The notes beneath the pieces are model-generated. The model did not search any database and was not told the DNA's origin. It saw only the letters and a list, made by a program, of their open reading frames with translations. Made by a program: the position numbers and the translations under genes. From Actinomycetospora lemnae (GTDB lineage Bacteria; Actinomycetota; Actinomycetes; Mycobacteriales; Pseudonocardiaceae), in NCBI RefSeq assembly GCF_028737315.1, contig NZ_JAQZAO010000008.1:186001-250000 (forward strand): 64,000 nucleotides of DNA, written 5' to 3'. This document shows, in pieces, positions 1 through 64,000 of the stretch (the first letter of the stretch is position 1; the number at the start of each line of letters is the position of its first letter).

Positions 1-333
1 GACGACGTCCGCGCCGCCGCGATCGGCCGCATCGGCGCGCAGCTCTGGGCGATCCGCCAGCTCTCGCTCGCCGTCGCGCGCTCGCTGGAGCAGGGCGAGG
101 CGCCCGCCGTGGAGGCGTCGCTGGTCAAGGACGTCGGGACGACGTTCGAGCAGCAGGTCGTCGAGACCCTGCGCGACGTCGCCGGCGGCGAGATCGACCC
201 GGGAGGCCCGACGATGTTCGACCGGCTGCTCGCCGAGTGCGTGCTCAACGCCCCGACGTGGACGCTGCGCGGCGGCACCACCGAGGTCCTGCGCGGCATC
301 GCGGCCAAGGCCCTGACCAGGAGCGCGCGGTGA
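1..333 (+). CDS. acyl-CoA dehydrogenase, C-terminal part (5' end outside window)
   Basis: The frame is open from the first base and ends at TGA 331-333, so about 110 C-terminal residues are seen. The helical end with AVARSLEQGE and the closing RGGTTEVLRGIAAK are typical of the C-terminal domain of acyl-CoA dehydrogenases, where the RGGTxE segment contacts FAD across the dimer. The next gene starts at GTG 330 inside this stop. Two adjacent dehydrogenase genes coupled this way resemble the actinobacterial alpha2beta2 FadE pairs, but that oligomer is inference. Confidence 0.85.
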   Translation, partial: DDVRAAAIGRIGAQLWAIRQLSLAVARSLEQGEAPAVEASLVKDVGTTFEQQVVETLRDVAGGEIDPGGPTMFDRLLAECVLNAPTWTLRGGTTEVLRGIAAKALTRSAR

Positions 334-1400
334 CGGCGATCCTGGACGTGACCGAGGTCCGCGACGCCGTCGCCGACCTGCTCGCCGACCGCGTGGACCC
401 CGCCGTCCTCGAGGCCGCCGAGCGCGACGGGTGGGCCGCCGGGGTGTGGGAGCCGCTGCACGCGGGCGGGTTCACGACGGTCGGCGTCCCCGAGAGCGCC
501 GGCGGCGCGGGCGGGTCGGTGGCCGAGGCGTGCGCGGTGCTCGAGGCCGCCGGGGCGGCGTCCGCGCCCGTGCCGGTGGCCGAGACCGGGCTGCTCGCCG
601 GGCGCCTGCTCGCCTCGGCGGGGCTCGCGCTGCCCGACGGGCCGCTGACTACCGGCACGGGCGAGGTCTCCCTCCGCGACGGCACGCTCGCCGGACGCCT
701 CGCCCGCGTGGCGTGGGCCCGGCAGGCGGCGCGGATCGTGCTGGTCGCCGACGACGCCGACGGCGCGCCCGTCGTCGCCGTCGTCGACCCGGCCTCGGCC
801 CGGATCGCGCCCGGCAGGAACCTCGCCGGCGAGCCCCGCGACGCCGTCGACCTCGACGGCGTGGTCCCCGAGACGACGGCCCCGGCGCCCGCCGACGCCC
901 GCGACGCCCTCGCGCGCCGCGGAGCGCTCGCGCGCGCGGCGATGATCGCGGGCGCCGCTCGGCGGGTCGGCGAGCTGACCGTCGCCTACACCGGCGAGCG
1001 CGTGCAGTTCGGACGCCCGGTGTCGCGGTTCCCCGCCGTCGCCGACCACCTCGTGCGCATCGCCGAGCAGGCCGAGATGGCCGCGATCGCCGCCCGGTCG
1101 GCGGCGGCGTCGGCCGGCGACGGCGAGCCCGCGGCCCTGGAGGTGGCCGCGGCGGCGGCCGTCGCGTCCGAGGCGGCGGGGCTCGTCGCCGCCGCCGCGC
1201 ACCAGGCGACCGGCGCGATGGGCGTGACCCGGGAGTTCGCGCTCGGCGTCCTCACCCGCCGGCTGTGGTCGTGGCGCGACGAGTGGGGTGGCGAGCGGGC
1301 GTGGGCGACGCGCCTGGGCCACACTCTCGCGGCGGGCGGCCCGGAGGCGCTGTGGCCGACGCTCTCGCGAGGGCTGCGACACGCGGCGGAGCGGAGCTGA
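330..1400 (+). CDS. acyl-CoA dehydrogenase family protein (second subunit of a pair)
   Basis: 356 aa from GTG 330, which overlaps the previous stop by 4 bp (GTGA). That overlap is why I prefer it to the upstream in-frame ATG at 237. The N-terminal helical domain (WEPLHAGGFTTVGVPESAGG) and the C-terminal YTGERVQFGRPVSRFPAV segment are family hallmarks. The end is divergent and lacks the RGGT motif of its neighbour. It is probably the partner chain of a heteromeric acyl-CoA dehydrogenase in beta-oxidation-like breakdown of a bulky acyl-CoA. The substrate cannot be read from sequence. An enoyl-CoA hydratase follows after 4 bp. Confidence 0.85.
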   Translation: MTAILDVTEVRDAVADLLADRVDPAVLEAAERDGWAAGVWEPLHAGGFTTVGVPESAGGAGGSVAEACAVLEAAGAASAPVPVAETGLLAGRLLASAGLALPDGPLTTGTGEVSLRDGTLAGRLARVAWARQAARIVLVADDADGAPVVAVVDPASARIAPGRNLAGEPRDAVDLDGVVPETTAPAPADARDALARRGALARAAMIAGAARRVGELTVAYTGERVQFGRPVSRFPAVADHLVRIAEQAEMAAIAARSAAASAGDGEPAALEVAAAAAVASEAAGLVAAAAHQATGAMGVTREFALGVLTRRLWSWRDEWGGERAWATRLGHTLAAGGPEALWPTLSRGLRHAAERS

Positions 1401-1404
1401 CGCG

Positions 1405-2202
1405 ATGGAGGAGCCGGTGAGGACGGAGAACGGACTGGTCGTCGAGGTCGCCGACCGGGTGGCGAGGGTGACCCTCGACCGCCCCGAGCGCCTCAACGCG
1501 CTGTCGACCGGGCTCCAGCGCGACCTCGTCACCGCGTTCGACGGCTTCGTCGACGACCCCGACGTGTGGGTCGTCGTGCTCACCGGCGCGGGCGAGAAGG
1601 CGTTCTGCGCGGGCGTCGACCTGCGCGAGATCCGCGAGAACGACGCGGACAGCGACCGCGGCTTGCGCCCCATGGGCGGGGCCTCCCGCAACGTCTTCGA
1701 GACCGTGCTCGAGTGCACCAAGCCGACGATCGCCGCGATCAACGGCTGGGCCCTCGGCGGCGGCTTCGAGCTCGCGCTCGCCTGCGACATCCGGCTCGCC
1801 GCCGACCACGCGCGCGTGGGGCTCCCGGAGGCGAAGCGGGGCATGGGCGCGAACTTCGGCGCCCACCTCGTCGGCCGGATGCTGCCGCCGGGCATCGCCT
1901 ACGAGCTGCTCTACACCGGCGACGACCTCGCCGCGGCCGACGCCGCACGCTGGGGCCTGGTCAACCGCGTGGTGCCCGCCGCCGACCTCGCAGGCGATGC
2001 GGCATCGCTGGCGGCTCGGATCGCCGCCAACGCCCCGCTGACCGTGCGGCGCTACAAGGCCGCGCTCGGCAAGGGCGGCTCGCTGCCGCTGTCCGCCGCG
2101 CTGCGCCTCGACGTCGGCCCCGACCCGTACACCAGCGAGGACCGCGTCGAGGGCGTCGCGGCGTTCGTCGAGAAGCGCGACCCGGTCTGGCGCGCCCGCT
2201 GA
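1405..2202 (+). CDS. enoyl-CoA hydratase/isomerase family protein
   Basis: 265 aa from ATG 1405, 4 bp after the dehydrogenase stop and so in the same operon. The crotonase core is clear: AFCAGVDLREI forms the oxyanion-hole region, GGGFELALACDI carries the first glutamate and GLPEAKRGMG the second. Both positions match the catalytic acids of classical hydratases. Length is normal. It should hydrate the enoyl-CoA made by the paired dehydrogenases. A role outside beta-oxidation (for example isomerase) cannot be excluded. Confidence 0.9.
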   Translation: MEEPVRTENGLVVEVADRVARVTLDRPERLNALSTGLQRDLVTAFDGFVDDPDVWVVVLTGAGEKAFCAGVDLREIRENDADSDRGLRPMGGASRNVFETVLECTKPTIAAINGWALGGGFELALACDIRLAADHARVGLPEAKRGMGANFGAHLVGRMLPPGIAYELLYTGDDLAAADAARWGLVNRVVPAADLAGDAASLAARIAANAPLTVRRYKAALGKGGSLPLSAALRLDVGPDPYTSEDRVEGVAAFVEKRDPVWRAR

Positions 2203-2254
2203 GCCGTGTGATCCACGCGACGCGCGCCGCCCGGAGGAGCGGGTATCCGACCGG

Positions 2255-2893
2255 GTGGACGTCACCGTGTTCGGCGGCACCGGCAAGATCGGGCGCTTCG
2301 TCGTTCGCCGCCTCCTGGACGAGGGTCACCACGTCACCGCGCTCGTCCGGTCGCCCGAGAAGCTGACCGTCGAGAGCGATCACCTCGAGGTGATCGTCGC
2401 GGAGCTCGACGACGAGCCCGCCATCCGCAAGGCCGTCGACGGCGCGGACGCGGTGATCAGTGCGCTCGGCCCGGCCGTCGACCCGTTCCTGCGCAGCGGC
2501 CCGCTCACCCGGGCGATGCGCACGATCGTCGCGGCGATGCACGACGCCGGCGTCCGCCGCCTCGTCGCGCTGAGCACCGTCAGCGTCCCCGACCCCCGCG
2601 ACCGCCCGAGCCTCGTCGAGCGGCTCGTCCCGGTCGGGATCGGGCTGCTGATCCCGGGGGCGCTCGAGGAGGTCCAGGGCATCAGCGAGGCCGTCACCAC
2701 CTCGGGGCTCGACTGGACCCTGGCGCGGATGACCGCGCCCATCGACATCCCGTCCAACGGCACCCTGCGGGCCGGCTTCCTCGGTCGTGACGGGGTCGGG
2801 ACGCCGATGGCGCGCACCGACGTCGCCGCGTTCCTCGTCGACCAGCTCACCGACGACCGCTTCGTCGGCGCGGCGCCGGCCATCAGCAACTAG
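2255..2893 (+). CDS. NAD(P)H-binding atypical SDR / NmrA-like protein
   Basis: 212 aa from GTG 2255. The N-terminal VTVFGGTGKIGRFVVRRL is a Rossmann dinucleotide motif of the atypical short-chain dehydrogenase type. ADAVISALGP follows at the cofactor-binding loop and GLDWTLARM is a typical C-terminal NmrA-like segment. There is no obvious YxxxK catalytic pair, so it may be a redox sensor or an NAD(P)H:quinone-type reductase. It ends 4 bp before a convergent membrane protein gene, leaving no room for a separate terminator. Confidence 0.8.
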   Translation: MDVTVFGGTGKIGRFVVRRLLDEGHHVTALVRSPEKLTVESDHLEVIVAELDDEPAIRKAVDGADAVISALGPAVDPFLRSGPLTRAMRTIVAAMHDAGVRRLVALSTVSVPDPRDRPSLVERLVPVGIGLLIPGALEEVQGISEAVTTSGLDWTLARMTAPIDIPSNGTLRAGFLGRDGVGTPMARTDVAAFLVDQLTDDRFVGAAPAISN

Positions 2894-2897
2894 TCAC

Positions 2898-3275
2898 TCA
2901 CCGGCGGCCCTCGGCGCCCCGGCGGAAGTCGTCCTCGAGGTCCTCCTCCCGCCGTCCCCGGCGCGCCCTCTCGAGCGCCAGCACCGCCACCCCGTACACC
3001 CCGCCGAGGACCAGCAGGAAGATCCCGACCCGGACGACGACCAGCTGGACGCCGGCGAGGCCGAGGTCCGCGCCCGCCACCAGGGTCAGCAGACCGAGGG
3101 CGAACAGGTAGTAGAGGGTGACGAGCAGGTAGTTCAGCGAGGTCGAGAGCGACCGGTCGCCGTACACCTCCGCGAGGAAGTCGCGTCCGATCCGGCGCAG
3201 GAGCACGCCCACCACCAGCGTGATGACGATGCCGACGACCACCGTCGTCACGAAGCTCGCCGTCGAGGCCCCCAT
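2898..3275 (-). CDS. small integral membrane protein, unknown function
   Basis: 125 aa from ATG 3275. Three hydrophobic helices are visible, at about residues 8-26, 48-70 and 77-103. Between the first two is a short charged loop with RRIGRDFLAEVYGDR. The tail is highly charged (RRGRREEDLEDDFRRG) and probably cytoplasmic. I do not recognise a named family. It faces the NAD(P)-binding gene convergently. Confidence 0.7.
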   Translation of the reverse strand: MGASTASFVTTVVVGIVITLVVGVLLRRIGRDFLAEVYGDRSLSTSLNYLLVTLYYLFALGLLTLVAGADLGLAGVQLVVVRVGIFLLVLGGVYGVAVLALERARRGRREEDLEDDFRRGAEGRR

Positions 3276-3403
3276 CGGTGACCGCCCTCGTCGATCCGGT
3301 GCGCGATGGGTCCGGCACCGGTGTGGGGGCTCAGAGCGCGCGGCGTACCGGTCCGACTACCCGAGTCCCGCCCGCCACCAACCCGGATGGCGAGGACGGG
3401 CGC

Positions 3404-3781
3404 CTAACCCTGGTCGGCGTCGTCCTTGCCCGGCCGGCCGCCGGGGATGACGCGGCTCTCCAGCCGCGCCCAGGTCGCGCTCCACTCCGCGAGCGGGACG
3501 AGCAGTCGTTGGAGGACCTCGAGCTGCTCGTCGAACGCCGCGAGCTGGCTCTGCATCGCGGCCACCGCGTCGCGCTGGGCCTGGATCGCCGAGCGCATGG
3601 CCCCGAGCTGGGCCGCCGACATCGCCCCGGGGTGCGTCGCGACCTCCGGCAGCGCCGGCAGCTCGCTCAGCGGCGCCGCCGATCCCGCGGCCTTGACCAC
3701 GTTCTCCGCGAGCCCGCGCAGGCCGCTCACGACGCTCCACAGCGGATTCTGGCCGCCCGCAGGCTCCGGTGCCTCGCTCAT
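3404..3781 (-). CDS. hypothetical protein, alanine/leucine-rich helical
   Basis: 125 aa from ATG 3781; an in-frame GTG at 3787 is the alternative. The middle (residues about 55-100: AAQLGAMRSAIQAQRDAVAAMQ and on) has heptad-like spacing of hydrophobic residues and is predicted helical, possibly a coiled coil. The N- and C-termini are polar and glycine/proline-rich. It vaguely resembles phasin-like granule or scaffold proteins, but I cannot assign it. It lies 20 bp downstream of the SRPBCC gene on the same strand, so co-transcription is likely. Confidence 0.6.
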   Translation of the reverse strand: MSEAPEPAGGQNPLWSVVSGLRGLAENVVKAAGSAAPLSELPALPEVATHPGAMSAAQLGAMRSAIQAQRDAVAAMQSQLAAFDEQLEVLQRLLVPLAEWSATWARLESRVIPGGRPGKDDADQG

Positions 3782-3801
3782 GGTCACGGTCTACCCCGGT
3801 G

Positions 3802-4443
3802 TCAGACCTCCGCACCCGTGTAGAACGCGACCGTGCGCGCGGCGCGGGCCTCGGCGTCGTCGACCGGCATCCCCGCCTCGGCGCTCGCGGCCGCCCAGGC
3901 CTCGCCCGACGCCGCGATGAACGCACGCCCCTCGTCGGACACCGACCAGGCCTCGGCCTGCTCCGGGGACACCCCCGCGCCCGTCCCGAGGTGCAGACCC
4001 AGCCCCAGCAGTCCCAGGTCCCAGCCGATCCCGGCCGCGCCCGGGCCGTAGGTGCGCCAGTGGTCGTCGTCGACGTGCGCGATGTGGGTCAGGGTGAAGC
4101 GCGCCGCAGCCGGGTCACCGGCCCCCTCCGGATCGAGCCGCACCTCGATCCAGCTGACCCCGCCCCCGAACTCCCAGGTCGCGTCGAAGCCGCGCGGCGG
4201 GTCGCAGGCGGTGACCGTGCCGCCCGCGTTGCCCTCGAGCTGGTACCGCCCGCCGAGGCGCAGCTCCCCGCTGACCGGCAGGAACCACCGGGCGATGCGG
4301 TCGGCCTGCGTGCAGGCGCACCAGAGGTCGTCGACGTCGGTGGGGAACGCCCGGCTCACCGTGACGAGGGCGGCCTCCCCCGCCTCGAGGGTGCGGGAGC
4401 CGACGGTGCGGCGGGTCGCGGAGATCTCGTGCTGTACGTCCAC
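3802..4443 (-). CDS. SRPBCC (AHSA1-like) domain protein
   Basis: 213 aa from GTG 4443. VTVSRAFPTDVDDLWCACTQADRIARWF is the first helix and strand of the START/Bet v1-like fold in its AHSA1 form, followed by GELRLGGRYQLEGNAGG and WEFGGGVSWIEVRL. Such proteins bind small hydrophobic ligands. Many actinobacterial members sit next to ArsR regulators, but none is seen here. The C-terminal third (GLGLHLGTGAG and on) is a usual extension. Upstream, the 6-mer ATAAGC occurs twice on the coding strand within 30 bp; its meaning is unknown. Confidence 0.8.
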   Translation of the reverse strand: MDVQHEISATRRTVGSRTLEAGEAALVTVSRAFPTDVDDLWCACTQADRIARWFLPVSGELRLGGRYQLEGNAGGTVTACDPPRGFDATWEFGGGVSWIEVRLDPEGAGDPAAARFTLTHIAHVDDDHWRTYGPGAAGIGWDLGLLGLGLHLGTGAGVSPEQAEAWSVSDEGRAFIAASGEAWAAASAEAGMPVDDAEARAARTVAFYTGAEV

Positions 4444-4476
4444 GCTGGATAAGCTAGCGCTTCTATAAGCAGTGAC

Positions 4477-5520
4477 TCAAGAAGGGTCGAGGAACGCGGT
4501 GAGGATGCGGTCGGCGGCCAGCGCCGGGGTGAGCTCCCCGGCCCGGACCTCGTGCTCGAGCTCGGCGCGCATGCCCTTGACCTGCGGGTGGTCCTTGAGC
4601 CGCCCGAGCAGCCGGTCGCGGACCATCTGCCAGGTCCAGTCGACCTGCTGCTGGGCGCGCTTCTCGGCCAGCCCGCCGCCGGAGTCGAGGTGCTCCTGGT
4701 GGCGCACCAGCGCCGACCACACGTCGTCGAGCCCGGTCCTCTCCGCCGCGCTGCAGGTCAGGACCGGGACCTTCCACGTCTCGCTGCCAGATCCAGGTTC
4801 TTGGCTGCCCCGCAGCATCGCGAGCGCCTGCTCGAGCTCGCGCGCGGCCCGCTTCGCCTCGCGCGCGTGCGGCCCGTCGGCCTTGTTGACGGCGATGACG
4901 TCGGCGATCTCGAGGATGCCGCGCTTGATGCCCTGTAGCGAGTCACCGGTGCGGGCGAGGGTCAGGAAGAGGAACGAGTCGACCATCTGCGCCACGGTCG
5001 TCTCGGACTGCCCGACGCCGACCGTCTCGACGATGACGACGTCGTAGCCCGCGGCCTCCATGACGACCATCGTCTCGCGCGTCGCCTTCGCGACCCCGCC
5101 GAGCGTGCCGGCCGTCGGTGAGGGGCGGATGAAGGCGTCGTCGTCGGTGGCGAGCTCGTTCATCCGCGTCTTGTCGCCGAGGATCGAGCCGCCGCTGCGG
5201 GTCGACGACGGGTCGACGGCGAGCACCGCGACCTTCGAGCCCTGGGCCGTCAGCGTCGACCCGAGCGCCCCGATGAACGTCGACTTCCCGACCCCGGGCA
5301 CCCCGGAGATGCCGATCCGCCGCGCCCCGCCGGCGTGGGGCAGGAGCTCGACGAGCAGCTCCTGGGCGGCCTCGCGGTGGTCGGGTCGCGTCGACTCGAC
5401 GAGCGTGATCGCCCGCCCGATCCAGAGCCGGGAGCCGGAGCGGACGCCGTCGACGTACTTCTCCAGGTCGATGTCGCTCACGTCGCCTGCCCGATGACCC
5501 CGCACGACACGGTCGGTCAT
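4477..5520 (-). CDS. meaB: methylmalonyl-CoA mutase-associated GTPase MeaB
   Basis: 347 aa from ATG 5520; an open frame continues upstream to 5718 but has no homology. G3E-type GTPase: GVPGVGKSTFIGALG is the P-loop, ETVGVGQSE carries switch II, and NKAD is the base-specificity motif. DPSSTRSGGSILGDKTRM is the MeaB/ArgK signature. The protein escorts adenosylcobalamin to methylmalonyl-CoA mutase and protects the enzyme. Length is typical. It lies about 3 kb from mutB on the same strand, separated by marP and a carotenoid oxygenase, so it is transcribed apart from mutAB. Confidence 0.95.
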   Translation of the reverse strand: MTDRVVRGHRAGDVSDIDLEKYVDGVRSGSRLWIGRAITLVESTRPDHREAAQELLVELLPHAGGARRIGISGVPGVGKSTFIGALGSTLTAQGSKVAVLAVDPSSTRSGGSILGDKTRMNELATDDDAFIRPSPTAGTLGGVAKATRETMVVMEAAGYDVVIVETVGVGQSETTVAQMVDSFLFLTLARTGDSLQGIKRGILEIADVIAVNKADGPHAREAKRAARELEQALAMLRGSQEPGSGSETWKVPVLTCSAAERTGLDDVWSALVRHQEHLDSGGGLAEKRAQQQVDWTWQMVRDRLLGRLKDHPQVKGMRAELEHEVRAGELTPALAADRILTAFLDPS

Positions 5521-5651
5521 CTTACGGACACGGGTCGCGTCGTCGGCGAGATCGCCGCGACTCCTCCGCCGCTGCGGTGCGCAGCACACCCCGCCGCCAT
5601 GGTCGAGGGCGGAGAGTGGGGACAGCCATCGCAGACACGGAGGTGCGGCAC

Positions 5652-6857
5652 GTGCCCGGGCAGGGGCTCTCCCCGAACATCCTGGACGGCGTCCTCGTCG
5701 TCGTCGCCCTGCTCGCACTGCTCCGGGGCTGGCGTCAGGGCGCGCTCGTCCAGCTGCTCTCGCTCGGCGGCCTGGTCCTCGGCCTGCTGGCGGGTGCGTG
5801 GGTGGCGCCCCGGATCACGGCGTGGTTCCTCGACGACCCGGGCGCCGGGGCCGCCCTGCTGAGCCTCGGGCTGCTCCTCGTGGCCATCCTCGTCGGGCAG
5901 GGGATCGGTCTGCGTCTCGGTCTGGCGCTGCGACGCGGCGTCGTCCGGGCCGGCGCCGGGACCGTCGACCGGGTGCTCGGGCTGGGGGTCGGTCTGGCCG
6001 GCACCGCCCTCGTCGTGTGGCTCCTCGCGGGGGTGCTCGCGCAGGGCCCGATCCCGGCGGTGGCCCGGCAGGTGCAGGGCTCTGAGATCGTCGGCGCCCT
6101 CGACCGGTCCCTGCCCCCGACCCCCGCGGTCGTCGGCGAGGTCGCGGCCTACCTGGACCGGCAGGGCTTTCCCGCGGTGTTCGCCGGGGTGGGCGGCGGG
6201 ATCACGGCTCCGCCGGTCCCGGCGACCGCCGACGCCGCGGTGGCGGCGGCGGCCCGGGCCGGGCAGCCGAGCACCGTCCGGGTCCGGGGCGTGGGCTGCG
6301 GCACCGCGATCGGCTTCGGCTCCGGCTTCGTGACGGCGCCCGGCTTCGTCGTCACCAACGCCCACGTGGTGGCGGGCTTCGACCGGCTGACCGTCGAGGA
6401 CACGACGGGCCGACACACCGCGGAGGCGGTCCTCGTCGATCCCGCGATCGACGTGGCCGTGCTGTCGGCGCCCGGGCTCGGCGCGCCCCCGCTGGCGTGG
6501 AGCGAGGCGACCGTGGGGCGGGGCGACGAGGGCGCCACCCTCGGCTTCCCGGGTGGGAGCACTGACCTGGTGGTGGAGCCGGCCACCGTCCGCACGCGGA
6601 TCGACGCCGTCGGACGCGACGTCGACGGCGACGCGTCGGTGCGTCGCGAGGTGCTCGTCCTCGCCGCCGCGGTCGAGCGCGGCGACTCGGGCGGGCCGTT
6701 CGTCACCGCCGACGGCCAGGTCGGTGGGGTGGTGTTCGCCGGCGCCCCCGACGGCAGCGCCACCGGCTACGCCCTGACCGTCGAGCAGGTGCGCCCGGTG
6801 GTCGTCGAGGCCGTCGCCCGCGACACGGCGGTCGACACCGGGGCCTGCCGGTTCTGA
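5652..6857 (+). CDS. marP: MarP-family membrane serine protease
   Basis: 401 aa from GTG 5652, chosen because GGAGG at 5639-5643 sits 8 nt upstream and because the length then matches mycobacterial MarP (about 397 aa). Earlier in-frame starts (5577) exist. The first about 150 residues form four hydrophobic helices of the colicin-V-production type. A periplasmic chymotrypsin-like domain follows. VTNAHVV gives the catalytic His, DPAIDVAVL the Asp and GDSGGPF the Ser. Two cysteines (GVGCGTA and the terminal GACRF) could form a stabilising disulfide. MarP protects cells from acid and oxidative stress. Confidence 0.9.
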   Translation: MPGQGLSPNILDGVLVVVALLALLRGWRQGALVQLLSLGGLVLGLLAGAWVAPRITAWFLDDPGAGAALLSLGLLLVAILVGQGIGLRLGLALRRGVVRAGAGTVDRVLGLGVGLAGTALVVWLLAGVLAQGPIPAVARQVQGSEIVGALDRSLPPTPAVVGEVAAYLDRQGFPAVFAGVGGGITAPPVPATADAAVAAAARAGQPSTVRVRGVGCGTAIGFGSGFVTAPGFVVTNAHVVAGFDRLTVEDTTGRHTAEAVLVDPAIDVAVLSAPGLGAPPLAWSEATVGRGDEGATLGFPGGSTDLVVEPATVRTRIDAVGRDVDGDASVRREVLVLAAAVERGDSGGPFVTADGQVGGVVFAGAPDGSATGYALTVEQVRPVVVEAVARDTAVDTGACRF

Positions 6858-6875
6858 GCCGGCCTCAGCCCGCCC

Positions 6876-8372
6876 TCACGCCGCCGGCCCCTCCGCCGAC
6901 GGCTCGGGGATCCAGGAGCCGTGGAAGCCCGAGGGCACGCCACGGGGCAGGGTGACCGTGGCGACGGTCCGGGTCACGTCGGTGGCGTCCAGCACGAGCA
7001 GCCGCGAGGCCGAGCCGTCGGCGCGCGTGGTGATCGTCAGCAACCAGCCGTCGTCCTCGCCCCGACCGGCGCACCCGGACGGGACGAACACGGCCTCCCC
7101 GGCCTTGACCTCGGGCCCGAGCTCGTGGGCGAGGGTCCTCCCGGTCGCCAGGTCCATCTTGAGGATCGCGTTGGTGGCCGGCGACGAGGTGACGCCGTAG
7201 CGGTAGCGGGCGGCGCGGCCGACGCGCTCCGGGTCGACGGTGGGGAACTCCACGGGACGGTCGTCGAGCGGGCCCTCGGACACCCGACCGGTGGCGGGGT
7301 CGAGGACCCAGCGGTGCATCCGGGCCGCGCCGGTGCCGGCCGCCCGGCCCGCGGGGTCCGCGCCCGCGGCTCCCGCCGCGGCACGCGTCGCCTCCGGGTC
7401 GTCCCGGGCGCCGGGCCGGCGGAGGCCCCGGCGGAGGCTCTGGCTGAGGCTCTGGCTGAGGCTCTGGCTGAGGCCCCGTCGCCGTCGCGTCGGCGGCGCC
7501 CACTGCGCCGCCATGTCCGCGGCGTCGTAGCGGGATCCGTCGACGACGATGCGGCCGTCGGCGTCCTCGTGGGCGGTGCCCACGTGGAAGACGTAGCAGG
7601 GGTCGATCTCGAACCACCGCACCGTCGCGGTCGGGTCGTCGTGGCGCATCACGCCGAGGCGCGCGCCGTAGGACTCGTCCCAGACGAACGGGAAGCCGGC
7701 CCGGATGTGCCGCAGCGAGAACGTCAGCGGGAGGTCCAGCCAGACCGTGTGCCGCGCCGTGATGGCGGCGTCGTGCATCAGGGTCGGGCGCCGGACCGAG
7801 ACCCGACGGCTGACCACGAGCTCCCCCGCGGCGGAGAGCCGGTGGTAGGTCAGGAACGGGGGCACCGGCGAGTAGCCGTAGAAGTGCAGCTCGCCGGTGA
7901 CCGGGTCGGCCTTCGGGTGCGCGGTCATCGCCGTGCGCAGCCGCCCGCCGAAGTCGCAGGGGCCCACGGATCCGAGGTCGCGGTCGACCTCGTACGGCAG
8001 GCCCTGCTCCACGAGCGCGAGCAGCTTCCCGCCGTGCTCGATGACGTGGGTGTTGGCCGGCACCGCCGTGAGGTCGACCCCCCGCCAGGTCAGGTAGCGG
8101 CGGCCGGCCAGCGCGCCGGTGCGGACCCAGCGGTTGCGGTACCAGAGCGCCCGCCCGCGCTGCAGGCGCACGCCGTGCAGCATCCCGTGGCCCCGGAACC
8201 AGTGCCCCGGGTCGGCTCCGGGCAGCGGGTTCGGCCCGTTGCGGACGTAGCGCCCGTCGAGCTCCGGCGGCAGCGTGCCCTCGACGGGCAGGTCGACAGC
8301 GTCGATCTCGTCGGGTACCGGCGCGTAGTGACCGGACAGGTGGAGAGGGCGGGCGTCCTCGGCGGCGGTCAG
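6876..8372 (-). CDS. carotenoid oxygenase family protein (probable CTG start)
   Basis: Retinal-pigment-epithelium-65/carotenoid cleavage oxygenase family, non-haem Fe(II). The N-terminal signature LPPELDGRYVRNGPNP lies upstream of the first in-frame ATG (8183), so the ATG-started 435-aa form would lose it. No ATG, GTG or TTG occurs in frame between it and the mutB end. CTG at 8370-8372 is preceded by GGAGGT (8377-8382) at 4-nt spacing, giving 498 aa, the usual length. Iron-ligand histidines appear in AHPKAD, MHDAAITARH, FHVGTAHED and GFHGSW. An insertion with repeated LSQS units comes from a 12-bp tandem repeat. Substrate unknown. Confidence 0.8.
   Translation of the reverse strand: MTAAEDARPLHLSGHYAPVPDEIDAVDLPVEGTLPPELDGRYVRNGPNPLPGADPGHWFRGHGMLHGVRLQRGRALWYRNRWVRTGALAGRRYLTWRGVDLTAVPANTHVIEHGGKLLALVEQGLPYEVDRDLGSVGPCDFGGRLRTAMTAHPKADPVTGELHFYGYSPVPPFLTYHRLSAAGELVVSRRVSVRRPTLMHDAAITARHTVWLDLPLTFSLRHIRAGFPFVWDESYGARLGVMRHDDPTATVRWFEIDPCYVFHVGTAHEDADGRIVVDGSRYDAADMAAQWAPPTRRRRGLSQSLSQSLSQSLRRGLRRPGARDDPEATRAAAGAAGADPAGRAAGTGAARMHRWVLDPATGRVSEGPLDDRPVEFPTVDPERVGRAARYRYGVTSSPATNAILKMDLATGRTLAHELGPEVKAGEAVFVPSGCAGRGEDDGWLLTITTRADGSASRLLVLDATDVTRTVATVTLPRGVPSGFHGSWIPEPSAEGPAA
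7434..7474. repeat. 12-bp tandem repeat (3.4 copies) inside the carotenoid oxygenase gene
   Basis: GAGGCTCTGGCT occurs three times in perfect tandem (7434-7445, 7446-7457, 7458-7469), followed by a partial GAGGC. On the coding strand it adds repeated LSQS units in frame within a low-complexity insertion between the third and fourth iron-ligand regions. Being a multiple of three, copy-number change would not break the gene. Confidence 0.9.
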
Positions 8373-8437
8373 GAGAACCTCCGTGCTCGACTCCCCCGAG
8401 CCTCCCCCGTGCGACCCGGGCCTGCCACGCGAGCGGG

Positions 8438-10635
<2,198 letters not shown>

Positions 10636-10639
<4 letters not shown>

Positions 10640-12546
10640 GCCGGGTCCTCTTCCGTCTTCTCCTGGGCAAGGGCCTCGAGGGTGTCGCGGAGAACGGCGG
10701 CGGCGTCGCACCCGGCGTAGAGGGTGGCGTCGACGCCCTCGACGTCCTTCTTCCCCGCCAGCAGGATGCGCGTCGCGCCGGCCTCGCGCAGGGCCGCGGC
10801 GACGTCGGCGGCGTGCTGGTCGTAGACCTTGTCCGACGACGCGATCACCGCCACCGGGGTGCCCGCCTCGCGGAACGCGCTCGCGATCTCCTGCGGATCG
10901 GTCCCGCCGGGCCCGTCGACGGTGGCCACGCCGCCGGCGTTCAGCAGGTTCGTCGTGAACGACGCGCGGGCGGTGTACTCGGCGAGCCTGCCGATGGTGG
11001 CGAGGAAGACGGTCGGCCTGCTCTCGGCCGCGTCGGCGCGGTCGCGGAGCTCCTCGAAGACCTGCGCGTAGCGCCGCCGGGGCAGGCCGCCCTCGTGCTC
11101 GGTGATCGGGAGCGGGTCCCGTCGCGGCAGCTCCTCGTGCAGGTTCGGGAACTCGCTGACGCCGGTGATGGGGTCCTGGCGCCGGGCGATGCGCGCGGCG
11201 CGCTGGTGCCAGGTCTCGTCGAGGCGGGCGGCCAGGCTCCCCTCGTCGAGGACGGCCGCGACGCCGCCGTCGCGCTCGATGCGCGTGAACTCCTCCCAGG
11301 CGGCGTGGGCCAGGGCGTCGGTCAGCGACTCGACGTACCAGGAGCCGCCGGCCGGGTCGATGACGTGCGCCAGGTGCGACTCCTCGAGCAGCAGCGCCTG
11401 GGTGTTGCGCGCGAGGCGGCGGGCGGCCTCGTCGGGACGCCCGAGCTCGCTGTCGAAGGGCAGCACGGTGACCGCGGCGGCCCCGCCCAGCCCGGCGCCG
11501 ACGGCGGCGACGGTGGTGCGCAGCATGTTCACCCACGGGTCGCGCCGGGTGATCATGGCGGGGCTCGTGACGGCGTGCTGGTGCATGGCGCGGGCGCTCT
11601 CGGAGGCGCCGGACACCGCACCGATCCGCTCCCAGCAGCGCCGCGCGGCGCGGAGCTTGGCGAGCGTCGCGAACTGGTCGGCGGTGGCCGCGAACCGGAA
11701 CTCGATGCGGCGGAAGGCGTCGTCGGTGTCGAGGCCCCCGCCCCCCTCGTCCTGGCCCTCGGTGAGCAGCCGCAGCGCGTGCACCCCGGCGGCCAGCGCG
11801 GCGCCGAGCTCCTGGGCGTCGCTGCCGCCCGCGCGGTGGTAGGGCAGGGCGTCGGCGACGACGGTGCGCAGCTCGGGGTGGCTCGCCGCGGCGGTCCGGC
11901 TGTGCTCGACGAGGGCGTCGCGGTAGGCGTCGGTCAGGGCGTCGCCGCCCTGGGTGCGGTCGAGCAGCGGGTCGTAGCCGAGCGACCCGCCGATGGCTCC
12001 GGAGCCGGCCTGCTCGGCGAACCGCAGGAGCGCGGCGGCGGCGTCGGGGGTGTCGCGGCCGGCCTCGAGCGCGATCGGCGCGAGGTCGACGAACACGCCC
12101 TCGAGCAGCGTCGGGAGCGCGTCGACGGGCGGGCCGCCGGCGTCGCCGAGGACGAGCCACAGCGACGAGACGCCGTTCTCCAGCTCGGCCATGAGCACGT
12201 CGTGGGCCTCGCCGAGGTCGCCGTCGGCCGGGAACGCATGGCGCTGGCGGACCAGCCAGCCCTCGGCGACCTGGCCCTCGGCGCGGGCGCCGCGCACGAA
12301 CGGCGGCAGGCCCGGCACGCCGACGGGGACGTGCGGGGCGTCTTCCTCGGCGTAGAGGCCGGCGATGGTGATGCCGTCGTCGGTGACGGTCGCGAGCGCC
12401 GCCTCGGCCTCCTCCGGGGACAGCTCGCGGCCCGACTTCGCCAGCACGCCCGCGACCAGCTCGCGCCACTGCTCGCGGGTCGGCGCGTCGAACTCGCCGG
12501 CCAGCGTCAGGTCCTCCGGGCTCTCGGTGGGCTCCGCTGCGGTCAT
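10636..12546 (-). CDS. mutA: methylmalonyl-CoA mutase small (beta) subunit
   Basis: 636 aa from ATG 12546. It parallels MutB (barrel part [17 protein letters not shown]12-like domain near [19 protein letters not shown]) but the DxHxxG histidine motif is absent, as expected for the structural non-catalytic subunit. It is translationally coupled to mutB. I saw no B12-box-like riboswitch core in the 124 bp upstream, which instead hold repeat element I. Confidence 0.95.
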
Positions 12547-12645
12547 GCGCGGGATCGTAGGACGGTCAGGCCCGACCGGTTCGCCTCCGTGCGCCAGGCC
12601 ACCGGTGCGGGCGAGCGGAATCGGTCGAGTCGGGGTCCGGGGGTT

Positions 12646-12695
12646 GCAACGAACGGGCGGTTCGCTGCCTCTACGCGTCCGAAGTCCCCGTTCGC
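12646..12695 (+). repeat. interspersed repeat element I, copy A (50 bp)
   Basis: About 88% identical (6 mismatches in 50 by eye) to copies B (14897-14946, inverted) and C (51417-51466). It lies between mutA and the XRE-cupin gene. The stop codon and last seven codons of the regulator (stop at 12671-12673) are supplied by the element. The hairpin arms are less perfect than in B and C. Confidence 0.85.
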
Positions 12696-13252
12696 GACCC
12701 GCGCATGTGCACCCGCTCGCCCTGGCGCCCGAAGAGCGCGAGGACCTCGACCGGGCCGTCGCCGGTGCTCCCGAGCCAGTGGGGGCGGCGGGTGTCGATC
12801 TCCGTCGCCTCGCCGGGACGCAGGACGAGGTCGCTGTCGCCGTTGATGACCCGCAGGCGCCCGGCGAGGACGTAGACCCACTCCCAGCCCTGGTGGGTCG
12901 GGAGCTCGGCGGGCGGGGTGTGCCGCGCGGGCGAGAAGACGAACTTGTAGGCCGCGGGCTGGCCGGGGCTGCGCGAGAGCCGGTACATCACCGTGTCCTC
13001 GCTGCGCGAGACCGGCGCGTCGCGGGCGGGCCGGGCCTCGCGCAGCCCGACCAGCTCGTCGAGCCCGGTGCCGTAGACGGTGGCCAGGGGCAGGAGCAGC
13101 TCGAGGGTGGCGCGCCGGCCGCCGTGCTCGAGGCGCGAGAGGGTGCTGACCGAGATGCCGGTGCGCTCGGAGAGCTCCGCGAGGCCCAGGCCCTCGCGGC
13201 GCCGCCGCGTCGCGAGGCGGGCGCCCAGGTCGTCGAGGACGTCGGTGGACAT
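12671..13252 (-). CDS. XRE-family regulator with C-terminal cupin domain
   Basis: 193 aa from ATG 13252. N-terminal HTH: LGARLATRRRREGLGLAELSERTGISVSTLSRLEHGGRRATLELL is a canonical XRE fold. C-terminal cupin_2: THQGWEWVYVLAGRLRVINGD and LRPGEATEIDTRRPHWL. Such regulators sense a small ligand through the cupin. It is divergent from a flavoprotein-methyltransferase pair with 58 bp between starts. A perfect 15-bp palindrome touches its start region, suggesting auto-repression. The open frame continues upstream to 13465 but runs through the neighbour. Confidence 0.9.
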   Translation of the reverse strand: MSTDVLDDLGARLATRRRREGLGLAELSERTGISVSTLSRLEHGGRRATLELLLPLATVYGTGLDELVGLREARPARDAPVSRSEDTVMYRLSRSPGQPAAYKFVFSPARHTPPAELPTHQGWEWVYVLAGRLRVINGDSDLVLRPGEATEIDTRRPHWLGSTGDGPVEVLALFGRQGERVHMRGSRTGTSDA

Positions 13253-13254
13253 GT

Positions 13255-13269
13255 TTGCCACTATGGCAA
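13255..13269. promoter_or_regulatory. palindromic operator, probable XRE-cupin site
   Basis: TTGCCA-CTA-TGGCAA is a perfect 6+6 inverted repeat in the 58-bp gap between the divergent XRE-cupin gene (ATG 13250-13252) and the flavoprotein (ATG 13311). It begins 2 bp from the regulator start codon. It is well placed to block both transcripts. Binding by the adjacent regulator is inference. Confidence 0.7.
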
Positions 13270-13310
13270 GAATCCTCGTCGTGCGTGCCCCGTCGGCGGA
13301 CGCTCGGGTC

Positions 13311-14267
13311 ATGACCGATGAACCCCTCGACGTCCTCGTCCTCGGGGGCGGCGCGGCCGGACTGTCCGGCGCGCTGACCCTCGCCCGTTCCCGCCGCTCG
13401 GTGCTCGTGCTCGACGCCGGCGAGCCCCGCAACGCCCCCGCCGACGGGGTGCACGCCTTCCTCACCCGCGACGGCCTGCCGCCCGCCGAGCTCGTGCGCC
13501 TCGGGCGTGCGGAGGTCGAGTTCTACGGCGGCCGGATACGCGCCGGCTCGGCGATCGCGGCCCGGCGCGACGGCGGGCTGTTCGCCACCGACACCGCCGA
13601 CGGCGACACGCTGCACGCGCGCCGGCTGCTCGTCGCGACCGGCCTGGTCGACGAGCTGCCCGACCTGCCCGGCGTGCGCGAGCTGTGGGGCCACGACGTG
13701 CTGCACTGCCCGTACTGCCACGGCTGGGAGGTGCGCGACCAGCCCGTCGCCGTCCTGGGCAGCGGTCCGAACAGCCTGCACCAGGTCAAGCTCTTCCGGC
13801 AGCTCACCGCCGACCTCGTCTACCTGCGCCACCACGCGCCCGCGCCGACCGACGAGGAGGCCGAGCAGCTCGCCGCGCTCGGCGTCACGGTGATCGACGA
13901 GGAGGTCGCCGGCCTGGAGACCGCCGACGGCCGCCTCACCGGCGTGCGCCTCGCGGGCGGGCGGATCGTGCCGCGCACCGCGCTGGTGGTCGGGCCGCGG
14001 TTCGTCGCGCGCAGCGCGGTGCTCGAGGACCTCGGCGTCCCGGTCGTCGACCACCCGTGGGGCGGGCGCTACGTCGCGACCGTCGACACCACCGGGCGGA
14101 CCGAGGTGCCCGGCGTCTGGGTCGCGGGCAACGTCGCCGACCTGTCCGCCCAGGTCGTCGCCGCCGCCGCGGCGGGCACGATGGCGGGCGCGCGGATCAA
14201 CGCCGACCTCGTCGAGGAGGACACCGCGCGGGCCGTCGCCCGCCTGAGGGAGGGAGCACTCGCATGA
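13311..14267 (+). CDS. thioredoxin-reductase-like FAD/NAD(P) oxidoreductase
   Basis: 318 aa from ATG 13311. DVLVLGGGAAGLSGALTLA is the FAD Rossmann motif. CPYCHGWEV holds a CxxC in the position of the thioredoxin-reductase redox pair, followed by a second dinucleotide motif VLGSGPNSLH (altered from GxGxxA/G). PGVWVAGNVAD is the C-terminal FAD contact. This subfamily is often paired with an XRE regulator and a methyltransferase in actinobacteria. The electron acceptor is unknown. The next gene overlaps by 4 bp. Confidence 0.88.
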   Translation: MTDEPLDVLVLGGGAAGLSGALTLARSRRSVLVLDAGEPRNAPADGVHAFLTRDGLPPAELVRLGRAEVEFYGGRIRAGSAIAARRDGGLFATDTADGDTLHARRLLVATGLVDELPDLPGVRELWGHDVLHCPYCHGWEVRDQPVAVLGSGPNSLHQVKLFRQLTADLVYLRHHAPAPTDEEAEQLAALGVTVIDEEVAGLETADGRLTGVRLAGGRIVPRTALVVGPRFVARSAVLEDLGVPVVDHPWGGRYVATVDTTGRTEVPGVWVAGNVADLSAQVVAAAAAGTMAGARINADLVEEDTARAVARLREGALA

Positions 14268-14896
14268 CCACCCACGAGCAGTACACCGCCGCGTTCTGGG
14301 ACGAGCGCTACGGCGCCACGGAGCGGGTGTGGAGCGGCGAGCCGAACGCGGTGCTCGTGGCCGAGGTTGCCGACCTCGCGCCGGGCACGGCCCTCGACGT
14401 CGGCAGCGGCGAGGGCGGCGACGCGATCTGGCTCGCGGTCCGCGGGTGGCGGGTCACGGCGATCGACGTCTCCGGCGTGGCCCTCGAGCGGGTGGCCGCG
14501 CGGGCGGCGTCCGAGGGCGTCGCCGAGCGGGTGACGACGCGCGCGGTCGACCTCTTCGCCGACGACCTCCCGGGCGGGTTCGACCTCGTGACGATGCACT
14601 TCATGCAGCTGCCGGGCGCCGAGCGGCCGCGCCTCTACCGGGCGGTCGCGGGCGCCGTCGCGCCCGGGGGCACGCTGCTCGTGGGGCACGACCCGGAGGG
14701 CATGCCGCCCGAGGCCGCCCACCACCACCCGCCGGACATGTTCGCGACCGCCGAGGAGCTGGTCGACGAGCTCGGGGACGCGATCGCGGGCTGGACGGTC
14801 GAGGTCGCCGAGCGCCGGGGCCGGGACGCCGTCCAGCCCGACGGTCGCCCGCGGTTCCTCTACGACGCGGTGCTGCGGCTGCGCCGGCCGATGTGA
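14264..14896 (+). CDS. class I SAM-dependent methyltransferase
   Basis: 210 aa from ATG 14264, overlapping the flavoprotein stop (ATGA). FWDERYGATERVWSGEPNAVLV is the usual start of TPMT/TehB-like methyltransferases. ALDVGSGEGGDAIWLA is SAM motif I, and VTAIDVSGVALERV the acidic loop after strand 2. FDLVTMHFMQLP is motif IV. The partnership with the TrxR-like protein suggests detoxification of a small electrophile, metalloid or thiol compound (inference). Its stop is one base from repeat element I copy B. Confidence 0.88.
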   Translation: MTTHEQYTAAFWDERYGATERVWSGEPNAVLVAEVADLAPGTALDVGSGEGGDAIWLAVRGWRVTAIDVSGVALERVAARAASEGVAERVTTRAVDLFADDLPGGFDLVTMHFMQLPGAERPRLYRAVAGAVAPGGTLLVGHDPEGMPPEAAHHHPPDMFATAEELVDELGDAIAGWTVEVAERRGRDAVQPDGRPRFLYDAVLRLRRPM

Positions 14897-14946
14897 GCGA
14901 ACGGGGACTTCGCGCGCGTAGAAGCAGCGAACAGCGCGTTCGCTGC
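14897..14946 (-). repeat. interspersed repeat element I, copy B (possible bidirectional terminator)
   Basis: This is the reverse complement of copy C (51417-51466), identical over all 50 bp. It includes GCAGCGAAC-GCGCT-GTTCGCTGC, a perfect 9-bp stem with a 5-nt loop. It exactly fills the gap between the convergent methyltransferase (stop 14894-14896) and MatB-like ligase (stop 14946-14948), so it could end both transcripts. Confidence 0.9.
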
Positions 14947-16373
14947 TACGACAGGCGCGCCTTCTGGACCTTGCCCATGGCGTTGCGGGGCAGGGCGTCG
15001 ACGACGCGGACCTCGCGGGGCCGCTTGTGCGCCGAGAGGCGGTCGGCGACGAAGGCGATGACCTCCTCGGGGTCGACGGGGTCGCCGGCGAGGACGACGT
15101 GGGCGACGATCCGCTGGCCCAGGTCATTGTCGGGCTCGCCGACCACCGCCGCCTCGCGGATGCCCTCGTGCTCGAGCAGCGCGGTCTCGATCTCGCCGGC
15201 GCCGACGCGGTAGCCGCCGGTCTTGATGAGGTCGACCGAGCGTCGGCCGACGATGCGGTGGTAGCCGCCCTCGTCGATCACCGCGGCGTCGCCGGTGCGG
15301 AACCAGCGGTCCGGGGTCCAGGTCGCGGCGGTCGCCTCGGGCCGGCCGAGGTAGCCGTCGAACAGGCCGGGGCCGCGCAGCTGCAGCTCGCCGATCGTCT
15401 CGCCGTCGTGCGGGAGCAGCTCGCCCTCGTCCTCCTCGTCGGTGGACGCCAGCCGCGTCTCCACCCCGGCGACCGGCACGCCGACCCAGCCGGGCCGACG
15501 CTCGCCGTCGGCCCGCACCGACAGGGTGATCATGGTCTCGCTCATCCCGTAGCGCTCGACCGGCGCCTGGCCCGTGAGCTCGCGCAGCTGCTCGAACACC
15601 GACACGGGCAGCGGCGCGCTGCCCGACACGAGCAGGCGGGCCGGGCGCAGGGCGGCGGCGGCCTCCGGGTCGGCGGCGATGCGCGACCAGATCGTCGGGA
15701 CCCCGAACAGCAGCGTCGCGCCGTGGTCGCGGACGGCCGCCGCGTACGCCGACGGCTTGGGCCGCCCGACGTGCACCAGCGGCGAGCCGATCCGCAGCGC
15801 GCCGAACACCCCGAGCACCAGCCCGTGCACGTGGAACAGGGGCAGGCCGTGGGCGAGGGTGTCCTGGGCGGTCCAGTCCCAGGCGTCGGCGAGCCCGTCG
15901 AGCCCGGCCGCCATCGCTCGGCGCGAGAGCAGCACGCCCTTGGGCGCGCCGGTGGTGCCGGACGTGTAGAGCACCAGCGCGGGGCCGTCGTTGGGCGCCT
16001 CACGGGCGACGTCGCCGCTGCGGCGGTTCAGGTCGATCTTGCGGGATGGCAGCGCGACGTCGTGCGGCCGGTCCCCGATCCACAGCGTGGCGCCGGAGTC
16101 GGCGATGACGTGACCGCGCTCGCCCGGACCGGTGTCGGGCGGCACCGGCACGACGGGCACGCCGGCGAGCAGGCCGCCCACCATCCCCACGACCGTCTGG
16201 GCGGTCGGTTCGGCGAGCACCGCGACCGGGTTGTCGTCGGACCGCTCGCGGATCTGGTCGGCGACGACGGCCGCCGCGCCGAGCAGCTCGGGACCGGACA
16301 TGGCGGTGTCGCCGACACGGATCGCGTCGGGATCGTCGAGGGCCCCCTCGGCCAGTGCCCGCAGCAGCGTCAT
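14946..16373 (-). CDS. matB: acyl-CoA synthetase, malonyl-CoA synthetase (MatB)-like
   Basis: 475 aa from ATG 16373; a TTG six codons upstream is possible. Adenylate-forming enzyme: LYTSGTTGAPKGVLLS is the P-loop, ERYGMSET the A5 motif and FRTGDAAVIDEGGYHRIVGR the hinge region. LIKTGGYRVGAGEIE and LPLFHVHGLVLG closely match the Streptomyces MatB subfamily, and the C-terminal lysine is in GKVQKARLS. MatB makes malonyl- or methylmalonyl-CoA from the free diacid, ATP and CoA. That would feed the same methylmalonyl-CoA pool as mutAB, but specificity is inferred. Confidence 0.8.
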   Translation of the reverse strand: MTLLRALAEGALDDPDAIRVGDTAMSGPELLGAAAVVADQIRERSDDNPVAVLAEPTAQTVVGMVGGLLAGVPVVPVPPDTGPGERGHVIADSGATLWIGDRPHDVALPSRKIDLNRRSGDVAREAPNDGPALVLYTSGTTGAPKGVLLSRRAMAAGLDGLADAWDWTAQDTLAHGLPLFHVHGLVLGVFGALRIGSPLVHVGRPKPSAYAAAVRDHGATLLFGVPTIWSRIAADPEAAAALRPARLLVSGSAPLPVSVFEQLRELTGQAPVERYGMSETMITLSVRADGERRPGWVGVPVAGVETRLASTDEEDEGELLPHDGETIGELQLRGPGLFDGYLGRPEATAATWTPDRWFRTGDAAVIDEGGYHRIVGRRSVDLIKTGGYRVGAGEIETALLEHEGIREAAVVGEPDNDLGQRIVAHVVLAGDPVDPEEVIAFVADRLSAHKRPREVRVVDALPRNAMGKVQKARLS

Positions 16374-16412
16374 GGCCCCAATGATGGGCAAGGCCCCGGC
16401 GGTCGCGCGCGG

Positions 16413-16571
16413 CTACCCCGGCGGTCGGCTCCGCGCCAGCAACCCGTCGACGATCACCCGCAGCTTCCAGGCGTCGCGCTCGTCGCCCCCGCCGGTCGTG
16501 AGCAGCGGGCGGAGGGCCGTGATCGTCGGGAACACGGTCGGGTCGAGTCCGGCGTGGACGGTGCCGTGACG
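16413..16571 (-). pseudogene. remnant of a TetR-family regulator (C-terminal part only)
   Basis: The minus-strand frame ending at TAG (16413-16415) reads GLDPTVFPTITALRPLLTTG and then WKLRVIVDGLLARS, the typical end of the TetR C-terminal ligand domain. The HTH half is missing. Homology stops near 16570, where a second remnant begins on the other strand. Codons keep strong G/C in position three, so the decay looks recent. Confidence 0.65.
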
Positions 16572-16677
16572 GCCCTTCGTGGGCGCCGGGGTCGTGGAGG
16601 ACGTCGCCCCGGTCCTCGGCAAGCCCGGGCGCACCTTCGCGCAGTGGGCGCACGAGCACCGGGCCGCGTTCGTCTGA
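16570..16677 (+). pseudogene. remnant of an NmrA-type NAD(P)-binding protein (C-terminus only)
   Basis: The plus-strand frame reads FVGAGVVEDVAPVLGKPGRT, then FAQWAHEHRAAFV, and stops at TGA 16675-16677. This matches the last about 35 residues of NmrA/azoreductase-like proteins (GRxxRTFxxWAxxHxAAF). An in-frame TGA at 16567 closes it upstream. The Rossmann domain is gone. It abuts the TetR remnant head to head, as if a deletion removed both 5' halves of a divergent regulator/target pair. Confidence 0.65.
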
Positions 16678-16681
16678 GGCG

Positions 16682-17554
16682 CTACCCGTCCCGGCGCCGC
16701 ATCCGCCACACCGTCACCGCGGCGCCGAGGACGACGTAGACCAGCGCGCGCCCGGTGCTCGAGGCCAGGTCGTCGAGCGGCAGCGGGTCGCGCAGGGCGT
16801 CGGCCCCTGCGGTCCAGCCCGAGGTCAGCAGCAGGGGCTGGAGCCACTCGAGCGAGGGCACCGCCGCGAGGACACCGAAGACGATCAGGCCGCCCAGGAC
16901 GGCGGCGAGCACGACGAGCGGGTGCTCGGTGAACGCCGAGACCGCGAGGGCGACCGCGGCGACCGCCAGCAGCTGCACGATCGTCCAGCCCGCCACGAGC
17001 GCGACGCGGCCGAGGGCCTCGCCGAGCCCGAGCGTCGTGCCGGAGAGCGTGATCATGGTGCCGCCGGGCCCGCCGACGACGACCATGCCCGTGACGACGC
17101 CGACCACGGCGACGACGAGGACCGCCAGCACGGCGACCGTGAGCACCCCGGCCGCCTTCATGACGACCAGGCGGACCCGCCCGACGGGGGCGAGCAGGAG
17201 CCCGCGCAGCGTGCCGTGCGCCGCCTCGCCGGCCAGGGCGTCGGCGGCCGCCGTGGCCACCGTCAGCGGGAGCAGGAGCGAGAGCGCGAGGCCGAGGGCG
17301 GCGATGGGCAGCACCAGGCCGTTGCCGGCCACCGCCGCGACCAGGCCCGGGCCGTCGCCGTCGCCCGGGCCGCCGGTGAGCGCGATGCCGATCCCGAGCG
17401 CGACGGGCACCAGCGCCAGCAGCCCGAGCAGGACCAGCGTGCGGGGCCGGCGCAGGACCCAGCGGACCTCGGCCGCGGCGAGCCGCCCGAGCGGGGCGAC
17501 CGAGCGGGTCGACGCCGGCGTCGCGGCGGGCGCGCTGGTGGACACCGTGGTCAC
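16682..17554 (-). CDS. ABC transporter permease (ABC-2 type)
   Basis: 290 aa from GTG 17554, overlapping the ATPase stop by 4 bp. After a polar N-terminus, about six hydrophobic segments are seen, including residues 30-50, 70-98, 120-150 and 180-230. The arrangement is ABC2_membrane-like: RWVLRRPRTLVLLGLLALV first, then AGEAAHGTLRGLLLAPVGR in the cytoplasmic loop. It forms an exporter with the next gene. Substrate unknown; the lipoprotein and two-component system nearby suggest cell-envelope stress or lipid handling. Confidence 0.88.
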   Translation of the reverse strand: MTTVSTSAPAATPASTRSVAPLGRLAAAEVRWVLRRPRTLVLLGLLALVPVALGIGIALTGGPGDGDGPGLVAAVAGNGLVLPIAALGLALSLLLPLTVATAAADALAGEAAHGTLRGLLLAPVGRVRLVVMKAAGVLTVAVLAVLVVAVVGVVTGMVVVGGPGGTMITLSGTTLGLGEALGRVALVAGWTIVQLLAVAAVALAVSAFTEHPLVVLAAVLGGLIVFGVLAAVPSLEWLQPLLLTSGWTAGADALRDPLPLDDLASSTGRALVYVVLGAAVTVWRMRRRDG

Positions 17555-18507
17555 GCGTCCTCCTCGGTCAGGCGGGCGAAGAGCTCCTCGAGGTGGGCGC
17601 GGCGGCGGTGGACCTCCCACACCGCGACCCCGGCCCCCACGAGCGCGGCCACGATCTCCGGGGCCTCGAGCGCGCCCGGCGGGACCGCCACGCCGCCCTC
17701 GGCGCGGTAGGACGGCGCGCCGGCCTCGCGCAGGGCGAGGATCGCGTCGTCGACGTCGGGCGTGCTGACGACCAGGCCTCCCGCGTCCGCCTCGAGCAGC
17801 GCCCGCAGCTCGCCGGACACCAGCAGCGTCCCGGTCTGCAGCACCGCGACGTGGGTGCAGACCGCCTCGACCTCGGCGAGCAGGTGCGACGACAGCAGGA
17901 CCGTGGCGCCGGCGTCGCGCAGCTCGGCCACCACCCGCCGCACGTCGCGCGTGCCGGCCGGATCGAGCCCGTTCGTCGGCTCGTCGAGCACGACCAGCCG
18001 GCGCGGGACCAGCAGCGCCGCCGCGAGCCCGAGCCGCTGCTTCATCCCGAGCGAGTAGCCGCGGTAGCGCCGGCGGGCGGCGTCGGCGAGCCCGACCCGC
18101 TCGAGCGCCGCGTCCACCGGCCCGCGCAGGTCGCCGTCGAGGCGGGGCTCGGCGGCCGCGGCACGCAGCAGGTTGTCGCGGCCGGACAGGAACGGGTGGA
18201 AGCCCGGCCCCTCCACCAGGGCGCCGACGTCGGGCAGCGCCGCGGTGAGGTCGTCGCCCGCGTGCCCGAGGAGCTCGACCGTGCCCGCGGTCGGGCGGGT
18301 GAGCCCGAGCAGCATGCGGATCAGCGTGGTCTTGCCCGAGCCGTTGGGACCGAGCATCCCGAGCACCGCGCCGGCGGGGACGTCGAGGTCGACGTCGTCG
18401 ACGGCGACCGTCGACCCGAACGTCTTGCGCAGGCCCCGGACCCGGGCGGCGACCGCATCCGGGGCGGCGGCGGTGGCCGGCGCGGCCACCGACGGGGCGG
18501 CCGTCAC
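17551..18507 (-). CDS. ABC transporter ATP-binding protein
   Basis: 318 aa from GTG 18507 (GTGA overlap with the upstream lipoprotein gene). Walker A is GPNGSGKTT, the signature is YSLGMKQRLGLA, Walker B is RLVVLDEPTNGLDP and the switch histidine is in LSSHLL. The C-terminal about 80 residues are the regulatory extension common in ABC-2 exporters. The gene order lipoprotein-ATPase-permease with 4-bp overlaps implies one transcript and one complex. Confidence 0.95.
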   Translation of the reverse strand: MTAAPSVAAPATAAAPDAVAARVRGLRKTFGSTVAVDDVDLDVPAGAVLGMLGPNGSGKTTLIRMLLGLTRPTAGTVELLGHAGDDLTAALPDVGALVEGPGFHPFLSGRDNLLRAAAAEPRLDGDLRGPVDAALERVGLADAARRRYRGYSLGMKQRLGLAAALLVPRRLVVLDEPTNGLDPAGTRDVRRVVAELRDAGATVLLSSHLLAEVEAVCTHVAVLQTGTLLVSGELRALLEADAGGLVVSTPDVDDAILALREAGAPSYRAEGGVAVPPGALEAPEIVAALVGAGVAVWEVHRRRAHLEELFARLTEEDA

Positions 18508-19574
18508 CGGGCCAGGGCCTCGGTGAGCACCTGCTGCGGCACGGCGCCGGCGGCGATCCGGCCGTCGTCGGTGACGATCACCGTGGCCACGGCCGTCGTG
18601 ATCACCCGGCCGCTGCCCCACGGGCCGGACACCGGCGTGCCCAGCGCGGACAGGTCCGGGGCGCCCTCGGGCCGTTGCGGATCGTCCTGGCCCTCCTGGC
18701 CGTCCTGGCCGTCCTGGGGCCCGCCCTCGCCGGGCCGCGGCGCCTGGCCGATCACCACGGTGTCCCAGCCGTCACCGACGGTGGTGCCCTGCCGGTCGCC
18801 GTCGGGACGCTGCTCGCCGTCGCGGGCCGGCGCGTCGCGCACCGTCGTGCCCGGCGGCGGGGTGAAGGTGAACAGCGACGGATCCTGCGGCCCGTAGGTG
18901 ATCTCGGAGAAGCCCACCCGCAGCGCCGGCTCGCCCGACCCCTGCGCGAGCACGGTGAGCTGCAGCGGCTGGCGGGTCTCGGCGTCGACGGCGACGCGCA
19001 CCTCGCGCAGGAGGGTGCGCTCGGTGGGCTGCGGCGTCAGGACCAGCTGGTAGACCGGACGCCCCGCGACCTCGGCGGTGCCGTCGACCGCGACGGTGCT
19101 CGTCTGCCGCAGCGTCGCCACCGCCTGGGTCGCGGCGGCCGTCGGGTCCTGCGCCACCTCGCCGGGCGGCCCGTCGCGACCCTCCCCGGCGGGCGCGCGG
19201 GTCGCGGTGCGGTCGCGGGAGTCGTACGACCAGCGCGTCGTGCCGTCCGAGACGAGCGTGCGCTCGCCGTCCGGCGACGGGAGCGCCACCCGGCCGCGGC
19301 CCTCGCCGCCGGACCACACCCGCACCGTCGACGTCCCGTTCGCGAGCTGCGGCACGCCCGGGACGGCGGGCAGGCCCAGGGCGTTGTCGACCTCGACCTC
19401 GCCGGCGAACGCCCCCGGCTCCGCCCGGATCACCGAGGACACGAGGTCCTCCGGGCTCACCGGCGGCAGCGGCGGCGCCGCGGACGCGCCCGCCGGGGCG
19501 ACCACGAGCCCCACGCCGACGGCGCCGACGAGCGCCGCCCCCAGCCCTGCCCCGACCCAGCTCCTGCGACCCAT
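18504..19574 (-). CDS. LolA-like / MucB-fold secreted (lipo)protein
   Basis: 356 aa from ATG 19574. A signal peptide (residues about 1-32, WVGAGLGAALVGAVGVGLVV then ASAAP) has no clear lipobox cysteine, so it is exported or N-terminally anchored. The body resembles outer-membrane-lipoprotein-sorting/DUF2092 folds: TRWSYDSRDRTATR, VYQLVLTPQPTERTLLREV and VGFSEITYG. A Gln/Gly/Asp-rich linker (about 255-285) precedes a C-terminal sensor-like domain. It probably delivers or senses a hydrophobic ligand for the ABC exporter. Confidence 0.75.
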   Translation of the reverse strand: MGRRSWVGAGLGAALVGAVGVGLVVAPAGASAAPPLPPVSPEDLVSSVIRAEPGAFAGEVEVDNALGLPAVPGVPQLANGTSTVRVWSGGEGRGRVALPSPDGERTLVSDGTTRWSYDSRDRTATRAPAGEGRDGPPGEVAQDPTAAATQAVATLRQTSTVAVDGTAEVAGRPVYQLVLTPQPTERTLLREVRVAVDAETRQPLQLTVLAQGSGEPALRVGFSEITYGPQDPSLFTFTPPPGTTVRDAPARDGEQRPDGDRQGTTVGDGWDTVVIGQAPRPGEGGPQDGQDGQEGQDDPQRPEGAPDLSALGTPVSGPWGSGRVITTAVATVIVTDDGRIAAGAVPQQVLTEALAR

Positions 19575-19596
19575 GACCCCATCGTGGCCGCGGGAT

Positions 19597-19613
19597 GCTG
19601 AGACCGTCTCAGC
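19597..19613. promoter_or_regulatory. perfect 17-bp palindrome in divergent promoter region
   Basis: GCTGAGAC-C-GTCTCAGC lies between the lipoprotein/ABC operon (start 19574, minus) and the response-regulator gene (start 19659, plus). It is the obvious candidate site for the adjacent OmpR-type regulator, controlling both directions. Binding is inferred from position only. Confidence 0.65.
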
Positions 19614-19658
19614 GTTCGTGCCCACCCCCTGTCCGACCCAGGCCCTACCGTCGGGGGT

Positions 19659-20330
19659 GTGCCGAAGGTGCTGGTGGTCGACGACGAGCCCGGGGTGCGC
19701 GACGCCCTGCGCCGAGGCCTCGCCGCCGAGGGCATGGACGTGCACGCGGTCGGCGACGGCCACGCGGGCCTGCGCGAGGCCGCCACCGGCGCCTACGACG
19801 CCGTCGTGCTCGACATCCTGCTGCCCGGTCTCTCGGGCTACCGCGTGCTCGAGGCGCTGCGCGCCGAGGGCGTCGCCACGCCGGTGCTGCTGCTCTCGGC
19901 CAAGGACGGGGAGGTGGACCAGGCCGACGGGCTCGACCTCGGCGCCGACGGCTACGTGGTCAAGCCGTTCTCGTTCGTCGTGCTCGTCGCGCAGCTGCGG
20001 GCGGTGCTGCGGCGGGCGGGCCCGCCGGCGCCCCGGATCGTGCGGGGCGGGCTGCGCCTCGACCCGGCGACGCGCTCGGCGACGTGGGAGGGCCGGGAGG
20101 TCGAGCTCTCGGCGCGCGAGTTCGCGGTGCTGCACGCGCTCGCCGTCCGCCCGGACGCCGTGCTGACCAAGGACGACCTGCTCACCGCGGTGTGGGGCGG
20201 GGGCGGGTCGGCGAGCCGCAACGTCGTCGAGGTCTACGTCGGCTACCTGCGGCGCAAGCTCGCGGCGGTCGGCGCGGCCGACCTGGTGCGCACCGAGCGC
20301 GGGCGTGGCTACCGCCTGGGCGGGGCGTGA
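19659..20330 (+). CDS. OmpR-family response regulator
   Basis: 223 aa from GTG 19659. Receiver: KVLVVDDEP acidic pair, phospho-acceptor Asp in AVVLDILLPGLSG, Thr/Ser in LLLSAKDG, and Lys in YVVKPFS. A winged helix follows: ELSAREFAVLHALA, LLTAVWG, RNVVEVYVGYLRRKL and RTERGRGYRLG. All phosphotransfer residues are present. It pairs with the kinase that overlaps its stop, and is divergent from the ABC/LolA-like operon it probably controls. Confidence 0.95.
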   Translation: MPKVLVVDDEPGVRDALRRGLAAEGMDVHAVGDGHAGLREAATGAYDAVVLDILLPGLSGYRVLEALRAEGVATPVLLLSAKDGEVDQADGLDLGADGYVVKPFSFVVLVAQLRAVLRRAGPPAPRIVRGGLRLDPATRSATWEGREVELSAREFAVLHALAVRPDAVLTKDDLLTAVWGGGGSASRNVVEVYVGYLRRKLAAVGAADLVRTERGRGYRLGGA

Positions 20331-21637
20331 GCGTGGGCCACGCCCCGGGCTGGTGGGCGCGGCGCTCGCTGCGGACGCGGATCACGGTCGTCGTCGGGGT
20401 CGTGGCCGTCGTCGCCCTGCTCGCGGTGGGCCGGGTGGCGGGCGGGCTGCTGTTCTCGGCGGTGGTGCGCAGCGGCGACGCCGCGCTCGCCGAGCGGGCC
20501 GCCGCCGCGTCGGGCGCCGTGGCGGCGGGGACGGCGGTGCCGCTCGGCGTGCGGGTCGTCGACCTCGCGGGCGCGCCGGTGGACGGACGGGGCCCGGCCC
20601 CGGTGGGTCCCGACGCGGTGCGCCGCCTCGCGGCCGGCGAACCGGTGACCGTGCCCGGCCCGGTCGGTACCCAGCGCTGGGTGGCCGTCCCCGTCCCCGC
20701 GCCCGACGGGTCCCCGCGCCTGGTCCTGGCCGCGCGCGACCTCGTGGACGCGGCGGCCCTCGTCGCCGAGGCGGCGCGGGTGCTGGCGCTGACGGTGCTG
20801 CTGGGCGCGGTGGGGGTGACGGCCGCGGCGTGGGTCGCGGTGCGCGTGGCGTTGCGCCCGGTCGACCGGATGCGCGCCGCGGCCGCGGCGCTGCCGCCGG
20901 GCGAGCGCCTGCCCGTGCCGCCCGCCCGCGACGAGCTCGCCGCCCTCGCGGGCGAGATCAACGCTCTGCTGGCGCGCCGGGACGACGCCGTGGCGCGCCT
21001 CGAGCGCTTCACCAGCGAGGCCGCCCACGAGCTGCGCTCGCCCATCGCCGCCCTGCGCGCCCAGGCCGACGTCGCCGTCGCGCACCCCGACCAGGCGTCC
21101 GCCGACACGACGTGGCGGTCGGTGGCCCGGGAGGCCGAGCGCCTGTCCACGCTGGTCGCGGACCTCCTCGCGCTGGCGCGGGCGGACGCGGGCGAGCGGG
21201 TGCCGGCCCGCCCGGTGGACCTCGTCGACGCCGTCGGCGAGGCGCTCGCCCGGCTGCCCGAGGACCTCACCGTGGCGACGACCCTGTGGGCCCCGACGCC
21301 CGTCGCGGTCGCGGCGACGCCCGCCGAGGTGGCGATCGTGCTCGACAACGTCCTCGCCAACGCCCGCCGGCACGCCGCGACCGTCGTGCACGTGGCGGTG
21401 GTACCCGCGGGGCGGTGGGTGCGGCTGCTCGTCGACGACGACGGGCCGGGCGTGCCGCCCGCGGAGCGCGAGCGCATCTTCGACCGCTTCACCCGCCTGC
21501 GGCCCGACGCCGGCGAGGGCAGCGGGCTCGGCCTCGCGCTGGTCGGACGCCTCGTGGCGGGGCGCGGCGGGACGGCCCGGGCCACGACGTCCCCGGACGG
21601 CGGGCTGCGGCTGGTGGTGCGCTGGCCGGCGGCCTGA
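20327..21637 (+). CDS. two-component sensor histidine kinase
   Basis: 436 aa from GTG 20327 (GTGA overlap with the regulator). TM1 is about residues 16-42 and TM2 about 143-168, enclosing a periplasmic sensor of about 100 residues. HAMP follows (LRPVDRMRAAAAALPPGERL). The H-box is SEAAHELRSPIAAL with the phospho-accepting His, and the N-box is LDNVLANARRHA. G boxes are DDDGPGVP and GEGSGLGLALV. The signal probably concerns the envelope, given the neighbours. Confidence 0.95.
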   Translation: MSVGHAPGWWARRSLRTRITVVVGVVAVVALLAVGRVAGGLLFSAVVRSGDAALAERAAAASGAVAAGTAVPLGVRVVDLAGAPVDGRGPAPVGPDAVRRLAAGEPVTVPGPVGTQRWVAVPVPAPDGSPRLVLAARDLVDAAALVAEAARVLALTVLLGAVGVTAAAWVAVRVALRPVDRMRAAAAALPPGERLPVPPARDELAALAGEINALLARRDDAVARLERFTSEAAHELRSPIAALRAQADVAVAHPDQASADTTWRSVAREAERLSTLVADLLALARADAGERVPARPVDLVDAVGEALARLPEDLTVATTLWAPTPVAVAATPAEVAIVLDNVLANARRHAATVVHVAVVPAGRWVRLLVDDDGPGVPPAERERIFDRFTRLRPDAGEGSGLGLALVGRLVAGRGGTARATTSPDGGLRLVVRWPAA

Positions 21638-21792
21638 GGGACTCCCTCGCTGCCTCCCACGCACCCGGGGACGCCCTCGCTCCCCCACCGGGAGAGCGCG
21701 CAGCTCCCCGCTGTCGGGGGTCGCGGGCAGGATCGGCGGTGTCGCGCTTCCCCCGCGGCGCCGCATCGTCCGCCGTGCCCCGGGGAGCCGCC

Positions 21793-22050
21793 ATGTCCAC
21801 GCTCGACCACCGCCGCGCCCGCGCGCGCCTCGACGCCGAGACCATCGACCGTGCCGCCGCCGTGCTCCGGCGGCGGGTGGCCGTGGGCCGCTACGCCGGT
21901 CTCGCCGGCGACTACGCGGGGTTCGAGGTGTGCGCGCTGCTCGAGGCCGTCGCGCACGCCTCGGCCGAGGACCCGCGGTCGTCGCGCATCCGCGAGGCGG
22001 CGCTGCGCGTCGCGCGGGCGGTGCTCGCCGACGAGCCGGGCGCCTCGTGA
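21793..22050 (+). CDS. small hypothetical protein, 85 aa
   Basis: ATG 21793 is preceded by GGGGAG. The protein is arginine/alanine-rich and helical (RAAAVLRRRVAVGRYAGLAG), with FEVCALLEAVAHA in the middle. No family recognised. Codon third positions are G/C-rich in this frame, supporting expression. Its 3' part is overlapped by the run-on C-terminus of the convergent transporter gene. Confidence 0.5.
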   Translation: MSTLDHRRARARLDAETIDRAAAVLRRRVAVGRYAGLAGDYAGFEVCALLEAVAHASAEDPRSSRIREAALRVARAVLADEPGAS

Positions 22051-23045
22051 CCGCCGTGATCGTGGGGGCTTTCCTGGCGTCCGGTGTCAGCGTGGACGCC
22101 AGGCTGGAACACCTCGGGACCCATGCCGGCGCCGGAGGGGTGGGCGCGCTCCCGCCGCTCGCGGTGGCCGTCGGTGACCACCGCGAGGGCGACGCCCGCC
22201 ACCAGCGCCACCTCGCCGAGCAGGGCCACCGGGCCGGGCACGGCGCCGGCGAGCACGGCCGCGAACACGAATCCCCAGGCGGTCTCGGTCGCCATCAGCT
22301 GGCTGACGAGCACCGGCGACAGGCGGGCGGCCGCGGCGTGCCAGAGCCGCACCGCGAGCCAGGAGGACACCAGGCCGAGGAAGAGCACGACGAGCAGCGC
22401 GCGCACCGGCTCGGCCGGCACGCCCTCGGTCGCGATCAGCCAGGCCCCGAGGGGCAGGGCGAGCACGCCCGCCGCGAGGCCCTGGGCGCCCGCGAGGACG
22501 GGCCCGAGGTCCGGGCGCGCCGCGAGCAGTCGGTGCGAGTCGAGGCCGTACCAGCTCCACGAGGCCACGGCGATCAGCGCGAGCACCGTGCCCACGACCA
22601 GGGACCACCCGCCGGGCCCCGGGGTCGGCGTGAGGTGCACCAGCACCTGCCCGACGCCGACCAGCGCGAGCGCCGGCACGAGGGCGACCAGGCCCGTGCG
22701 CCCCCGGTGCCGGGCGGAGATCAGCGCCATGACGACGGGGACGAGGCCGATGGTCGCGACGGCGATCGTCGGGCCGGCGAGGCGGACGGCCAGCGCGACG
22801 AGGCCGTAGTAGAGCAGCGAGCCGGTCACGGCGTGGGCGACGACCCGCACCCACGGGACGTCGGCGCGCAGCACCGCGCGCAGCTGGGGCAGCGACACCG
22901 CCCCGAACGCCACGAACCGTCCCATCGCCAGCAGCAGGGCGGGGGCGAGCGGCGCCAGCTCCGGCGCCACGAACACCGCACCCCAGCCCGCACCCGCGAG
23001 CACCATCGCCACCAGCGCCGTCCGACGCGACATGCCTCCCGTCAT
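21912..23045 (-). CDS. EamA-family drug/metabolite exporter with run-on C-terminus
   Basis: From ATG 23045 (ATG 23033 also possible). Ten hydrophobic helices typical of two EamA repeats end near GEVALVAGVALAVV, at about residue 300. No stop follows. The frame runs through repeat element III (22062-22106) and into the opposite gene, ending at 21912 with a polar, low-complexity tail of about 75 residues. This suggests that arrival of the element removed the original stop. It is divergent from an Lrp regulator, the usual arrangement for amino-acid exporters. Confidence 0.8.
   Translation of the reverse strand: MTGGMSRRTALVAMVLAGAGWGAVFVAPELAPLAPALLLAMGRFVAFGAVSLPQLRAVLRADVPWVRVVAHAVTGSLLYYGLVALAVRLAGPTIAVATIGLVPVVMALISARHRGRTGLVALVPALALVGVGQVLVHLTPTPGPGGWSLVVGTVLALIAVASWSWYGLDSHRLLAARPDLGPVLAGAQGLAAGVLALPLGAWLIATEGVPAEPVRALLVVLFLGLVSSWLAVRLWHAAAARLSPVLVSQLMATETAWGFVFAAVLAGAVPGPVALLGEVALVAGVALAVVTDGHRERRERAHPSGAGMGPEVFQPGVHADTGRQESPHDHGGHEAPGSSASTARATRSAASRMRDDRGSSAEACATASSSAHTSNPA
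22062..22106 (+). repeat. interspersed repeat element III, copy 1 (45 bp)
   Basis: Matches 52961-53005 at 39 of 45 positions by eye. Contains CCTGGCGTCC ... GGACGCCAGG, a perfect 10-bp inverted repeat with an 11-nt loop. It lies at the 3' end of the EamA transporter frame, 12 bp after the small 85-aa gene. Confidence 0.85.
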
Positions 23046-23125
23046 GCCTCCACCGTGCGCGCGGGAAGGCGGGCGATGCCGGGCGATCATCGAGAGGAGA
23101 TCGTCAGGAGGCGCATGATGAGCCC

Positions 23126-23614
23126 ATGACCGCGCCGAAGCGTGCACGATCCGCCCAGCCCTCCCTGGACCGTGTCGACCGCCGCATCCTCGACCACCTC
23201 GCGGACCACGGGCGGTCGAGCCTCGCCGACCTCGCGGAGGCCGTGTCGATCTCCCCGTCGTCGGCGCAGCGGCGGTTGCGGCGCCTGGAGAGCGAGGAGG
23301 TGGTGCGCGGCTACCGGGCGGTGCTCGACCCGGTCGCGGTCGACCGCGGGCTCGTCGTGCACCTCACGGTCACCCTCGTCGACCACACCGAGAACACCGT
23401 CGGTCGGTTCGAGCGCCACATCGTCGACCTCGCGGGCCTCGTGAGCTGCCACCACGTCACCGGCGACGTCGACTACCTGCTGCGCATCGACCTCGCCGAC
23501 GTCGAGGCCCTCGACGTCCTGCTGCGTCGCACCCTCGCGCGGGTCCCCGGCGTCGCGCGCTTCACGACGATGGTCGCGACCTCGGCCCTGGTGGACCGGG
23601 TCACGCGCGTCTGA
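23126..23614 (+). CDS. Lrp/AsnC-family transcriptional regulator
   Basis: 162 aa from ATG 23126. HTH: DRVDRRILDHLADHGRSSLADLAEAV with recognition helix SPSSAQRRLRRLE. C-terminal RAM ligand domain: VHLTVTLVDHTENTV, CHHVTGDVDYLLRI, and TMVATSALVDRV. It is divergent from the EamA exporter, about 80 bp apart, and probably activates it in response to an amino acid. Confidence 0.92.
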   Translation: MTAPKRARSAQPSLDRVDRRILDHLADHGRSSLADLAEAVSISPSSAQRRLRRLESEEVVRGYRAVLDPVAVDRGLVVHLTVTLVDHTENTVGRFERHIVDLAGLVSCHHVTGDVDYLLRIDLADVEALDVLLRRTLARVPGVARFTTMVATSALVDRVTRV

Positions 23615-23633
23615 CCGCAGCGAGCTCGGAGAT

Positions 23634-25010
23634 TCAGCCCGCGGTCAGCCGGTCGACCTCGGCGAGCAGGTCCGACACCTGCTTGACGACGCTGAACCCG
23701 TCGTGCGCGTAGCGCGCCGCCTCGGGCCCCTTGCTCTGCTTCCAGCCCTCGTCGAGCGCCGTCGTCACCGCGGCGGCCAGGGAGTCGGCGAGGACCGCGC
23801 GGTCGTCGGTCTCGGGCACGAGCGTCCCGACGGCGTCGACCACGAAGTCGCGCGGCCCGCCCGAGTCGGCGCCGATGACGGGCGTCCCGCAGGCCATGCA
23901 CTCGAGGAACACGAGCCCGAACGGCTCGCGGTAGGACGGGAAGACGCCGACGTCCGCGCAGGCGAACAGCGTCGCGAGCTCGCTCTGCTGCCGCGGCCCG
24001 ACCAGGTAGGTCCGCTCGAGCCCGAGCGTGGCGACGAGCTCGTGCATCGCGACCTGCTGCTCGACGGGCCCCGAGCCCGCGATCACGGTGAGCACGCGCC
24101 GGTCCCCGCGCTCGTAGGACGCGGCCGCGGTCAGCAGCGCGTCGAGACGCTTCCAGTCCGCGAACTTCCCGACGAACGCGACGACGGCGTCGAACCCACC
24201 AGCCGGCGCGACGGGCTCCGGGGACCGCTCGACGCCGGGCGGGGGCTGGGTGGAGAAGCCGGCGAGGACCTGCTCCCGGTCGTCGTACGTCGCCGGGTCG
24301 GGGTGGAAGACCTGCTGGTTGTAGCCGTTGTGCGAGAGCACCATCCGCTCGCGCGGGAACTCGGGGAAGATCGCCGAGAACGCCTCGATCTGCTCCGAGG
24401 AGATCGCGGCGACGACGTCGACGCCGTGGTCCGGATCCGCCCAGTCGAAGATCTTCTCCTGCTGGACGAACGGCAGGAACCGCCACGGGAACTCGGTGGG
24501 GTCCTCGCCGCGCTGCTCGTGGACGTACATCTTGAGCTCGGTGCCGTGGGCGAAGCAGACCACCGGGACGCGCGAGCGCCCGGCCGCGACGCGGGCGCGG
24601 TTCACGTCGCGCAGCACCACGGTGTTCATGAACGCGTGGTGGGCGATGAACAGGCCGAACTCACCGCCGGTGGCGGCCTCGACCTCGTCGACGAAGGCGG
24701 TGACCTCGGCGACGAGCCGCGCCCGGTAGGCGTCGACCTCCTCGGGGCTCATCGCGTGCCAGCGGTAGCTGCTGACCGGCGACACCGACTCGCAGATCGG
24801 GATGTCGTGGTCGAGGGCGAACACCCGGACGTCGTCCTCGCCCGCGCGCGTGCGCTGCACCCGGGAGGGATACATCGAGTAGGCGCGCACCCCGGGGATC
24901 TCGTTGTAGGCGCGGTGGTGCGCCTCGTGGAGGATGCCCGAGCCGGGGGCGAACTCCCCGTCGCGCTGCCAGTTGTTGGTGCCCAGCTGGAAGATCAGCC
25001 GGTCGCCCAT
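23634..25010 (-). CDS. glycosyltransferase (GT-B, GT4-like)
   Basis: 458 aa from ATG 25010. The C-terminal domain is the standard GT4 fold: VAFVGKFADWKRLDALL, VIAGSGPVEQQ, LFACADVGVFPSYREPFGLV with the E-x7-E motif around residues 370-378, and CGTPVIGADSGGPRD. The N-terminal half (GILHEAHHRAYNEIPGVRAY) accepts an unknown acceptor. The N-terminal domain is longer than in typical GT4 enzymes. It stands alone between the Lrp gene and pobA. Product unknown. Confidence 0.85.
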   Translation of the reverse strand: MGDRLIFQLGTNNWQRDGEFAPGSGILHEAHHRAYNEIPGVRAYSMYPSRVQRTRAGEDDVRVFALDHDIPICESVSPVSSYRWHAMSPEEVDAYRARLVAEVTAFVDEVEAATGGEFGLFIAHHAFMNTVVLRDVNRARVAAGRSRVPVVCFAHGTELKMYVHEQRGEDPTEFPWRFLPFVQQEKIFDWADPDHGVDVVAAISSEQIEAFSAIFPEFPRERMVLSHNGYNQQVFHPDPATYDDREQVLAGFSTQPPPGVERSPEPVAPAGGFDAVVAFVGKFADWKRLDALLTAAASYERGDRRVLTVIAGSGPVEQQVAMHELVATLGLERTYLVGPRQQSELATLFACADVGVFPSYREPFGLVFLECMACGTPVIGADSGGPRDFVVDAVGTLVPETDDRAVLADSLAAAVTTALDEGWKQSKGPEAARYAHDGFSVVKQVSDLLAEVDRLTAG

Positions 25011-25061
25011 GCGGTGCTCCCCCGGGTGTGGAGATCGTCGGGCCCGCAGCCTAGGCGTGCC

Positions 25062-26255
25062 CTACACCGCGCCGAGCGCCAGCCCGCGGTAGTTCTCGGC
25101 CAGCGCGCGCCGGGCCGACTCCGAGGTCTCGATGTGGTGCAGGTGGGACAGGGCGAGCTGCTCGTCGAACGGGTCGCCGTCGGGGTCGACGTGCAGCATC
25201 GTCGTCATCGTCCAGGAGAAGTGCGACGCCCTCCAGACACGGCGCAGCGCCGTGTCGGAGTAGGCGTCGATGAGCGTCTCGTCCTTGGTGGCGAACCACT
25301 CGCCCAGCGCCTCGGCCAGCACGCGCACGTCGGCCACGGCGAGGTTGAGGCCCTTCGCGCCGGTCGGCGGGACGATGTGCGCGGCATCGCCGGCGAGGAA
25401 GAGCCGCCCGTGGCGCATGGGCTCGCACACCATGCTGCGCATCGGCGTCACGGACTTGTCGGTGATCGCGCCGCGCCCGAGGGTGAACGACCCGTCGTCG
25501 AGCGCGAACCGGGCCGACAGCTCGTCCCAGATGGCCTCGTCGGCCCAGTCGGCGGCGTCGGTGCCGTTGGGCACCTGGATGTAGGCGCGCGTGACGCTCG
25601 GCGAGCGCATCGAGGCCAGCGCGAACCCGGTCCGCCCGCGGGCGTAGATCAGCTCGTGCGACGAGGGCGCGACGTCGGCGAGGATCCCCAGCCACGAGTA
25701 CGGGTAGACGCGCTCGAAGCGGCGCACGAGGGGCTCGGGGATGGCCTTGCGTGCCGGCCCGTACGACCCGTCCGCGCCGACGACGACGTCGGCGTGCAGC
25801 ACGTGCTCGGCGCCGTCGTGGCGGTAGCGGACCCGGGGCGCGTCCGTCTCGACGTCCTCGACCGCGAGGACCTCGGCCTCGAACAGGAGCGGCTCGCCCT
25901 GCTCCAGGCGCAGCGCGACGAGGTCCTTGGTGACCTCGGTCTGCGCCCAGATCATGACGTTGCGACCGGTCAGCGCCTGCATGTCGACCCGCACGCTGCG
26001 GCCCGCGAAGCGCAGCTCGAAGCCGTCGTGGGGCAGGCCGAGCTCGTCCATCCGCGCGTCGGCTCCCACCTCGCGCAGCGCGTCGACCGTGCCGTGCTCG
26101 AGGATGCCGGCGCGCTGGCGGGTCTCCACCCGCTCCCGCGGGCGGGCCTCGAGCACCACCGAGTCCACCCCGCGCAACCGCAGCAGGTGGGACAGCATCA
26201 GCCCGGCCGGCCCGCCGCCGACGATCGCGACCTGGGTCCGCGACGGGGCGGTCAT
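25062..26255 (-). CDS. pobA: 4-hydroxybenzoate 3-monooxygenase
   Basis: 397 aa from ATG 26255. Flavoprotein hydroxylase: VAIVGGGPAGLMLSHLLRLR (FAD), RQRAGILEHGTVDALREVG (substrate/NAD(P)H region), VVGADGSYGPAR (DG motif) and LFLAGDAAHIVPPTGAKGLN (GD motif). Length matches PobA (about 394). Its product, protocatechuate, is cleaved by the pcaGH products encoded immediately upstream. The start overlaps the pcaG stop by 4 bp. This order makes one hydroxybenzoate operon. Confidence 0.95.
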   Translation of the reverse strand: MTAPSRTQVAIVGGGPAGLMLSHLLRLRGVDSVVLEARPRERVETRQRAGILEHGTVDALREVGADARMDELGLPHDGFELRFAGRSVRVDMQALTGRNVMIWAQTEVTKDLVALRLEQGEPLLFEAEVLAVEDVETDAPRVRYRHDGAEHVLHADVVVGADGSYGPARKAIPEPLVRRFERVYPYSWLGILADVAPSSHELIYARGRTGFALASMRSPSVTRAYIQVPNGTDAADWADEAIWDELSARFALDDGSFTLGRGAITDKSVTPMRSMVCEPMRHGRLFLAGDAAHIVPPTGAKGLNLAVADVRVLAEALGEWFATKDETLIDAYSDTALRRVWRASHFSWTMTTMLHVDPDGDPFDEQLALSHLHHIETSESARRALAENYRGLALGAV

Positions 26256-26860
26256 GCCGGGGTCTCCGTCGTCGCCACCGGGGGCTGGGCGAGGCCGTGC
26301 GTGGACAGGTCGAGGAAGACCGTCTCGCCGGGGCCCTGCATGCGCACGTCGAAGCGGTAGCCGGGGCCGGTCGGGCCGCCGTCGGGTACCGCGACCAGGG
26401 TCGCGCGGCGCTCCTCGTCGAGGACCGAGAGCAGCGGGTCGGCGGCGTTCGCCTCGACGTGGTTCGGGAAGTAGACGCGCGTGAACAGGTGGTGCAGCAG
26501 GCCGCGGGCGAACACGGCCACCGCGAGGTGCGGGGCGTGCGGCGAGCCGGACGGGGCCGCCGGGCGCAGCGTGCGGAGGTGGTAGTCGCCGGCGCGGTCG
26601 GTGGGCACGCGGGCGAAGCCGGTGAACGACCGCCCGTCGCGGTGCAGCGAGCCCGACCGGGTCGGCAGGCGCCCGTCGGGGCCGGTCTGCCAGAACTCGA
26701 GCAGCGCGTCTGGCACCGGCGCGCCGGCACCGTCGCGGACCGTGCCGTGCAGCGTGATCGCGCCGGGCGTCCCGGCCGGGACGACGTCACCGCCGCCGTC
26801 GAAGGGCAGCCCAAACGCGAAGAACGGCCCGACGGTCTGGGAGGGCGTGAGCTCGAGCAT
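26252..26860 (-). CDS. pcaG: protocatechuate 3,4-dioxygenase alpha subunit
   Basis: 202 aa from ATG 26860, overlapping the pcaH stop by 1 bp. SQTVGPFFAFGLPF is the classical PcaG start. ALLEFWQTGPDGRLP-like and GSPHAPHLAVAVFARGLLHH segments follow, then RVYFPNHVEAN. It forms the alpha half of the active-site interface with PcaH and lacks the iron ligands itself, as usual. Confidence 0.95.
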   Translation of the reverse strand: MLELTPSQTVGPFFAFGLPFDGGGDVVPAGTPGAITLHGTVRDGAGAPVPDALLEFWQTGPDGRLPTRSGSLHRDGRSFTGFARVPTDRAGDYHLRTLRPAAPSGSPHAPHLAVAVFARGLLHHLFTRVYFPNHVEANAADPLLSVLDEERRATLVAVPDGGPTGPGYRFDVRMQGPGETVFLDLSTHGLAQPPVATTETPA

Positions 26861-27618
26861 CAGACTCCGTCCGGATCCGGCGGGGTGGCGTGGGCGCCGT
26901 CGAGCACGATGTCCCAGCGATAGCCCAGGGCCCACTCCGGCTCGGTGACGTCGTGGTCGTAGGCGGCGACGAGGCGCTGCTGGGCCTTCTCGTCGGTGAC
27001 CGACTGGAAGATCGGGTCGAACCCGAACAGCGGGTCGCCCGGGAAGTACATCTGCGTGACGAGGCGCTGGGTGAACGCCGTGCCGAACAGCGAGAAGTGG
27101 ATGTGCGCCGGCCGCCAGGCGTTGGTGTGGTTGCGCCACGGGTACGCGCCGGGCTTGATCGTGACGAAGCGGTAGCGGCCCTCGTCGTCGGTGATCGCGC
27201 GACCGCCGCCGGTGAAGTTCGGGTCGAGCGGGGCCGGGTGCTGGTCGCCCTCGTGGCGGTAACGGCCCGCGGCGTTGGCCTGCCAGATCTCGAGGAGCTG
27301 GTGGCGGACCGGGCGCCCGTCGCCGTCGAGCACGCGGCCGGTGACGATGATCCGCTCACCGAGCGGGTCGCCGGTGTGGTGACGGGTCAGGTCCGCGTCG
27401 ATCGGCGCCACGTCGCGCGCACCGAAGACGGGCGCGGCGAGCTCGGTGAGGCTCGGCGGCGACACGACCAAGGGCTGCTGCGGGGCGCGCAGCGCGGTGC
27501 TCCGGTACGGCCCGTAGGCCCGCTCGGGGTGGCCGTCGGCACGCGGCGGCACGCCGGCCGCGGTCGCGATCTCGGCGGACACCTCCCGCTGCGTCGCGGG
27601 CTGCTGGGATGCGCTCAC
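26860..27618 (-). CDS. pcaH: protocatechuate 3,4-dioxygenase beta subunit
   Basis: 252 aa from ATG 27618. Intradiol dioxygenase: HQLLEIWQANAAGRYRHEGD with the first tyrosinate ligand, then PGAYPWRNHTNAWRPAHIHF with the second Tyr and the HxH iron ligands. Ring cleavage gives 3-carboxy-cis,cis-muconate. The later steps (pcaB, C, D, I, J) are not in this window. First gene of the pcaHG-pobA operon. Confidence 0.95.
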   Translation of the reverse strand: MSASQQPATQREVSAEIATAAGVPPRADGHPERAYGPYRSTALRAPQQPLVVSPPSLTELAAPVFGARDVAPIDADLTRHHTGDPLGERIIVTGRVLDGDGRPVRHQLLEIWQANAAGRYRHEGDQHPAPLDPNFTGGGRAITDDEGRYRFVTIKPGAYPWRNHTNAWRPAHIHFSLFGTAFTQRLVTQMYFPGDPLFGFDPIFQSVTDEKAQQRLVAAYDHDVTEPEWALGYRWDIVLDGAHATPPDPDGV

Positions 27619-27660
27619 CCGCGTCAGGGTGCCTGGTGGTGCCGCCGTGCCAGAATCGAG

Positions 27661-27677
27661 CTTCCGGCCACCGGAAG
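27661..27677. promoter_or_regulatory. IclR-type operator palindrome between pcaH and its regulator
   Basis: CTTCCGG-CCA-CCGGAAG is a perfect 7+7 inverted repeat in the 68-bp gap between divergent pcaH (start 27618) and the IclR gene (GTG 27687). It overlaps the regulator's ribosome binding area (GGAAGGAG), so bound protein could also limit its own synthesis. Assignment to this IclR protein is by position. Confidence 0.65.
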
Positions 27678-27686
27678 GAGCCAGGA

Positions 27687-28514
27687 GTGAGCCCAGCGCA
27701 GGGCGCCCGCAACGGACCGTCGGTGACCGGCCGCGTCCTCGGGATCCTCTCCGCGTTCGGTCCCGGGGCCGAGGCGCTGACGCTCTCGGGCATCGCGCGG
27801 GCGGCGGGCCTGCCGCTCTCGACCGCCCACCGGCTCGTCGGCGAGCTCGCGTCGTGGGGCGCGCTGGAGCGGGGCGAGGACGGGCGCTACCGGATCGGCC
27901 TGCGGCTCTGGGAGGTCGGCGCGCTCGCCCCGCGCAGCCTGGGCCTGCGGGAACGCGCGATGCCCTACCTCGAGGACCTCTACGAGGCGACCCGGCAGAA
28001 CGTGCAGCTCGGGGTGCGCGACGGGCACGAGGTCGTCTACGTGGAGCGGCTCGCCCACCCCGAGGCCGTCCGCGTGTTCAGCCGCGTCGGCGGGCGGATG
28101 CCGTTGCACGCCACCGGCGTCGGCCAGGTGCTGCTCGCGTACGCGCCGGCCGCCGTGCAGGAGGAGGTCCTCGCCGCGCCGATGACCGCGCTGACCCCGC
28201 GCACGATCACCGACCCCTACGAGCTGCGACGCACCCTCGCCGCCGTGCGCCGCGAGGGCGTGGCGGTGTGCGACGGCATGGTCGACCTGCTCTCGCTGTC
28301 GGTGGCCGCGCCGGTCCGCGGCGAGGACGAGCGGGTCGTCGCCTCGCTCTCGGTGGTGGTGCCGAGCGCCGGGGCCGAGCCGCGCGCGATCGTGCCCGCC
28401 GTGCGCGCCGCGGCCCGCGGGATCTCCCGCGCCCTCGGGGCGCCGTCGGCCCGGCGGCGTCCGGCGGGTGTCGTCAGCCCGCTGCCGGCCGGCGCGTCCC
28501 CGACCGGCGGCTGA
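27687..28514 (+). CDS. IclR-family regulator of the pca/pob operon
   Basis: 275 aa from GTG 27687, with CCAGGA just upstream. Winged HTH: LTLSGIARAAGLPLSTAHRLVGELASWGALER. The C-terminal effector domain (LYEATRQNVQLGVRDGHEVVYVERL; GRMPLHATGVGQVLLAYAP) is typical of the PcaR/PobR/PcaU group that sense aromatic acids. Activator or repressor role cannot be decided from sequence. Confidence 0.9.
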   Translation: MSPAQGARNGPSVTGRVLGILSAFGPGAEALTLSGIARAAGLPLSTAHRLVGELASWGALERGEDGRYRIGLRLWEVGALAPRSLGLRERAMPYLEDLYEATRQNVQLGVRDGHEVVYVERLAHPEAVRVFSRVGGRMPLHATGVGQVLLAYAPAAVQEEVLAAPMTALTPRTITDPYELRRTLAAVRREGVAVCDGMVDLLSLSVAAPVRGEDERVVASLSVVVPSAGAEPRAIVPAVRAAARGISRALGAPSARRRPAGVVSPLPAGASPTGG

Positions 28515-28516
28515 CC

Positions 28517-28801
28517 TCAGCCCGGCTCGCCGCGGGCCTTGCGGTAGAGCACCCACCCGAGGTCGACCAGGCAGATCAGCGCGACCACCCCGAAGGCGAT
28601 CGCCGCCCAGGGGAGGTAGAGCACCACGAGGAAGACCACGACGCCCGCGATCGAGCTCAGCAGCCCGAAGGCCGCGAGCACCGCGCGGAAGGTCAGGGCG
28701 CTGTAGGTCGGGGCCGCGCCGCCGAAGCCCGCGGTCGGATCGTGGTAGTCGGGCAGCCCCCGCTCGTAGTCCTCGCGGGTGCGCTCGCGCCGGTCGGCCA
28801 C
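28517..28801 (-). CDS. small membrane protein, two TM helices
   Basis: 94 aa from GTG 28801. A charged start (ADRRERTREDYERGLPDYHD) is followed by two hydrophobic helices, at about residues 37-60 and 65-83. The end is basic. No named domain recognised. It is convergent with the IclR gene (2 bp between stops) and divergent from the Rieske gene at 28896. Confidence 0.65.
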   Translation of the reverse strand: MADRRERTREDYERGLPDYHDPTAGFGGAAPTYSALTFRAVLAAFGLLSSIAGVVVFLVVLYLPWAAIAFGVVALICLVDLGWVLYRKARGEPG

Positions 28802-28895
28802 GGCGTTCCTCCGTCCGGTCGTGGGAAAGGGCGGGGTTTGCCCGGGGCCCGTGATCGGCGAAACCCGAGCACCACCACCGTCCGGGAGGACCCCC

Positions 28896-29777
28896 ATGCG
28901 CCCGTTCGACGACATCGACCGTCTCGCGAGAACCCCCGCCCTCGACAAGATCGCGGCGCCCGCGCGCGACGCGGTCCACAAGGTCCTCCGGCGCCAGGAC
29001 GTCAAGGACGCGCTGCACGGCGTGTGGCTCGGCCACCCGCTGCACCCGGTGCTCGCGCAGCTCTCCGTCGGCAGCTTCGCCTCCGCCGGGATCCTCGACG
29101 TCCTGCCGCGCACCCGGCGTCCCGCGACGGCGCTCATCCTCATCGGCATGGTCTCCGCCGTGCCCACGGCGGCCGCCGGGTGGGCGGACTACGCCGACGG
29201 CCACGAGGAGCAGCAGCGCGTCGGGGTCGTCCACGCGGCCGCGAACGGCGTGATGCTCGCGGGCTACGCGGCGTCGCTGGCGGCCCGGGCGCGGGGGCGC
29301 GGTCTGCGCGGCGCGCTGTGGGGCTGGGCCGCGCTGGCCGTCGGCACGGTCGGCGCCACCCTGGGCGGGCACATGGCCTACCACCAGGCCATGGGCGCGA
29401 ACCACGCCGAGGGCTACCCGCACATCGGGCCGGGTGACTGGACCGACGTCGGCACCCTGGCCGAGCTGCCCGACGGCGAGCCGACCCGCCGGATCGTCGG
29501 TGACGTCGGCGTGCTGGTCGTGCGGCACGGCGACGAGGTGAAGGCCCTCGCCGACCGGTGCGCCCACGCCTCGGCCCCGCTGCACGAGGGCCGGCTGACC
29601 GGCACCGACGGGTCCGAGTGCGTCGTCTGCCCCTGGCACGGGAGCGTGTTCCGCCTCGACGACGGCTCGGTCGTCCACGGCCCGGCCACCGCGCCGCAGC
29701 CGACGTTCCGCACGCGGGTGCGGGACGGACGCCTCGAGCTGGCGGTCACCGGCTACGAGGGCGTGCCCGCGAGCTGA
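28896..29777 (+). CDS. DUF2231 membrane domain fused to a Rieske [2Fe-2S] domain
   Basis: 293 aa from ATG 28896 (GGGAGGA upstream). Residues about 40-180 form a four-helix DUF2231-like membrane unit with LHGVWLGHPLHPVLAQL and GVVHAAANGVMLAGYAAS, whose histidines may bind haem. Residues about 190-290 are a Rieske ferredoxin: CAHASAPLHEG and CPWHGSVFRLDDG give the Cys-His pairs. The layout suggests membrane electron transfer from a soluble donor. The partner is unknown. A 95-aa protein follows. Confidence 0.85.
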   Translation: MRPFDDIDRLARTPALDKIAAPARDAVHKVLRRQDVKDALHGVWLGHPLHPVLAQLSVGSFASAGILDVLPRTRRPATALILIGMVSAVPTAAAGWADYADGHEEQQRVGVVHAAANGVMLAGYAASLAARARGRGLRGALWGWAALAVGTVGATLGGHMAYHQAMGANHAEGYPHIGPGDWTDVGTLAELPDGEPTRRIVGDVGVLVVRHGDEVKALADRCAHASAPLHEGRLTGTDGSECVVCPWHGSVFRLDDGSVVHGPATAPQPTFRTRVRDGRLELAVTGYEGVPAS

Positions 29778-29855
29778 GCGTCACGCGTGCGCCGGGACCG
29801 GCGTCGGGCACCCGACGCCGTCCCGCACCGCACGACCCCGCAGGAGGACCGCCTG

Positions 29856-30143
29856 ATGACCGTGCACGCCCTCGCCGACTTCCCCACCGACGGCTTCGAC
29901 TACTTCCGCCAGGCCTTCACCGAGGCCGACGGCGCGCGCGAGTGCGAGAGCGCCCGCGTCTTCCGCGCGGACGACGACCGCGTGGTGGTCCTGCTCACCT
30001 TCCCGGACGAGGACGCGCTCGCCCGGTTCCGCGCGGAGACCGAGAAGGACATGGCCTCGGGCGGGGACATGGCGCCCGCGGTGTTCACCGAGCTGCACGA
30101 GGAGTCCGACCTCACGGCGCCGGCCACGGCCACGGGCCGGTGA
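29856..30143 (+). CDS. small hypothetical protein, possibly ABM-like fold
   Basis: 95 aa from ATG 29856; CAGGAGGA lies 6-7 nt upstream. The alternation of strands and helices (RVFRADDDRVVVLLTFPDEDALARFRAE) resembles dimeric alpha-beta barrel or antibiotic-biosynthesis-monooxygenase-like proteins, but no conserved catalytic residue is evident. It follows the Rieske protein by 78 bp and may be co-transcribed. Confidence 0.6.
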   Translation: MTVHALADFPTDGFDYFRQAFTEADGARECESARVFRADDDRVVVLLTFPDEDALARFRAETEKDMASGGDMAPAVFTELHEESDLTAPATATGR

Positions 30144-30336
30144 CGGCTCCGCCCCCGTCACGGCGGTGCGTCGTCCGGGTGAGCGCACGGCGACCGCCGG
30201 GCGAACCTCCTCCGGCGGCCGCCGCCCGGAGCGCGGCCCCTCCGATCCCCGTGTCAGGGTTGGGGACGAAGGCATCCCGCCCACTGGTCGACGAGCCCGT
30301 CGCCCAGGACCGCCCGCCCCTCGGGAGCATCCCCGC

Positions 30337-31362
30337 ATGACGTCCGGTCCGGCTTCCCCGCCCGCCGACACCCGTCCCGCAGAGCCCGCAGCGCTCAAGC
30401 CCGCAGCGCTCACCGAGCCCGCAGCGCCCGCCCCGGCCGAGCCGGCCCGGCAGGGCGACCTGTCCGACCACGAGCGGCACATCGCGCCGCACGTCATGGT
30501 CTACCTCTTCGCGTTCGTGCCGTTCGTCGCGCTGATCGCGGCCGTGCCGCTGGCGTGGGGCTGGGGGCTGACCTGGCTCGACGTCGGTCTGACCGCCGGC
30601 TTCTACGTGCTGACGATGCTCGGGGTGACGGTCGGGTTCCACCGCTACTTCACCCACGGCGCCTTCCGCGCCGCCCGCGGCCTGCGGATCGCCCTCGGCG
30701 TCGCCGGGAGCATGGCCGTGCAGGGCCCGATCCGGCACTGGGTCGCCGACCACCGGCGCCACCACGCCTTCGCCGACAAGGAGGGCGACCCGCACTCGCC
30801 GTGGGCGTTCGGGACGTCGCCGGCGGCGCTGGTGCGCGGGTTCTGGCACGCGCACATGGGCTGGATCTTCGACCGCTCGCTGACCAACCAGAAGCGCTTC
30901 ACCCCGGACCTCATCGAGGACCCGGACATGCGCGCGGTGCACCGCTGGTTCACCCCGCTGACGGTCATCAGCCTGGGCGCGCCGCCGCTCATCGGCGGGC
31001 TCGTGACCTGGTCGTGGTGGGGGGCGCTCACCGCGTTCTTCTGGGCGAGCCTGGTGCGCGTCGGCCTGAGCCACCACGTCGCGTGGTCGACGAACTCGAT
31101 CTGCCACCTCGTCGGCGAGCGGCCCTGGGGCTCGCGCGACCGGTCGACCAACGTCTGGTTGCTCGCCATCCCCAGCATGGGCGAGTCGTGGCACAACCTG
31201 CACCACGCCGACCCGACCTCCGCGCGCCACGGCGTCGGGCGGGGTCAGATCGACATCTCGGCGCGGACGATCTGGCTGTTCGAGAAGCTCGGCTGGGCGA
31301 CGAACGTCAAGTGGCCGACGGCCCGGCGTCTCGACCGGCTGGCGGCCCGCGCGGCGGCGTGA
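30337..31362 (+). CDS. membrane fatty-acid desaturase (delta-9 type)
   Basis: 341 aa from ATG 30337. Three histidine boxes bind the di-iron centre: GFHRYFTH, DHRRHHAF and ESWHNLHHADPTSARHG. Hydrophobic helices lie at about residues 54-75 and 80-100 and again near 205-240. The first about 40 residues are a repetitive Pro/Ala/Glu stretch (AEPAALKPAALTEPAAPAP), from short repeats containing CCCGCAGCGC. It introduces a cis double bond in saturated acyl chains, a membrane-fluidity role. Electron donors are not adjacent. The 193 bp before it show nothing recognisable. Confidence 0.92.
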   Translation: MTSGPASPPADTRPAEPAALKPAALTEPAAPAPAEPARQGDLSDHERHIAPHVMVYLFAFVPFVALIAAVPLAWGWGLTWLDVGLTAGFYVLTMLGVTVGFHRYFTHGAFRAARGLRIALGVAGSMAVQGPIRHWVADHRRHHAFADKEGDPHSPWAFGTSPAALVRGFWHAHMGWIFDRSLTNQKRFTPDLIEDPDMRAVHRWFTPLTVISLGAPPLIGGLVTWSWWGALTAFFWASLVRVGLSHHVAWSTNSICHLVGERPWGSRDRSTNVWLLAIPSMGESWHNLHHADPTSARHGVGRGQIDISARTIWLFEKLGWATNVKWPTARRLDRLAARAAA

Positions 31363-31378
31363 CCGTTCCGGGCGGAGC

Positions 31379-32254
31379 TCAGTAGGCGCGCCGGTAGCGG
31401 GCGTCGACGAAGCAGTAGACGCCGAACGCCGCGAGTCCCAGCGAGATGGCCACGAGGGGCGTCACGCCCTGCCACTGGCTGACCAGGACGCGCAGCGCCT
31501 CGTCGAGCCCGCCGACCCGGGCGGGGTCGACGTGGTTCGCCGCCACGCCGAACAGGACGCCGACGGCCCCGAAGGCGACGGCGCGGGCGAGGTTGCCGGC
31601 CGCGCCGAGCACGACGGCGACGCGCCGGACCCCGCCCGGCACGTCGTCGACGAGGTCGCCCATGAACGTCCGGGCGAGCCCGGTGTAGACCATCGAGCAC
31701 GCGATGACGACGACGGTGACCGCGACCGCGGCGACCAGGAGCCAACCGAGCGGCAGCCCCAGCAGCCAGACGACGAGCTTCTGCGGACCCGCGCGGCCCC
31801 CCTCGCGATCGCCGAGCACGGTGCGGGCCGCGACGACGGCGACGGCCAGGACGGCGATCGCCTTCGCCGCGGCGCCGACCCGCTTGCGGAAGCGCTCCCC
31901 GCCCGACACCCAGCGGAACCCGGCGACGGCCGCCGTGACCTGCCACACCGCGAAGGCCACGAGCCCCGCGACGAACAGCACGAGGACGAGCACGCCCGCG
32001 AGCCCGACGGCCGCGACCGCCGAGACCGCGCCCTGCTGGTCCACCTCGGAGGCCTGGCCGAACGCCAGCCGCAGCCCCAGCCCGGCGACGAGCAGGTGCA
32101 CCGCGCCGTAGGCGACCAGGCCCGCCCGCCCGAGCAGCTCCACGAGCCGGCTGGGCGCGTCGCCGCCGCCGTGGACGGCCCGGTCGCCCGCCTCGAGGAT
32201 GGCGTGCCCGGCGGCCTCCCCGACCGCCTCGACCCTCTCCGACCCCGACGTCAT
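31379..32254 (-). CDS. DUF1206 membrane protein
   Basis: 291 aa from ATG 32254. It has six hydrophobic helices in three two-helix repeats, each starting with a GRAGLVAYGAVHLLVAGLGLRL-like motif (LARTFM and ARAVAFGAVG in the later repeats). This is the DUF1206 pattern common in actinobacteria. Function unknown. Convergent with the desaturase gene. Confidence 0.85.
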   Translation of the reverse strand: MTSGSERVEAVGEAAGHAILEAGDRAVHGGGDAPSRLVELLGRAGLVAYGAVHLLVAGLGLRLAFGQASEVDQQGAVSAVAAVGLAGVLVLVLFVAGLVAFAVWQVTAAVAGFRWVSGGERFRKRVGAAAKAIAVLAVAVVAARTVLGDREGGRAGPQKLVVWLLGLPLGWLLVAAVAVTVVVIACSMVYTGLARTFMGDLVDDVPGGVRRVAVVLGAAGNLARAVAFGAVGVLFGVAANHVDPARVGGLDEALRVLVSQWQGVTPLVAISLGLAAFGVYCFVDARYRRAY

Positions 32255-32316
32255 GGCCGCGTGATCGCCGGACGGGCCCGCCGGCGAAACGCGCTGCGAC
32301 GCGCCTCACCGGCCCC

Positions 32317-32640
32317 TCAGTAGTCGGGCCCGAAGTCGGTCGGCATGCCCGGCGCCCGCGGCACGCGCTGCAGGTGCACCCGTCGCGAGAACCGGATGAC
32401 CGGTCGGATCAGCAGCTCGACGCTGCCGATGACGAAGAACCAGGTGCCGACGTAGGTCGTCTCCTCGGAGAAGAACAGGATGCTGCCGACGAGGAACCAC
32501 AGACCGACGAGGATGTCGTTGACGATCGACAGCACCTCGTAGCGACGTCGGATGACCAGTTCCTCGTGTCCGAGCTTGTAGACCAACGGCGGCAGGTGAC
32601 CGCCCGGGGTGTCACCGCTGCTCGACGTGCCTGCGCTCAT
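32317..32640 (-). CDS. YrhK-like membrane protein
   Basis: 107 aa from ATG 32640. HEELVIRRRYEVLSIVNDILVG and LWFLVGSILFFSEETTYVGTWFFVIGSVELLIRPVIRF match the YrhK-like domain: two helices separated by a short charged turn. Role unknown. The 34 bp to the next upstream gene leave room for coupling. Confidence 0.8.
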   Translation of the reverse strand: MSAGTSSSGDTPGGHLPPLVYKLGHEELVIRRRYEVLSIVNDILVGLWFLVGSILFFSEETTYVGTWFFVIGSVELLIRPVIRFSRRVHLQRVPRAPGMPTDFGPDY

Positions 32641-32674
32641 GGGCGCGCAGCTTGCCGCGTCCGGAGGCGCGGCG

Positions 32675-33814
32675 TCAGGTACGCACCCCGAGCGTGCGAG
32701 CGTGCCGCTCGGCGGTGTCGGCGTCCTCGCGGGCCCGGTCGGCCTCGCGGCGGCGGGTGTCGCGCTCGCGCGCGGCGGTGTCGGAGCGGTCCCAGGCGGC
32801 GCGGCGGGCGTCCTCGGCGGCGTCGAGCCGGGCGCGCAGGTCGCTGACGGTCTCGTCCGCCTCCTCGGCCTCCCGGGTCGCGGCGTCAGCGGCCTCGGAC
32901 GCCTCGCGGGCCTGCTCGGCGAGCCCGTCGGCGCGCACCCGGGCCTCGCGCGCGGCCTTCTCCGCGCGCTCGCGCTCCTCCCGCTCGCGGCGCTCCCGCT
33001 CCTCCCGGCGCCGGCGCTCGCGCTCCTCCTGCTCGGCGCGCTCACGCTCCTGCGCGGCCCGGTCGCGCTCCTCGCGCTCGCGGGTCTCCTGGTCGTCGCG
33101 GATGTCGGCGGCACCGTCGTCGAGCTCGTCGTCGACCTCGTCGTCGACCTCGGCCTCGTCGGCCTCGACCTCGTCGGCGGGCGGGCGGGGACGCTGCGGG
33201 CGACGGTCGGGGCGGCGGTGCGACGGGCGGCTCGGCCGCTCGCGACGGGCCGGGCGGGCACCGGAGGCCGGGCCGCCGAGCGCCGCGCTGATGCCGCCCT
33301 CACCCAGGCCGGGCCCCGCCTCCATCCCGCCCGCGAGCTGCCCGCCGGCCAGGGCGCGGGCGGCGGCGGGGTCGGCGAGGGCGGCGCCGATGGTGCGCTC
33401 GAGCTCGCGGACGGCCGGGTCGCCGAGGCGCACGGCCTCCTCGCGGGCGATGCGCCGGCCGCGTTCGACGAGCGCGTTGATGAGCCCGTGGCGCTGGCGG
33501 GACAGCTGGCGCAGCGCGTCGCCCTCGAGCTTCTCCTGGGCGTCGCGCAACGAGGAGCCGAGCTCCTCGAGCGCCTCGACCTCGTCGGGGTACTCGCGGG
33601 CCAGCCGGTTCGCGACCCACGCGGCGACCGACGGCTTGCGCAGCGCGGCGATGTCCTTGGCCAGCTCGCGGTCCCCGGCCTGGCGGACCTCCTTGACCAT
33701 CGCGTCCCGGACGCCGATGAACTCCTCGCGCCCGACCCCGTAGAGCAGGTCGGCGGCGTCCTCGAGCGAGGTGGGGATCTCCTCCTCGGCGGGGTCGTCG
33801 GGACCCTGGGACAT
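32675..33814 (-). CDS. hypothetical protein with conserved N-terminus and long coiled coil
   Basis: 379 aa from ATG 33814. Residues about 18-75 hold a segment I know from many actinobacterial hypotheticals (GDRELAKDIAALRKPSVAAW then VANRLARE). A disordered Arg/Pro and Asp/Glu linker lies at about 195-240. The C-terminal about 140 residues are strongly charged heptads (REREERDRAAQERERAEQEE and on), a coiled coil. The tail is likely structural or scaffold-like. No catalytic motif. Confidence 0.75.
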   Translation of the reverse strand: MSQGPDDPAEEEIPTSLEDAADLLYGVGREEFIGVRDAMVKEVRQAGDRELAKDIAALRKPSVAAWVANRLAREYPDEVEALEELGSSLRDAQEKLEGDALRQLSRQRHGLINALVERGRRIAREEAVRLGDPAVRELERTIGAALADPAAARALAGGQLAGGMEAGPGLGEGGISAALGGPASGARPARRERPSRPSHRRPDRRPQRPRPPADEVEADEAEVDDEVDDELDDGAADIRDDQETREREERDRAAQERERAEQEERERRRREERERREREERERAEKAAREARVRADGLAEQAREASEAADAATREAEEADETVSDLRARLDAAEDARRAAWDRSDTAARERDTRRREADRAREDADTAERHARTLGVRT

Positions 33815-33856
33815 GCGGGCACCTCGTCGCGGGGTCGTGCGCGCCGGCGGCGCGGA

Positions 33857-33965
33857 GTGGGCACACCGTGCCCCATCCCGGCGCCTCCGCGCACGCAGGA
33901 CCCGGCGTGGGCGCGCCGCGACCCCGTGCGGAGTTCAGGGTGCCACCGCGGGTGGGCACACCGTG
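33857..33965. promoter_or_regulatory. pair of GTGGGCACACCGTG repeats upstream of the FUSC gene
   Basis: The 14-mer GTGGGCACACCGTG occurs at 33857-33870 and 33952-33965, in the gap between the divergent coiled-coil gene and the FUSC gene. The first copy is inside a palindrome (GGGCAC-ACC-GTGCCC); the second is 4 bp from ATG 33970. It is a candidate operator pair; the regulator is unknown. Confidence 0.4.
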
Positions 33966-33969
33966 GTCC

Positions 33970-35196
33970 ATGGGGCCCTCAGTGCGCACGCTCGCCCGCC
34001 GGGCACGCCGTCAGCTGCTGCGCCCACCGCGCTTCGTGGCCCGGGCGGCGCAGGCCAGCGGCCCGGAGCGCGAGGCCGTCGTCCAGGCCGTCAAGGCCGC
34101 CGCCGCGGCGGGCGTCGCCTGGCTGCTCGCCCGTTGGGTGCTCGAGGCGCCCCAGCCGTTCCTCGCGCCCTACGCCGCGGTGTTCCTCGTGGTGCAGGTG
34201 ACCGTGTACCGGTCGGTGCGCGACGCCGGGCAGCAGCTCGCGGTCGTGGCGACGGGCGTGGTGCTCGCGCTCGCGGCGACGCTGCTGACCGCGCAGGTCG
34301 TCGTCGCGCTCGTCCTCGTCGTGCTCGTGGGGCTGCTGCTCGGGCGGCTGCGCGTGTTCGGGGAGCACGGGCACTGGGTGGCGGTGACGGCGCTGATCCT
34401 CGTCGCCCAGGCGGGCCCGGCGGCGAGCTCGCCGGTCGACGCGCTGGTGCGGCTGGTCGAGATCGCGCTCGGGGCGGCGGTCGGCGTCGTGGTCAACATG
34501 CTCGTGCTGCCGCCGGTCTACCAGCGCGACGCCAGCGCGGCGCTCCGCGGCGTGACGTCCCGGCTCGCCGACCTGCTGCGCGGCGTCGCCGCCTCACTGC
34601 GGGAGGACCAGGCGCCGCGCGAGGACCTCGTGCACGACTGGCTGCACCGCGCCCGCGCGCTCGACGCCGAGGCGCGCCGGGCCCGGGACAGCGTCGCCTG
34701 GGCGCGCGAGAGCCTGCGCCTCAACCCGGTGCGGCGCCGCCGGCGGTCCCCCGAGCCCACGGCGGTCCTCACGCCCGCCGCCGACGCGGTGGTCGAGGTC
34801 GCGGGGCACGTGGTCGATCTGTGCGAAGCGATCGTCGACGCCGCCGAGGAGCAGGACCACGGCGCCGAGGGCGAGGAGCCGGGCCTCGACCCGTTGTTCG
34901 TGGGATCGTTCGCCGACCTGCTCGACCACCTCGCCGAGGCCCTCGAGGAGATCCGCGACGACCCGGGCTCGCTCTCGCCCCAGGCCGACCGCCACCCGCC
35001 CGGCTCGGCGGCGCTGGAGCTCATGACCGCGGTGCACCGCGACGCCGCCCGGCGCCTGCCCGGCGCGTCGGGCGAGGTCCGGACGGGCTGGAGCGTCGAG
35101 GGCGCGCTGCTCAACGCGGCCCAGCGCGCGGTCGTCGACCTCACCGGCCGCCGCCCCGCCCGCCCCCGCGACGCCCCGCACCCCGACGAGGGCTGA
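33970..35196 (+). CDS. FUSC-family (aromatic acid exporter-like) membrane protein
   Basis: 408 aa from ATG 33970; an earlier in-frame ATG at 33868 is possible. Six helices lie at about residues 45-180: FLAPYAAVFLVVQVTVYRSV and GHWVAVTALILVAQAGP are the FUSC repeat motifs, ending GAAVGVVVNMLVLPPVYQRD. A helical cytoplasmic domain of about 220 residues follows. FUSC proteins pump aromatic acids or act on envelope stress. A second FUSC gene lies at 37326-38441. Confidence 0.85.
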   Translation: MGPSVRTLARRARRQLLRPPRFVARAAQASGPEREAVVQAVKAAAAAGVAWLLARWVLEAPQPFLAPYAAVFLVVQVTVYRSVRDAGQQLAVVATGVVLALAATLLTAQVVVALVLVVLVGLLLGRLRVFGEHGHWVAVTALILVAQAGPAASSPVDALVRLVEIALGAAVGVVVNMLVLPPVYQRDASAALRGVTSRLADLLRGVAASLREDQAPREDLVHDWLHRARALDAEARRARDSVAWARESLRLNPVRRRRRSPEPTAVLTPAADAVVEVAGHVVDLCEAIVDAAEEQDHGAEGEEPGLDPLFVGSFADLLDHLAEALEEIRDDPGSLSPQADRHPPGSAALELMTAVHRDAARRLPGASGEVRTGWSVEGALLNAAQRAVVDLTGRRPARPRDAPHPDEG

Positions 35197-35394
35197 TCCC
35201 GGTCCGAGCGATGCGGCGTCGCCGGCACCCATCACCGGGAATCGCCACATCCCCGATCGCGCGACACGCCGTGTGCGGGGGGTTCTCCCCCGACGACGTG
35301 GGGTCCGCGCGCGGGTCCGCCCCACTCCTCGCGCGTCGCCGGCTCCGTACGTTCCTCCAGCAGGGGACGAGGAGCGGGCGAGGAGGCGGACGGG

Positions 35395-35580
35395 ATGCGG
35401 AGCTGGGCAGTCGTGGAGCGGCAGGCCGACGACCCCGGCCGGGTCGACGAGGCGCGGGACGTGTTCGGTGAGCACGAGGCGCGGCACGACCGACCCCGAG
35501 CCGTGCCCCGGCGCCGCGTGCCGGAGATGCGGATGCCGCGCGAGCAGTGGCCACGCCGCGCCCGCCGGCGCTCGGCCTGA
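35395..35580 (+). CDS. possible small protein, 61 aa
   Basis: ATG 35395 has GAGGAGG ending about 8 nt upstream. The product (MRSWAVVERQADDPGRVDEA and on) starts like some alcohol dehydrogenases but lacks any further match and ends in an Arg-rich tail. It sits in a 466-bp gap (35197-35662) with no other gene. Codon bias is only moderate, so it may be spurious or a remnant. Confidence 0.3.
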   Translation: MRSWAVVERQADDPGRVDEARDVFGEHEARHDRPRAVPRRRVPEMRMPREQWPRRARRRSA

Positions 35581-35662
35581 CCCTCGCCGTCTCGCCGACC
35601 GACGATGTCGCGATCCGGGCTCTGGACGGCGGCGACGCCGCATCGCTCGTGGGCCGGAACCG

Positions 35663-37246
35663 TCAGGCGCGGGGGGCCACGACGCGGGCGAGGCCGGGCG
35701 GCGAGGCGAGGCCGGCGGTGGCGGGGCCCTCGAGGACGTCGCCGTCGGGCGCGAAGCGGGAGCCGTGCAGCGGGCAGTCCCAGCTCTGCGCCGCGTCGTT
35801 CCAGGCCACGATCCCGCCGAGGTGGGGGCACACCGCGCCCCGCTCGTGCTCGACGCCCCCGACGCGACAGCGGGCGATCTTGCCGCGCGTCGTCGTCTCC
35901 ACGCGGCCCTCGCCCTCGCGCAGCGGCTCGCTCGTGGGCAGGTGCGGCCGGGCCCAGCCGGTGGCCAGGTAGCGGCCGACCTCGCTGTTCGCCCGCGCCA
36001 GGGTGGGCAGCGCCGACGCGGTCGGGGCGCGGTCGGCCCGCAGCGCGCCCATCCACGGGTTCTCGCGGCCGACGACGTGGTCGCGCAGCGCCAGCGCGGC
36101 CGCGGTGCCGCCGGTCATGCCCCACTTCGCGAACCCCGTCGCGACGAGGATGCGCGGCTGCCAGCGCATCGGGCCGACGAACGGCAGCCCGTCCTCGGGC
36201 AGGTAGTCCTGCGCCGACCAGCGGTGGGTGATCTCGCGGACCCGGAAGTGGGCGGCGGTCCAGTCGGCCAGCGCCCGCTCGTGCGACGACGTCGGCGTGC
36301 TCGCCCCGACGCGGTGGCCGAAGCCGCCGGTGAGCAGGCGCCGCTCGCCCTCGATCTCCGCCGTACGCAGCGACACCGTCGGCTCGTCGACCGACAGGTA
36401 CATCGCCTCGGGCAGCGCGCCGTCGACGCGCACCGCCTGCGCGTACGAGCGGCTGGGCTCGACGCGGGCGAAGTACAGGCCGCGGTCGAGCACCGGGATG
36501 CCGGTGGCGACCACCACCCGCTCCGCGCGGACCTGCCCGTGGTCGGTGCGCAGCCGCGGGGCGCCGAGCAGGGAGATGCTGCGGACGCGGGTGGCCTCGC
36601 AGACCAGGTGGCCGCCCTCGTGCAGCTCCTGGGCGAGGTCGGCGAGGTAAGGCATGGGGTCGAACTGCGCCTGGTCGGCGAGCGTCACGGCCTCGGACAC
36701 CGCGAACGGCAGGCCGACGTCGGTACCCAGCTCGGCGGGCAGCCCGGCGCGGCGCAGCACCGACGCCTCGTGACGGACGGCGTCGGCGCCCGGGGAGGAC
36801 CGCCCGGCGGTGCTGAACGTGACGGCGTCGCGGCGCTCCAGGTCGCAGTCGGCGCGGCGGGCCCGGTCGAGCAGCCACGCGAACCCGGCGCGGTGCGCGG
36901 ACAGGTAGGCCTCGACGGTGTCGTGGTCGTGGCGCCGGTCGAGCGTCGCCGCCCGCGTGCCCTGCAGCAGAGAGATCTTCGCGGTCGTGTTGCCGCTGGC
37001 CACGGCCCCGATGCGGCGCGCCTCGAGCAGCGCGACGTGCAGGCCCTCGCGCGCGAGCAGCACCGCCGTCGTCAGCCCGGTGATCCCAGCGCCGACGACC
37101 GCCACGTCGACCCGGCGGTCACCGTCGAGGCGCGGGTAGGTGTCGGGCTCCTCGGCGTGCTCGGGGTCGTGCCACGCGGAGAGCTCGCGCGCGGGGAGGG
37201 TGAGACGGAGCGGAGCGGAGCTCGACCCGTCGAGGCGTGGCCGCAT
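35663..37246 (-). CDS. FAD-dependent oxidoreductase with C-terminal Rieske domain
   Basis: 527 aa from ATG 37246. VDVAVVGAGITGLTTAVLLA is the DAO-type FAD motif, GNTTAKISLLQG a conserved segment near the flavin and DYLPEDGLPFVGPMRW the C-terminal FAD contact of the glycine-oxidase-like family. The last about 90 residues form a Rieske domain (CPHLGGIVAW and CPLHGSRFAPDG). In this fusion family the cluster takes electrons from an amine or alcohol oxidised at the flavin. Substrate unknown. Confidence 0.88.
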   Translation of the reverse strand: MRPRLDGSSSAPLRLTLPARELSAWHDPEHAEEPDTYPRLDGDRRVDVAVVGAGITGLTTAVLLAREGLHVALLEARRIGAVASGNTTAKISLLQGTRAATLDRRHDHDTVEAYLSAHRAGFAWLLDRARRADCDLERRDAVTFSTAGRSSPGADAVRHEASVLRRAGLPAELGTDVGLPFAVSEAVTLADQAQFDPMPYLADLAQELHEGGHLVCEATRVRSISLLGAPRLRTDHGQVRAERVVVATGIPVLDRGLYFARVEPSRSYAQAVRVDGALPEAMYLSVDEPTVSLRTAEIEGERRLLTGGFGHRVGASTPTSSHERALADWTAAHFRVREITHRWSAQDYLPEDGLPFVGPMRWQPRILVATGFAKWGMTGGTAAALALRDHVVGRENPWMGALRADRAPTASALPTLARANSEVGRYLATGWARPHLPTSEPLREGEGRVETTTRGKIARCRVGGVEHERGAVCPHLGGIVAWNDAAQSWDCPLHGSRFAPDGDVLEGPATAGLASPPGLARVVAPRA

Positions 37247-37288
37247 GCGCACGAGGTGTCCGGCCCGTCGGGGCGGCAAACGGCGGTA

Positions 37289-37330
37289 CGTGAGCACTTT
37301 CGTCGGCTATAGCCGACGAAAGTGCTCACG
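37289..37330. terminator. 42-bp perfect palindrome, probable terminator/hairpin
   Basis: A perfect inverted repeat of 21+21 bp without loop: CGTGAGCACTTTCGTCGGC, then TATA at the centre, then the exact reverse complement. It overlaps the FUSC stop codon (TGA at 37326-37328) and lies 42 bp upstream of the FAD-Rieske start, both genes on the minus strand. As RNA it would fold into a very stable stem. It could also be a two-fold protein site. Confidence 0.75.
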
Positions 37331-38441
37331 ACGGGGACGGGGCGGCCTCCGCCGGTGTCACCAGCGCGGCGACGTCGAGGGCGAGCAGGTGCAGCTGGGC
37401 GGCGAGCTGGGCGTCGTGGTCGGCGAGCCCGCCCGGGCGGGTGGCGGCGAGCTCGTCGGCGATCTCGTGCGTCGGGCGCGGGCCGGCGGGGTCGTCGGCG
37501 CGCGGGTCGGGCGCGCCCGGGTCGGCGGCCACCGCCCGCACCCCGGCCGCGAGCTCCTCGACGCCCCGCACGAGATGCTCGGGGGTGTCGTCGCCCGAGG
37601 TCAGCGCCTCGGTCACCGTCCGCGCGAGCAGCACGCTGCTGGCGTGGACGTACTCGATGCCGCCCAGGCGCGCGCCCAGCTCGGCGACCCGCGCCCGCTC
37701 CCGGCGCCCGCGCAGCGTCGTCGTCACCAGGGAGCCGGCCGTCGAGCGGGTGTCGAGGAACGTCGCGAGCGCCCCCTGACCGCCGCGCAGGGCCTCCACC
37801 GCCGCCCCGGCCCGCGTCGCCGACCCCTCCCGCAGCGCCGCGGCCACCTCGGCGAGCGCGTCGGCGGGCACCCGCAGGGCGTCGCGCGCGGCCACGACGA
37901 GCAGCCGCGTCGGGCTCGGCGAGGCCAGGACCTGGCTCACCAGCAGCGCGAGCACTCCGCCGATGACGGCGCTGAAAAGGCGTGTCCACCCCGACTGCGG
38001 CGACGCGAGCCCGACGACCAGCAGCGACGCGATGCCCGCCTGGAGCAGGGTCAGCGAGTTGATGCTGCCGAGCGCGACGACGAACATCCCGGCCGCGACC
38101 GCCGCGCCGACCTGCAGCCAGCCACTGCCGGTGACGCGGGTCGCGAGCTCCCCGACCGCGACGCCGACACACACGCCGGCGAGCAGTCGGAGTGCGCGCC
38201 GGCCGCGCGTGCCCGGGGCGTCGGTCAGGCAGACGACCGCGGCGATCGGGGCGAAGATCGGGGCGGGCTGGCCCAGCAGGTGCTGGGCGAGGGCCCACGC
38301 GACGGTGGCGGTGACGGCGGCGAGACCGATCCGCCACGCGCCATCGCGCAGGCGCCCGCCCGCCCGGCCGACCCACGCCGTGACGGCAGCGGTGACCGCG
38401 GTGGTGACGGACGAGACCGGGTCGCTGCTCCGGGTCGACAC
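37326..38441 (-). CDS. second FUSC-family membrane protein
   Basis: 371 aa from GTG 38441 (no strong ribosome site, so the start is uncertain). Helices: WRIGLAAVTATVAWALAQHLL, APIFAPIAAVVCLTDAP (FUSC motif), ALRLLAGVCVGVAVGELA, LQVGAAVAAGMFVVALG, LTLLQAGIASLLVVGLA and LFSAVIGGVLALLVSQVL. A helical cytoplasmic tail of about 190 residues follows. Similar in plan to the protein at 33970. Perhaps exporters for different aromatic or toxic compounds. It lies 30 bp downstream of the sigma-factor gene. Confidence 0.85.
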   Translation of the reverse strand: MSTRSSDPVSSVTTAVTAAVTAWVGRAGGRLRDGAWRIGLAAVTATVAWALAQHLLGQPAPIFAPIAAVVCLTDAPGTRGRRALRLLAGVCVGVAVGELATRVTGSGWLQVGAAVAAGMFVVALGSINSLTLLQAGIASLLVVGLASPQSGWTRLFSAVIGGVLALLVSQVLASPSPTRLLVVAARDALRVPADALAEVAAALREGSATRAGAAVEALRGGQGALATFLDTRSTAGSLVTTTLRGRRERARVAELGARLGGIEYVHASSVLLARTVTEALTSGDDTPEHLVRGVEELAAGVRAVAADPGAPDPRADDPAGPRPTHEIADELAATRPGGLADHDAQLAAQLHLLALDVAALVTPAEAAPSPS

Positions 38442-38470
38442 CCGGAGCAGCTACCCGAACGGTCGGACGC

Positions 38471-39262
38471 TCAGACCGCGACGAGCTGGTCGGTGGCCAT
38501 CTCGCGCTCGATCTGCTCCCGCAGCGCGGCGAGCGTGCGGGAGAGCAGGCGCGAGACGTGCATCTGCGAGATGCACAGCACGGCGGCGATCTCGGCCTGC
38601 GTCTTCTCGTGGACGAAGCGCAGGGCGAGCATCGTGCGCTCCCGCTCGGGGAGGTCGCGGACCAGCGAGCCCACGAGCGTGCGGACCTCGACACGGTCCA
38701 GCTCGCCGTCGAGCACCCCGAGGATGTCGACGAGCGCGGAGTCGTCGCCGTCGCCGAGGGACTCGTCGAGCGACGCGGGCTGGTACGACCCGTGCGCGGC
38801 GACGGCCTCGGCGACCTCGTCGCGGGTCATGCCCAGGTGCTCGGCGAGCTCCGCGGCCGTCGGCGCCCGGCCGAGCCGCTGCGAGAGCGACGCGGTCGCC
38901 GAGCCGACGGCGACGTAGCGGTCCTTGACGCTGCGCGGCGTGCGCACCGACCAGGCCGAGTCGCGGAAGTGCCGCCGGACCTCGCCCATGATCGTCGGGA
39001 CCGCGTAGGACAGGAAGTCGCGCTCGCGCCCCGGGTCGAAGCGTTCGAGCGCGTGGAGCAGGCCCAACGAGGCGACCTGCTCGAGGTCGTCGGTGGGCTC
39101 GCCGCGCCGCGCGAAGCGGCGGGCGATGTTGCGGGCAACGGGCAGGAACCCGACGACGAGTTTCTCGCGGACGCCTTCACGTCGCGGGTCGTCGTCGGGC
39201 AGCGAGGCGTACTCCTCGAGGAGGGGCACGTACTCGTCGTAATCACTGCTGCGGCCGGCCAT
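38471..39262 (-). CDS. SigB/SigF/SigG-type RNA polymerase sigma factor
   Basis: 263 aa from ATG 39262. Region 2: GFLPVARNIARRFARRGEPT, DLEQVASLGLLHALERFDP and FLSYAVPTIMGEVRRHFRD. Region 3: LSQRLGRAPTAAELAEHLGM. Region 4 HTH: FVHEKTQAEIAAVLCISQMHVSRLLSRTLA. This is the actinobacterial general-stress/sporulation sigma group. No anti-sigma RsbW-type gene is adjacent, so control must come from elsewhere. The 177 bp upstream contain CTGAACCGGA (39349-39358) and its reverse complement (39434-39443). Confidence 0.93.
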   Translation of the reverse strand: MAGRSSDYDEYVPLLEEYASLPDDDPRREGVREKLVVGFLPVARNIARRFARRGEPTDDLEQVASLGLLHALERFDPGRERDFLSYAVPTIMGEVRRHFRDSAWSVRTPRSVKDRYVAVGSATASLSQRLGRAPTAAELAEHLGMTRDEVAEAVAAHGSYQPASLDESLGDGDDSALVDILGVLDGELDRVEVRTLVGSLVRDLPERERTMLALRFVHEKTQAEIAAVLCISQMHVSRLLSRTLAALREQIEREMATDQLVAV

Positions 39263-39439
39263 CGGTCACCCCCGGTGGGGCCCCGGGCACTAGACCGACT
39301 CTGCGGACCAGGCGGGGGCTCGTCGTTGTGAGCTGACCCGGCTGGTGTCTGAACCGGAGTTCCTTCGCGAAGAGCTGAGTGCCCCGTGCGGGCCGGACCC
39401 ACACCTCTCCGCTCACGGGCGGCTACGAGCTGTTCCGGT

Positions 39440-40504
39440 TCAGCGGTGCCGCAGGCCGTCGACCAGGTCCAACAGGGCCGCGTCGACGATCGCGTGGTGG
39501 GTCTGGTTGACGGCGTGGCCCGCGTCCTCGACGAGCACCAGCCGCGCGGTCGGCCCGAGCTCCTCGGCGATGCGACGGCCGTGCGCGGCCGGGGTGAGGC
39601 GGTCGTCGGTGGCCGCGACCACGGTGGTCGGGACCCGGGCCAGGGCGGGGAGAGCGGCGCTCTCGTCGTGCGCGAGCAGCGACGACGAGAACGCCGAGGT
39701 GACCGGCAGCGGCACGCTCTCCGTCACCGCCTGCAACCGGCGCACCTCCTCGTCGGTCGCGTCGCGGGTGAAGGCCATGCGCCGGACGAACCAGCGCCCG
39801 AGCAGGGAGTCGCGCCACGGCAGCTGCTCGGCGAGCGGCGCGGCCAGGCGCGCGCCCTGCAGGACCGCCGGCAGCACGCCGGCGCGCCGCGCGGCCGCGT
39901 GCAGGACGCCCAGCGGGCCGTCGGAGAACAGGTCGCCGGCCGAGGTCGCGACGAGGAACACGCCCGCGACCCGCGTCCCGAACCACTCGGGGTGCTGGCG
40001 GGCGAGCGCGAGGACCGTCATGCCGCCCATCGAGTGGCCGCCCAGCACGACCCGCCCGGACGGGGCGACGGCCTCCACGACGGTGGCGAGGTCGCGGCCG
40101 AGCTGGTCGATCGTGGCGTGCGCGGGGTCGCCCCAGCCGGAGCGGCCGTGGCCGCGCTGGTCCCAGGTGACGACCCGGGCGCGGTGGGCGAGGGCCGCGA
40201 TCTGCGGCGACCACTCGGCCGAGTCGACCGTGAACCCGTGGCTGAGCACCACCACCGGGCCCTGGTGGCCGCGGATCTCGACGTGCAGCGGCACGCCGTC
40301 GCTCGTGCGCACGCCGTGGACGGGGCGCGGGCGCACGGTCGGGTACGGCGCCGACGGCGTTGACGATGACGGCGGCGCCGACCGTGCCGACGGCGTTGAC
40401 GAGGACGGCGGTGGAGCGGCGGGTGACGGGGCCGGTGCGGGTGCCGACCCCGTCCTCGCGGTGTCGGTCGCCACGCCGGCCGCCGTGGAGGGCAGGACGG
40501 CCAT
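39440..40504 (-). CDS. alpha/beta-fold hydrolase with suspicious N-terminus
   Basis: 354 aa from ATG 40504. Fold: VVVLSHGFTVDSAEW with HG at the oxyanion hole, VTWDQRGHGRSGWG, the nucleophile elbow GGHSMGGMT, Asp in VVAATDDRLTP and His in VEDAGHAVNQ. Residues about 20-55 are a Ser/Pro-rich repeat. In that stretch G/C-third-position preference moves to another frame, which would encode TAVLVNAVGTVGAAVIVNAV, a membrane-anchor-like helix, before returning to this frame. Two compensating frameshifts are likely. Confidence 0.8.
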   Translation of the reverse strand: MAVLPSTAAGVATDTARTGSAPAPAPSPAAPPPSSSTPSARSAPPSSSTPSAPYPTVRPRPVHGVRTSDGVPLHVEIRGHQGPVVVLSHGFTVDSAEWSPQIAALAHRARVVTWDQRGHGRSGWGDPAHATIDQLGRDLATVVEAVAPSGRVVLGGHSMGGMTVLALARQHPEWFGTRVAGVFLVATSAGDLFSDGPLGVLHAAARRAGVLPAVLQGARLAAPLAEQLPWRDSLLGRWFVRRMAFTRDATDEEVRRLQAVTESVPLPVTSAFSSSLLAHDESAALPALARVPTTVVAATDDRLTPAAHGRRIAEELGPTARLVLVEDAGHAVNQTHHAIVDAALLDLVDGLRHR

Positions 40505-40632
40505 GTCCCCAGGATCGGCATCCCGGGCGCCGTCTCCACCCCGCCGCGGCGTGACGTCGACCAAGGGCGGCGGGCACCCGACGGGCGGTGTGAGCCGGGC
40601 GACATCCCGCGCGCGTCGGACCGCTCGCCGAC

Positions 40633-42324
40633 TCAGCGGCGGGGTTCCACCGCCAGCGTCACCGCGGTGGGGTGGCCGGCGTCGTGGAGCACCTCGCGGG
40701 GCTGGCGCACGAGCGTCGTCGCCTCGCCGAGCGGGTCGCCGGTGCCCGGGTGGCGGGCGAAGCGGGGGTGCGCGCCGCCGGAGAGCTGCAGGCGCAGGCG
40801 GTGACCGGCCGCGAAGCGGTGGCCGGTGGGCCACAGGTCGACGGTGACCGCGCGGGTGCCGTCGGCGGCGGTGGCCGGGGCGCCGGGGGCGAGGCGGACG
40901 AGGCCGTCGGTGACGTTGATCGAGCGTCCGCGCGGGTCGACGTCGCACACCCGCACGAACACGTCGAGGTGCTCCACCTCGGCGCGCAGGTGCACGGTGG
41001 CCGACACGGGCCCGAGGGCGACGAGGTCCTCGGCGAGCACGTCGGAGGTGAACACGGCGACGTCGGCGCGCGACTCGAGCGGGGTCTGGTCGCGGGGCCC
41101 GGACTTCCCGGTGAGGATCGGGCCGCCGACGGCGGGCGTGGGGTCGGCCGGGTCGTAGTCGACGAGCGTGCCGGGCCAGCGCACGGCGCCGTCGGTGCGG
41201 TCGGGCGGGGGCTGCACCGACAGCGAGTGGTCGGCGCGCAGGAACCAGGTGCGCTGCACGGCGTGCGGCGGGGGCCAGTCGGTGAGGTGGCGGGTGCCGC
41301 CGTCCCCGGAGAGCGTGACCGCGACCGGGGCCTCCTCGGTGGTGGCCGCCGCGACGCCGCCGCTGCCGTGGGTGCCGTCGAAGGCGCGCTCGAAGGCGGC
41401 CAGCGCCTCGCGCAGCCCGGCCGCGAGCCCCGGGCCGGACGTGTGGACCCACGGCCCGAGTACCAGTCGCGGACGGCCGCCGGCGGCGCGCAGCGCGGCG
41501 TGGTCGGCGAGCTGCCAGGGCAGGAAGATGTCCTGGAAGCCGCCCAGCATCGTCACCGCGACGTCCGCGCGGGCCACCTCGGCGACGTCGCCGGTGTGGT
41601 CGCGGCGCGCCCAGTAGGCCGAGCCGGGGTCGGTCTCACGCAGCCAGTCCTGGTACCAGTCGACCTCGCCGCCGGTGGCGCGCTGGTCGCCGGTGCGCAG
41701 CGGCAGGGCGTCCAGGGCCTCGAGGACCTTCCGCCGGCCGCGCAGCGTCCCGGTGATCCGTGCGAGCCCGCCGGCGGCCGCCGTGCGCATCATCGAGGTC
41801 CACGACAGCGCGTTGTCCAGCGAGAACGCGCCGCCGGCGTAGGTCTGGTCGCGGAACGACGACGCGGTCACCAGCGTGCCCATGGCCTTGAGCGAGCGAC
41901 CCGCGGCAGGCGCGAGGGCCCACTGGGTCAGCCCCAGGTAGCTCGGGCCCAGCGTCGCGAGCCGGCCGTCGCACCAGGGCTGGTCGAGCACCCACGCGAC
42001 GGTCGCGCGGCCGTCGTCGGCCTCGTCGAACGGTGCGAACCGGCCGCCGGAGCCGGCGGTCCCACGCACCGACTGCACCACGACCTGCAGCCCGCGCTCG
42101 GCGACGAGGCGCCCGAAGACCGTGCCGATCCAGCCGGCGCGCCCGTACGGGCTGCGCACGACGACGACCGGGCCCCGGTGCACCCCGGCCGGGCGGTGGT
42201 GGTCGTGGCGCAGCACCACCCCGTCGGGCATCGGCACCGCGACGTCGCGGTCCACCGACACCCGCGGCGTGCGCGGCGGGGGCAGGCGCAGGGCCCGGCG
42301 CAGGATCCCGGTCACGAGGCTCAC
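40633..42324 (-). CDS. CocE/NonD-family hydrolase (X-Pro dipeptidyl-peptidase-like)
   Basis: 563 aa from GTG 42324. N-terminal alpha/beta-hydrolase: VAVPMPDGVVLRHDHHRP, VVVRSPYGRAGW, and QSVRGTAGSGGRFAPFDEADD. The nucleophile is in LGPSYLGLTQW (GxSYxG) and the likely His in VLGPWVHTSG. The C-terminal jelly-roll PepX_C domain (YDPADPTPAVGG; FTSDVLAEDLVALGPVSATV) confirms the family. It hydrolyses an ester or amide bond. The substrate is not inferable. Confidence 0.9.
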   Translation of the reverse strand: MSLVTGILRRALRLPPPRTPRVSVDRDVAVPMPDGVVLRHDHHRPAGVHRGPVVVVRSPYGRAGWIGTVFGRLVAERGLQVVVQSVRGTAGSGGRFAPFDEADDGRATVAWVLDQPWCDGRLATLGPSYLGLTQWALAPAAGRSLKAMGTLVTASSFRDQTYAGGAFSLDNALSWTSMMRTAAAGGLARITGTLRGRRKVLEALDALPLRTGDQRATGGEVDWYQDWLRETDPGSAYWARRDHTGDVAEVARADVAVTMLGGFQDIFLPWQLADHAALRAAGGRPRLVLGPWVHTSGPGLAAGLREALAAFERAFDGTHGSGGVAAATTEEAPVAVTLSGDGGTRHLTDWPPPHAVQRTWFLRADHSLSVQPPPDRTDGAVRWPGTLVDYDPADPTPAVGGPILTGKSGPRDQTPLESRADVAVFTSDVLAEDLVALGPVSATVHLRAEVEHLDVFVRVCDVDPRGRSINVTDGLVRLAPGAPATAADGTRAVTVDLWPTGHRFAAGHRLRLQLSGGAHPRFARHPGTGDPLGEATTLVRQPREVLHDAGHPTAVTLAVEPRR

Positions 42325-42350
42325 GGCGTCGAGTCTCGCCGATCTCCGAG

Positions 42351-42420
42351 GTGCGCTTCGCGCAGGTGAGCAGAAAGACGTGCCCCAGCACCTCTTTCTG
42401 CTCACGTGCGCGCAGCGCAC
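42351..42420. repeat. interspersed repeat element II, copy a (70-bp hairpin)
   Basis: An interrupted palindrome: GTGCGC...GTGAGCAGAAAGA...GTGC, a short CCCA loop, then GCAC...TCTTTCTGCTCAC...GCGCAC. It lies in the 142-bp gap between the divergent CocE hydrolase (start 42324) and patatin gene (start 42467), so it is not a terminator for either. A degenerate second copy is at 60698-60763. Confidence 0.85.
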
Positions 42421-42466
42421 GTAGCCCGAACGGTCGACGAGCGTGTGAAGCGGGCATGATGCTCTG

Positions 42467-43435
42467 GTGCGCGCCCATCCCGTGCTCGACGTCCTGGCCG
42501 CCCGCCGCGCCGAGGGCACCTGCCCGAGCAACCGCCGCGACCCGTACCGCGTCGCGCTCGCCGTGGAGGGCGGCGGCAGCCGGGCGACGTACTCGAGCGG
42601 CATGGTGCTGGCGCTCGAGGAGCTCGGCCTCGCCGAGTGCTTCGACGACATCTACGGCTCCTCGGCGGGCGCGCTCGCGGGCAGCTGGCTCGTCGGCGCG
42701 CAGGCCGCGCACTGCTGCGCCGGCTGGTACCGGCCCGGGCTGATGGAGCGGGTGACCCGGCCGGGCCGCGGGCTGCGCGGCCAGCCGGTGGTCGACGTCG
42801 AGTACCTCATCAACACCGTCGGCGAGGAGATCGTCCCGTTCGACTGGCATCAGGTGCTCGACGCCGAGGTCCCGCTCCACCCGATCGCCACCGACGTCGA
42901 GACCGGCGAGGCCGTGGACCTCGCCGACACGATCGTCGACAAGGAGTCGCTGCAGCTGGCCCTGCGGGCGAGCGCCGCGGTGCCGCTGCTCGCCGGGCTG
43001 CCGGTGGAGATCGACGGGCGCCGCTACGTCGACGCCGCGGTCGCCGAGCCGATCCCGTTCCACACCGCGCTGCACCAGGGCGCCACGCACGTGCTCGTGC
43101 TGCGCACCCGCCGCGCCGACCAGACGGCCATCGACGCGACGCGCCTGGAGAAGGCGCTGGTCTCGCGCCTGGGCGCGGTCAACGTCCCGGGCCTGGTCCA
43201 CGTCATCGGCAACCGCCTGGAGAACCGGCGCGCCGACGACTCCCGCCTCGCCCACGCCACCGCCTCGCCCGCCGAGGAGGGGCCCCACCTGTTCGAGGTG
43301 CGCCCACCCGCCGGCGCGGACACGATCAACCCGCTCGAGACCGACCCGGACGTGCTGCGTCGCGGCATCGAGACCGGGCAGGCGGCGCTGCGCGAGGCCC
43401 TGGACCTCGACGAGGACCAGCGCTCTACCGCCTGA
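42467..43435 (+). CDS. patatin-like phospholipase (RssA/YjjU-like)
   Basis: 322 aa from GTG 42467. VALAVEGGGSRATYSSGMVLAL is the oxyanion Gly-rich loop, IYGSSAGALAG holds the nucleophile (GxSxG), and YVDAAVAEPIPF gives the dyad Asp (DAA rather than the usual DGG/DGA). These are intracellular or membrane-associated acyl hydrolases. The 3' end overlaps the convergent ddrB by 11 bp. Confidence 0.88.
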   Translation: MRAHPVLDVLAARRAEGTCPSNRRDPYRVALAVEGGGSRATYSSGMVLALEELGLAECFDDIYGSSAGALAGSWLVGAQAAHCCAGWYRPGLMERVTRPGRGLRGQPVVDVEYLINTVGEEIVPFDWHQVLDAEVPLHPIATDVETGEAVDLADTIVDKESLQLALRASAAVPLLAGLPVEIDGRRYVDAAVAEPIPFHTALHQGATHVLVLRTRRADQTAIDATRLEKALVSRLGAVNVPGLVHVIGNRLENRRADDSRLAHATASPAEEGPHLFEVRPPAGADTINPLETDPDVLRRGIETGQAALREALDLDEDQRSTA

Positions 43436-43859
43436 GGCTCCGCAGCGGCAGCCCGGCGACGATCCGGGCCGCATCGGCCCCGAGGACGCGCAGGTCCGCG
43501 GCCGGGGCGCCCGCGTCGAGGGCCAGGATCGCGTCCGGGACGAGGGCGTGGTGGACGGTCACCGCGCCGTCGGCGGCGATCCCCACCCCGACCTCGAGCC
43601 GGGACTCGCGCGCCGCGAACGGGCCCAGCCGCCCGTCGCGCGGCGGGTCGAGCAGCGCCGTCGGCACCCCCTGCTCCTCGGCGCCGGCGCACACCTCGCG
43701 CACCACCGCGGGCGGCGCGTCGTGGTGGGCCACGACGAGCACCGCGGGCGGCATGGTGGGGTCAGCCAGATCCCGGGTCGAGAGAGGGCGGTCGATGCGC
43801 CCGTGGCAGCCCGGTCCGCCGGAGGCCGAGACGCCCGAGAGCGGGGAGCCCCGGGTCAC
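43425..43859 (-). CDS. ddrB: diol/glycerol dehydratase reactivase, small subunit
   Basis: 144 aa from GTG 43859, which overlaps the ddrA stop (GTGA). An internal ATG at 43754 would give 109 aa and starts where homology begins (PPAVLVVAHHDAPPAVVREV). EEQGVPTALLD and SRLEVGVGIAADGAVTVHHA match the DdrB/PduH small-subunit fold. With DdrA it swaps damaged cobalamin out of the inactivated dehydratase. The N-terminal about 35 residues may be untranslated. Confidence 0.85.
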   Translation of the reverse strand: MTRGSPLSGVSASGGPGCHGRIDRPLSTRDLADPTMPPAVLVVAHHDAPPAVVREVCAGAEEQGVPTALLDPPRDGRLGPFAARESRLEVGVGIAADGAVTVHHALVPDAILALDAGAPAADLRVLGADAARIVAGLPLRSLRR

Positions 43860-45715
43860 GACGCCGCCTGCCGCTGGACCTTCTCGGGGGCCGGGCCCGC
43901 GGCCGTGCCCGCGTGGACGTCGACCAGCCCGGCGGCCACCGCGTTGCGCGGGCCCTCGGTGCCGTGCACGTTCCCGATGCCGCAGACCACCCCGTAGGGC
44001 GCGAGCGCGTCGGCGACCATGCCCGGGATCTCGAAGTCCAGCGCCGACCCGCCGAGCAGCACCACCGACCCGAGCAGGCGCAGCGAGCCCTGCGGGGCCA
44101 CCTGCGCGAGCGCCCGCAGCGCGTTGACGACGAACACCCGCCGCTTGGCCTCGCGCCGGACCCGTCGCACGGACTCCAGCGAGCCCTTCACGGGCACCGC
44201 CGCGAGTCCCTCCGGGGTGACGGTGACGACCTTCGCGAACACGTGCGGGGGCAGCGGCTCGGTGAAGAACTGCACCGTGCCGTCCTCGTGGCGGATGTGG
44301 AAGAAGCTCTCGACCTTGGCGAGCGGGTGACGCTTGACCGACTCCGCGGCCTCGCGGTCCTCCAGCCCCAGCTCGGAGTCGATGAGCTTGGTGACGAGCT
44401 CGCCCGCGCCCGCGACGTGCACCGCCGACACCGCGCCGTCGCGGTCGAGCAGCGCCGCGTCGGTGGACCCACCGCCCATGTCGATGATCGCGATCGGCAC
44501 CGACGTGCCCGGCGTGGTCAGCGCGCCGCGCACCGCGACCTCGCCCTCGACCCCGCCGATGATCGTCTCGCACCCGAGCTCGGTGGCCAGCGCGTCGGCC
44601 ACCGCCTGCATCCGGCTGCGGCTGGTGCGGACCATCGCCGCGAGCGCGACGGCGTTCTCCTGGTGGACCTCGCCGGCGAGCCCCCCGCGGACGGTGGCGG
44701 GGACCATGGTGTCGACGGCGAGGACGTCGCGGATGCGGATCTCCGACGCCGGCTGGCCCGTCACGTCGGTCATCGTGTCGCGGACGTTCGCGAGCATGCC
44801 GCCGACGTGCGTGCCGGCCTCGCCGTGCACGTCCGACAGCGGCGCGACCCGCCCGATCGCCTCCATGATCGCGTCGGCGCCGCCGTCCACCCCGACGTCG
44901 AGCGTGCGCCCGGAGCCGGACAGGTGGAGCGTCCCGACCGGGATGCGCCGGTCGGTGACGTCGCCCGCGGGCGTGCGGACCACGACGGCCGAACGGTTGC
45001 CCGACAGCGCCCGGGCGACCGGCGAGACCTTCCGGGTCTGCTCGGCGTCCAGGTCGAACGTCGACGCGAGCCCGTAGGAGTCCGAGAGCGTGCGGATGGT
45101 CCGCCCGGGCGCCGCGACCTCCACGGCCGCGAGCATGTCGAGGGGCACCTTCTCCACCGCGGAGACCTCGTCGACCACCGGGATGCGCCGCTGCAGCCGG
45201 TTGACCACGAGGACCGCGTCGTCGCCGTGCATCACCCCGGCGACGACGTCCACGCCCCGTTCGAACGCGCGGTTGAGCAGGTGCGCGACGTCGTCGAAGT
45301 CGGCGCCCTTGCCGACCACGACGACGACCGTCGTCCCGGGCTCCACCTCGTCGAGCCCGTCCAGGGCCACGGTGGTCCCGACCCCGAGGCCCTCACCGCC
45401 CGGCGTGTCCGGGTTGTGCCCGATCATCGTGGACTCGGTGATGATCGTCTCGGTGATCGTCTCCATCGCGAGTCCGCTGATCACCGGGGTGGCCTCGTTG
45501 AGCAGCACGGTCGCGAGGGCGTCGGCGGGCCGCCCGGAGACCTCGAGGGCCCGCCGGACGGCCGTGACCGCCCCCGTCGTGTTCTCCGGGGTGCCCTTCA
45601 CCCCCGTCGTCGCGGTGAGCGACGACGCGAGCCGGCCGACCTCGCCCTGGGTGACCTCGGCGATGCACGCCTCGGTCGTGGAGTTGCCGATGTCGACGCC
45701 GATGACCAGCGACAC
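43856..45715 (-). CDS. ddrA: diol/glycerol dehydratase reactivase, large subunit
   Basis: 619 aa from ATG 45715. Actin/Hsp70-like ATPase: VIGVDIGNSTTEACIAEV is the phosphate-1 motif. SGLAMETITETIITESTMIGHNP is a DdrA hallmark, and IIDMGGGSTDAALLDRDG is phosphate 2. SVVLLGGSALDFEIPGM closes the nucleotide site. Length matches DdrA/PduG (about 610). It works with DdrB on the dehydratase encoded upstream. The 103 bp before it hold a strong hairpin. Confidence 0.95.
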   Translation of the reverse strand: MSLVIGVDIGNSTTEACIAEVTQGEVGRLASSLTATTGVKGTPENTTGAVTAVRRALEVSGRPADALATVLLNEATPVISGLAMETITETIITESTMIGHNPDTPGGEGLGVGTTVALDGLDEVEPGTTVVVVVGKGADFDDVAHLLNRAFERGVDVVAGVMHGDDAVLVVNRLQRRIPVVDEVSAVEKVPLDMLAAVEVAAPGRTIRTLSDSYGLASTFDLDAEQTRKVSPVARALSGNRSAVVVRTPAGDVTDRRIPVGTLHLSGSGRTLDVGVDGGADAIMEAIGRVAPLSDVHGEAGTHVGGMLANVRDTMTDVTGQPASEIRIRDVLAVDTMVPATVRGGLAGEVHQENAVALAAMVRTSRSRMQAVADALATELGCETIIGGVEGEVAVRGALTTPGTSVPIAIIDMGGGSTDAALLDRDGAVSAVHVAGAGELVTKLIDSELGLEDREAAESVKRHPLAKVESFFHIRHEDGTVQFFTEPLPPHVFAKVVTVTPEGLAAVPVKGSLESVRRVRREAKRRVFVVNALRALAQVAPQGSLRLLGSVVLLGGSALDFEIPGMVADALAPYGVVCGIGNVHGTEGPRNAVAAGLVDVHAGTAAGPAPEKVQRQAAS

Positions 45716-45761
45716 GCCTGTCCTTCCTCGCTCCGACGGTGCCCGCGCACGGAGCTAGGGC

Positions 45762-45792
45762 CGCCTCCGCTGCGTGGGACGCAGCGGAGGTG
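45762..45792 (-). terminator. hairpin between dehydratase and reactivase genes
   Basis: CCTCCGCTGCGT-GGG-ACGCAGCGGAGG forms a perfect 12-bp stem (45764-45775 with 45779-45790), extended by a G-U and a C-G pair, with a 3-nt loop. There is no U tract. It lies between the medium-subunit stop (45819) and ddrA start (45715), all on the minus strand. It could partly terminate or stabilise the upstream message and so lower reactivase synthesis relative to enzyme. Confidence 0.75.
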
Positions 45793-45818
45793 ACCCTCAC
45801 TCCACCAGCGGGACCCGC

Positions 45819-46412
45819 TCAGTCCACCTTCGTGATGACCGGCTCGACCTCCACCGCGTTGCGGGAGTGGTCGATGCAGTCGAACTCCTTGAGGTGCAGC
45901 AGGGCCGCCTTGGCCTGCCAGCGCGGGCGGGCCATCTGGTCGTTGCGGGTCGGCACCGGCTTCGGCGACTGGCCCTGCGCGTACTGCGCGGCGTTCGCGC
46001 CGATCATGCGGAACACCTCGGCGTCCAGCAACGGCGCCTGCGGGAAGAGCTCGAGGTTCGACAGACGGGCGAGGTCGCGCTGGTGGAGCACCGTGGTGCC
46101 GCGCGAGAGCACACCCACCGCGATGCCCGAGCCGGAGATCTTCGCCCCGAAGTGGGCGATCGCCGCGAGGTCGGCGGTCTTGTAGACCTTGATGACCCGC
46201 GCCGACCCGCCGCGCTCCTCGATGCCCGCCAGCAGCTGGCGGATCACCTCGGCGTGCGGCACGTCCACGATCGTCTTGGTGAACGGGTCACCGAACGCCG
46301 GCGAGAGCGCGATGACGACCTCGTCCGGCTTCGTGCCGCGCTCGGCGGGCCCGATCTCGCGCAGCGACAGGGTGCGGACCGACTCGGTGCTGACTGCTCC
46401 TGGCGCGGTCAT
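45819..46412 (-). CDS. pduD: diol dehydratase medium subunit
   Basis: 197 aa from ATG 46412, overlapping the large-subunit stop (ATGA). DEVVIALSPAFGDPFTKTIVDVPHAEVIRQLLAGIEERG and VIKVYKTADLAAIAHFGAKISGSGIAVG match the medium subunit, which binds cobalamin's lower face. RDLARLSNLELFPQAPLL is also conserved. Shorter at the N-terminus than enteric PduD, whose extra segment targets it to microcompartments, which fits the lack of shell genes. Confidence 0.93.
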   Translation of the reverse strand: MTAPGAVSTESVRTLSLREIGPAERGTKPDEVVIALSPAFGDPFTKTIVDVPHAEVIRQLLAGIEERGGSARVIKVYKTADLAAIAHFGAKISGSGIAVGVLSRGTTVLHQRDLARLSNLELFPQAPLLDAEVFRMIGANAAQYAQGQSPKPVPTRNDQMARPRWQAKAALLHLKEFDCIDHSRNAVEVEPVITKVD

Positions 46413-48121
46413 ACGACCTCCTCCTCGGGGTTCTCGGCGGAGGTGACGTGCCGGAGCTTCTTGAGCTCCTCCCACCGCTCGCCGGACAGGCGGTAACCGG
46501 TGCCGGGTCCGGCGTAGTCGTTGGCGTCGTTGATGGCCGCCAGCGGGACGAAGTCGCCGGTGAGCACGGCGGCGGTCTGCAGCAGGTCGCCGGAGACGCG
46601 CTGGCGCAGCACGTTCAGGTAGTTCTCGGCGACGTCGCCGAAGCCGGTGCGCTCGAGGATCTTCACGAGGTCCAGACCGGTGATCCCCCGGTCCATGACG
46701 CTGCGGGCGCCCTCGAGGTCGGCGAGGGCGTCGCGGTCGGGGTAGTCGTCGCTGGAGTCGGCGTACGTCGCCGCCTCCACCTCCTCGTCCGTGATCGCGG
46801 GGAGGTCGAGCTCGGCGAACAGGGCCTGCATCGCGCGCGCGGCCTTGTTGCGGACCTGCAGGATCACGTCCTCGCGGACGTGGCGCAGGCCGCCGTCGAC
46901 CTGCATGTCGCGCTGGATGACGTTCCAGTCGTCGTAGTCCTCGGTGTCGAGGTTGGACCCCGCGAACATGTTGTCCTTGTTCGGCACCCCCGAGTACCCG
47001 GAGCACACGAAGTCGGTGCCGGGCAGCATCTGCGGCAGCAGGCGGCTGGTGCGCCGCATCGCCGAGTGCGAGAACGACTGGTCGTTGCCGGACGCGCACT
47101 CGAGGTCCATCCAGCTGGCGACGAGGTTCTCCGCCGCCACCGCGCGGATGCCGCCGGGCACCGCGCCGGGCACCCCGATGCACGAGATCGAGCCGTTCTG
47201 CAGCCCCTGCACCCCGGCGCCCTTCGCCATGAGGATGCAGCGGATCTCCAGGTACAGCATGGAGCGACCCTCGGCGTTGCCCATCTGCACCTCGGAACCC
47301 GTGCCCGAGGTGAAGCGCATCTTGATGCCGCGGGACGCGTACGCCGAGGCGAGGAACGCCTTGGACCACGGGGTGTCGTCGCCGTCGACGAACACCGACT
47401 CGGTGCCGTAGATGGAGATCGTCTCGGCGTAGGCGGTGATGCCGCGCATGCCGAGGTCGAGCTCGGTGGCCTCCTCCAGGGCGCACTGGGTGAGCACGCC
47501 GCCGCGGCCGACCTGGCCACCGACCTGCAGGCCGATCGCCACCAGCGGCGCGTAGCGCACGACGCCGAGCGTGGTCTCCAGCTCGGCGAAACCGCGCACC
47601 GCGGCCTCGGCGGCGTCGGCCGCGACCTGGATCGGGTTGTCCTTGGCGCTGGTCGAGTGGGCCTGGTTGGCGGGCGTGCGCCGCGAGCGGGTCTTCTGGA
47701 TGCCCATCATGATCTCGACGACGTTCATCAGCTTGACGACGTCGAGGATCTTCGCGGGCGTCAGACCGCGGCCGAGGGCGACCACGTCGGCGCGGGAGGT
47801 CCGGGGATCGACCAGCATCCGTGCGATCTCGACCGACGGGGTCGCCATCGCGTCCTCGCAGGTGTCGACGTCGATCGCGTGGTCGGCGATGAACGTGTCC
47901 ATGAAGTCGAACTGGTCGCGGGTACGACCGTCCAGCTCGACGATCCGGCCGTCCTCGACGCGCACGGACGGCTGCGGGTCGTAGTCCGACTCCATCGCGA
48001 CGAGGCCCTTCTCGGGCCACTCCTCGACGAAGCCGTCCAGGTTGACCGGCCGGGCCTCGAGGATCTCGGTGCGCTTCGACGTCTGTACCGATGCCCCTGA
48101 GCGGGGTGCCACCGCTGTCAT
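46409..48121 (-). CDS. pduC: diol dehydratase large subunit (B12-dependent)
   Basis: 570 aa from ATG 48121. TIM-barrel catalytic subunit: LNVVEIMMG-like VKLMNVVEIMMGIQKTRSRR, PANQAHSTSAKDNPIQVAADA, RGGVLTQCALEEATELDLGM, FTSGTGSEVQMG and YSGVPNKDNMFAGSNLD are all strongly conserved in PduC/GldA/DhaB1. Radical chemistry with adenosylcobalamin turns 1,2-diols or glycerol into aldehydes. Residues do not let me separate diol from glycerol preference. Confidence 0.95.
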   Translation of the reverse strand: MTAVAPRSGASVQTSKRTEILEARPVNLDGFVEEWPEKGLVAMESDYDPQPSVRVEDGRIVELDGRTRDQFDFMDTFIADHAIDVDTCEDAMATPSVEIARMLVDPRTSRADVVALGRGLTPAKILDVVKLMNVVEIMMGIQKTRSRRTPANQAHSTSAKDNPIQVAADAAEAAVRGFAELETTLGVVRYAPLVAIGLQVGGQVGRGGVLTQCALEEATELDLGMRGITAYAETISIYGTESVFVDGDDTPWSKAFLASAYASRGIKMRFTSGTGSEVQMGNAEGRSMLYLEIRCILMAKGAGVQGLQNGSISCIGVPGAVPGGIRAVAAENLVASWMDLECASGNDQSFSHSAMRRTSRLLPQMLPGTDFVCSGYSGVPNKDNMFAGSNLDTEDYDDWNVIQRDMQVDGGLRHVREDVILQVRNKAARAMQALFAELDLPAITDEEVEAATYADSSDDYPDRDALADLEGARSVMDRGITGLDLVKILERTGFGDVAENYLNVLRQRVSGDLLQTAAVLTGDFVPLAAINDANDYAGPGTGYRLSGERWEELKKLRHVTSAENPEEEVV

Positions 48122-48122
48122 G

Positions 48123-48548
48123 TCAGTCCTCCTCGGCGAGCAGGTTGCGGGCCGCGTAGACCTCGGCGGCCTCACGGACAAGACCGGCGCAGGTGGGGGC
48201 TGAGAACGTGTTCTCCAGCCGGGACGCGATCTCCTCGAGCTGCGCGGCGCTGGAGGCCCGGGGGCGCAGCGCGTTGTACATCGCCAGCACCTCGTCGTCG
48301 GGGATGGCGGTCATCTCCGCCGCGCGGCGGCAGTTCTCCCCGAGCTGGCGGCGGCCCACCGACTCGGCGATCCGGCCCTGCAGGACGAGCGTGTCGGGGG
48401 TGACGCGCAGGTCCTCGTTGGTGACCTCACCGGAGACGACGGCGTCCATCGTGATGTCCGCGAGCGCCTTGCCGGTCGGCGTGTGCAGCAGCTCCGGGCG
48501 ATTGATCGAGAGCGGGTAGTCCGCGGGGGTCAGTTCGGTGCTGGTCAT
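48123..48548 (-). CDS. pduE: diol dehydratase small subunit
   Basis: 141 aa from ATG 48548, ending 1 bp before the large-subunit start codon. DYPLSINRPELLHTPTGKAL is the family start, then AAEMTAIPDDEVLAMYNALRPRAS and TCAGLVREAAEVYAARNLL. The gene order small-large-medium differs from the enteric pduCDE order. Confidence 0.93.
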   Translation of the reverse strand: MTSTELTPADYPLSINRPELLHTPTGKALADITMDAVVSGEVTNEDLRVTPDTLVLQGRIAESVGRRQLGENCRRAAEMTAIPDDEVLAMYNALRPRASSAAQLEEIASRLENTFSAPTCAGLVREAAEVYAARNLLAEED

Positions 48549-48621
48549 GCCTTCTCCTCGGCACGGTCGGTGCTGCTGGCGGGGACGACCACGTCGGCGG
48601 GCGTCGACCTCGGTGGGGGTG

Positions 48622-49026
48622 TCAGGCCTTGAGCGCGGCGACCGCGGCCTCCGCGACGCGGACGTCCTGCTCGGCGGAACCGGCACTGACGCCGACGGCG
48701 CCCACCAGCTCGCCGTCGCGGTGCACGGGGATGCCGCCGCCGAAGACGACCATCCCGCCGGCGGTCTGCTCGAGCCCGTAGAGCTCGGCGCCCGGCTGGA
48801 CCAGCTCCATCAGGGCGGCCGTCGGGGCCTCCATGAGGATCGCGGTCGCGGCCTTGCGCTGGGAGATGTCGATGCTGGCGCGGATCGCGCCGTCCTGGCG
48901 GGCGAACGCCACCAGGTGGCCGCCGGCGTCGACGATGGCGACGTTCATCGGCTGGCCGATCGCGTCGGCCTCGGCGAGCCCGGCGTCGAGCATCCGACGG
49001 GCCTCGGCGAGGGTCAGTCCGGGCAT
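48622..49026 (-). CDS. HbpS/GlcG-family (PduO C-terminal-like) protein
   Basis: 134 aa from ATG 49026. LTLAEARRMLDAGLAEADAI then MNVAIVDAGGHLVAFARQDG, RKAATAI and FGGGIPVHRDGELVGAVGVSAGSAEQD define the GlcG/HbpS domain. This fold binds haem or cobalamin-related ligands and occurs as the C-terminal half of PduO. As first gene of the dehydratase operon it may store or sense corrinoid or haem (inference). Confidence 0.9.
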   Translation of the reverse strand: MPGLTLAEARRMLDAGLAEADAIGQPMNVAIVDAGGHLVAFARQDGAIRASIDISQRKAATAILMEAPTAALMELVQPGAELYGLEQTAGGMVVFGGGIPVHRDGELVGAVGVSAGSAEQDVRVAEAAVAALKA

Positions 49027-49168
49027 GCGGGAACCTCCGCGCTGGTGGGGCGGCTGGGGACGTGGACGCCCCGCGCCCGACAGGTCGGGGTGTCGCCGGT
49101 CGGGCGGGGCGGTCGGGCCTGGACCCGGCGACGCAGGACGCTAGGGAGCGCGGCGACCCCCGGGCCAC

Positions 49169-49208
49169 GGGGACTGTCCCCACCTGGCCCCGTGGGGGAT
49201 GTCCCCCA
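49169..49208. promoter_or_regulatory. two G/C-box palindromes upstream of the dehydratase operon
   Basis: GGGGACTGTCCCC (49169-49181) and TGGGGGATGTCCCCCA (49193-49208) are near-identical palindromes spaced 25 bp apart centre to centre. They lie in the 204-bp gap between the HbpS-like gene start (49026) and the GntR stop (49231). They look like a tandem operator for the dehydratase operon. I saw no cobalamin-riboswitch B12 box here. Confidence 0.55.
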
Positions 49209-49230
49209 GGCCGTTCGGCCCAGCGCCGGG

Positions 49231-49884
49231 CTACCGGCCCAGCACGGACACGCGGGTCGCGTCGAGGTGGACCCGCAACCGCTCGCGCGCCGCCTCGGCG
49301 TCACCGGCGGTCAGGGCGGCGACGATCGCCTCGTGCTGGGCGAGGATCGCGCGCGGGCGTGACGGGCCGCGCTCGAGCGAGCCGAGGTTCATCCGCAGCT
49401 GGCGGTCGCGCAGCGAGGCGTAGAGCTCGAGCAGGATCGGGTTGCGCCCGCTCTCGACCACGGTGATGTGGAAGCGCCGGTCGGCCTCGGCGAAGGCCTG
49501 CTCGTCCTCGCGGGACAGGGCCTCGCGCTGGACGTCGAGCACCTCGTGCAGGGCGGCGGCCACCACGGCGCGGTCCTCCTCGGGCGCGGCGCAGAGCTTG
49601 GTCAGGGCGTGGCCCTCGACCAGCTCGCGCGCCTCGAGGACGGCCTCCACCTCACTGGGGGAGACCGCGACGACGAGTGCGCCGCGCTTGGGGAACAACC
49701 GGAGCAGCCCCTCGGCCTCCAGCCGGAGGAACGCCTCGCGGACCGGGGTCCGGCTCATCGCCAGGGTGTCCGCGACCTGCCCTTCGGTGATCAGGTCACC
49801 ACCGGGCAACGACCCGTCCAGGATGCGGGCCTTCGTGTCACGGTAGGCGCGTTCCTTCGCCGACAGGCTCCCGTTCCCCGTCAC
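49231..49884 (-). CDS. GntR-family regulator (FCD/FadR type)
   Basis: 217 aa from GTG 49884; the frame continues upstream without homology. Winged HTH: AYRDTKARILDGSLPGGDLI, AMSRTPVREAFLRLEAEGLL. The C-terminal FCD helical domain has ELVEGHALTKLC, ADRRFHITVVESGRNPILLEL and LAQHEAIVAALTAGDAEAARE, including the Asp/His metal-ligand pattern (D-x3-H, H). FCD regulators bind small organic acids. It is divergent from the hybrid regulator, with a palindrome between. Confidence 0.9.
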   Translation of the reverse strand: MTGNGSLSAKERAYRDTKARILDGSLPGGDLITEGQVADTLAMSRTPVREAFLRLEAEGLLRLFPKRGALVVAVSPSEVEAVLEARELVEGHALTKLCAAPEEDRAVVAAALHEVLDVQREALSREDEQAFAEADRRFHITVVESGRNPILLELYASLRDRQLRMNLGSLERGPSRPRAILAQHEAIVAALTAGDAEAARERLRVHLDATRVSVLGR

Positions 49885-49931
49885 CGCACCGCCCTTGCCG
49901 TCGAGTCGGCGTGACCCTACTCTCACCACAT

Positions 49932-49952
49932 CGATGCATCTTGTATGCATCG
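49932..49952. promoter_or_regulatory. GntR-type operator between GntR gene and hybrid regulator
   Basis: CGATGCAT-CTTGT-ATGCATCG is a perfect 8+8 inverted repeat, unusually AT-rich for this genome, with the CTTGTATGCAT core often seen for FCD-type GntR proteins. It lies 48 bp from the GntR start and 27 bp before the hybrid-regulator start, so one site could control both. Confidence 0.7.
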
Positions 49953-49978
49953 GGTGTCCACGTCGAGGAGGGCAGCCC

Positions 49979-51406
49979 GTGGTTGCAGCGGCACCGACGT
50001 CCGTGCTCCCGACGGACACGTCGACAGGGCCCCGGCACGGCGAGCCCGAGCCGCTGCTGCGACGGATCGCCGACCACCTGGGCACGCTGACCGGCGGCGC
50101 CGGCTGGGTCGTCCGCGTCGACGAGGCCGCCCGCTCGTGGGCGGTCGCCGTCGGCGACGGCTCCGTGCCGGGCGAGGCGATCGCGCGGCTGCTGACCACG
50201 GGCGAGCCGGTCGTCGACGGGTCGGTGCTCGCCGTCCCCGTGCGCCGGGGGCCGCGCGTCGTCGGGGCCTGCGTGGCGTCCGCGGGGCACGCCGCCGGCT
50301 TCTCCGACGCCGACGTCCACCTCGCCGAGCTCTTCGCCGACTACGCCGCCCTCGCGCTCGCCGACAGCGGCGTGCTCGCCGGTCGCACCCTCGAACAGGC
50401 CGTGCGCCAGGAGCTCGACTGGGTCGAGGCGCACGCGCCCACGCGCGCCGACCTCGTCACCGTCGGCGCCGGCAGCATCCCCGAGGGCCTCGGCGACGAG
50501 GTGTTCCGCATGACCCAGGAGGCGCTGCTCAACGCCGCCGTCCACGCGGACGCGCAGTGCGTGCGGGTCGGCGTGGTGCACGGCCCCGGCACCCTGACCG
50601 TGCTCGTCGAGGACGACGGCCGCGGCTTCGACACCGCGGCGAGCGCCCCGCTGGCCGTCGCGACGGCCGGCGCACGCCTCGGGCTGCGCGCCATGGCCGC
50701 CCGCGCCCGCCGCCTCGACGGCGAGCTCGAGATCGACAGCGCGCCCGGGCGCGGCACCCGCCTGCGCCTGACCATCCCCTGCACCTCCGCTCCCCCGCCC
50801 GTCCCGGGCCGGACCCGGACCGGCGTCCTCGTCGCCGCGGTCCGCCCGGTGGTGCGGGCGGGCGTCGTGCGCATGCTCCAGCTCGGGGCGCCGGACCTCG
50901 GGATGGTCTCCGAGGTCTCGGGCGCCGACGACCTCGCCGCGACCTGCCGGCTGCTCGGCCCCGACGTGCTGGTCGTCGAGCACGACCTCCTCGGCGACGA
51001 CCTCGTCGGCATGCTCGAGCGCCTCGCCGCCCAGCCCGACCCGCCCGCCGTCGTGCTCCTCGCCGACGACTGCCCCGACGAGCGGCTGCGGGTCGCCGTC
51101 GCCGCGGGCGTCAAGGGCTGCGTCGGCCCGGACGCCGACCGGCTCGTCGCCGTCGTCGCCGCCGCCGGGCGGGGCGAGACGCTCCTGGCCGACGACCAGC
51201 TCGAGCGCCTCGCCGCCCCGACCCGCAGCGCGCACGCGATCACCCCGCGCGAGCGGGAGGTCCGCGGGCTCGTGGCCCGGGGCCTCACCGACCGCCAGAT
51301 CGCCCGTGCCCTCGCCATCTCGGCCAAGACCGTCGAGAAGCACGTGGGCTCGCTGCTGCGCAAGACCGGCACGCGCAACCGGACGATGCTGGCGCAGTTG
51401 GGGTGA
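49979..51406 (+). CDS. one-piece GAF-HATPase-pseudoreceiver-LuxR HTH protein
   Basis: 475 aa from GTG 49979, chosen for GAGGAGG 7-8 nt upstream; earlier ATGs fall inside the operator. Residues about 20-145 are GAF-like. A NarL-kinase ATPase follows (QEALLNAAVHA; VEDDGRGFD; GRGTRLRL, about 165-270), but the HisKA_3 helix with the His is missing. Residues about 280-400 are receiver-like with all key residues altered: the DD pair reads AAV, the phospho-Asp is Glu334 in VLVVEHD, and the Lys is Pro. An intact LuxR HTH ends it (ITPREREVRGLVARGLTDRQ). Confidence 0.85.
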   Translation: MVAAAPTSVLPTDTSTGPRHGEPEPLLRRIADHLGTLTGGAGWVVRVDEAARSWAVAVGDGSVPGEAIARLLTTGEPVVDGSVLAVPVRRGPRVVGACVASAGHAAGFSDADVHLAELFADYAALALADSGVLAGRTLEQAVRQELDWVEAHAPTRADLVTVGAGSIPEGLGDEVFRMTQEALLNAAVHADAQCVRVGVVHGPGTLTVLVEDDGRGFDTAASAPLAVATAGARLGLRAMAARARRLDGELEIDSAPGRGTRLRLTIPCTSAPPPVPGRTRTGVLVAAVRPVVRAGVVRMLQLGAPDLGMVSEVSGADDLAATCRLLGPDVLVVEHDLLGDDLVGMLERLAAQPDPPAVVLLADDCPDERLRVAVAAGVKGCVGPDADRLVAVVAAAGRGETLLADDQLERLAAPTRSAHAITPREREVRGLVARGLTDRQIARALAISAKTVEKHVGSLLRKTGTRNRTMLAQLG

Positions 51407-51416
51407 GCGTGTTTCT

Positions 51417-51466
51417 GCAGCGAACGCGCTGTTCGCTGCTTCTACGCGCGCGAAGTCCCCGTTCGC
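51417..51466 (+). repeat. interspersed repeat element I, copy C (possible bidirectional terminator)
   Basis: Identical over 50 bp to the reverse complement of 14897-14946. It lies between the convergent hybrid-regulator stop (51406) and aldo/keto reductase stop (51477). It has a 9-bp perfect stem with a 5-nt loop (GCAGCGAAC / GTTCGCTGC), followed by CTACGCGCGCGAAGTCCCCG. Confidence 0.9.
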
Positions 51467-51476
51467 GCGGCGCTCG

Positions 51477-52469
51477 CTAGCGCCCGACGCCGATCTGGGC
51501 GCGCGCGATCCCGGCCAGCGCCGAGAGCCCCGACACCGGCTCGAACGACTCGGCGGCCGCGGTCAGCGCGGTGTACTCGTCGTCGGCGAGCGTGATCTCG
51601 GCAGCCGCGCAGTTGCTCTCGAGCTGGGCGACGCTGGACGCACCGGGGATCGCGACGGCCACGGGGTGGTGGATCGTCCACGCGAGCGCGACCTGCGAGG
51701 GCGTCGCGTCGTGCGCGTCGGCGACCGCGCGCAGCGTCTCCACCAGCGGCGTCGCCCGGCGCAGGCTCTCGGGCAGGAAGAGCGGGTTGAGCGAGCGGAC
51801 GCGGTTGGCCGGGCGGTGGGTCTCGTCGAACTTGCCCGAGAGCAGACCCTGGGCCAGCGGGCTGTAGGCCAGGATCGCGCGGCCGGCCGTGCGCGCGTAG
51901 GGCAGCAGGTCGCGGTCGGGCTCGCGGGCGACGAGGCTGTACTGCACCTGGTTCGAGATCACCTGCGAGCCGAGCGCGGTCTCGGCGCCCTGCCAGCGCT
52001 CGAGGCCGTAGTTGCTGACGCCGACCTCGTCCACGACGCCCGCGGCCTGCAGCGTGCGCATCCCGGCCATCGTCGTGCCGTCGCCGATGACGGGGTTGGG
52101 CTGGTGGACCTGGTACAGGTCGATCTTGCGGCGCAGCCGCGCGGCGCTGGACGTGCCGCGCTGGACGACGACCTGGTCGACCGGCAGCACCGGGAAGATC
52201 TTGGTGGCGACGACGGTGGTCGCGGGGTCCGCGTCGGCGCGGTCGAGGGCCTCGCCGAGGATGCGCTCGCTGCGGCCGAAGCCGTAGGCCTCGGCGGTGT
52301 CGAAGACGGTGACGCCGAGCTCGAGGGCGCGGGCGACGATCCTCGACGCCTCGCTGTCCGGGCCCTGCGCGTAGTCGCTGCCGTAGCCCCACTCGCGGGA
52401 CCCGAACTGCCAGGTGCCCAGGCCGATCGCGGACCACTTCTTGGCCGTGGGGAGGTCGAGGTAGCGCAT
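51477..52469 (-). CDS. aldo/keto reductase
   Basis: 330 aa from ATG 52469. IGLGTWQFGSREWGYGSDY, FDTAEAYGFGRSERILGEAL with catalytic Asp and Tyr, VVATKIFP with Lys, and DLYQVHQPNP with the His position (VHQP) complete the tetrad. The NADPH part has AYSPLAQGLLSGKF and AIPGASSVAQLESN. Typical AKR11/12-like length. It reduces an aldehyde or ketone. A link to the dehydratase product is conceivable but untested. Confidence 0.92.
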   Translation of the reverse strand: MRYLDLPTAKKWSAIGLGTWQFGSREWGYGSDYAQGPDSEASRIVARALELGVTVFDTAEAYGFGRSERILGEALDRADADPATTVVATKIFPVLPVDQVVVQRGTSSAARLRRKIDLYQVHQPNPVIGDGTTMAGMRTLQAAGVVDEVGVSNYGLERWQGAETALGSQVISNQVQYSLVAREPDRDLLPYARTAGRAILAYSPLAQGLLSGKFDETHRPANRVRSLNPLFLPESLRRATPLVETLRAVADAHDATPSQVALAWTIHHPVAVAIPGASSVAQLESNCAAAEITLADDEYTALTAAAESFEPVSGLSALAGIARAQIGVGR

Positions 52470-52478
52470 GACCCCGTT

Positions 52479-53474
52479 CTACCCGCTCGCGAGGACCTGC
52501 TCCCGGACGCGGGCGACGGGGAGATCGAGCAGACAGGCGGGCTCGGTGGCGAGCGGGCAGCGGGCCTCCCACCAGCACACCTGCTCGGTGATGGCGGTCG
52601 GCATGCGGTGCGGGCACTCGGGCAGACCCTGCAGGTTGGTGCCCTCCTCCAGGCCGTAGCGCGAGGCCGCGGTCGGGCCGAACAGGGCGATCGTGCGCGC
52701 GCCGACCGCGGCGGCCAGGCGCACCGGGCCGGTGTCGGGGCCGACGACGACACCGCCCGCCTCGGCCAGCGCCGCGAAGCGCGCGGCCAGCCCGCGCAGG
52801 TCGGTGGGCGGGAGCTCCTCGGCGCCGTCGACCGGGCCGACCGAGAACACCGGACCCGGGAGCGTCGCGGCCAGCGCCGCCCAGCGGTGCGCGGGCCAGC
52901 GCTTGACCGCCATGCCGGCGTCGGGGACGAGGACGGTCGGCGGGTGCGGCTGCTCGCGAGGTGGGGGTTTTCCTGACGTTGAGTGCCAGCGTGGACGCCA
53001 GGCTGACACAGCCGCCTGCACCTCGGCGGGGTCGAGGACGACGCGCGGGGGGCGGACGCGGTCGGCGATGAGGCCCTCGGCGGCGAGGATCCGCTGGTAC
53101 CGCTCGCCCACCTTCTCGTCCGCCGGGGGCCGGCGCCACAGGTTCGACACCGCCCGCGTCCCGCGCGCCGCGGCGTCGTCGTCGACGAGGTCGCCGATGC
53201 CGTCGAAGCGCGTGGTCGTCACGGTGAGGTCGGGCGCGAGGTCGGCGAGCGCCCGCTCCACCGCCGCCCGCTCGTCGTGCTTCTCGGCCGTGCGCACGGC
53301 ACCGACCGCCGGGTCGCGGGCGAGCAGCGGGACACCCGGGGCGTGCGTGAGGACGGTCAGCTCGGCGTCGGGGTGCGCCTCGGCCAGCGCGTGCACGGTC
53401 GGCAGCACCATGATCAGGTCGCCGAGCCCGCCGAGCAGGTCGATCAGGAGGATGCGGCGCACGCCGGAGGTCAC
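52479..53474 (-). CDS. glycosyltransferase family 9 with in-frame repeat insertion
   Basis: 331 aa from ATG 53474. RRILLIDLLGGLGDLIMVLPTVHALAEAHP is the GT9 start; VVVGPDTGPVRLAAAVGARTIALFGPT binds the sugar nucleotide. Residues about 157-171 (SAWRPRWHSTSGKPPP) are encoded by repeat element III, placed in the linker between the two Rossmann domains, and keep the frame. A Cys-rich end (CPHR, CWWEARCPL) is common in this group. GT9 enzymes add heptose-like sugars to surface glycans. Confidence 0.88.
   Translation of the reverse strand: MTSGVRRILLIDLLGGLGDLIMVLPTVHALAEAHPDAELTVLTHAPGVPLLARDPAVGAVRTAEKHDERAAVERALADLAPDLTVTTTRFDGIGDLVDDDAAARGTRAVSNLWRRPPADEKVGERYQRILAAEGLIADRVRPPRVVLDPAEVQAAVSAWRPRWHSTSGKPPPREQPHPPTVLVPDAGMAVKRWPAHRWAALAATLPGPVFSVGPVDGAEELPPTDLRGLAARFAALAEAGGVVVGPDTGPVRLAAAVGARTIALFGPTAASRYGLEEGTNLQGLPECPHRMPTAITEQVCWWEARCPLATEPACLLDLPVARVREQVLASG
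52961..53005 (+). repeat. interspersed repeat element III, copy 2, inside the GT9 coding region
   Basis: 39 of 45 bases match 22062-22106 by eye, including the 19-bp core GCGTGGACGCCAGGCTG and flanks. The length is a multiple of three and the copy has no stop in the gene's frame, so it adds 15 residues without breaking the protein, like the palindromic elements within Rickettsia genes. Confidence 0.85.
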
Positions 53475-54637
53475 GCCTGCGCCTCGCTGCGCTCGGTCGC
53501 CCCGAGCACCTCCCGGTACGTCGCCACGTGCAGCGCGGCGAGGGCGTCCCAGTCGTGCCCGCGCACGAGCGCGTGGCCACCGGCGGCGACGCGTCCGCGC
53601 AGGTCGCCGTCGTCCAGCAGGCGGCGCAGCGCGGTGACGAGGACGTCGACGTCACGGACCTCGGGGGCGACGACGACCGTCTCGCCGTCGACGAGGTCGG
53701 GGTCGGCGGGGGCGTCGCCGCGGCGGGTCACCAGCGTGGGCAGCCCGTGGTCGAGCGCGGCGAGCAGGGCGCCGCTCTTCAGCGTCGCGCCGGCGGTGAA
53801 CGGGAAGGCCGCGACGTCGGCGGCCTGCAGCGCCGCGGACACCTCGCGGGCGGGGCGGTGCCCCGTGATCGTCACCCGGTCGCCCGCGCCGGCGCCGTCG
53901 ATGTGCGCGGTGAGCTCGTCGCGGAACGCCGCCGCCTCGTCCGCGGGCAGCGCGAGCGAGGTGAAGCCGCCGAGGACCAGCAGGTGCAGCCGGGGGTGCT
54001 CCTCGGCGAGGCGCGCGACGGCGTCGACGAGGTAGCGCAGACCCTTGACCGGGTGCACGAACCCGAAGAACACGACGAGCTCGGCGTCGGTCGGCACGCC
54101 CAACGCCCGGCGGGTGGTGGCCCGGTCCGGCGCGGCGGGGTCGACCTCGACGTTGGGCAGCAGCGGCGCGCGGCGCGCCTCCACGCCGCAGCGGGCGCGC
54201 AGGGCGGCGGCGTGGTCGCCGTTGGTCGTCAGCACCGCGGAGCTGCACGGGACGAGCCGGCCGGTCTCGCGGTCGGCCCAGCCGCGGCGCTCGAGGAACC
54301 CCCACACCGCGTCCGGCACGCGCGGCGCGCACGACCACCAGCCGTACTCGTGCAGCGTCGTCACCAGCGGGACGCCGCCGAGGTCGCCGAGCAGCCCGGG
54401 CGCGGCGGAGAAGCCGAACGCCGACGGGGCGAACTGCACGTGCGCGACGTCGGCGCGGCTCGAGCGCAGGTAGCGGGCGGCCCGGACCAGGCCGCGCGGG
54501 CCGGGGTCGACGGGCACGTCGACGACCTCGACGCCCCGGCGGTCGAGGGCCTCGGCCAGGTGCACGGTGTAGTCGGCGACGCCGTCGTGGGCGGGGTCGG
54601 CGCGCCCGTGCACCAGCGCGACGCGGAGTCCAGTCAC
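53471..54637 (-). CDS. glycosyltransferase family 4
   Basis: 388 aa from GTG 54637; its stop overlaps the GT9 start by 4 bp. RVALVHGRADPAHDGVADYT is the acceptor-side start, VVTTLHEYGWW-like VPLVTTLHEYGWWSCAPRVP follows, then VVFFGFVHPVKGLRYLVDAV and AADVAAFPFTAGATLKSGALLAAL. The usual E-x7-E is altered to a KSGALLAALDHG form. Works with the coupled GT9 in one glycan pathway (inference). Confidence 0.88.
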   Translation of the reverse strand: MTGLRVALVHGRADPAHDGVADYTVHLAEALDRRGVEVVDVPVDPGPRGLVRAARYLRSSRADVAHVQFAPSAFGFSAAPGLLGDLGGVPLVTTLHEYGWWSCAPRVPDAVWGFLERRGWADRETGRLVPCSSAVLTTNGDHAAALRARCGVEARRAPLLPNVEVDPAAPDRATTRRALGVPTDAELVVFFGFVHPVKGLRYLVDAVARLAEEHPRLHLLVLGGFTSLALPADEAAAFRDELTAHIDGAGAGDRVTITGHRPAREVSAALQAADVAAFPFTAGATLKSGALLAALDHGLPTLVTRRGDAPADPDLVDGETVVVAPEVRDVDVLVTALRRLLDDGDLRGRVAAGGHALVRGHDWDALAALHVATYREVLGATERSEAQA

Positions 54638-54662
54638 CCGGCGCCGGTACCCGGAACGCCCC

Positions 54663-54824
54663 TCACCAGAACCCGATCGCTACCCCGACCGGCCAGCACG
54701 GGTCCGCCGGCCGGTCCTGCTCGGTGAGCGCCACGTCGACCCGGGTGTCGCCGTGTTCCTCGGGCGCGGCGTCGGGCGTGGCCACGGAGCGCAGCACCAC
54801 GTCGCCGCGCTCGGGCTCACCCAT
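54663..54824 (-). CDS. small protein of 53 aa coupled to the MBL-fold gene
   Basis: ATG 54824 lies inside the end of the preceding gene (8-bp overlap) and TGA is at 54663. Sequence is polar with DVVLRSVATPDAAPEEHGDT and ends CWPVGVAIGFW. The tight overlap and G/C-ending codons favour real translation. No family recognised. Confidence 0.5.
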   Translation of the reverse strand: MGEPERGDVVLRSVATPDAAPEEHGDTRVDVALTEQDRPADPCWPVGVAIGFW

Positions 54825-55683
54825 CGGCGGCCACGTAGATCGAGCAGGCGTCGAAGACGGCCTCGCGCACCGGGTCGTCGTCGCAGTCCCGCGCCGGGCG
54901 GACGACGGCCTCCCCGGCCCGCAGCGTCGCGAAGGCGTCGGCGACCTCGCGCAGGTAGCGGCCCTCGGCGACGCCGCGGCCGAAGTGGGACATGAGCACG
55001 AGGTGCACGTCGTCGGCGAGCTCGGCCAGCCGCGCGGTGGAGGCGGCGAACGCGGTGAGGTCGGACTCCGGGGCCTGTGCGTAGATCGGGCCGGTGTTGA
55101 CCGTGTCGCCCGCGAACAGCAGCCCCGCGTGCTCGTCGAGGAAGCACACGGAGTCCGGCGTGTGCCCGGGCGTGTGCAGGACCCGCAGCGTGCGCCCGCC
55201 GAGGTCGACGACGTCGCCGTCGTGCAGCAGGTCGGGCTCGGGGCCGGGACACGGGTCCCAGGTGGTGTCGACGTCGGGCGGCAGCGGGCGGGGATCGGAA
55301 TCACCGGAGAGCAGGTGGAAGAAGTCGCGGTCGAGCGCGCGGTACGCCTCGGCGGCCGCGAGCAGGCGCCGGGCGTGGGCGAGGTAGCGGCGCCGCTCGG
55401 CGGGGTCGGCCCCGGCACGGAGCTCGGCGACGCCGGCCGGGTGGATCGCGACGCGGTCGAACTCGGCGTCGCCGCCGACGTGGTCGAGGTGCGCGTGGGT
55501 GTGGACGACGTCGACCGGCCGTTCGGTGAGCGCGGCGACGACCGGGCGGACCGGGGCGATCCCGAGCCCCGAGTCGACGAGCACCGCCCGGTCCCGGCCC
55601 GCGACCAGCCACGAATTGACGTGACCCGGCTCGGCGACGAGCCACACGTCCCGGGTCACCGGCCGGGTGCGGAACCAGGACAC
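54817..55683 (-). CDS. metallo-beta-lactamase-fold hydrolase
   Basis: 288 aa from GTG 55683. HTHAHLDHVGG is the HxHxDH zinc motif, VLHTPGHTPDS the third His, LLFAGDTVNTG the bridging Asp and MSHFGRG the last His. Glyoxalase II-like or quinolone-lactonase-like enzymes share this. A helical insertion at about residues 90-130 (RRYLAHARRLLAAAEAYRAL) may cap the active site. Substrate unknown. Divergent from the next GT9. Confidence 0.9.
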   Translation of the reverse strand: MSWFRTRPVTRDVWLVAEPGHVNSWLVAGRDRAVLVDSGLGIAPVRPVVAALTERPVDVVHTHAHLDHVGGDAEFDRVAIHPAGVAELRAGADPAERRRYLAHARRLLAAAEAYRALDRDFFHLLSGDSDPRPLPPDVDTTWDPCPGPEPDLLHDGDVVDLGGRTLRVLHTPGHTPDSVCFLDEHAGLLFAGDTVNTGPIYAQAPESDLTAFAASTARLAELADDVHLVLMSHFGRGVAEGRYLREVADAFATLRAGEAVVRPARDCDDDPVREAVFDACSIYVAADG

Positions 55684-55721
55684 CCAGGTGAGCCTGCCAG
55701 GACCGGCGGGTACTCGCCGCC

Positions 55722-56813
55722 GTGCCCGACCCCGCCACCGCTGACCTGCGCCACCCCGCCGCGCACCGCCCCGGGCAGGGCGACCCCGACTGGGCGTCCG
55801 CGCGCCGCGTCCTCGTCGTGCGCCCCGACAACGTCGGCGACGTCCTCATGACCGGGCCGGTCTTCCGCGCCCTGCGCGCCGCGGCACCGGCGGCGACGCT
55901 TGACCTGCTCGCCTCCCCCGCGGGCGCGGCCGCCGCGGCGCTGCTGCCCGAGGTCGACGGCGTCGTGACCGCCTCGGTGTCCTGGCAGCAGCTCGACCTC
56001 GTCGCGGGCAGCAACCCCACCGACCCCGACGCCGCGCTCGTCGACGACCTCGCCGCGCGCGGCTACGACGCCGCCGTGGTGCTGACGTCGTTCTCGCAGT
56101 CGCCGTGGCCCGCCGCCGAGGTGCTGCGCCGCGCGGGCGTGCCGGTGCGCGTCGGGATGTCCAAGGAGTTCGGCGGGGGCCTGCTCACGCACTGGGTGCC
56201 GGCGCCGTCCGACGAGGAGCACCAGGTCGACCGCATGCTCGGGCTGCTCGCGGCGGTGGGTGTGCCGTCGCGCGGCGTGGAGCTGGCCGTGCGGATCCCG
56301 GACGACGCGGCGACGCCGCTGGCCGTCGTGGGCAGCCGCTACGCCGTCGTCGCGCCCGGGGCGAGCTGCCCGTCCCGGCGCTGGCCGGCCGAGCGGTTCG
56401 CCGCCGTCATCGCCGAGCTCGCCGCGGACGGGCTGACGGTGGTGGTCAGCGGCACCGAGCGCGAGGCCGACCTGGTCGAGGCCGTCGCCGGCGACGTCGG
56501 CGTGCCGGTCGCGGGCGGGCTCGGGCTCGGCGACCTCGCGGCGCTGCTCGCCGGCGCCGAGGTCGTCGTCGCCAACAACTCCGGGGGCGTGCACCTCGCC
56601 GACGCCGTCCGCGCGCCCGTCGTCGAGCTCTTCGCCGGCACCGAGACCGTCGACCAGTACCGGCCCCGCTCCACCCGCGCGGAGGTGCTCACCCGCCCGG
56701 TGGCGTGCGCACCGTGCCGCCAGCTCGTGTGCCCGTTCGACCAGGAGTGCCTCGCGGTGACACCCGCCGAGGTCCTCGCGGCGGCGCGGCGGCTGCGGTC
56801 GGTGGCGGTGTAG
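55722..56813 (+). CDS. glycosyltransferase family 9 (second copy)
   Basis: 363 aa from GTG 55722. RRVLVVRPDNVGDVLMTGPVFRALRAAAPAATLDLLAS, then YAVVAPGASCPSRRWPAERF, GLGDLAALLAGAEVVVANNSGGVHLADAV and VELFAGTET are the ADP-heptose-type GT9 signature. The C-terminal cysteine cluster (ACAPCRQLVCPFDQEC) resembles that in the other GT9. Three glycosyltransferases in 4 kb point to a surface-glycan locus. Confidence 0.92.
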   Translation: MPDPATADLRHPAAHRPGQGDPDWASARRVLVVRPDNVGDVLMTGPVFRALRAAAPAATLDLLASPAGAAAAALLPEVDGVVTASVSWQQLDLVAGSNPTDPDAALVDDLAARGYDAAVVLTSFSQSPWPAAEVLRRAGVPVRVGMSKEFGGGLLTHWVPAPSDEEHQVDRMLGLLAAVGVPSRGVELAVRIPDDAATPLAVVGSRYAVVAPGASCPSRRWPAERFAAVIAELAADGLTVVVSGTEREADLVEAVAGDVGVPVAGGLGLGDLAALLAGAEVVVANNSGGVHLADAVRAPVVELFAGTETVDQYRPRSTRAEVLTRPVACAPCRQLVCPFDQECLAVTPAEVLAAARRLRSVAV

Positions 56814-57130
56814 TGGTCGAGCACACCGGGGACGGCCACCACGTCGTCGTCGACGGACGGAAGTGGCGGGCGACCGACCCGCTCGTCCCCGAGGACGACG
56901 CCGCGGTGCTGCGCCGGTGGCTCATGGCCGCCCGCCGGGACGTCGGGACGGCGAGACGGGCGGGCGACGAGGAGGGCGAGGCGGCGGCGCGCTCGCGCGT
57001 CCACGCCGCGAAGACCGCGCTCGGGGAGCGGGGTCCGGCCTGGTGGGAGCAGGGCGAGGACGAGCGCCGCGACCGCTGGACCGACGGCCTGCGGCGCGCC
57101 GCCGACGAGGGGTTTGCGCCCCCGGAGTGA
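56813..57130 (+). CDS. conserved hypothetical protein
   Basis: 105 aa from GTG 56813, overlapping the GT9 stop by 1 bp (TAGTG), so translationally coupled. HHVVVDGRKWRATDPLVPED and KTALGERGPAWWE match a small actinobacterial family sometimes mislabelled as biopolymer transporter Tol. Helical, charged, no membrane segment. Function unknown. Confidence 0.7.
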   Translation: MVEHTGDGHHVVVDGRKWRATDPLVPEDDAAVLRRWLMAARRDVGTARRAGDEEGEAAARSRVHAAKTALGERGPAWWEQGEDERRDRWTDGLRRAADEGFAPPE

Positions 57131-57174
57131 GTGGGTGCCCCCGCTCCGCACGGCCTCCCGAACCCGAAGGAGCG

Positions 57175-57630
57175 ATGGGACCGATGACGACACCGCCGAT
57201 CCAGGGCGACGAGAACCCGAACGACCCGAACCCGGCGAACTCCAGCCAGACACTCGCCGCGTTCAGCGGGCAGGTGCAGCGGCGCCTGGGGCTGGAGCAG
57301 CCGTCGGAGGCCGAGATCCTCGTGCGCAGCACGCTCAACGAGCTCGGCAAGTCGGTCAGCAGCGGCCTCGCGCAGGAGCTGACGATCAGCCTGCCGCCGG
57401 AGCTGTCCGCGGAGCTGCGCGCGCAGCGGCCGAAGGACGACGCGGCCCGCTCGGTGAGCAAGGAGTCGTTCGTCGACGCCGTGAGCGGGCACGTGACGTC
57501 CGTCGACGCGGACGAGGTCGAGCGTCAGGTCGAGCAGGTCCTGCGGGTGCTGCGCGAGTGGCTGCCGGAGGACCAGGTCGACCGCACCCTCGAGCAGCTG
57601 CCCGGCGACCTCGTGGCCCTGATGCGCTGA
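57175..57630 (+). CDS. DUF2267-like protein
   Basis: 151 aa from ATG 57175; ATG 57184 is the alternative (GAAGGAG is 2 nt or 11 nt upstream respectively). The disordered start is rich in Asn/Pro. The core holds ESFVDAVSGHVTSVDADEVE, QVLRVLREWLPEDQVDRTLEQLP, the helical DUF2267 pattern, with a preceding repeat ending LPPELSAELRAQ. Function unknown; often stress-linked. Confidence 0.75.
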   Translation: MGPMTTPPIQGDENPNDPNPANSSQTLAAFSGQVQRRLGLEQPSEAEILVRSTLNELGKSVSSGLAQELTISLPPELSAELRAQRPKDDAARSVSKESFVDAVSGHVTSVDADEVERQVEQVLRVLREWLPEDQVDRTLEQLPGDLVALMR

Positions 57631-57649
57631 ACGATCGCCGGGCGCCCGA

Positions 57650-57695
57650 GCGGACGGCGCCTTCACCGCCAGAGTGCAGCGAAGGCGCCGTCCGC
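57650..57695. terminator. bidirectional hairpin terminator between convergent genes
   Basis: GCGGACGGCGCCTTC (57650-57664) and GAAGGCGCCGTCCGC (57681-57695) form a perfect 15-bp stem with a 16-nt loop. It sits between the DUF2267 stop (57630) and the stop of the convergent Gly-rich gene (57709). No U tract, as is common in high-GC actinobacteria. Confidence 0.8.
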
Positions 57696-57708
57696 TTCGT
57701 CTCGCCCG

Positions 57709-58389
57709 TCAGCCCGCGCTCGTCGAGACGCGTGGCTGCTGATCGTCCTGCCCGCCGCCGTCACCACCGTCACCACCGTCACCACCGGCACCACCGGCGC
57801 CGCCTCCGGAACCGTCGCCGGCTCCGCCGCCGCCCTGGTCGCCGCCTCCGCCGCCTCCGCCGCCGCCTCCGCCGCCGGAGCCGCCCCCGGAGCCCCCGCC
57901 CGCGTCGCCGGCGCCGCCCCCACCGCCCCCACCGCCGCTACCGGTGCCGCCGTTGCCGCCGCCGACCCCACCCGCGGGCCGGTCGGCCGGGGCCGGCTCG
58001 GGCGCCACGACCACCGGCGGCGGGGCCACGCGGGTCGGGGTGCGCCGGGTGGTCGTCTCCGCGACCGTCGTCCGGCGCGGGGCGCGCGAGGTCGTGCGCG
58101 TCGTGGTCCCGGTGGTCGCGGCAGCCGCGTCGGTCGTCGACACCGGCGGTGGGCCGAGCGCGGGCACGAGCGGGACCGGCGGGACACCGAGGGTCGCCGA
58201 CCCCCCGGGCACCGCCGCCACCATCGGCGCCACCCCGGTCGCGACGCCGGCCCCGAGGACGCCGGCCACCACGGTCGAGACGCCCAGCGCCGACCGGGCG
58301 ACCAGCCCGGGCCATCGCCGGCCCCGCGACGGGACGCGCAGGGCCGACGTCGGGCCGGCGACCGTGATGGCCTCGTCCTCGTTGGTCAC
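57709..58389 (-). CDS. exported glycine-rich protein
   Basis: 226 aa from ATG 58389. One hydrophobic segment at about residues 28-60 (ARSALGVSTVVAGVLGAGVA) is a signal or anchor. A Thr/Pro/Arg-rich linker and then a tail of about 90 residues of mainly Gly with some Ala/Asp/Ser follow (GGGGGGGGAGDAGGGSGGG and similar). Such tails occur in surface proteins. Alternatively it is a low-complexity artefact, but a single long frame with a signal-like start supports it. Confidence 0.6.
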   Translation of the reverse strand: MTNEDEAITVAGPTSALRVPSRGRRWPGLVARSALGVSTVVAGVLGAGVATGVAPMVAAVPGGSATLGVPPVPLVPALGPPPVSTTDAAAATTGTTTRTTSRAPRRTTVAETTTRRTPTRVAPPPVVVAPEPAPADRPAGGVGGGNGGTGSGGGGGGGGAGDAGGGSGGGSGGGGGGGGGGGGDQGGGGAGDGSGGGAGGAGGDGGDGGDGGGQDDQQPRVSTSAG

Positions 58390-58456
58390 CTCGGACCAAC
58401 GACGCCACCCGTCCGGGGGTGACGCGGAGATCGTCAGTACGTTCTGTCGAACGTCG

Positions 58457-59845
58457 TTACGGCAACGGGGACCAGTGGACCACCTTCGTGGTGGTCATCT
58501 CGTCGAGGAGCTCCGGGCCGTAGCCGAAGCCGGTGCCCGAGGTGCCGCGGGGCTGCGCCGCGCCGCCCGGGGCCCCGCCGAACACCGAATTGATCTTGAC
58601 GGTGCCGACGGGCAGCTCGCGCCAGGCGTGCTGGGCGTGGGCGATGCTGCCGGTGAGCACGGTGGCGGCGAGGCCGTGCGGGTCGTCGATCGCCTCGGCC
58701 AGGCCCTGTGCGAAGTCCTCGACGACGCGCACCGGCGCGACCGGACCGAACGTCTCCTCGCGCAGGATCGTCATCGCGGGCGTCAGCCCGGAGAGCACGG
58801 TGGCGGGGTAGAAGGCCCCGTCGCCCTCGGGGAGGAAACCGCCGGCGTGCACCGTGGCGCCGTCGGCGATCGCGGCCGCGACGTGGCCGTGCACGTGCTC
58901 GCGGTGGCGGCGGTCGACCAGCGGCCCGAGCGCCTTCTCCCCCGTCGACGCCGGGCGGTACACCCAGCGCGCGGCCTCCTCGGCCAGCGCGTCGAGGAAC
59001 GGCTCGGCGATCGCGGCCGCGCAGTAGATGCGCTCGACCGACACGCACACCTGCCCGCCGTTCGCGTAGGAGCCCAGGGCGGCCTGCTCGGCGGCCCAGC
59101 GCGGGTCGACGTCGGCGTCGATCACGAGCGGGTCGTTGCCGCCGTTCTCGAGCAGCACGTGCGCGCCGGTCCCGGCCGCGGCCTGGCGGATGGCCTGCCC
59201 CGCGGCGATCGACCCGACGTGCGCGATGACGTCGATGTCGGCGTGACCGGCCAGCGCGGCGCCCGTGGGGCCCGCGCCGTCGACGATCTCGAGGACGCCG
59301 TCGGGGAGGAACGAGGCGACGAGCTCGGCGAACCGCCGCCCCAGGTGCGGGCAGCGCTCGCTGGGCTTGTGCACGACGGTGTTGCCGGTGACGAGCGCGG
59401 CCCCGATGAGCCCGCCGGCGACGGCCACCGGGTCGTTCCACGGGGTGAGGACGGCCGCGACGCCGCGCGGCTCGGGGACCATGAGGTCGGTCGCCGACCA
59501 CGACCCGAGCAGCGACCGGCCGCGGTGCACCGGCCCGAGCTCGGCGTACTGCTCGAGCGTGCCGGCGGCCGCGAGCACCCCGCCGAGCCCGTCGTCGTAG
59601 GGCCGGCCGGTCTCGGTCTCGTTGAGTCGCGCGAGCTCCTCGGCGACGGCGCGCAGGGCCTGGGCCGCGTCGCGGACGCAGCCGGCGCGCTCGGCGGCGG
59701 GGGTGCGCGCCCACCCGTCGCGGGCGGCGCGGGCCCGGGCGACCGCGGCGTCGACCTCGTCGGGGTCCGCGGGGCGGACGCGTCCCACGAGCTCGCCCGT
59801 CGCCGGGTCGTGGACCTGGATGTCGGTGTCGATCGCGGTGCTCAC
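58457..59845 (-). CDS. aldehyde dehydrogenase family protein
   Basis: 462 aa from GTG 59845. LTPWNDPVAVAGGLIGAALVTGNTVVHKPSE binds NAD, LLENGGNDPLVI has the general-base Glu and NGGQVCVSVERIY the catalytic Cys. The end (FGGAPGGAAQPRGTSGTGFG) is typical of succinate-semialdehyde or benzaldehyde types. Substrate uncertain. It is divergent from the SDR gene. Confidence 0.92.
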   Translation of the reverse strand: MSTAIDTDIQVHDPATGELVGRVRPADPDEVDAAVARARAARDGWARTPAAERAGCVRDAAQALRAVAEELARLNETETGRPYDDGLGGVLAAAGTLEQYAELGPVHRGRSLLGSWSATDLMVPEPRGVAAVLTPWNDPVAVAGGLIGAALVTGNTVVHKPSERCPHLGRRFAELVASFLPDGVLEIVDGAGPTGAALAGHADIDVIAHVGSIAAGQAIRQAAAGTGAHVLLENGGNDPLVIDADVDPRWAAEQAALGSYANGGQVCVSVERIYCAAAIAEPFLDALAEEAARWVYRPASTGEKALGPLVDRRHREHVHGHVAAAIADGATVHAGGFLPEGDGAFYPATVLSGLTPAMTILREETFGPVAPVRVVEDFAQGLAEAIDDPHGLAATVLTGSIAHAQHAWRELPVGTVKINSVFGGAPGGAAQPRGTSGTGFGYGPELLDEMTTTKVVHWSPLP

Positions 59846-59950
59846 GGACCCCGGGGTTCCACCACGTCCCTCGCGGTACGCCTGCTCGTGAGCGGCTGCT
59901 CATCACCGCCGGGGCGTTAGCCCGTCGCCCGCACCGGGGATGCCGGCGGC

Positions 59951-60697
59951 GTGACGGGACGACTGGACGGGACCACCGCGATCGTGACCGGCGCCTCGAG
60001 CGGCATCGGCAACGCCACCGCCCGCGCGCTGGCGGCCGAGGGCGCCGCCGTGGCGCTGTTCGCGCGGCGGCGCGACAAGCTCGAGGACCTCGCCGGCGAG
60101 CTCGACGGCGCGACCGTGCACGAGGTCGACGTCGCCGACGCGGACGCCGTGCGCGCCGCGATCGACGAGGTGGCGTCGCAGCACGGGCGCCTCGACGTGC
60201 TGGTCAACAACGCCGGCTACGGCTCGATGGACCTCGCGCGCGACGCCGACCTCGGCGAGTGGCAGAAGATGGTCGACGTCAACCTGCACGGGGTGCTGTC
60301 GACGACGCACGCCGCGCTCGGTCACCTCGCGCAGGCCGCGCAGGGCCCGCGGGGGATCGCCGACGTGGTCACCGTCAGCTCGGTCGCCGGGCGGACGGTC
60401 TCCGGGCCGGGCAGCAACGTCTACGCGGCCACCAAGCACGCGGTCGGCGCGTTCTCCGAGGCCCTGCGCCAGGAGCTCGCCGGCCAGCACGTGCGTGTCG
60501 GCCTGGTCGAGCCCGGCCTCGTCGACACCGAGCTGACCAACACCGGCGACGCCAACAAGCCCGACGCCGGCCAGGCCTCGGAGCTGGGCGTGCTGCACGC
60601 CGACGACATCGCCGACGCCGTGGTCTACATGGTCACCCGGGCGCCGCGCACCGCGGTCAACGAGGTGCTCGTGCGCCCCACCGAGCAGACCGGCTAG
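59951..60697 (+). CDS. SDR-family oxidoreductase
   Basis: 248 aa from GTG 59951. TAIVTGASSGIGNATARALA is the TGxxxGIG cofactor motif, VNNAGYGS the NNAG motif, and VSSVAGRTVSGPGSNVYAATKH holds Ser and YxxxK. Classical SDR length. EPGLVDTEL and the final VRPTEQTG are also typical. Substrate not inferable. Confidence 0.92.
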   Translation: MTGRLDGTTAIVTGASSGIGNATARALAAEGAAVALFARRRDKLEDLAGELDGATVHEVDVADADAVRAAIDEVASQHGRLDVLVNNAGYGSMDLARDADLGEWQKMVDVNLHGVLSTTHAALGHLAQAAQGPRGIADVVTVSSVAGRTVSGPGSNVYAATKHAVGAFSEALRQELAGQHVRVGLVEPGLVDTELTNTGDANKPDAGQASELGVLHADDIADAVVYMVTRAPRTAVNEVLVRPTEQTG

Positions 60698-60763
60698 GTG
60701 CGCTGCGCGCTCGTGAGCAGAAAGGAGTGCTCCAGCACGTCTTCGTGCTCACCTGGCGGAGCC
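60698..60763. repeat. interspersed repeat element II, copy b (degenerate)
   Basis: GTGCGC...CGTGAGCAGAAAGGAGTGC-TCCA-GCACGTCTTCGTGCTCAC repeats the 42351-42420 hairpin with losses in one arm. It starts right after the SDR stop codon (60695-60697) and lies before the MerR gene (60814). Confidence 0.75.
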
Positions 60764-60813
60764 ACCCGGGTAGGTTCGCGGGCCGGGACCCGCCGCGGCC
60801 GAGGGAGGAGTGC

Positions 60814-61239
60814 GTGGCCCTCGACCGTCTCGACGACCCCGACCACCCCGTCTACTCCATGGGCCAGGCCGCCGAGCTCCTCGGGGTGACGCCGGCCTTC
60901 CTGCGCAACCTCGACGCGGCGGGACTGCTCAGCCCCGGTCGCTCGGACGGCGGGCACCGCCGCTACTCGCGACACCAGCTCGACCGCGTCGTCGAGCTCC
61001 GCCGGCTGGCCGACCAGGGCCACACCCTGGTGAGCGCCGCCGAGATCCTCGACCTGCGCGCCGACCTCGACGGCGAGCGCGCCCGCCACGCGGCCACGAC
61101 GCGCGAGCGCGACGAGGCCGTCCGCGACCGCGACGCCGCGCTCGACGAGCGCGACACCGCTCGTCGCGAACGTGACCGCGCCCGCGACGAGAGGGACAGC
61201 GCGCGCCGCGCGGGACGCGGAGGCGACGTCGGGGGCTGA
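60814..61239 (+). CDS. MerR-family regulator with charged C-terminal helix
   Basis: 141 aa from GTG 60814, with GGGAGGAG just upstream. YSMGQAAELLGVTPAFLRNLDAAGLLSPGRSDGGHRRYSRHQLDRV is the MerR winged HTH in the HspR-like order (RxLE replaced). The last about 50 residues are a charged coiled coil of RER/DER repeats. No metal-binding cysteines, so not a metal sensor. It may regulate the promoter at 61254. Confidence 0.88.
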   Translation: MALDRLDDPDHPVYSMGQAAELLGVTPAFLRNLDAAGLLSPGRSDGGHRRYSRHQLDRVVELRRLADQGHTLVSAAEILDLRADLDGERARHAATTRERDEAVRDRDAALDERDTARRERDRARDERDSARRAGRGGDVGG

Positions 61240-61253
61240 CGAGGACCTGGGTG

Positions 61254-61282
61254 TTGACCCCCAGAAAACCTCCTCCTAGACT
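61254..61282 (+). promoter_or_regulatory. promoter: TTGACC - 17 bp - TAGACT
   Basis: TTGACC at 61254-61259 and TAGACT at 61277-61282 are spaced exactly 17 bp, close to the primary-sigma consensus and rare in such GC-rich DNA. They lie 56 bp before ATG 61339 and 15 bp after the MerR stop. The spacer holds AAAACCTCCTCC. Confidence 0.6.
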
Positions 61283-61338
61283 TGGAGATATCCGAGCCAC
61301 AGTGTCGACGCCCTGGGTGACCGGAGGAGGTGTTCGCC

Positions 61339-61728
61339 ATGACGGTCGAGGTCCTCGATGCGCCCGTGCGCGACATCGCCGTCGACGAGGCGCCCGGCCG
61401 CGGCGGGGAGCCGTCCGCGGAGCCCCTGCGGCTGGACCGCGACCCGGACGTCACCGACCAGGCCGTCGTCGACGCCGAGTTCGTGGCCATCGTCCTGTGC
61501 GAGCGCCCCTGGGGCGAGCACCTGCCGTCGCCCCGCACACCGCCGCCCGCGGCCGTGACCGGCGCTCGCCGTGATCCCCCGCCGCACGGACCGGGTCCGC
61601 GCTCCGGACACCGGGCCGACCCGCTCCCGGCGGTCGGTGCGACCCCGCAGGTCCGGCGACGAACCGGCCCGGGCCCCCGATCACCTCCGCCGCGCCCGAC
61701 CCCGGTCACCGATCCGACGAGGAGGTGA
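61339..61728 (+). CDS. hypothetical protein, polar with Pro/Arg-rich tail
   Basis: 129 aa from ATG 61339, with GGAGGAGG ending 8 nt upstream, a strong ribosome site. The first 60 residues (TVEVLDAPVRDIAVDEAPG; DAEFVAIVLCERPWGEHLP) look structured; the rest is low-complexity Pro/Arg. No family. The MerR and strong promoter upstream suggest regulated expression. Confidence 0.55.
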   Translation: MTVEVLDAPVRDIAVDEAPGRGGEPSAEPLRLDRDPDVTDQAVVDAEFVAIVLCERPWGEHLPSPRTPPPAAVTGARRDPPPHGPGPRSGHRADPLPAVGATPQVRRRTGPGPRSPPPRPTPVTDPTRR

Positions 61729-61927
61729 GCGTCGAGCGCGGAACCCACCCGGGAGGCCGGCGAGCCTCCCGCTCATCCATCTCACCGACCCGGCCCGGGG
61801 CCGAGCGGGACGACCGACGAGCGGCCGAACGCCGCGACGAACGAGGACAGGGATCGTCCCCGCTGGGCCCCGGGCCCTCGTACGCCCGGTGCGTCATCCC
61901 AGGACGAGGCAGAGGAGAGGAACGGTC

Positions 61928-62308
61928 ATGGGCCTGCAGCGGGTGTGGATCGAGACCCTCGACGGCGGGCTGGTCCGCGCCGACCAGGTCGTCGAGGTCC
62001 TCGCCCACCGCACGGCGGCGTTCTCGGGCAAGCCGGCGCGCTGGTTGCTCGACGTCGTGCTGCCCGTCGGGCAGGGCGCCGGCACGGCGGCGCAGTGGAA
62101 CCTCGGGGCGTCGCACCGCACGCTCACCCAGACCGCCGACGAGCCCGCGGGCGCCGCGGCCAGGCTCGCCCGCCTGCTCTGGGAGCTCGACGAGCGCGAC
62201 GCCGCCGGCATCGTCACCGTCCGCCGGTCACCCGACGGCCTCGAGCTCGACCTCCAGCCGTTCGCGCCGTCGACGGCTCCCCGGTCACCGGCTCCTGCTC
62301 ACACCTGA
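61928..62308 (+). CDS. conserved hypothetical protein
   Basis: 126 aa from ATG 61928 with AGAGGAGAGGA upstream. LQRVWIETLDGGLVRADQVVEVLAHRT, then ARWLLDVVLPVGQG and WELDERDAAGIVTVRRS give an alpha/beta pattern. No recognised motif or membrane segment. The preceding 199 bp (61729-61927) contain nothing I can assign. The 3' end overlaps the convergent CPBP gene by 10 bp. Confidence 0.6.
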   Translation: MGLQRVWIETLDGGLVRADQVVEVLAHRTAAFSGKPARWLLDVVLPVGQGAGTAAQWNLGASHRTLTQTADEPAGAAARLARLLWELDERDAAGIVTVRRSPDGLELDLQPFAPSTAPRSPAPAHT

Positions 62309-62994
62309 GTGCCGAGGGCGAGCACGAGCGCGAACGAGATGAGGTTGAACGTCGCGTGGGCCGCCACCGGCGGCCAGATCGATCCGGTGCGCTCGTAGAG
62401 CAGGGCGTTGACGACGCCCAGCAGGAACGCCGCCGCGAACACCACGTTGAGACCGTGGGCGATCGCGAAGATCCCCGCCGAGAGCACCACCGCGAGCACG
62501 CGCCCGAGCCGGCGCAGCACGCCGTAGGCGAGGCCGCGGAACAGCAGCTCCTCGCCGAGCGGCACCACCAGCCCGCCGATGAGCACGACGAGCGTCGCCG
62601 CGACCGGACCGCTGAACAGCGTCAGCGCGGCCTGCGGGTCCGAGGTGTCCCCGGTCAGCGCGACGTAGACGACGATGAGGACGCGCGAGACGAGCCAGAC
62701 GAGGACGCCGATCCCCGCGCCGAGCGCGACGGCGCGGGCAGCGGGGCGGACGAGCCCCACCGCGGCGGGCGAGCGCACCCGCAACGCCAGCGCGATCGCC
62801 ACCGCGAGCAGGGCCGACGCCCCGGACACGGCGACCAGCGCGGGCGCGGGCGGGCTGCCCTCGCTCAGCAGCCCGAGCGCGACGAACAGCAGCAACTGCA
62901 GCGCGACGTAGGCGACCGCCCCGACGACCAGCTCGAGCCAGCCCAGCGACGGCCGGGCGACGGGAGCCGCGTGCTCGACCGGCTGCTCAGTCAC
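62299..62994 (-). CDS. CPBP-family intramembrane metalloprotease
   Basis: 231 aa from GTG 62994. Six to seven hydrophobic helices. VPLGEELLFRGLAYGVLRRL has the EExxxR motif, AIAHGLNVVFAAAFLLG the FxxxH-like His and VAAHATFNL the last His/Asn, so the metal site is complete. This family includes Rce1/Abi proteases and bacteriocin-immunity proteins. Start overlaps the stop of the ChaB-like gene by 8 bp. Confidence 0.88.
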   Translation of the reverse strand: MTEQPVEHAAPVARPSLGWLELVVGAVAYVALQLLLFVALGLLSEGSPPAPALVAVSGASALLAVAIALALRVRSPAAVGLVRPAARAVALGAGIGVLVWLVSRVLIVVYVALTGDTSDPQAALTLFSGPVAATLVVLIGGLVVPLGEELLFRGLAYGVLRRLGRVLAVVLSAGIFAIAHGLNVVFAAAFLLGVVNALLYERTGSIWPPVAAHATFNLISFALVLALGTQV

Positions 62995-63391
62995 CCCGGG
63001 CCTTGCGGGTCTCGCGGTCGTTGGCCTTCTGCACGGCCTTCGCGAGCTCGTCCTTGTCCATCTTGGAGCGCCCCGAGACGTCGAGCTGCTGCGCCCGCTC
63101 GTAGAGGTGCTCCTTGCTGGCGTTGGCGTCGACCCCGCCGCCGGTCTCACCGCTGGGGTTCGCGCCGCCGCTCTCGGCGCGCGAGTCGGAGGGGCCGTAC
63201 TCCTCCTTCTGCTCCCAGTGGTCGCCGACCTTCTCGTGCGTGTGCTTCAGCGCCGCGTAGGCCGTCCGGCTCGCGCGCTCGCCCTTGCCGTACGTCTCCT
63301 CCGCGGACTCCTTGGCCTTCGCGTAGGTCTCGCGGGCACTCTCCGGCGAGCGCTGCAGCGTCGACGGCAGGTCCTCGTACTTCTCTGGCAT
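62987..63391 (-). CDS. ChaB-like protein with C-terminal Rho-N-like segment
   Basis: 134 aa from ATG 63391. PEKYEDLPSTLQRSPESARETYAKAKESAEETYGKGERASRTAYAALKHTHEKVGDHW is the ChaB fold. The C-terminal SKEHLYERAQQLDVSGRSKMDKDELAKAVQ resembles the Rho N-terminal helix motif. Such small charged proteins are frequent in actinobacteria; function unclear. Confidence 0.8.
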   Translation of the reverse strand: MPEKYEDLPSTLQRSPESARETYAKAKESAEETYGKGERASRTAYAALKHTHEKVGDHWEQKEEYGPSDSRAESGGANPSGETGGGVDANASKEHLYERAQQLDVSGRSKMDKDELAKAVQKANDRETRKARGD

Positions 63392-63420
63392 GGTCGAGAA
63401 GTACCCCGTGGGCGGGGAAA

Positions 63421-64000
63421 TCAGCCCCGGACCCCCACCTCGAGGTCCGCCACGCTCGCCACGACCTGCTGCGGCCGGTACGGGTAGCGGTCCATCTCGG
63501 CGGGGTCGGTGACGCCCGAGAGCACGAGGATCGTGTGCAACCCGGCCTCCATGCCGGCGACCATGTCGGTGTCCATCCGGTCGCCGATCATCGCGGTGGT
63601 CTCGGAGTGCGCGCCGATGGTGTTGAGCCCGGCCCGGATCATCAGCGGATTCGGCTTGCCGACGAAGTACGGGTTCCTGCGCGTCGCGTGCGTGATGAGC
63701 GCGGCCACCGAACCGGCGGCGGGCAGCGTCCCCTCGGGCGACGGCCCGGTCGCGTCCGGGTTGGTGACGATGTAGCGCGCGCCGCCCTCGATCAGCCGGA
63801 TCGCGCGCGTGATCGCCTCGAACGAGTAGGTGCGCGTCTCGCCGATGACGACGTAGTCGGGGTCGCGGTCGGTGAGGATGTAGCCGACGTCGTGCAGGGC
63901 GGTGGTCAGTCCCGCCTCGCCGACGACGAACGCGCTGCCGCCGGGGCGCTGGTCGTCGAGGAACTGCGCGGTGGCCAGCGCCGAGGTCCACAGGTGCCCG
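63421..64000 (-). CDS. HAD-IIA family hydrolase (NagD-like), 5' end outside window
   Basis: Open from 64000 to the stop at 63421; the start lies beyond the window. FVVGEAGLTTALHDVGYILT and VVIGETRTYSFEAITRA belong to the C2 cap, ARYIVTNPD the usual substrate-loop motif and VGKPNPLMIR the Lys motif. TAMIGDRMDTDMVAGMEAGLHTILVLSG gives the GDRxxTD Mg site. Sugar-phosphate or nucleotide phosphatase. The catalytic DxDG of motif I is outside this fragment. Confidence 0.88.
   Translation of the reverse strand, partial: GHLWTSALATAQFLDDQRPGGSAFVVGEAGLTTALHDVGYILTDRDPDYVVIGETRTYSFEAITRAIRLIEGGARYIVTNPDATGPSPEGTLPAAGSVAALITHATRRNPYFVGKPNPLMIRAGLNTIGAHSETTAMIGDRMDTDMVAGMEAGLHTILVLSGVTDPAEMDRYPYRPQQVVASVADLEVGVRG

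Follow-up and report, generated by a model that had tools for sequence, protein, structure and literature searches.

The window analysed here, a 64,000-nucleotide stretch of the Actinomycetospora lemnae genome (contig NZ_JAQZAO010000008.1, positions 186,001 to 250,000), encodes a 475-aa one-chain regulator, hereafter REG, in which a GAF domain, an HATPase domain, a pseudo-receiver and a LuxR helix-turn-helix (HTH) follow one another without a DHp domain. A GntR/FCD regulator gene is transcribed divergently from it, and beyond this gene a leftward operon with diol dehydratase genes begins with an HbpS-like gene. The open reading frame of the dehydratase small subunit, as scanned, overlaps the HbpS-like gene, so that its true start probably lies further in. 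The features of the locus are as follows, with L denoting loci and G genomes.

43856..45715, minus strand: diol dehydratase reactivase PduG
46409..48181, minus strand: B12 diol/glycerol dehydratase large subunit
48123..48686, minus strand: diol/glycerol dehydratase small subunit (open reading frame as scanned)
48622..49026, minus strand: HbpS-like protein, first gene of the predicted target operon
49138..49143, minus strand: TAGCGT, putative -10 box of the HbpS/diol dehydratase operon (operon leftward)
49169..49181, no strand: proximal palindrome GGGGACTGTCCCC, predicted REG operator; the putative -10 box has its first T 32 bp from the palindrome centre
49194..49207, no strand: distal palindrome GGGGGATGTCCCCC, second predicted REG operator
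49231..49884, minus strand: GntR/FCD regulator, divergent from REG (GTG at 49884 by reading; scanned as 49231-49914)
49935..49950, no strand: TGCATCTTGTATGCAT in the GntR-REG intergenic region, belonging to an inverted repeat, putative GntR operator, in 15/15 loci
49979..51406, plus strand: REG
50045..50365, plus strand: GAF domain (aa 23-129), without 9-aa and 19-aa stretches of L027, L024 and L072
50366..50377, plus strand: junction lacking the DHp (HisKA_3) block (aa 130-133; block of 75-84 aa in L027, L024 and L072)
50375..50788, plus strand: kinase-type ATPase (aa 133-270), with N, G1, G2 (GL) and G3 motifs present
50819..51178, plus strand: pseudo-receiver (aa 281-400), with A287-V288 at the acidic pair, E334 at the phospho-Asp, A362 and P384
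51221..51403, plus strand: LuxR/GerE HTH (aa 415-475), with ISAKTVEKHVGSLLRKTG invariant across 14 orthologues

The original prediction, made from the sequence alone, had given REG this open reading frame, reading frame and GTG start, and all three stood. GAGGAGG lies upstream of the start codon, and the corresponding place is occupied by AGGAGG in 12 of 14 aligned orthologous loci and by GGGAGG in L014 and L015. Pfam searches placed GAF_2 at aa 26-127, HATPase_c at aa 173-268 (45 bits, cut-off 26.4) and GerE at aa 421-473 (50 bits, cut-off 23.5), all above cut-off; the HTH is intact, as had been described. HisKA_3 and Response_reg were absent among the ten Pfam families listed for REG at E ≤ 10, a list from which the HMMER filters discard most matches with E above about 0.1. 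The profile scan that had been suggested as a check on the architecture thus found GAF, HATPase and GerE and no match to a HisKA_3 H-box, and by Pfam the GAF domain and the HTH lie within a single chain that has no DHp phospho-acceptor. Neither HisKA_3 nor Response_reg was found in the four Actinomycetospora-type proteins scanned with Pfam (window, L012, L017 and L018); the GAF_2 score of L012 was below cut-off. An AlphaFold model of REG built on a 22-row alignment had a pLDDT of 80 and a pTM of 0.57, with domain placement unsure, and Foldseek matched it in the PDB to the VraS ATPase, NarL, LiaR and ChrA.

Compared with L027, L024 and L072, REG is missing one block of 75, 84 and 75 aa, respectively, which contains the DHp region; it also lacks two GAF stretches of 9 and 19 aa and approximately 11 aa ahead of that domain. 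The missing HisKA_3 segment had been recognised from the sequence and was confirmed in a wider set of 15 Actinomycetospora-type rows, comprising 14 species loci including the window together with L051 (from G295, another genus of the family), since none of the 15 has residues in the H column. The shortening of the GAF domain by about 28 residues formed no part of the earlier account, and the shortened domain may have no ligand at all. Residues 283-472 align with NarL, ChrA and DevR through receiver and HTH. Alignment to NarL and L072 agreed with the receiver residues read originally, namely E334 at the phospho-Asp, A362 for the Thr and P384 for the Lys; the triplet AAV reported for the acidic pair corresponds to residues 286-288, the pair itself being A287-V288. 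None of the 15 rows has an acidic residue at the first position of this pair and only L021 has one (E) at the second, while the phospho-Asp position is E in 14 and D in L051. The receiver is therefore present but dead, as it is of NarL type by sequence and by model matches yet has its catalytic residues replaced. The exchange of Lys for Pro is old in the family, because L072-L078, in which the acidic residues are intact, also read GPDA. We looked for a HisKA_3 H-box and for intact receiver residues and found neither, and the proposed loss of the phosphorelay is supported by the lack of an H-box in 15/15 rows and the replacement of the acidic pair and phospho-Asp. A canonical receiver overlooked by eye was rejected, there being no Response_reg match and the pocket residues being replaced in the orthologue rows. 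We also considered E334 as a direct relic of an ancestral D surviving in L051; this protein is nested in a clade of E-bearing rows, so that later reversion in L051 is simpler.

The ATPase residues are largely kept, as had been claimed: N185, H189, D213, G214, G216, G235, G259 and T260 are present, with Ala in place of the third Gly of the G2 box. All 15 Actinomycetospora-type rows retain the N-box Asn, the G1 residues and the GL of G2, and 13 of them the G3 Thr; the third Gly of G2 is replaced in 15/15, so the affinity for ATP may be low. An RsbW-like anti-sigma ATPase was rejected given that REG scores 45 bits with HATPase_c against 23 with HATPase_c_2 and that its relatives are kinases; L017 scores 37.6 with HATPase_c_2 against 31.8 with HATPase_c, and the score alone is therefore not decisive on this point.

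Longer relatives of REG were found at nine loci (L023-L031) from Microbacteriaceae, Micrococcaceae, Pseudonocardia and Propionibacteriaceae. In a sample of the class, 10 of 393 other genomes matched REG across nearly the whole chain, seven of these matches (L072-L078) coming from one genus (g89), and a sample of the phylum added two further relatives without a stop, L085 and L086. All five full-length relatives scanned with Pfam carry GAF, HisKA_3, HATPase_c, Response_reg and GerE in one chain, with HisKA_3 above cut-off in four and Response_reg likewise in four. REG is 34-40% identical to nine full-length rows. The DHp histidine is present in each of the 19 full-length rows and the receiver phospho-Asp in 14 (lost in L028, L030, L031, L079 and L080), and D stands at both positions of the acidic pair only in L072-L078. 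L085, by reading of the alignment, retains the complete set of H, DD, D, T and K, and a one-chain ancestor could therefore have been fully competent.

Alignments and trees were made without L022, which is truncated at a contig end, and without the GAF-HTH protein L034; L040 and L041 were unused and the genus copies L052-L059 were kept out of the trees. The 15 Actinomycetospora-type rows, all without DHp, form one clade with support of 100/100. Identity, tree and operator type agree that REG shares descent with the one-chain regulators found beside dha genes in its ATPase, receiver and HTH. L087-L089 are two-gene pairs in which a kinase gene, a stop and then a regulator gene follow in the same frame, with 32-34% identity to REG over the matched region; such pairs are a plausible route to a one-chain fusion, and we make no claim for them as direct ancestors. 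Seven further proteins (L032, L033 and L035-L039) consist of GAF and an HTH of the same type only; these GAF-HTH forms come from Subtercola, Frigoribacterium, Salinibacterium and a Microbacteriaceae MAG, and L033 and L035 were verified with Pfam. In a 41-row tree of GAF and HTH they fall among the full-length rows and group with three Propionibacteriaceae rows that have an Asp-less receiver (98/96), and a tree forcing all 19 full-length rows to one side was rejected (p 0.0024). The GAF-HTH form would thus represent a second, separate reduction, its direction being read from unrooted trees with full-length forms on both sides.

The original prediction was that this exact architecture matched no known described family. 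We found no literature description of the protein, of the one-chain dha regulators or of the operator in titles and abstract openings from mainly non-subscription sources, and to this extent the claim stands, but close one-chain relatives occur in several actinobacterial families. Because relatives that carry the parts absent from REG exist, REG is a stripped-down family member and not a singleton: it is a real, conserved, stripped variant of a one-chain family, the variant itself being new and the evolutionary series unusually clear.

Fourteen other Actinomycetospora loci gave the best matches of the REG protein in the species collection, with 61-93% identity over the best segment. The regulator is present in 17 of 18 genus genomes, in none with an internal stop (one copy is ended by a contig end); the dehydratase large subunit occurs in the same 17, and neither was matched in G023. 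Across 14 sequences the mean identity was 65% in GAF, 72% in the ATPase and 81% in both pseudo-receiver and HTH. We estimated w by simple counting in GC-rich pairs. Across five close pairs (window/L009, L010/L011, L014/L015, L018/L019 and L012/L020), the GAF, ATPase, receiver and HTH domains gave w of 0.02-0.25, apart from a single value (0.42 in the GAF of L012/L020), and the N-terminal 22 aa gave 0.46-1.53; three wider pairs gave 0.18-0.56 in the same four domains. ATPase motif positions were invariant at 16 of 25 sites against 10.9 expected from the other ATPase positions (nominal p 0.02). By these measures purifying selection acts on all four domains, none of which is simply drifting. Alpha1 and alpha5 of the pseudo-receiver were invariant at 20 of 25 positions against 14.6 by chance (p 0.01); as full invariance is also seen in four of the five beta strands, this conservation only hints at dimerisation. 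We also noted that Cys98, Cys268, Cys323 and Cys381 are invariant in 14 orthologues.

The genes for GntR, HbpS and both dehydratase subunits adjoin the regulator in 14/14 other loci (L009-L022), and the reactivase is absent only from L011 and L019, whose stretches stop short of it. The neighbour genes of the relatives are different: they encode a class II aldolase, a HAD hydrolase, DhaL and DhaK, and REG thus sits beside a diol dehydratase operon, not the aldolase-HAD-DhaL-DhaK operon of the dha-type family. The aldolase gene was found in 16 of the 17 loci L023-L039 (L031 stops soon after the regulator) and in 7/7 of L092-L098, in L098 at about 5 kb from the regulator. A tblastn search with the window GntR at E 1e-8 gave no match in the 24 loci L023-L039 and L092-L098; among 26 loci searched the only match was in L099 (G295), which has the pdu arrangement.

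Several further observations concern these neighbours. The large subunit is 92-96% identical to that of the window in ten genus loci and 76-78% in L009, L012, L020 and L022; L009 has this divergent dehydratase type though its regulator is the closest to REG (93%), which suggests that the operon was replaced while regulator and operator stayed the same. In G295, which belongs to a different genus of this family, a DHp-less regulator (L099/L051) has genes for GntR, HbpS, dehydratase and reactivase beside it; the regulator is nested within the Actinomycetospora rows in the GAF and HTH tree and has D, not E, at the receiver site, and this pdu locus looks like a transfer. An HbpS-like gene also occurs near the dha operon in L023, L024, L026, L033 and L098; as it accompanies both dha and pdu operons, HbpS may be a partner of this regulator family.

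Two palindromes lie upstream of HbpS in 15/15 loci, typically GGGGACTGTCCCC followed by GGGGGATNTCCCC approximately 25 bp on, centre to centre, with imperfect palindromes in several loci (e.g. L014, L016 and L018). An ACGCTA- or ACGGTA-type box (TAGCGT or TACCGT on the coding strand) is found on the promoter side at an offset of 35 or 36 in all 15 Actinomycetospora loci. Across the 6.06-Mb genome the tandem pattern has one location only, the two listed matches being the two strands of that location. A stricter tandem form was found in 23 of 390 family genomes, made up of 13 of the 18 genus genomes, G295 and nine others; in the 13 and in G295 it lies within about 2 kb of the regulator, G023 has none, and the nine others have no regulator match better than about 5e-27 (G060, across a stop).

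Weight matrices derived from the sites of the 15 Actinomycetospora loci were applied to 26 loci of relatives, and a locus was scored as a pass if the top hit of at least one matrix fell in the interval from 30 nt ahead of the regulator stop to 170 nt past it. Sixteen of the 26 passed against 1.4 expected, with an interval that was set after the sites had already been viewed; in 300 trials with column-permuted matrices the passes averaged 1.5 and never exceeded 8. Seven of the passes (L072-L078) are closely related to each other, and the hits in L076 and L079 are weak. Among the ten misses, the best hit lay upstream of the aldolase gene in L023 and L026 and upstream of the regulator gene in L024; a strong hit fell beyond the interval in L031 and L039, and a second-ranked one fell within it in L030 and L035. 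A similar palindrome was visible by eye only in L025 and L080, and none was seen in L081. Two Actinomycetospora pdu loci, six dha loci (L072-L075, L077 and L078) and the GAF-HTH locus L033 have 30.5-31.5 bp between the palindrome centre and a TAnnnT motif, the site finder having yielded this spacing in 9 of 22 segments, and the window has 32 bp. A -10 box usually starts at -12, and with this start the proximal palindrome would be centred near -43, a classic position for a LuxR-type activator.

We assigned the palindromes to REG because the regulator is what pdu and dha loci have in common (HbpS being shared by some), and locus comparison thus points to them as the predicted REG operators. Two sites had been proposed originally for footprinting, and they fared differently: 49169-49208 is well supported as a target by comparison, but 49932-49952 looks more like a GntR operator or promoter. 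Binding of REG to TGCATCTTGTATGCAT is less likely than binding of GntR, as no G4/C4 palindrome was seen between the divergent GntR and REG genes.

REG may be set beside several known systems. With NarL/LuxR-family response regulators (NarL, DevR, ChrA and VraR) it has in common a receiver-like stretch and a GerE HTH in register over aa 283-472, but its receiver pocket is lost and a GAF domain and kinase ATPase are fused in front. It shares the ATPase with HisKA_3-type kinases (VraS, DesK, MadS and NarQ), the first structural match being the VraS ATPase with ADP, and differs from them in lacking DHp and histidine and in being fused to an HTH; the NCBIfam MadS model scored 64.9 bits on REG, far below its cut-off of 500. 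The direct relatives are the one-chain GAF-HisKA_3-HATPase-REC-LuxR regulators of Pseudonocardia, Arthrobacter, Salinibacterium, Propionibacteriaceae and other actinobacterial genomes, which have the HTH type in common with REG and, in most tested loci, the kind of operator; unlike REG, they keep the histidine (19/19) and mostly the receiver Asp (14/19) and adjoin the aldolase-HAD-DhaL-DhaK genes. We know of no name for this family. Bacteroides hybrid two-component systems likewise join kinase, receiver and HTH in one chain, but have an AraC-type HTH, a membrane sensor and an intact phosphorelay. Pseudo-receivers and aspartate-less receivers have the receiver fold without its phosphorylation residues, as REG does, but no case in the consulted parts of PMC12632262 and PMC4395418 is in one chain with a DHp-less kinase ATPase, and the aspartate-less receivers treated in those parts of PMC4395418 have other outputs. 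Pseudo-histidine kinases, as cited in the consulted part of PMC12632262 (Collins and Childers, 2021), are kinases minus one or more functions, which REG resembles, but REG is without the entire DHp and its predicted output is DNA binding in the same chain. According to the 2025 review of pseudo-receivers (PMC12632262), the histidine is missing in 0.3% of HisKA_3 domains, and the mechanisms of activation and inactivation of pseudo-receivers are "a mystery".

Our main reading, to which we give a probability of roughly 0.6, is that REG is a phosphorylation-independent activator derived from a one-chain two-component ancestor, binding tandem palindromes and receiving GAF-ATPase and GntR inputs. 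Descent from a one-chain phosphorelay protein, loss of the relay and a conserved DNA element at an activator position are well supported by the comparisons. The ancestor would have had a GAF sensor, DHp with its histidine, ATPase, receiver and LuxR HTH in one chain; in the ancestor of the Actinomycetospora form DHp would have been removed in frame and the receiver Asp pocket lost, with HTH, pseudo-receiver fold and ATPase motifs retained through these losses. We infer DNA binding, activation, positions relative to the transcription start, dimerisation, nucleotide or ligand input and GntR control. REG would bind two tandem G4/C4 palindromes centred at about -43 and about -69 upstream of the HbpS-diol dehydratase operon, probably as a dimer on each, and would be placed where a LuxR-type activator touches RNA polymerase, with the pseudo-receiver as a structural and dimerisation piece. 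A nucleotide or small molecule on the GAF-ATPase half would directly alter chain assembly, and the divergent GntR would set the amount of regulator. Direct relay of ligand or ATP binding to DNA binding, as originally proposed, is plausible, and we favour such GAF-ATPase input because those parts remain under selection. The ligand might be a C3 polyol or carbonyl, to judge from the dihydroxyacetone genes next to the relatives and the diol dehydratase next to REG.

GntR control of regulator amount through 49935-49950 is the main rival to GAF-ATPase input and may act alongside it. Taken by itself, it would make REG constitutively active and controlled by amount only, with GntR repressing its gene and GAF and ATPase serving as fold-holding remnants. 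The divergent GntR and the inverted repeat between the two genes in 15/15 loci speak for this, as does the lack of a match to the window GntR (tblastn, E 1e-8) in the 23 loci of relatives that show the dha aldolase, and PMC12632262 recognises availability as one way in which active pseudo-receivers are controlled. Against it, GAF and ATPase are under purifying selection, with ATP-motif positions invariant more often than other ATPase positions, and a mere remnant might drift or vanish, as the ATPase did in the GAF-HTH branch; we consider control by amount alone unlikely. It is still less likely that the pseudo-receiver or the conserved cysteines are the sensor, with redox or a ligand acting on the receiver remnant or E334 mimicking phosphate and locking the protein on. 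The remnant is, along with the HTH, the most conserved part of the protein (81% mean identity), four Cys are invariant in 14 orthologues, and redox and ligand control of pseudo-receivers is described in the same part of PMC12632262; Cys98 and Cys381, however, have counterparts in L027 and L072, which keep the receiver Asp, the acidic pair required with a phosphate mimic is gone, and the orthologue L051 has D.

Retention of ATP motifs without an internal acceptor would also fit an ATPase still catalytic in trans that phosphorylates, or as a pseudo-kinase partner inhibits, the DHp of another kinase. None of ten scanned neighbouring proteins is a kinase or receiver, and the intact HTH in the same chain near a matching operator indicates that REG probably acts at DNA itself, which makes a role in trans quite improbable. 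That several catalytic sites were lost together might be taken to mark REG as a decaying, functionless relic of a two-component protein, but its presence without internal stop in 17/18 genus genomes, the conserved operator and the low w make this hardly credible, and on selection (w) and occurrence we rejected it.

Beyond the activator reading, we put forward more tentatively, as somewhat doubtful, a stepwise reversal from two-component to one-component regulation in two lineages with the same kind of operator, in which the DHp-less ATPase would be an ATP- or ADP-gated switch of the HTH. The order would run from two adjacent genes to an intact chain, a dead receiver and then excision of DHp or, in the GAF-HTH form, removal of kinase and receiver. 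REG bears on what kinases without a phospho-acceptor do; it is a concrete candidate case of two-component parts collapsing into a one-chain switch, a natural test of reversion of such a system to a single-protein switch, and a candidate for a non-catalytic role of a kinase ATPase. Living relatives include forms that are intact, partly broken or stripped, all with the same kind of HTH and promoter, so that each loss is testable by swaps. We also noted by eye a single palindrome behind the regulator gene in the GAF-HTH loci L032, L033, L037 and L038 and a tandem pair in L072-L078 and the DHp-less forms; architecture and oligomer state may be linked.
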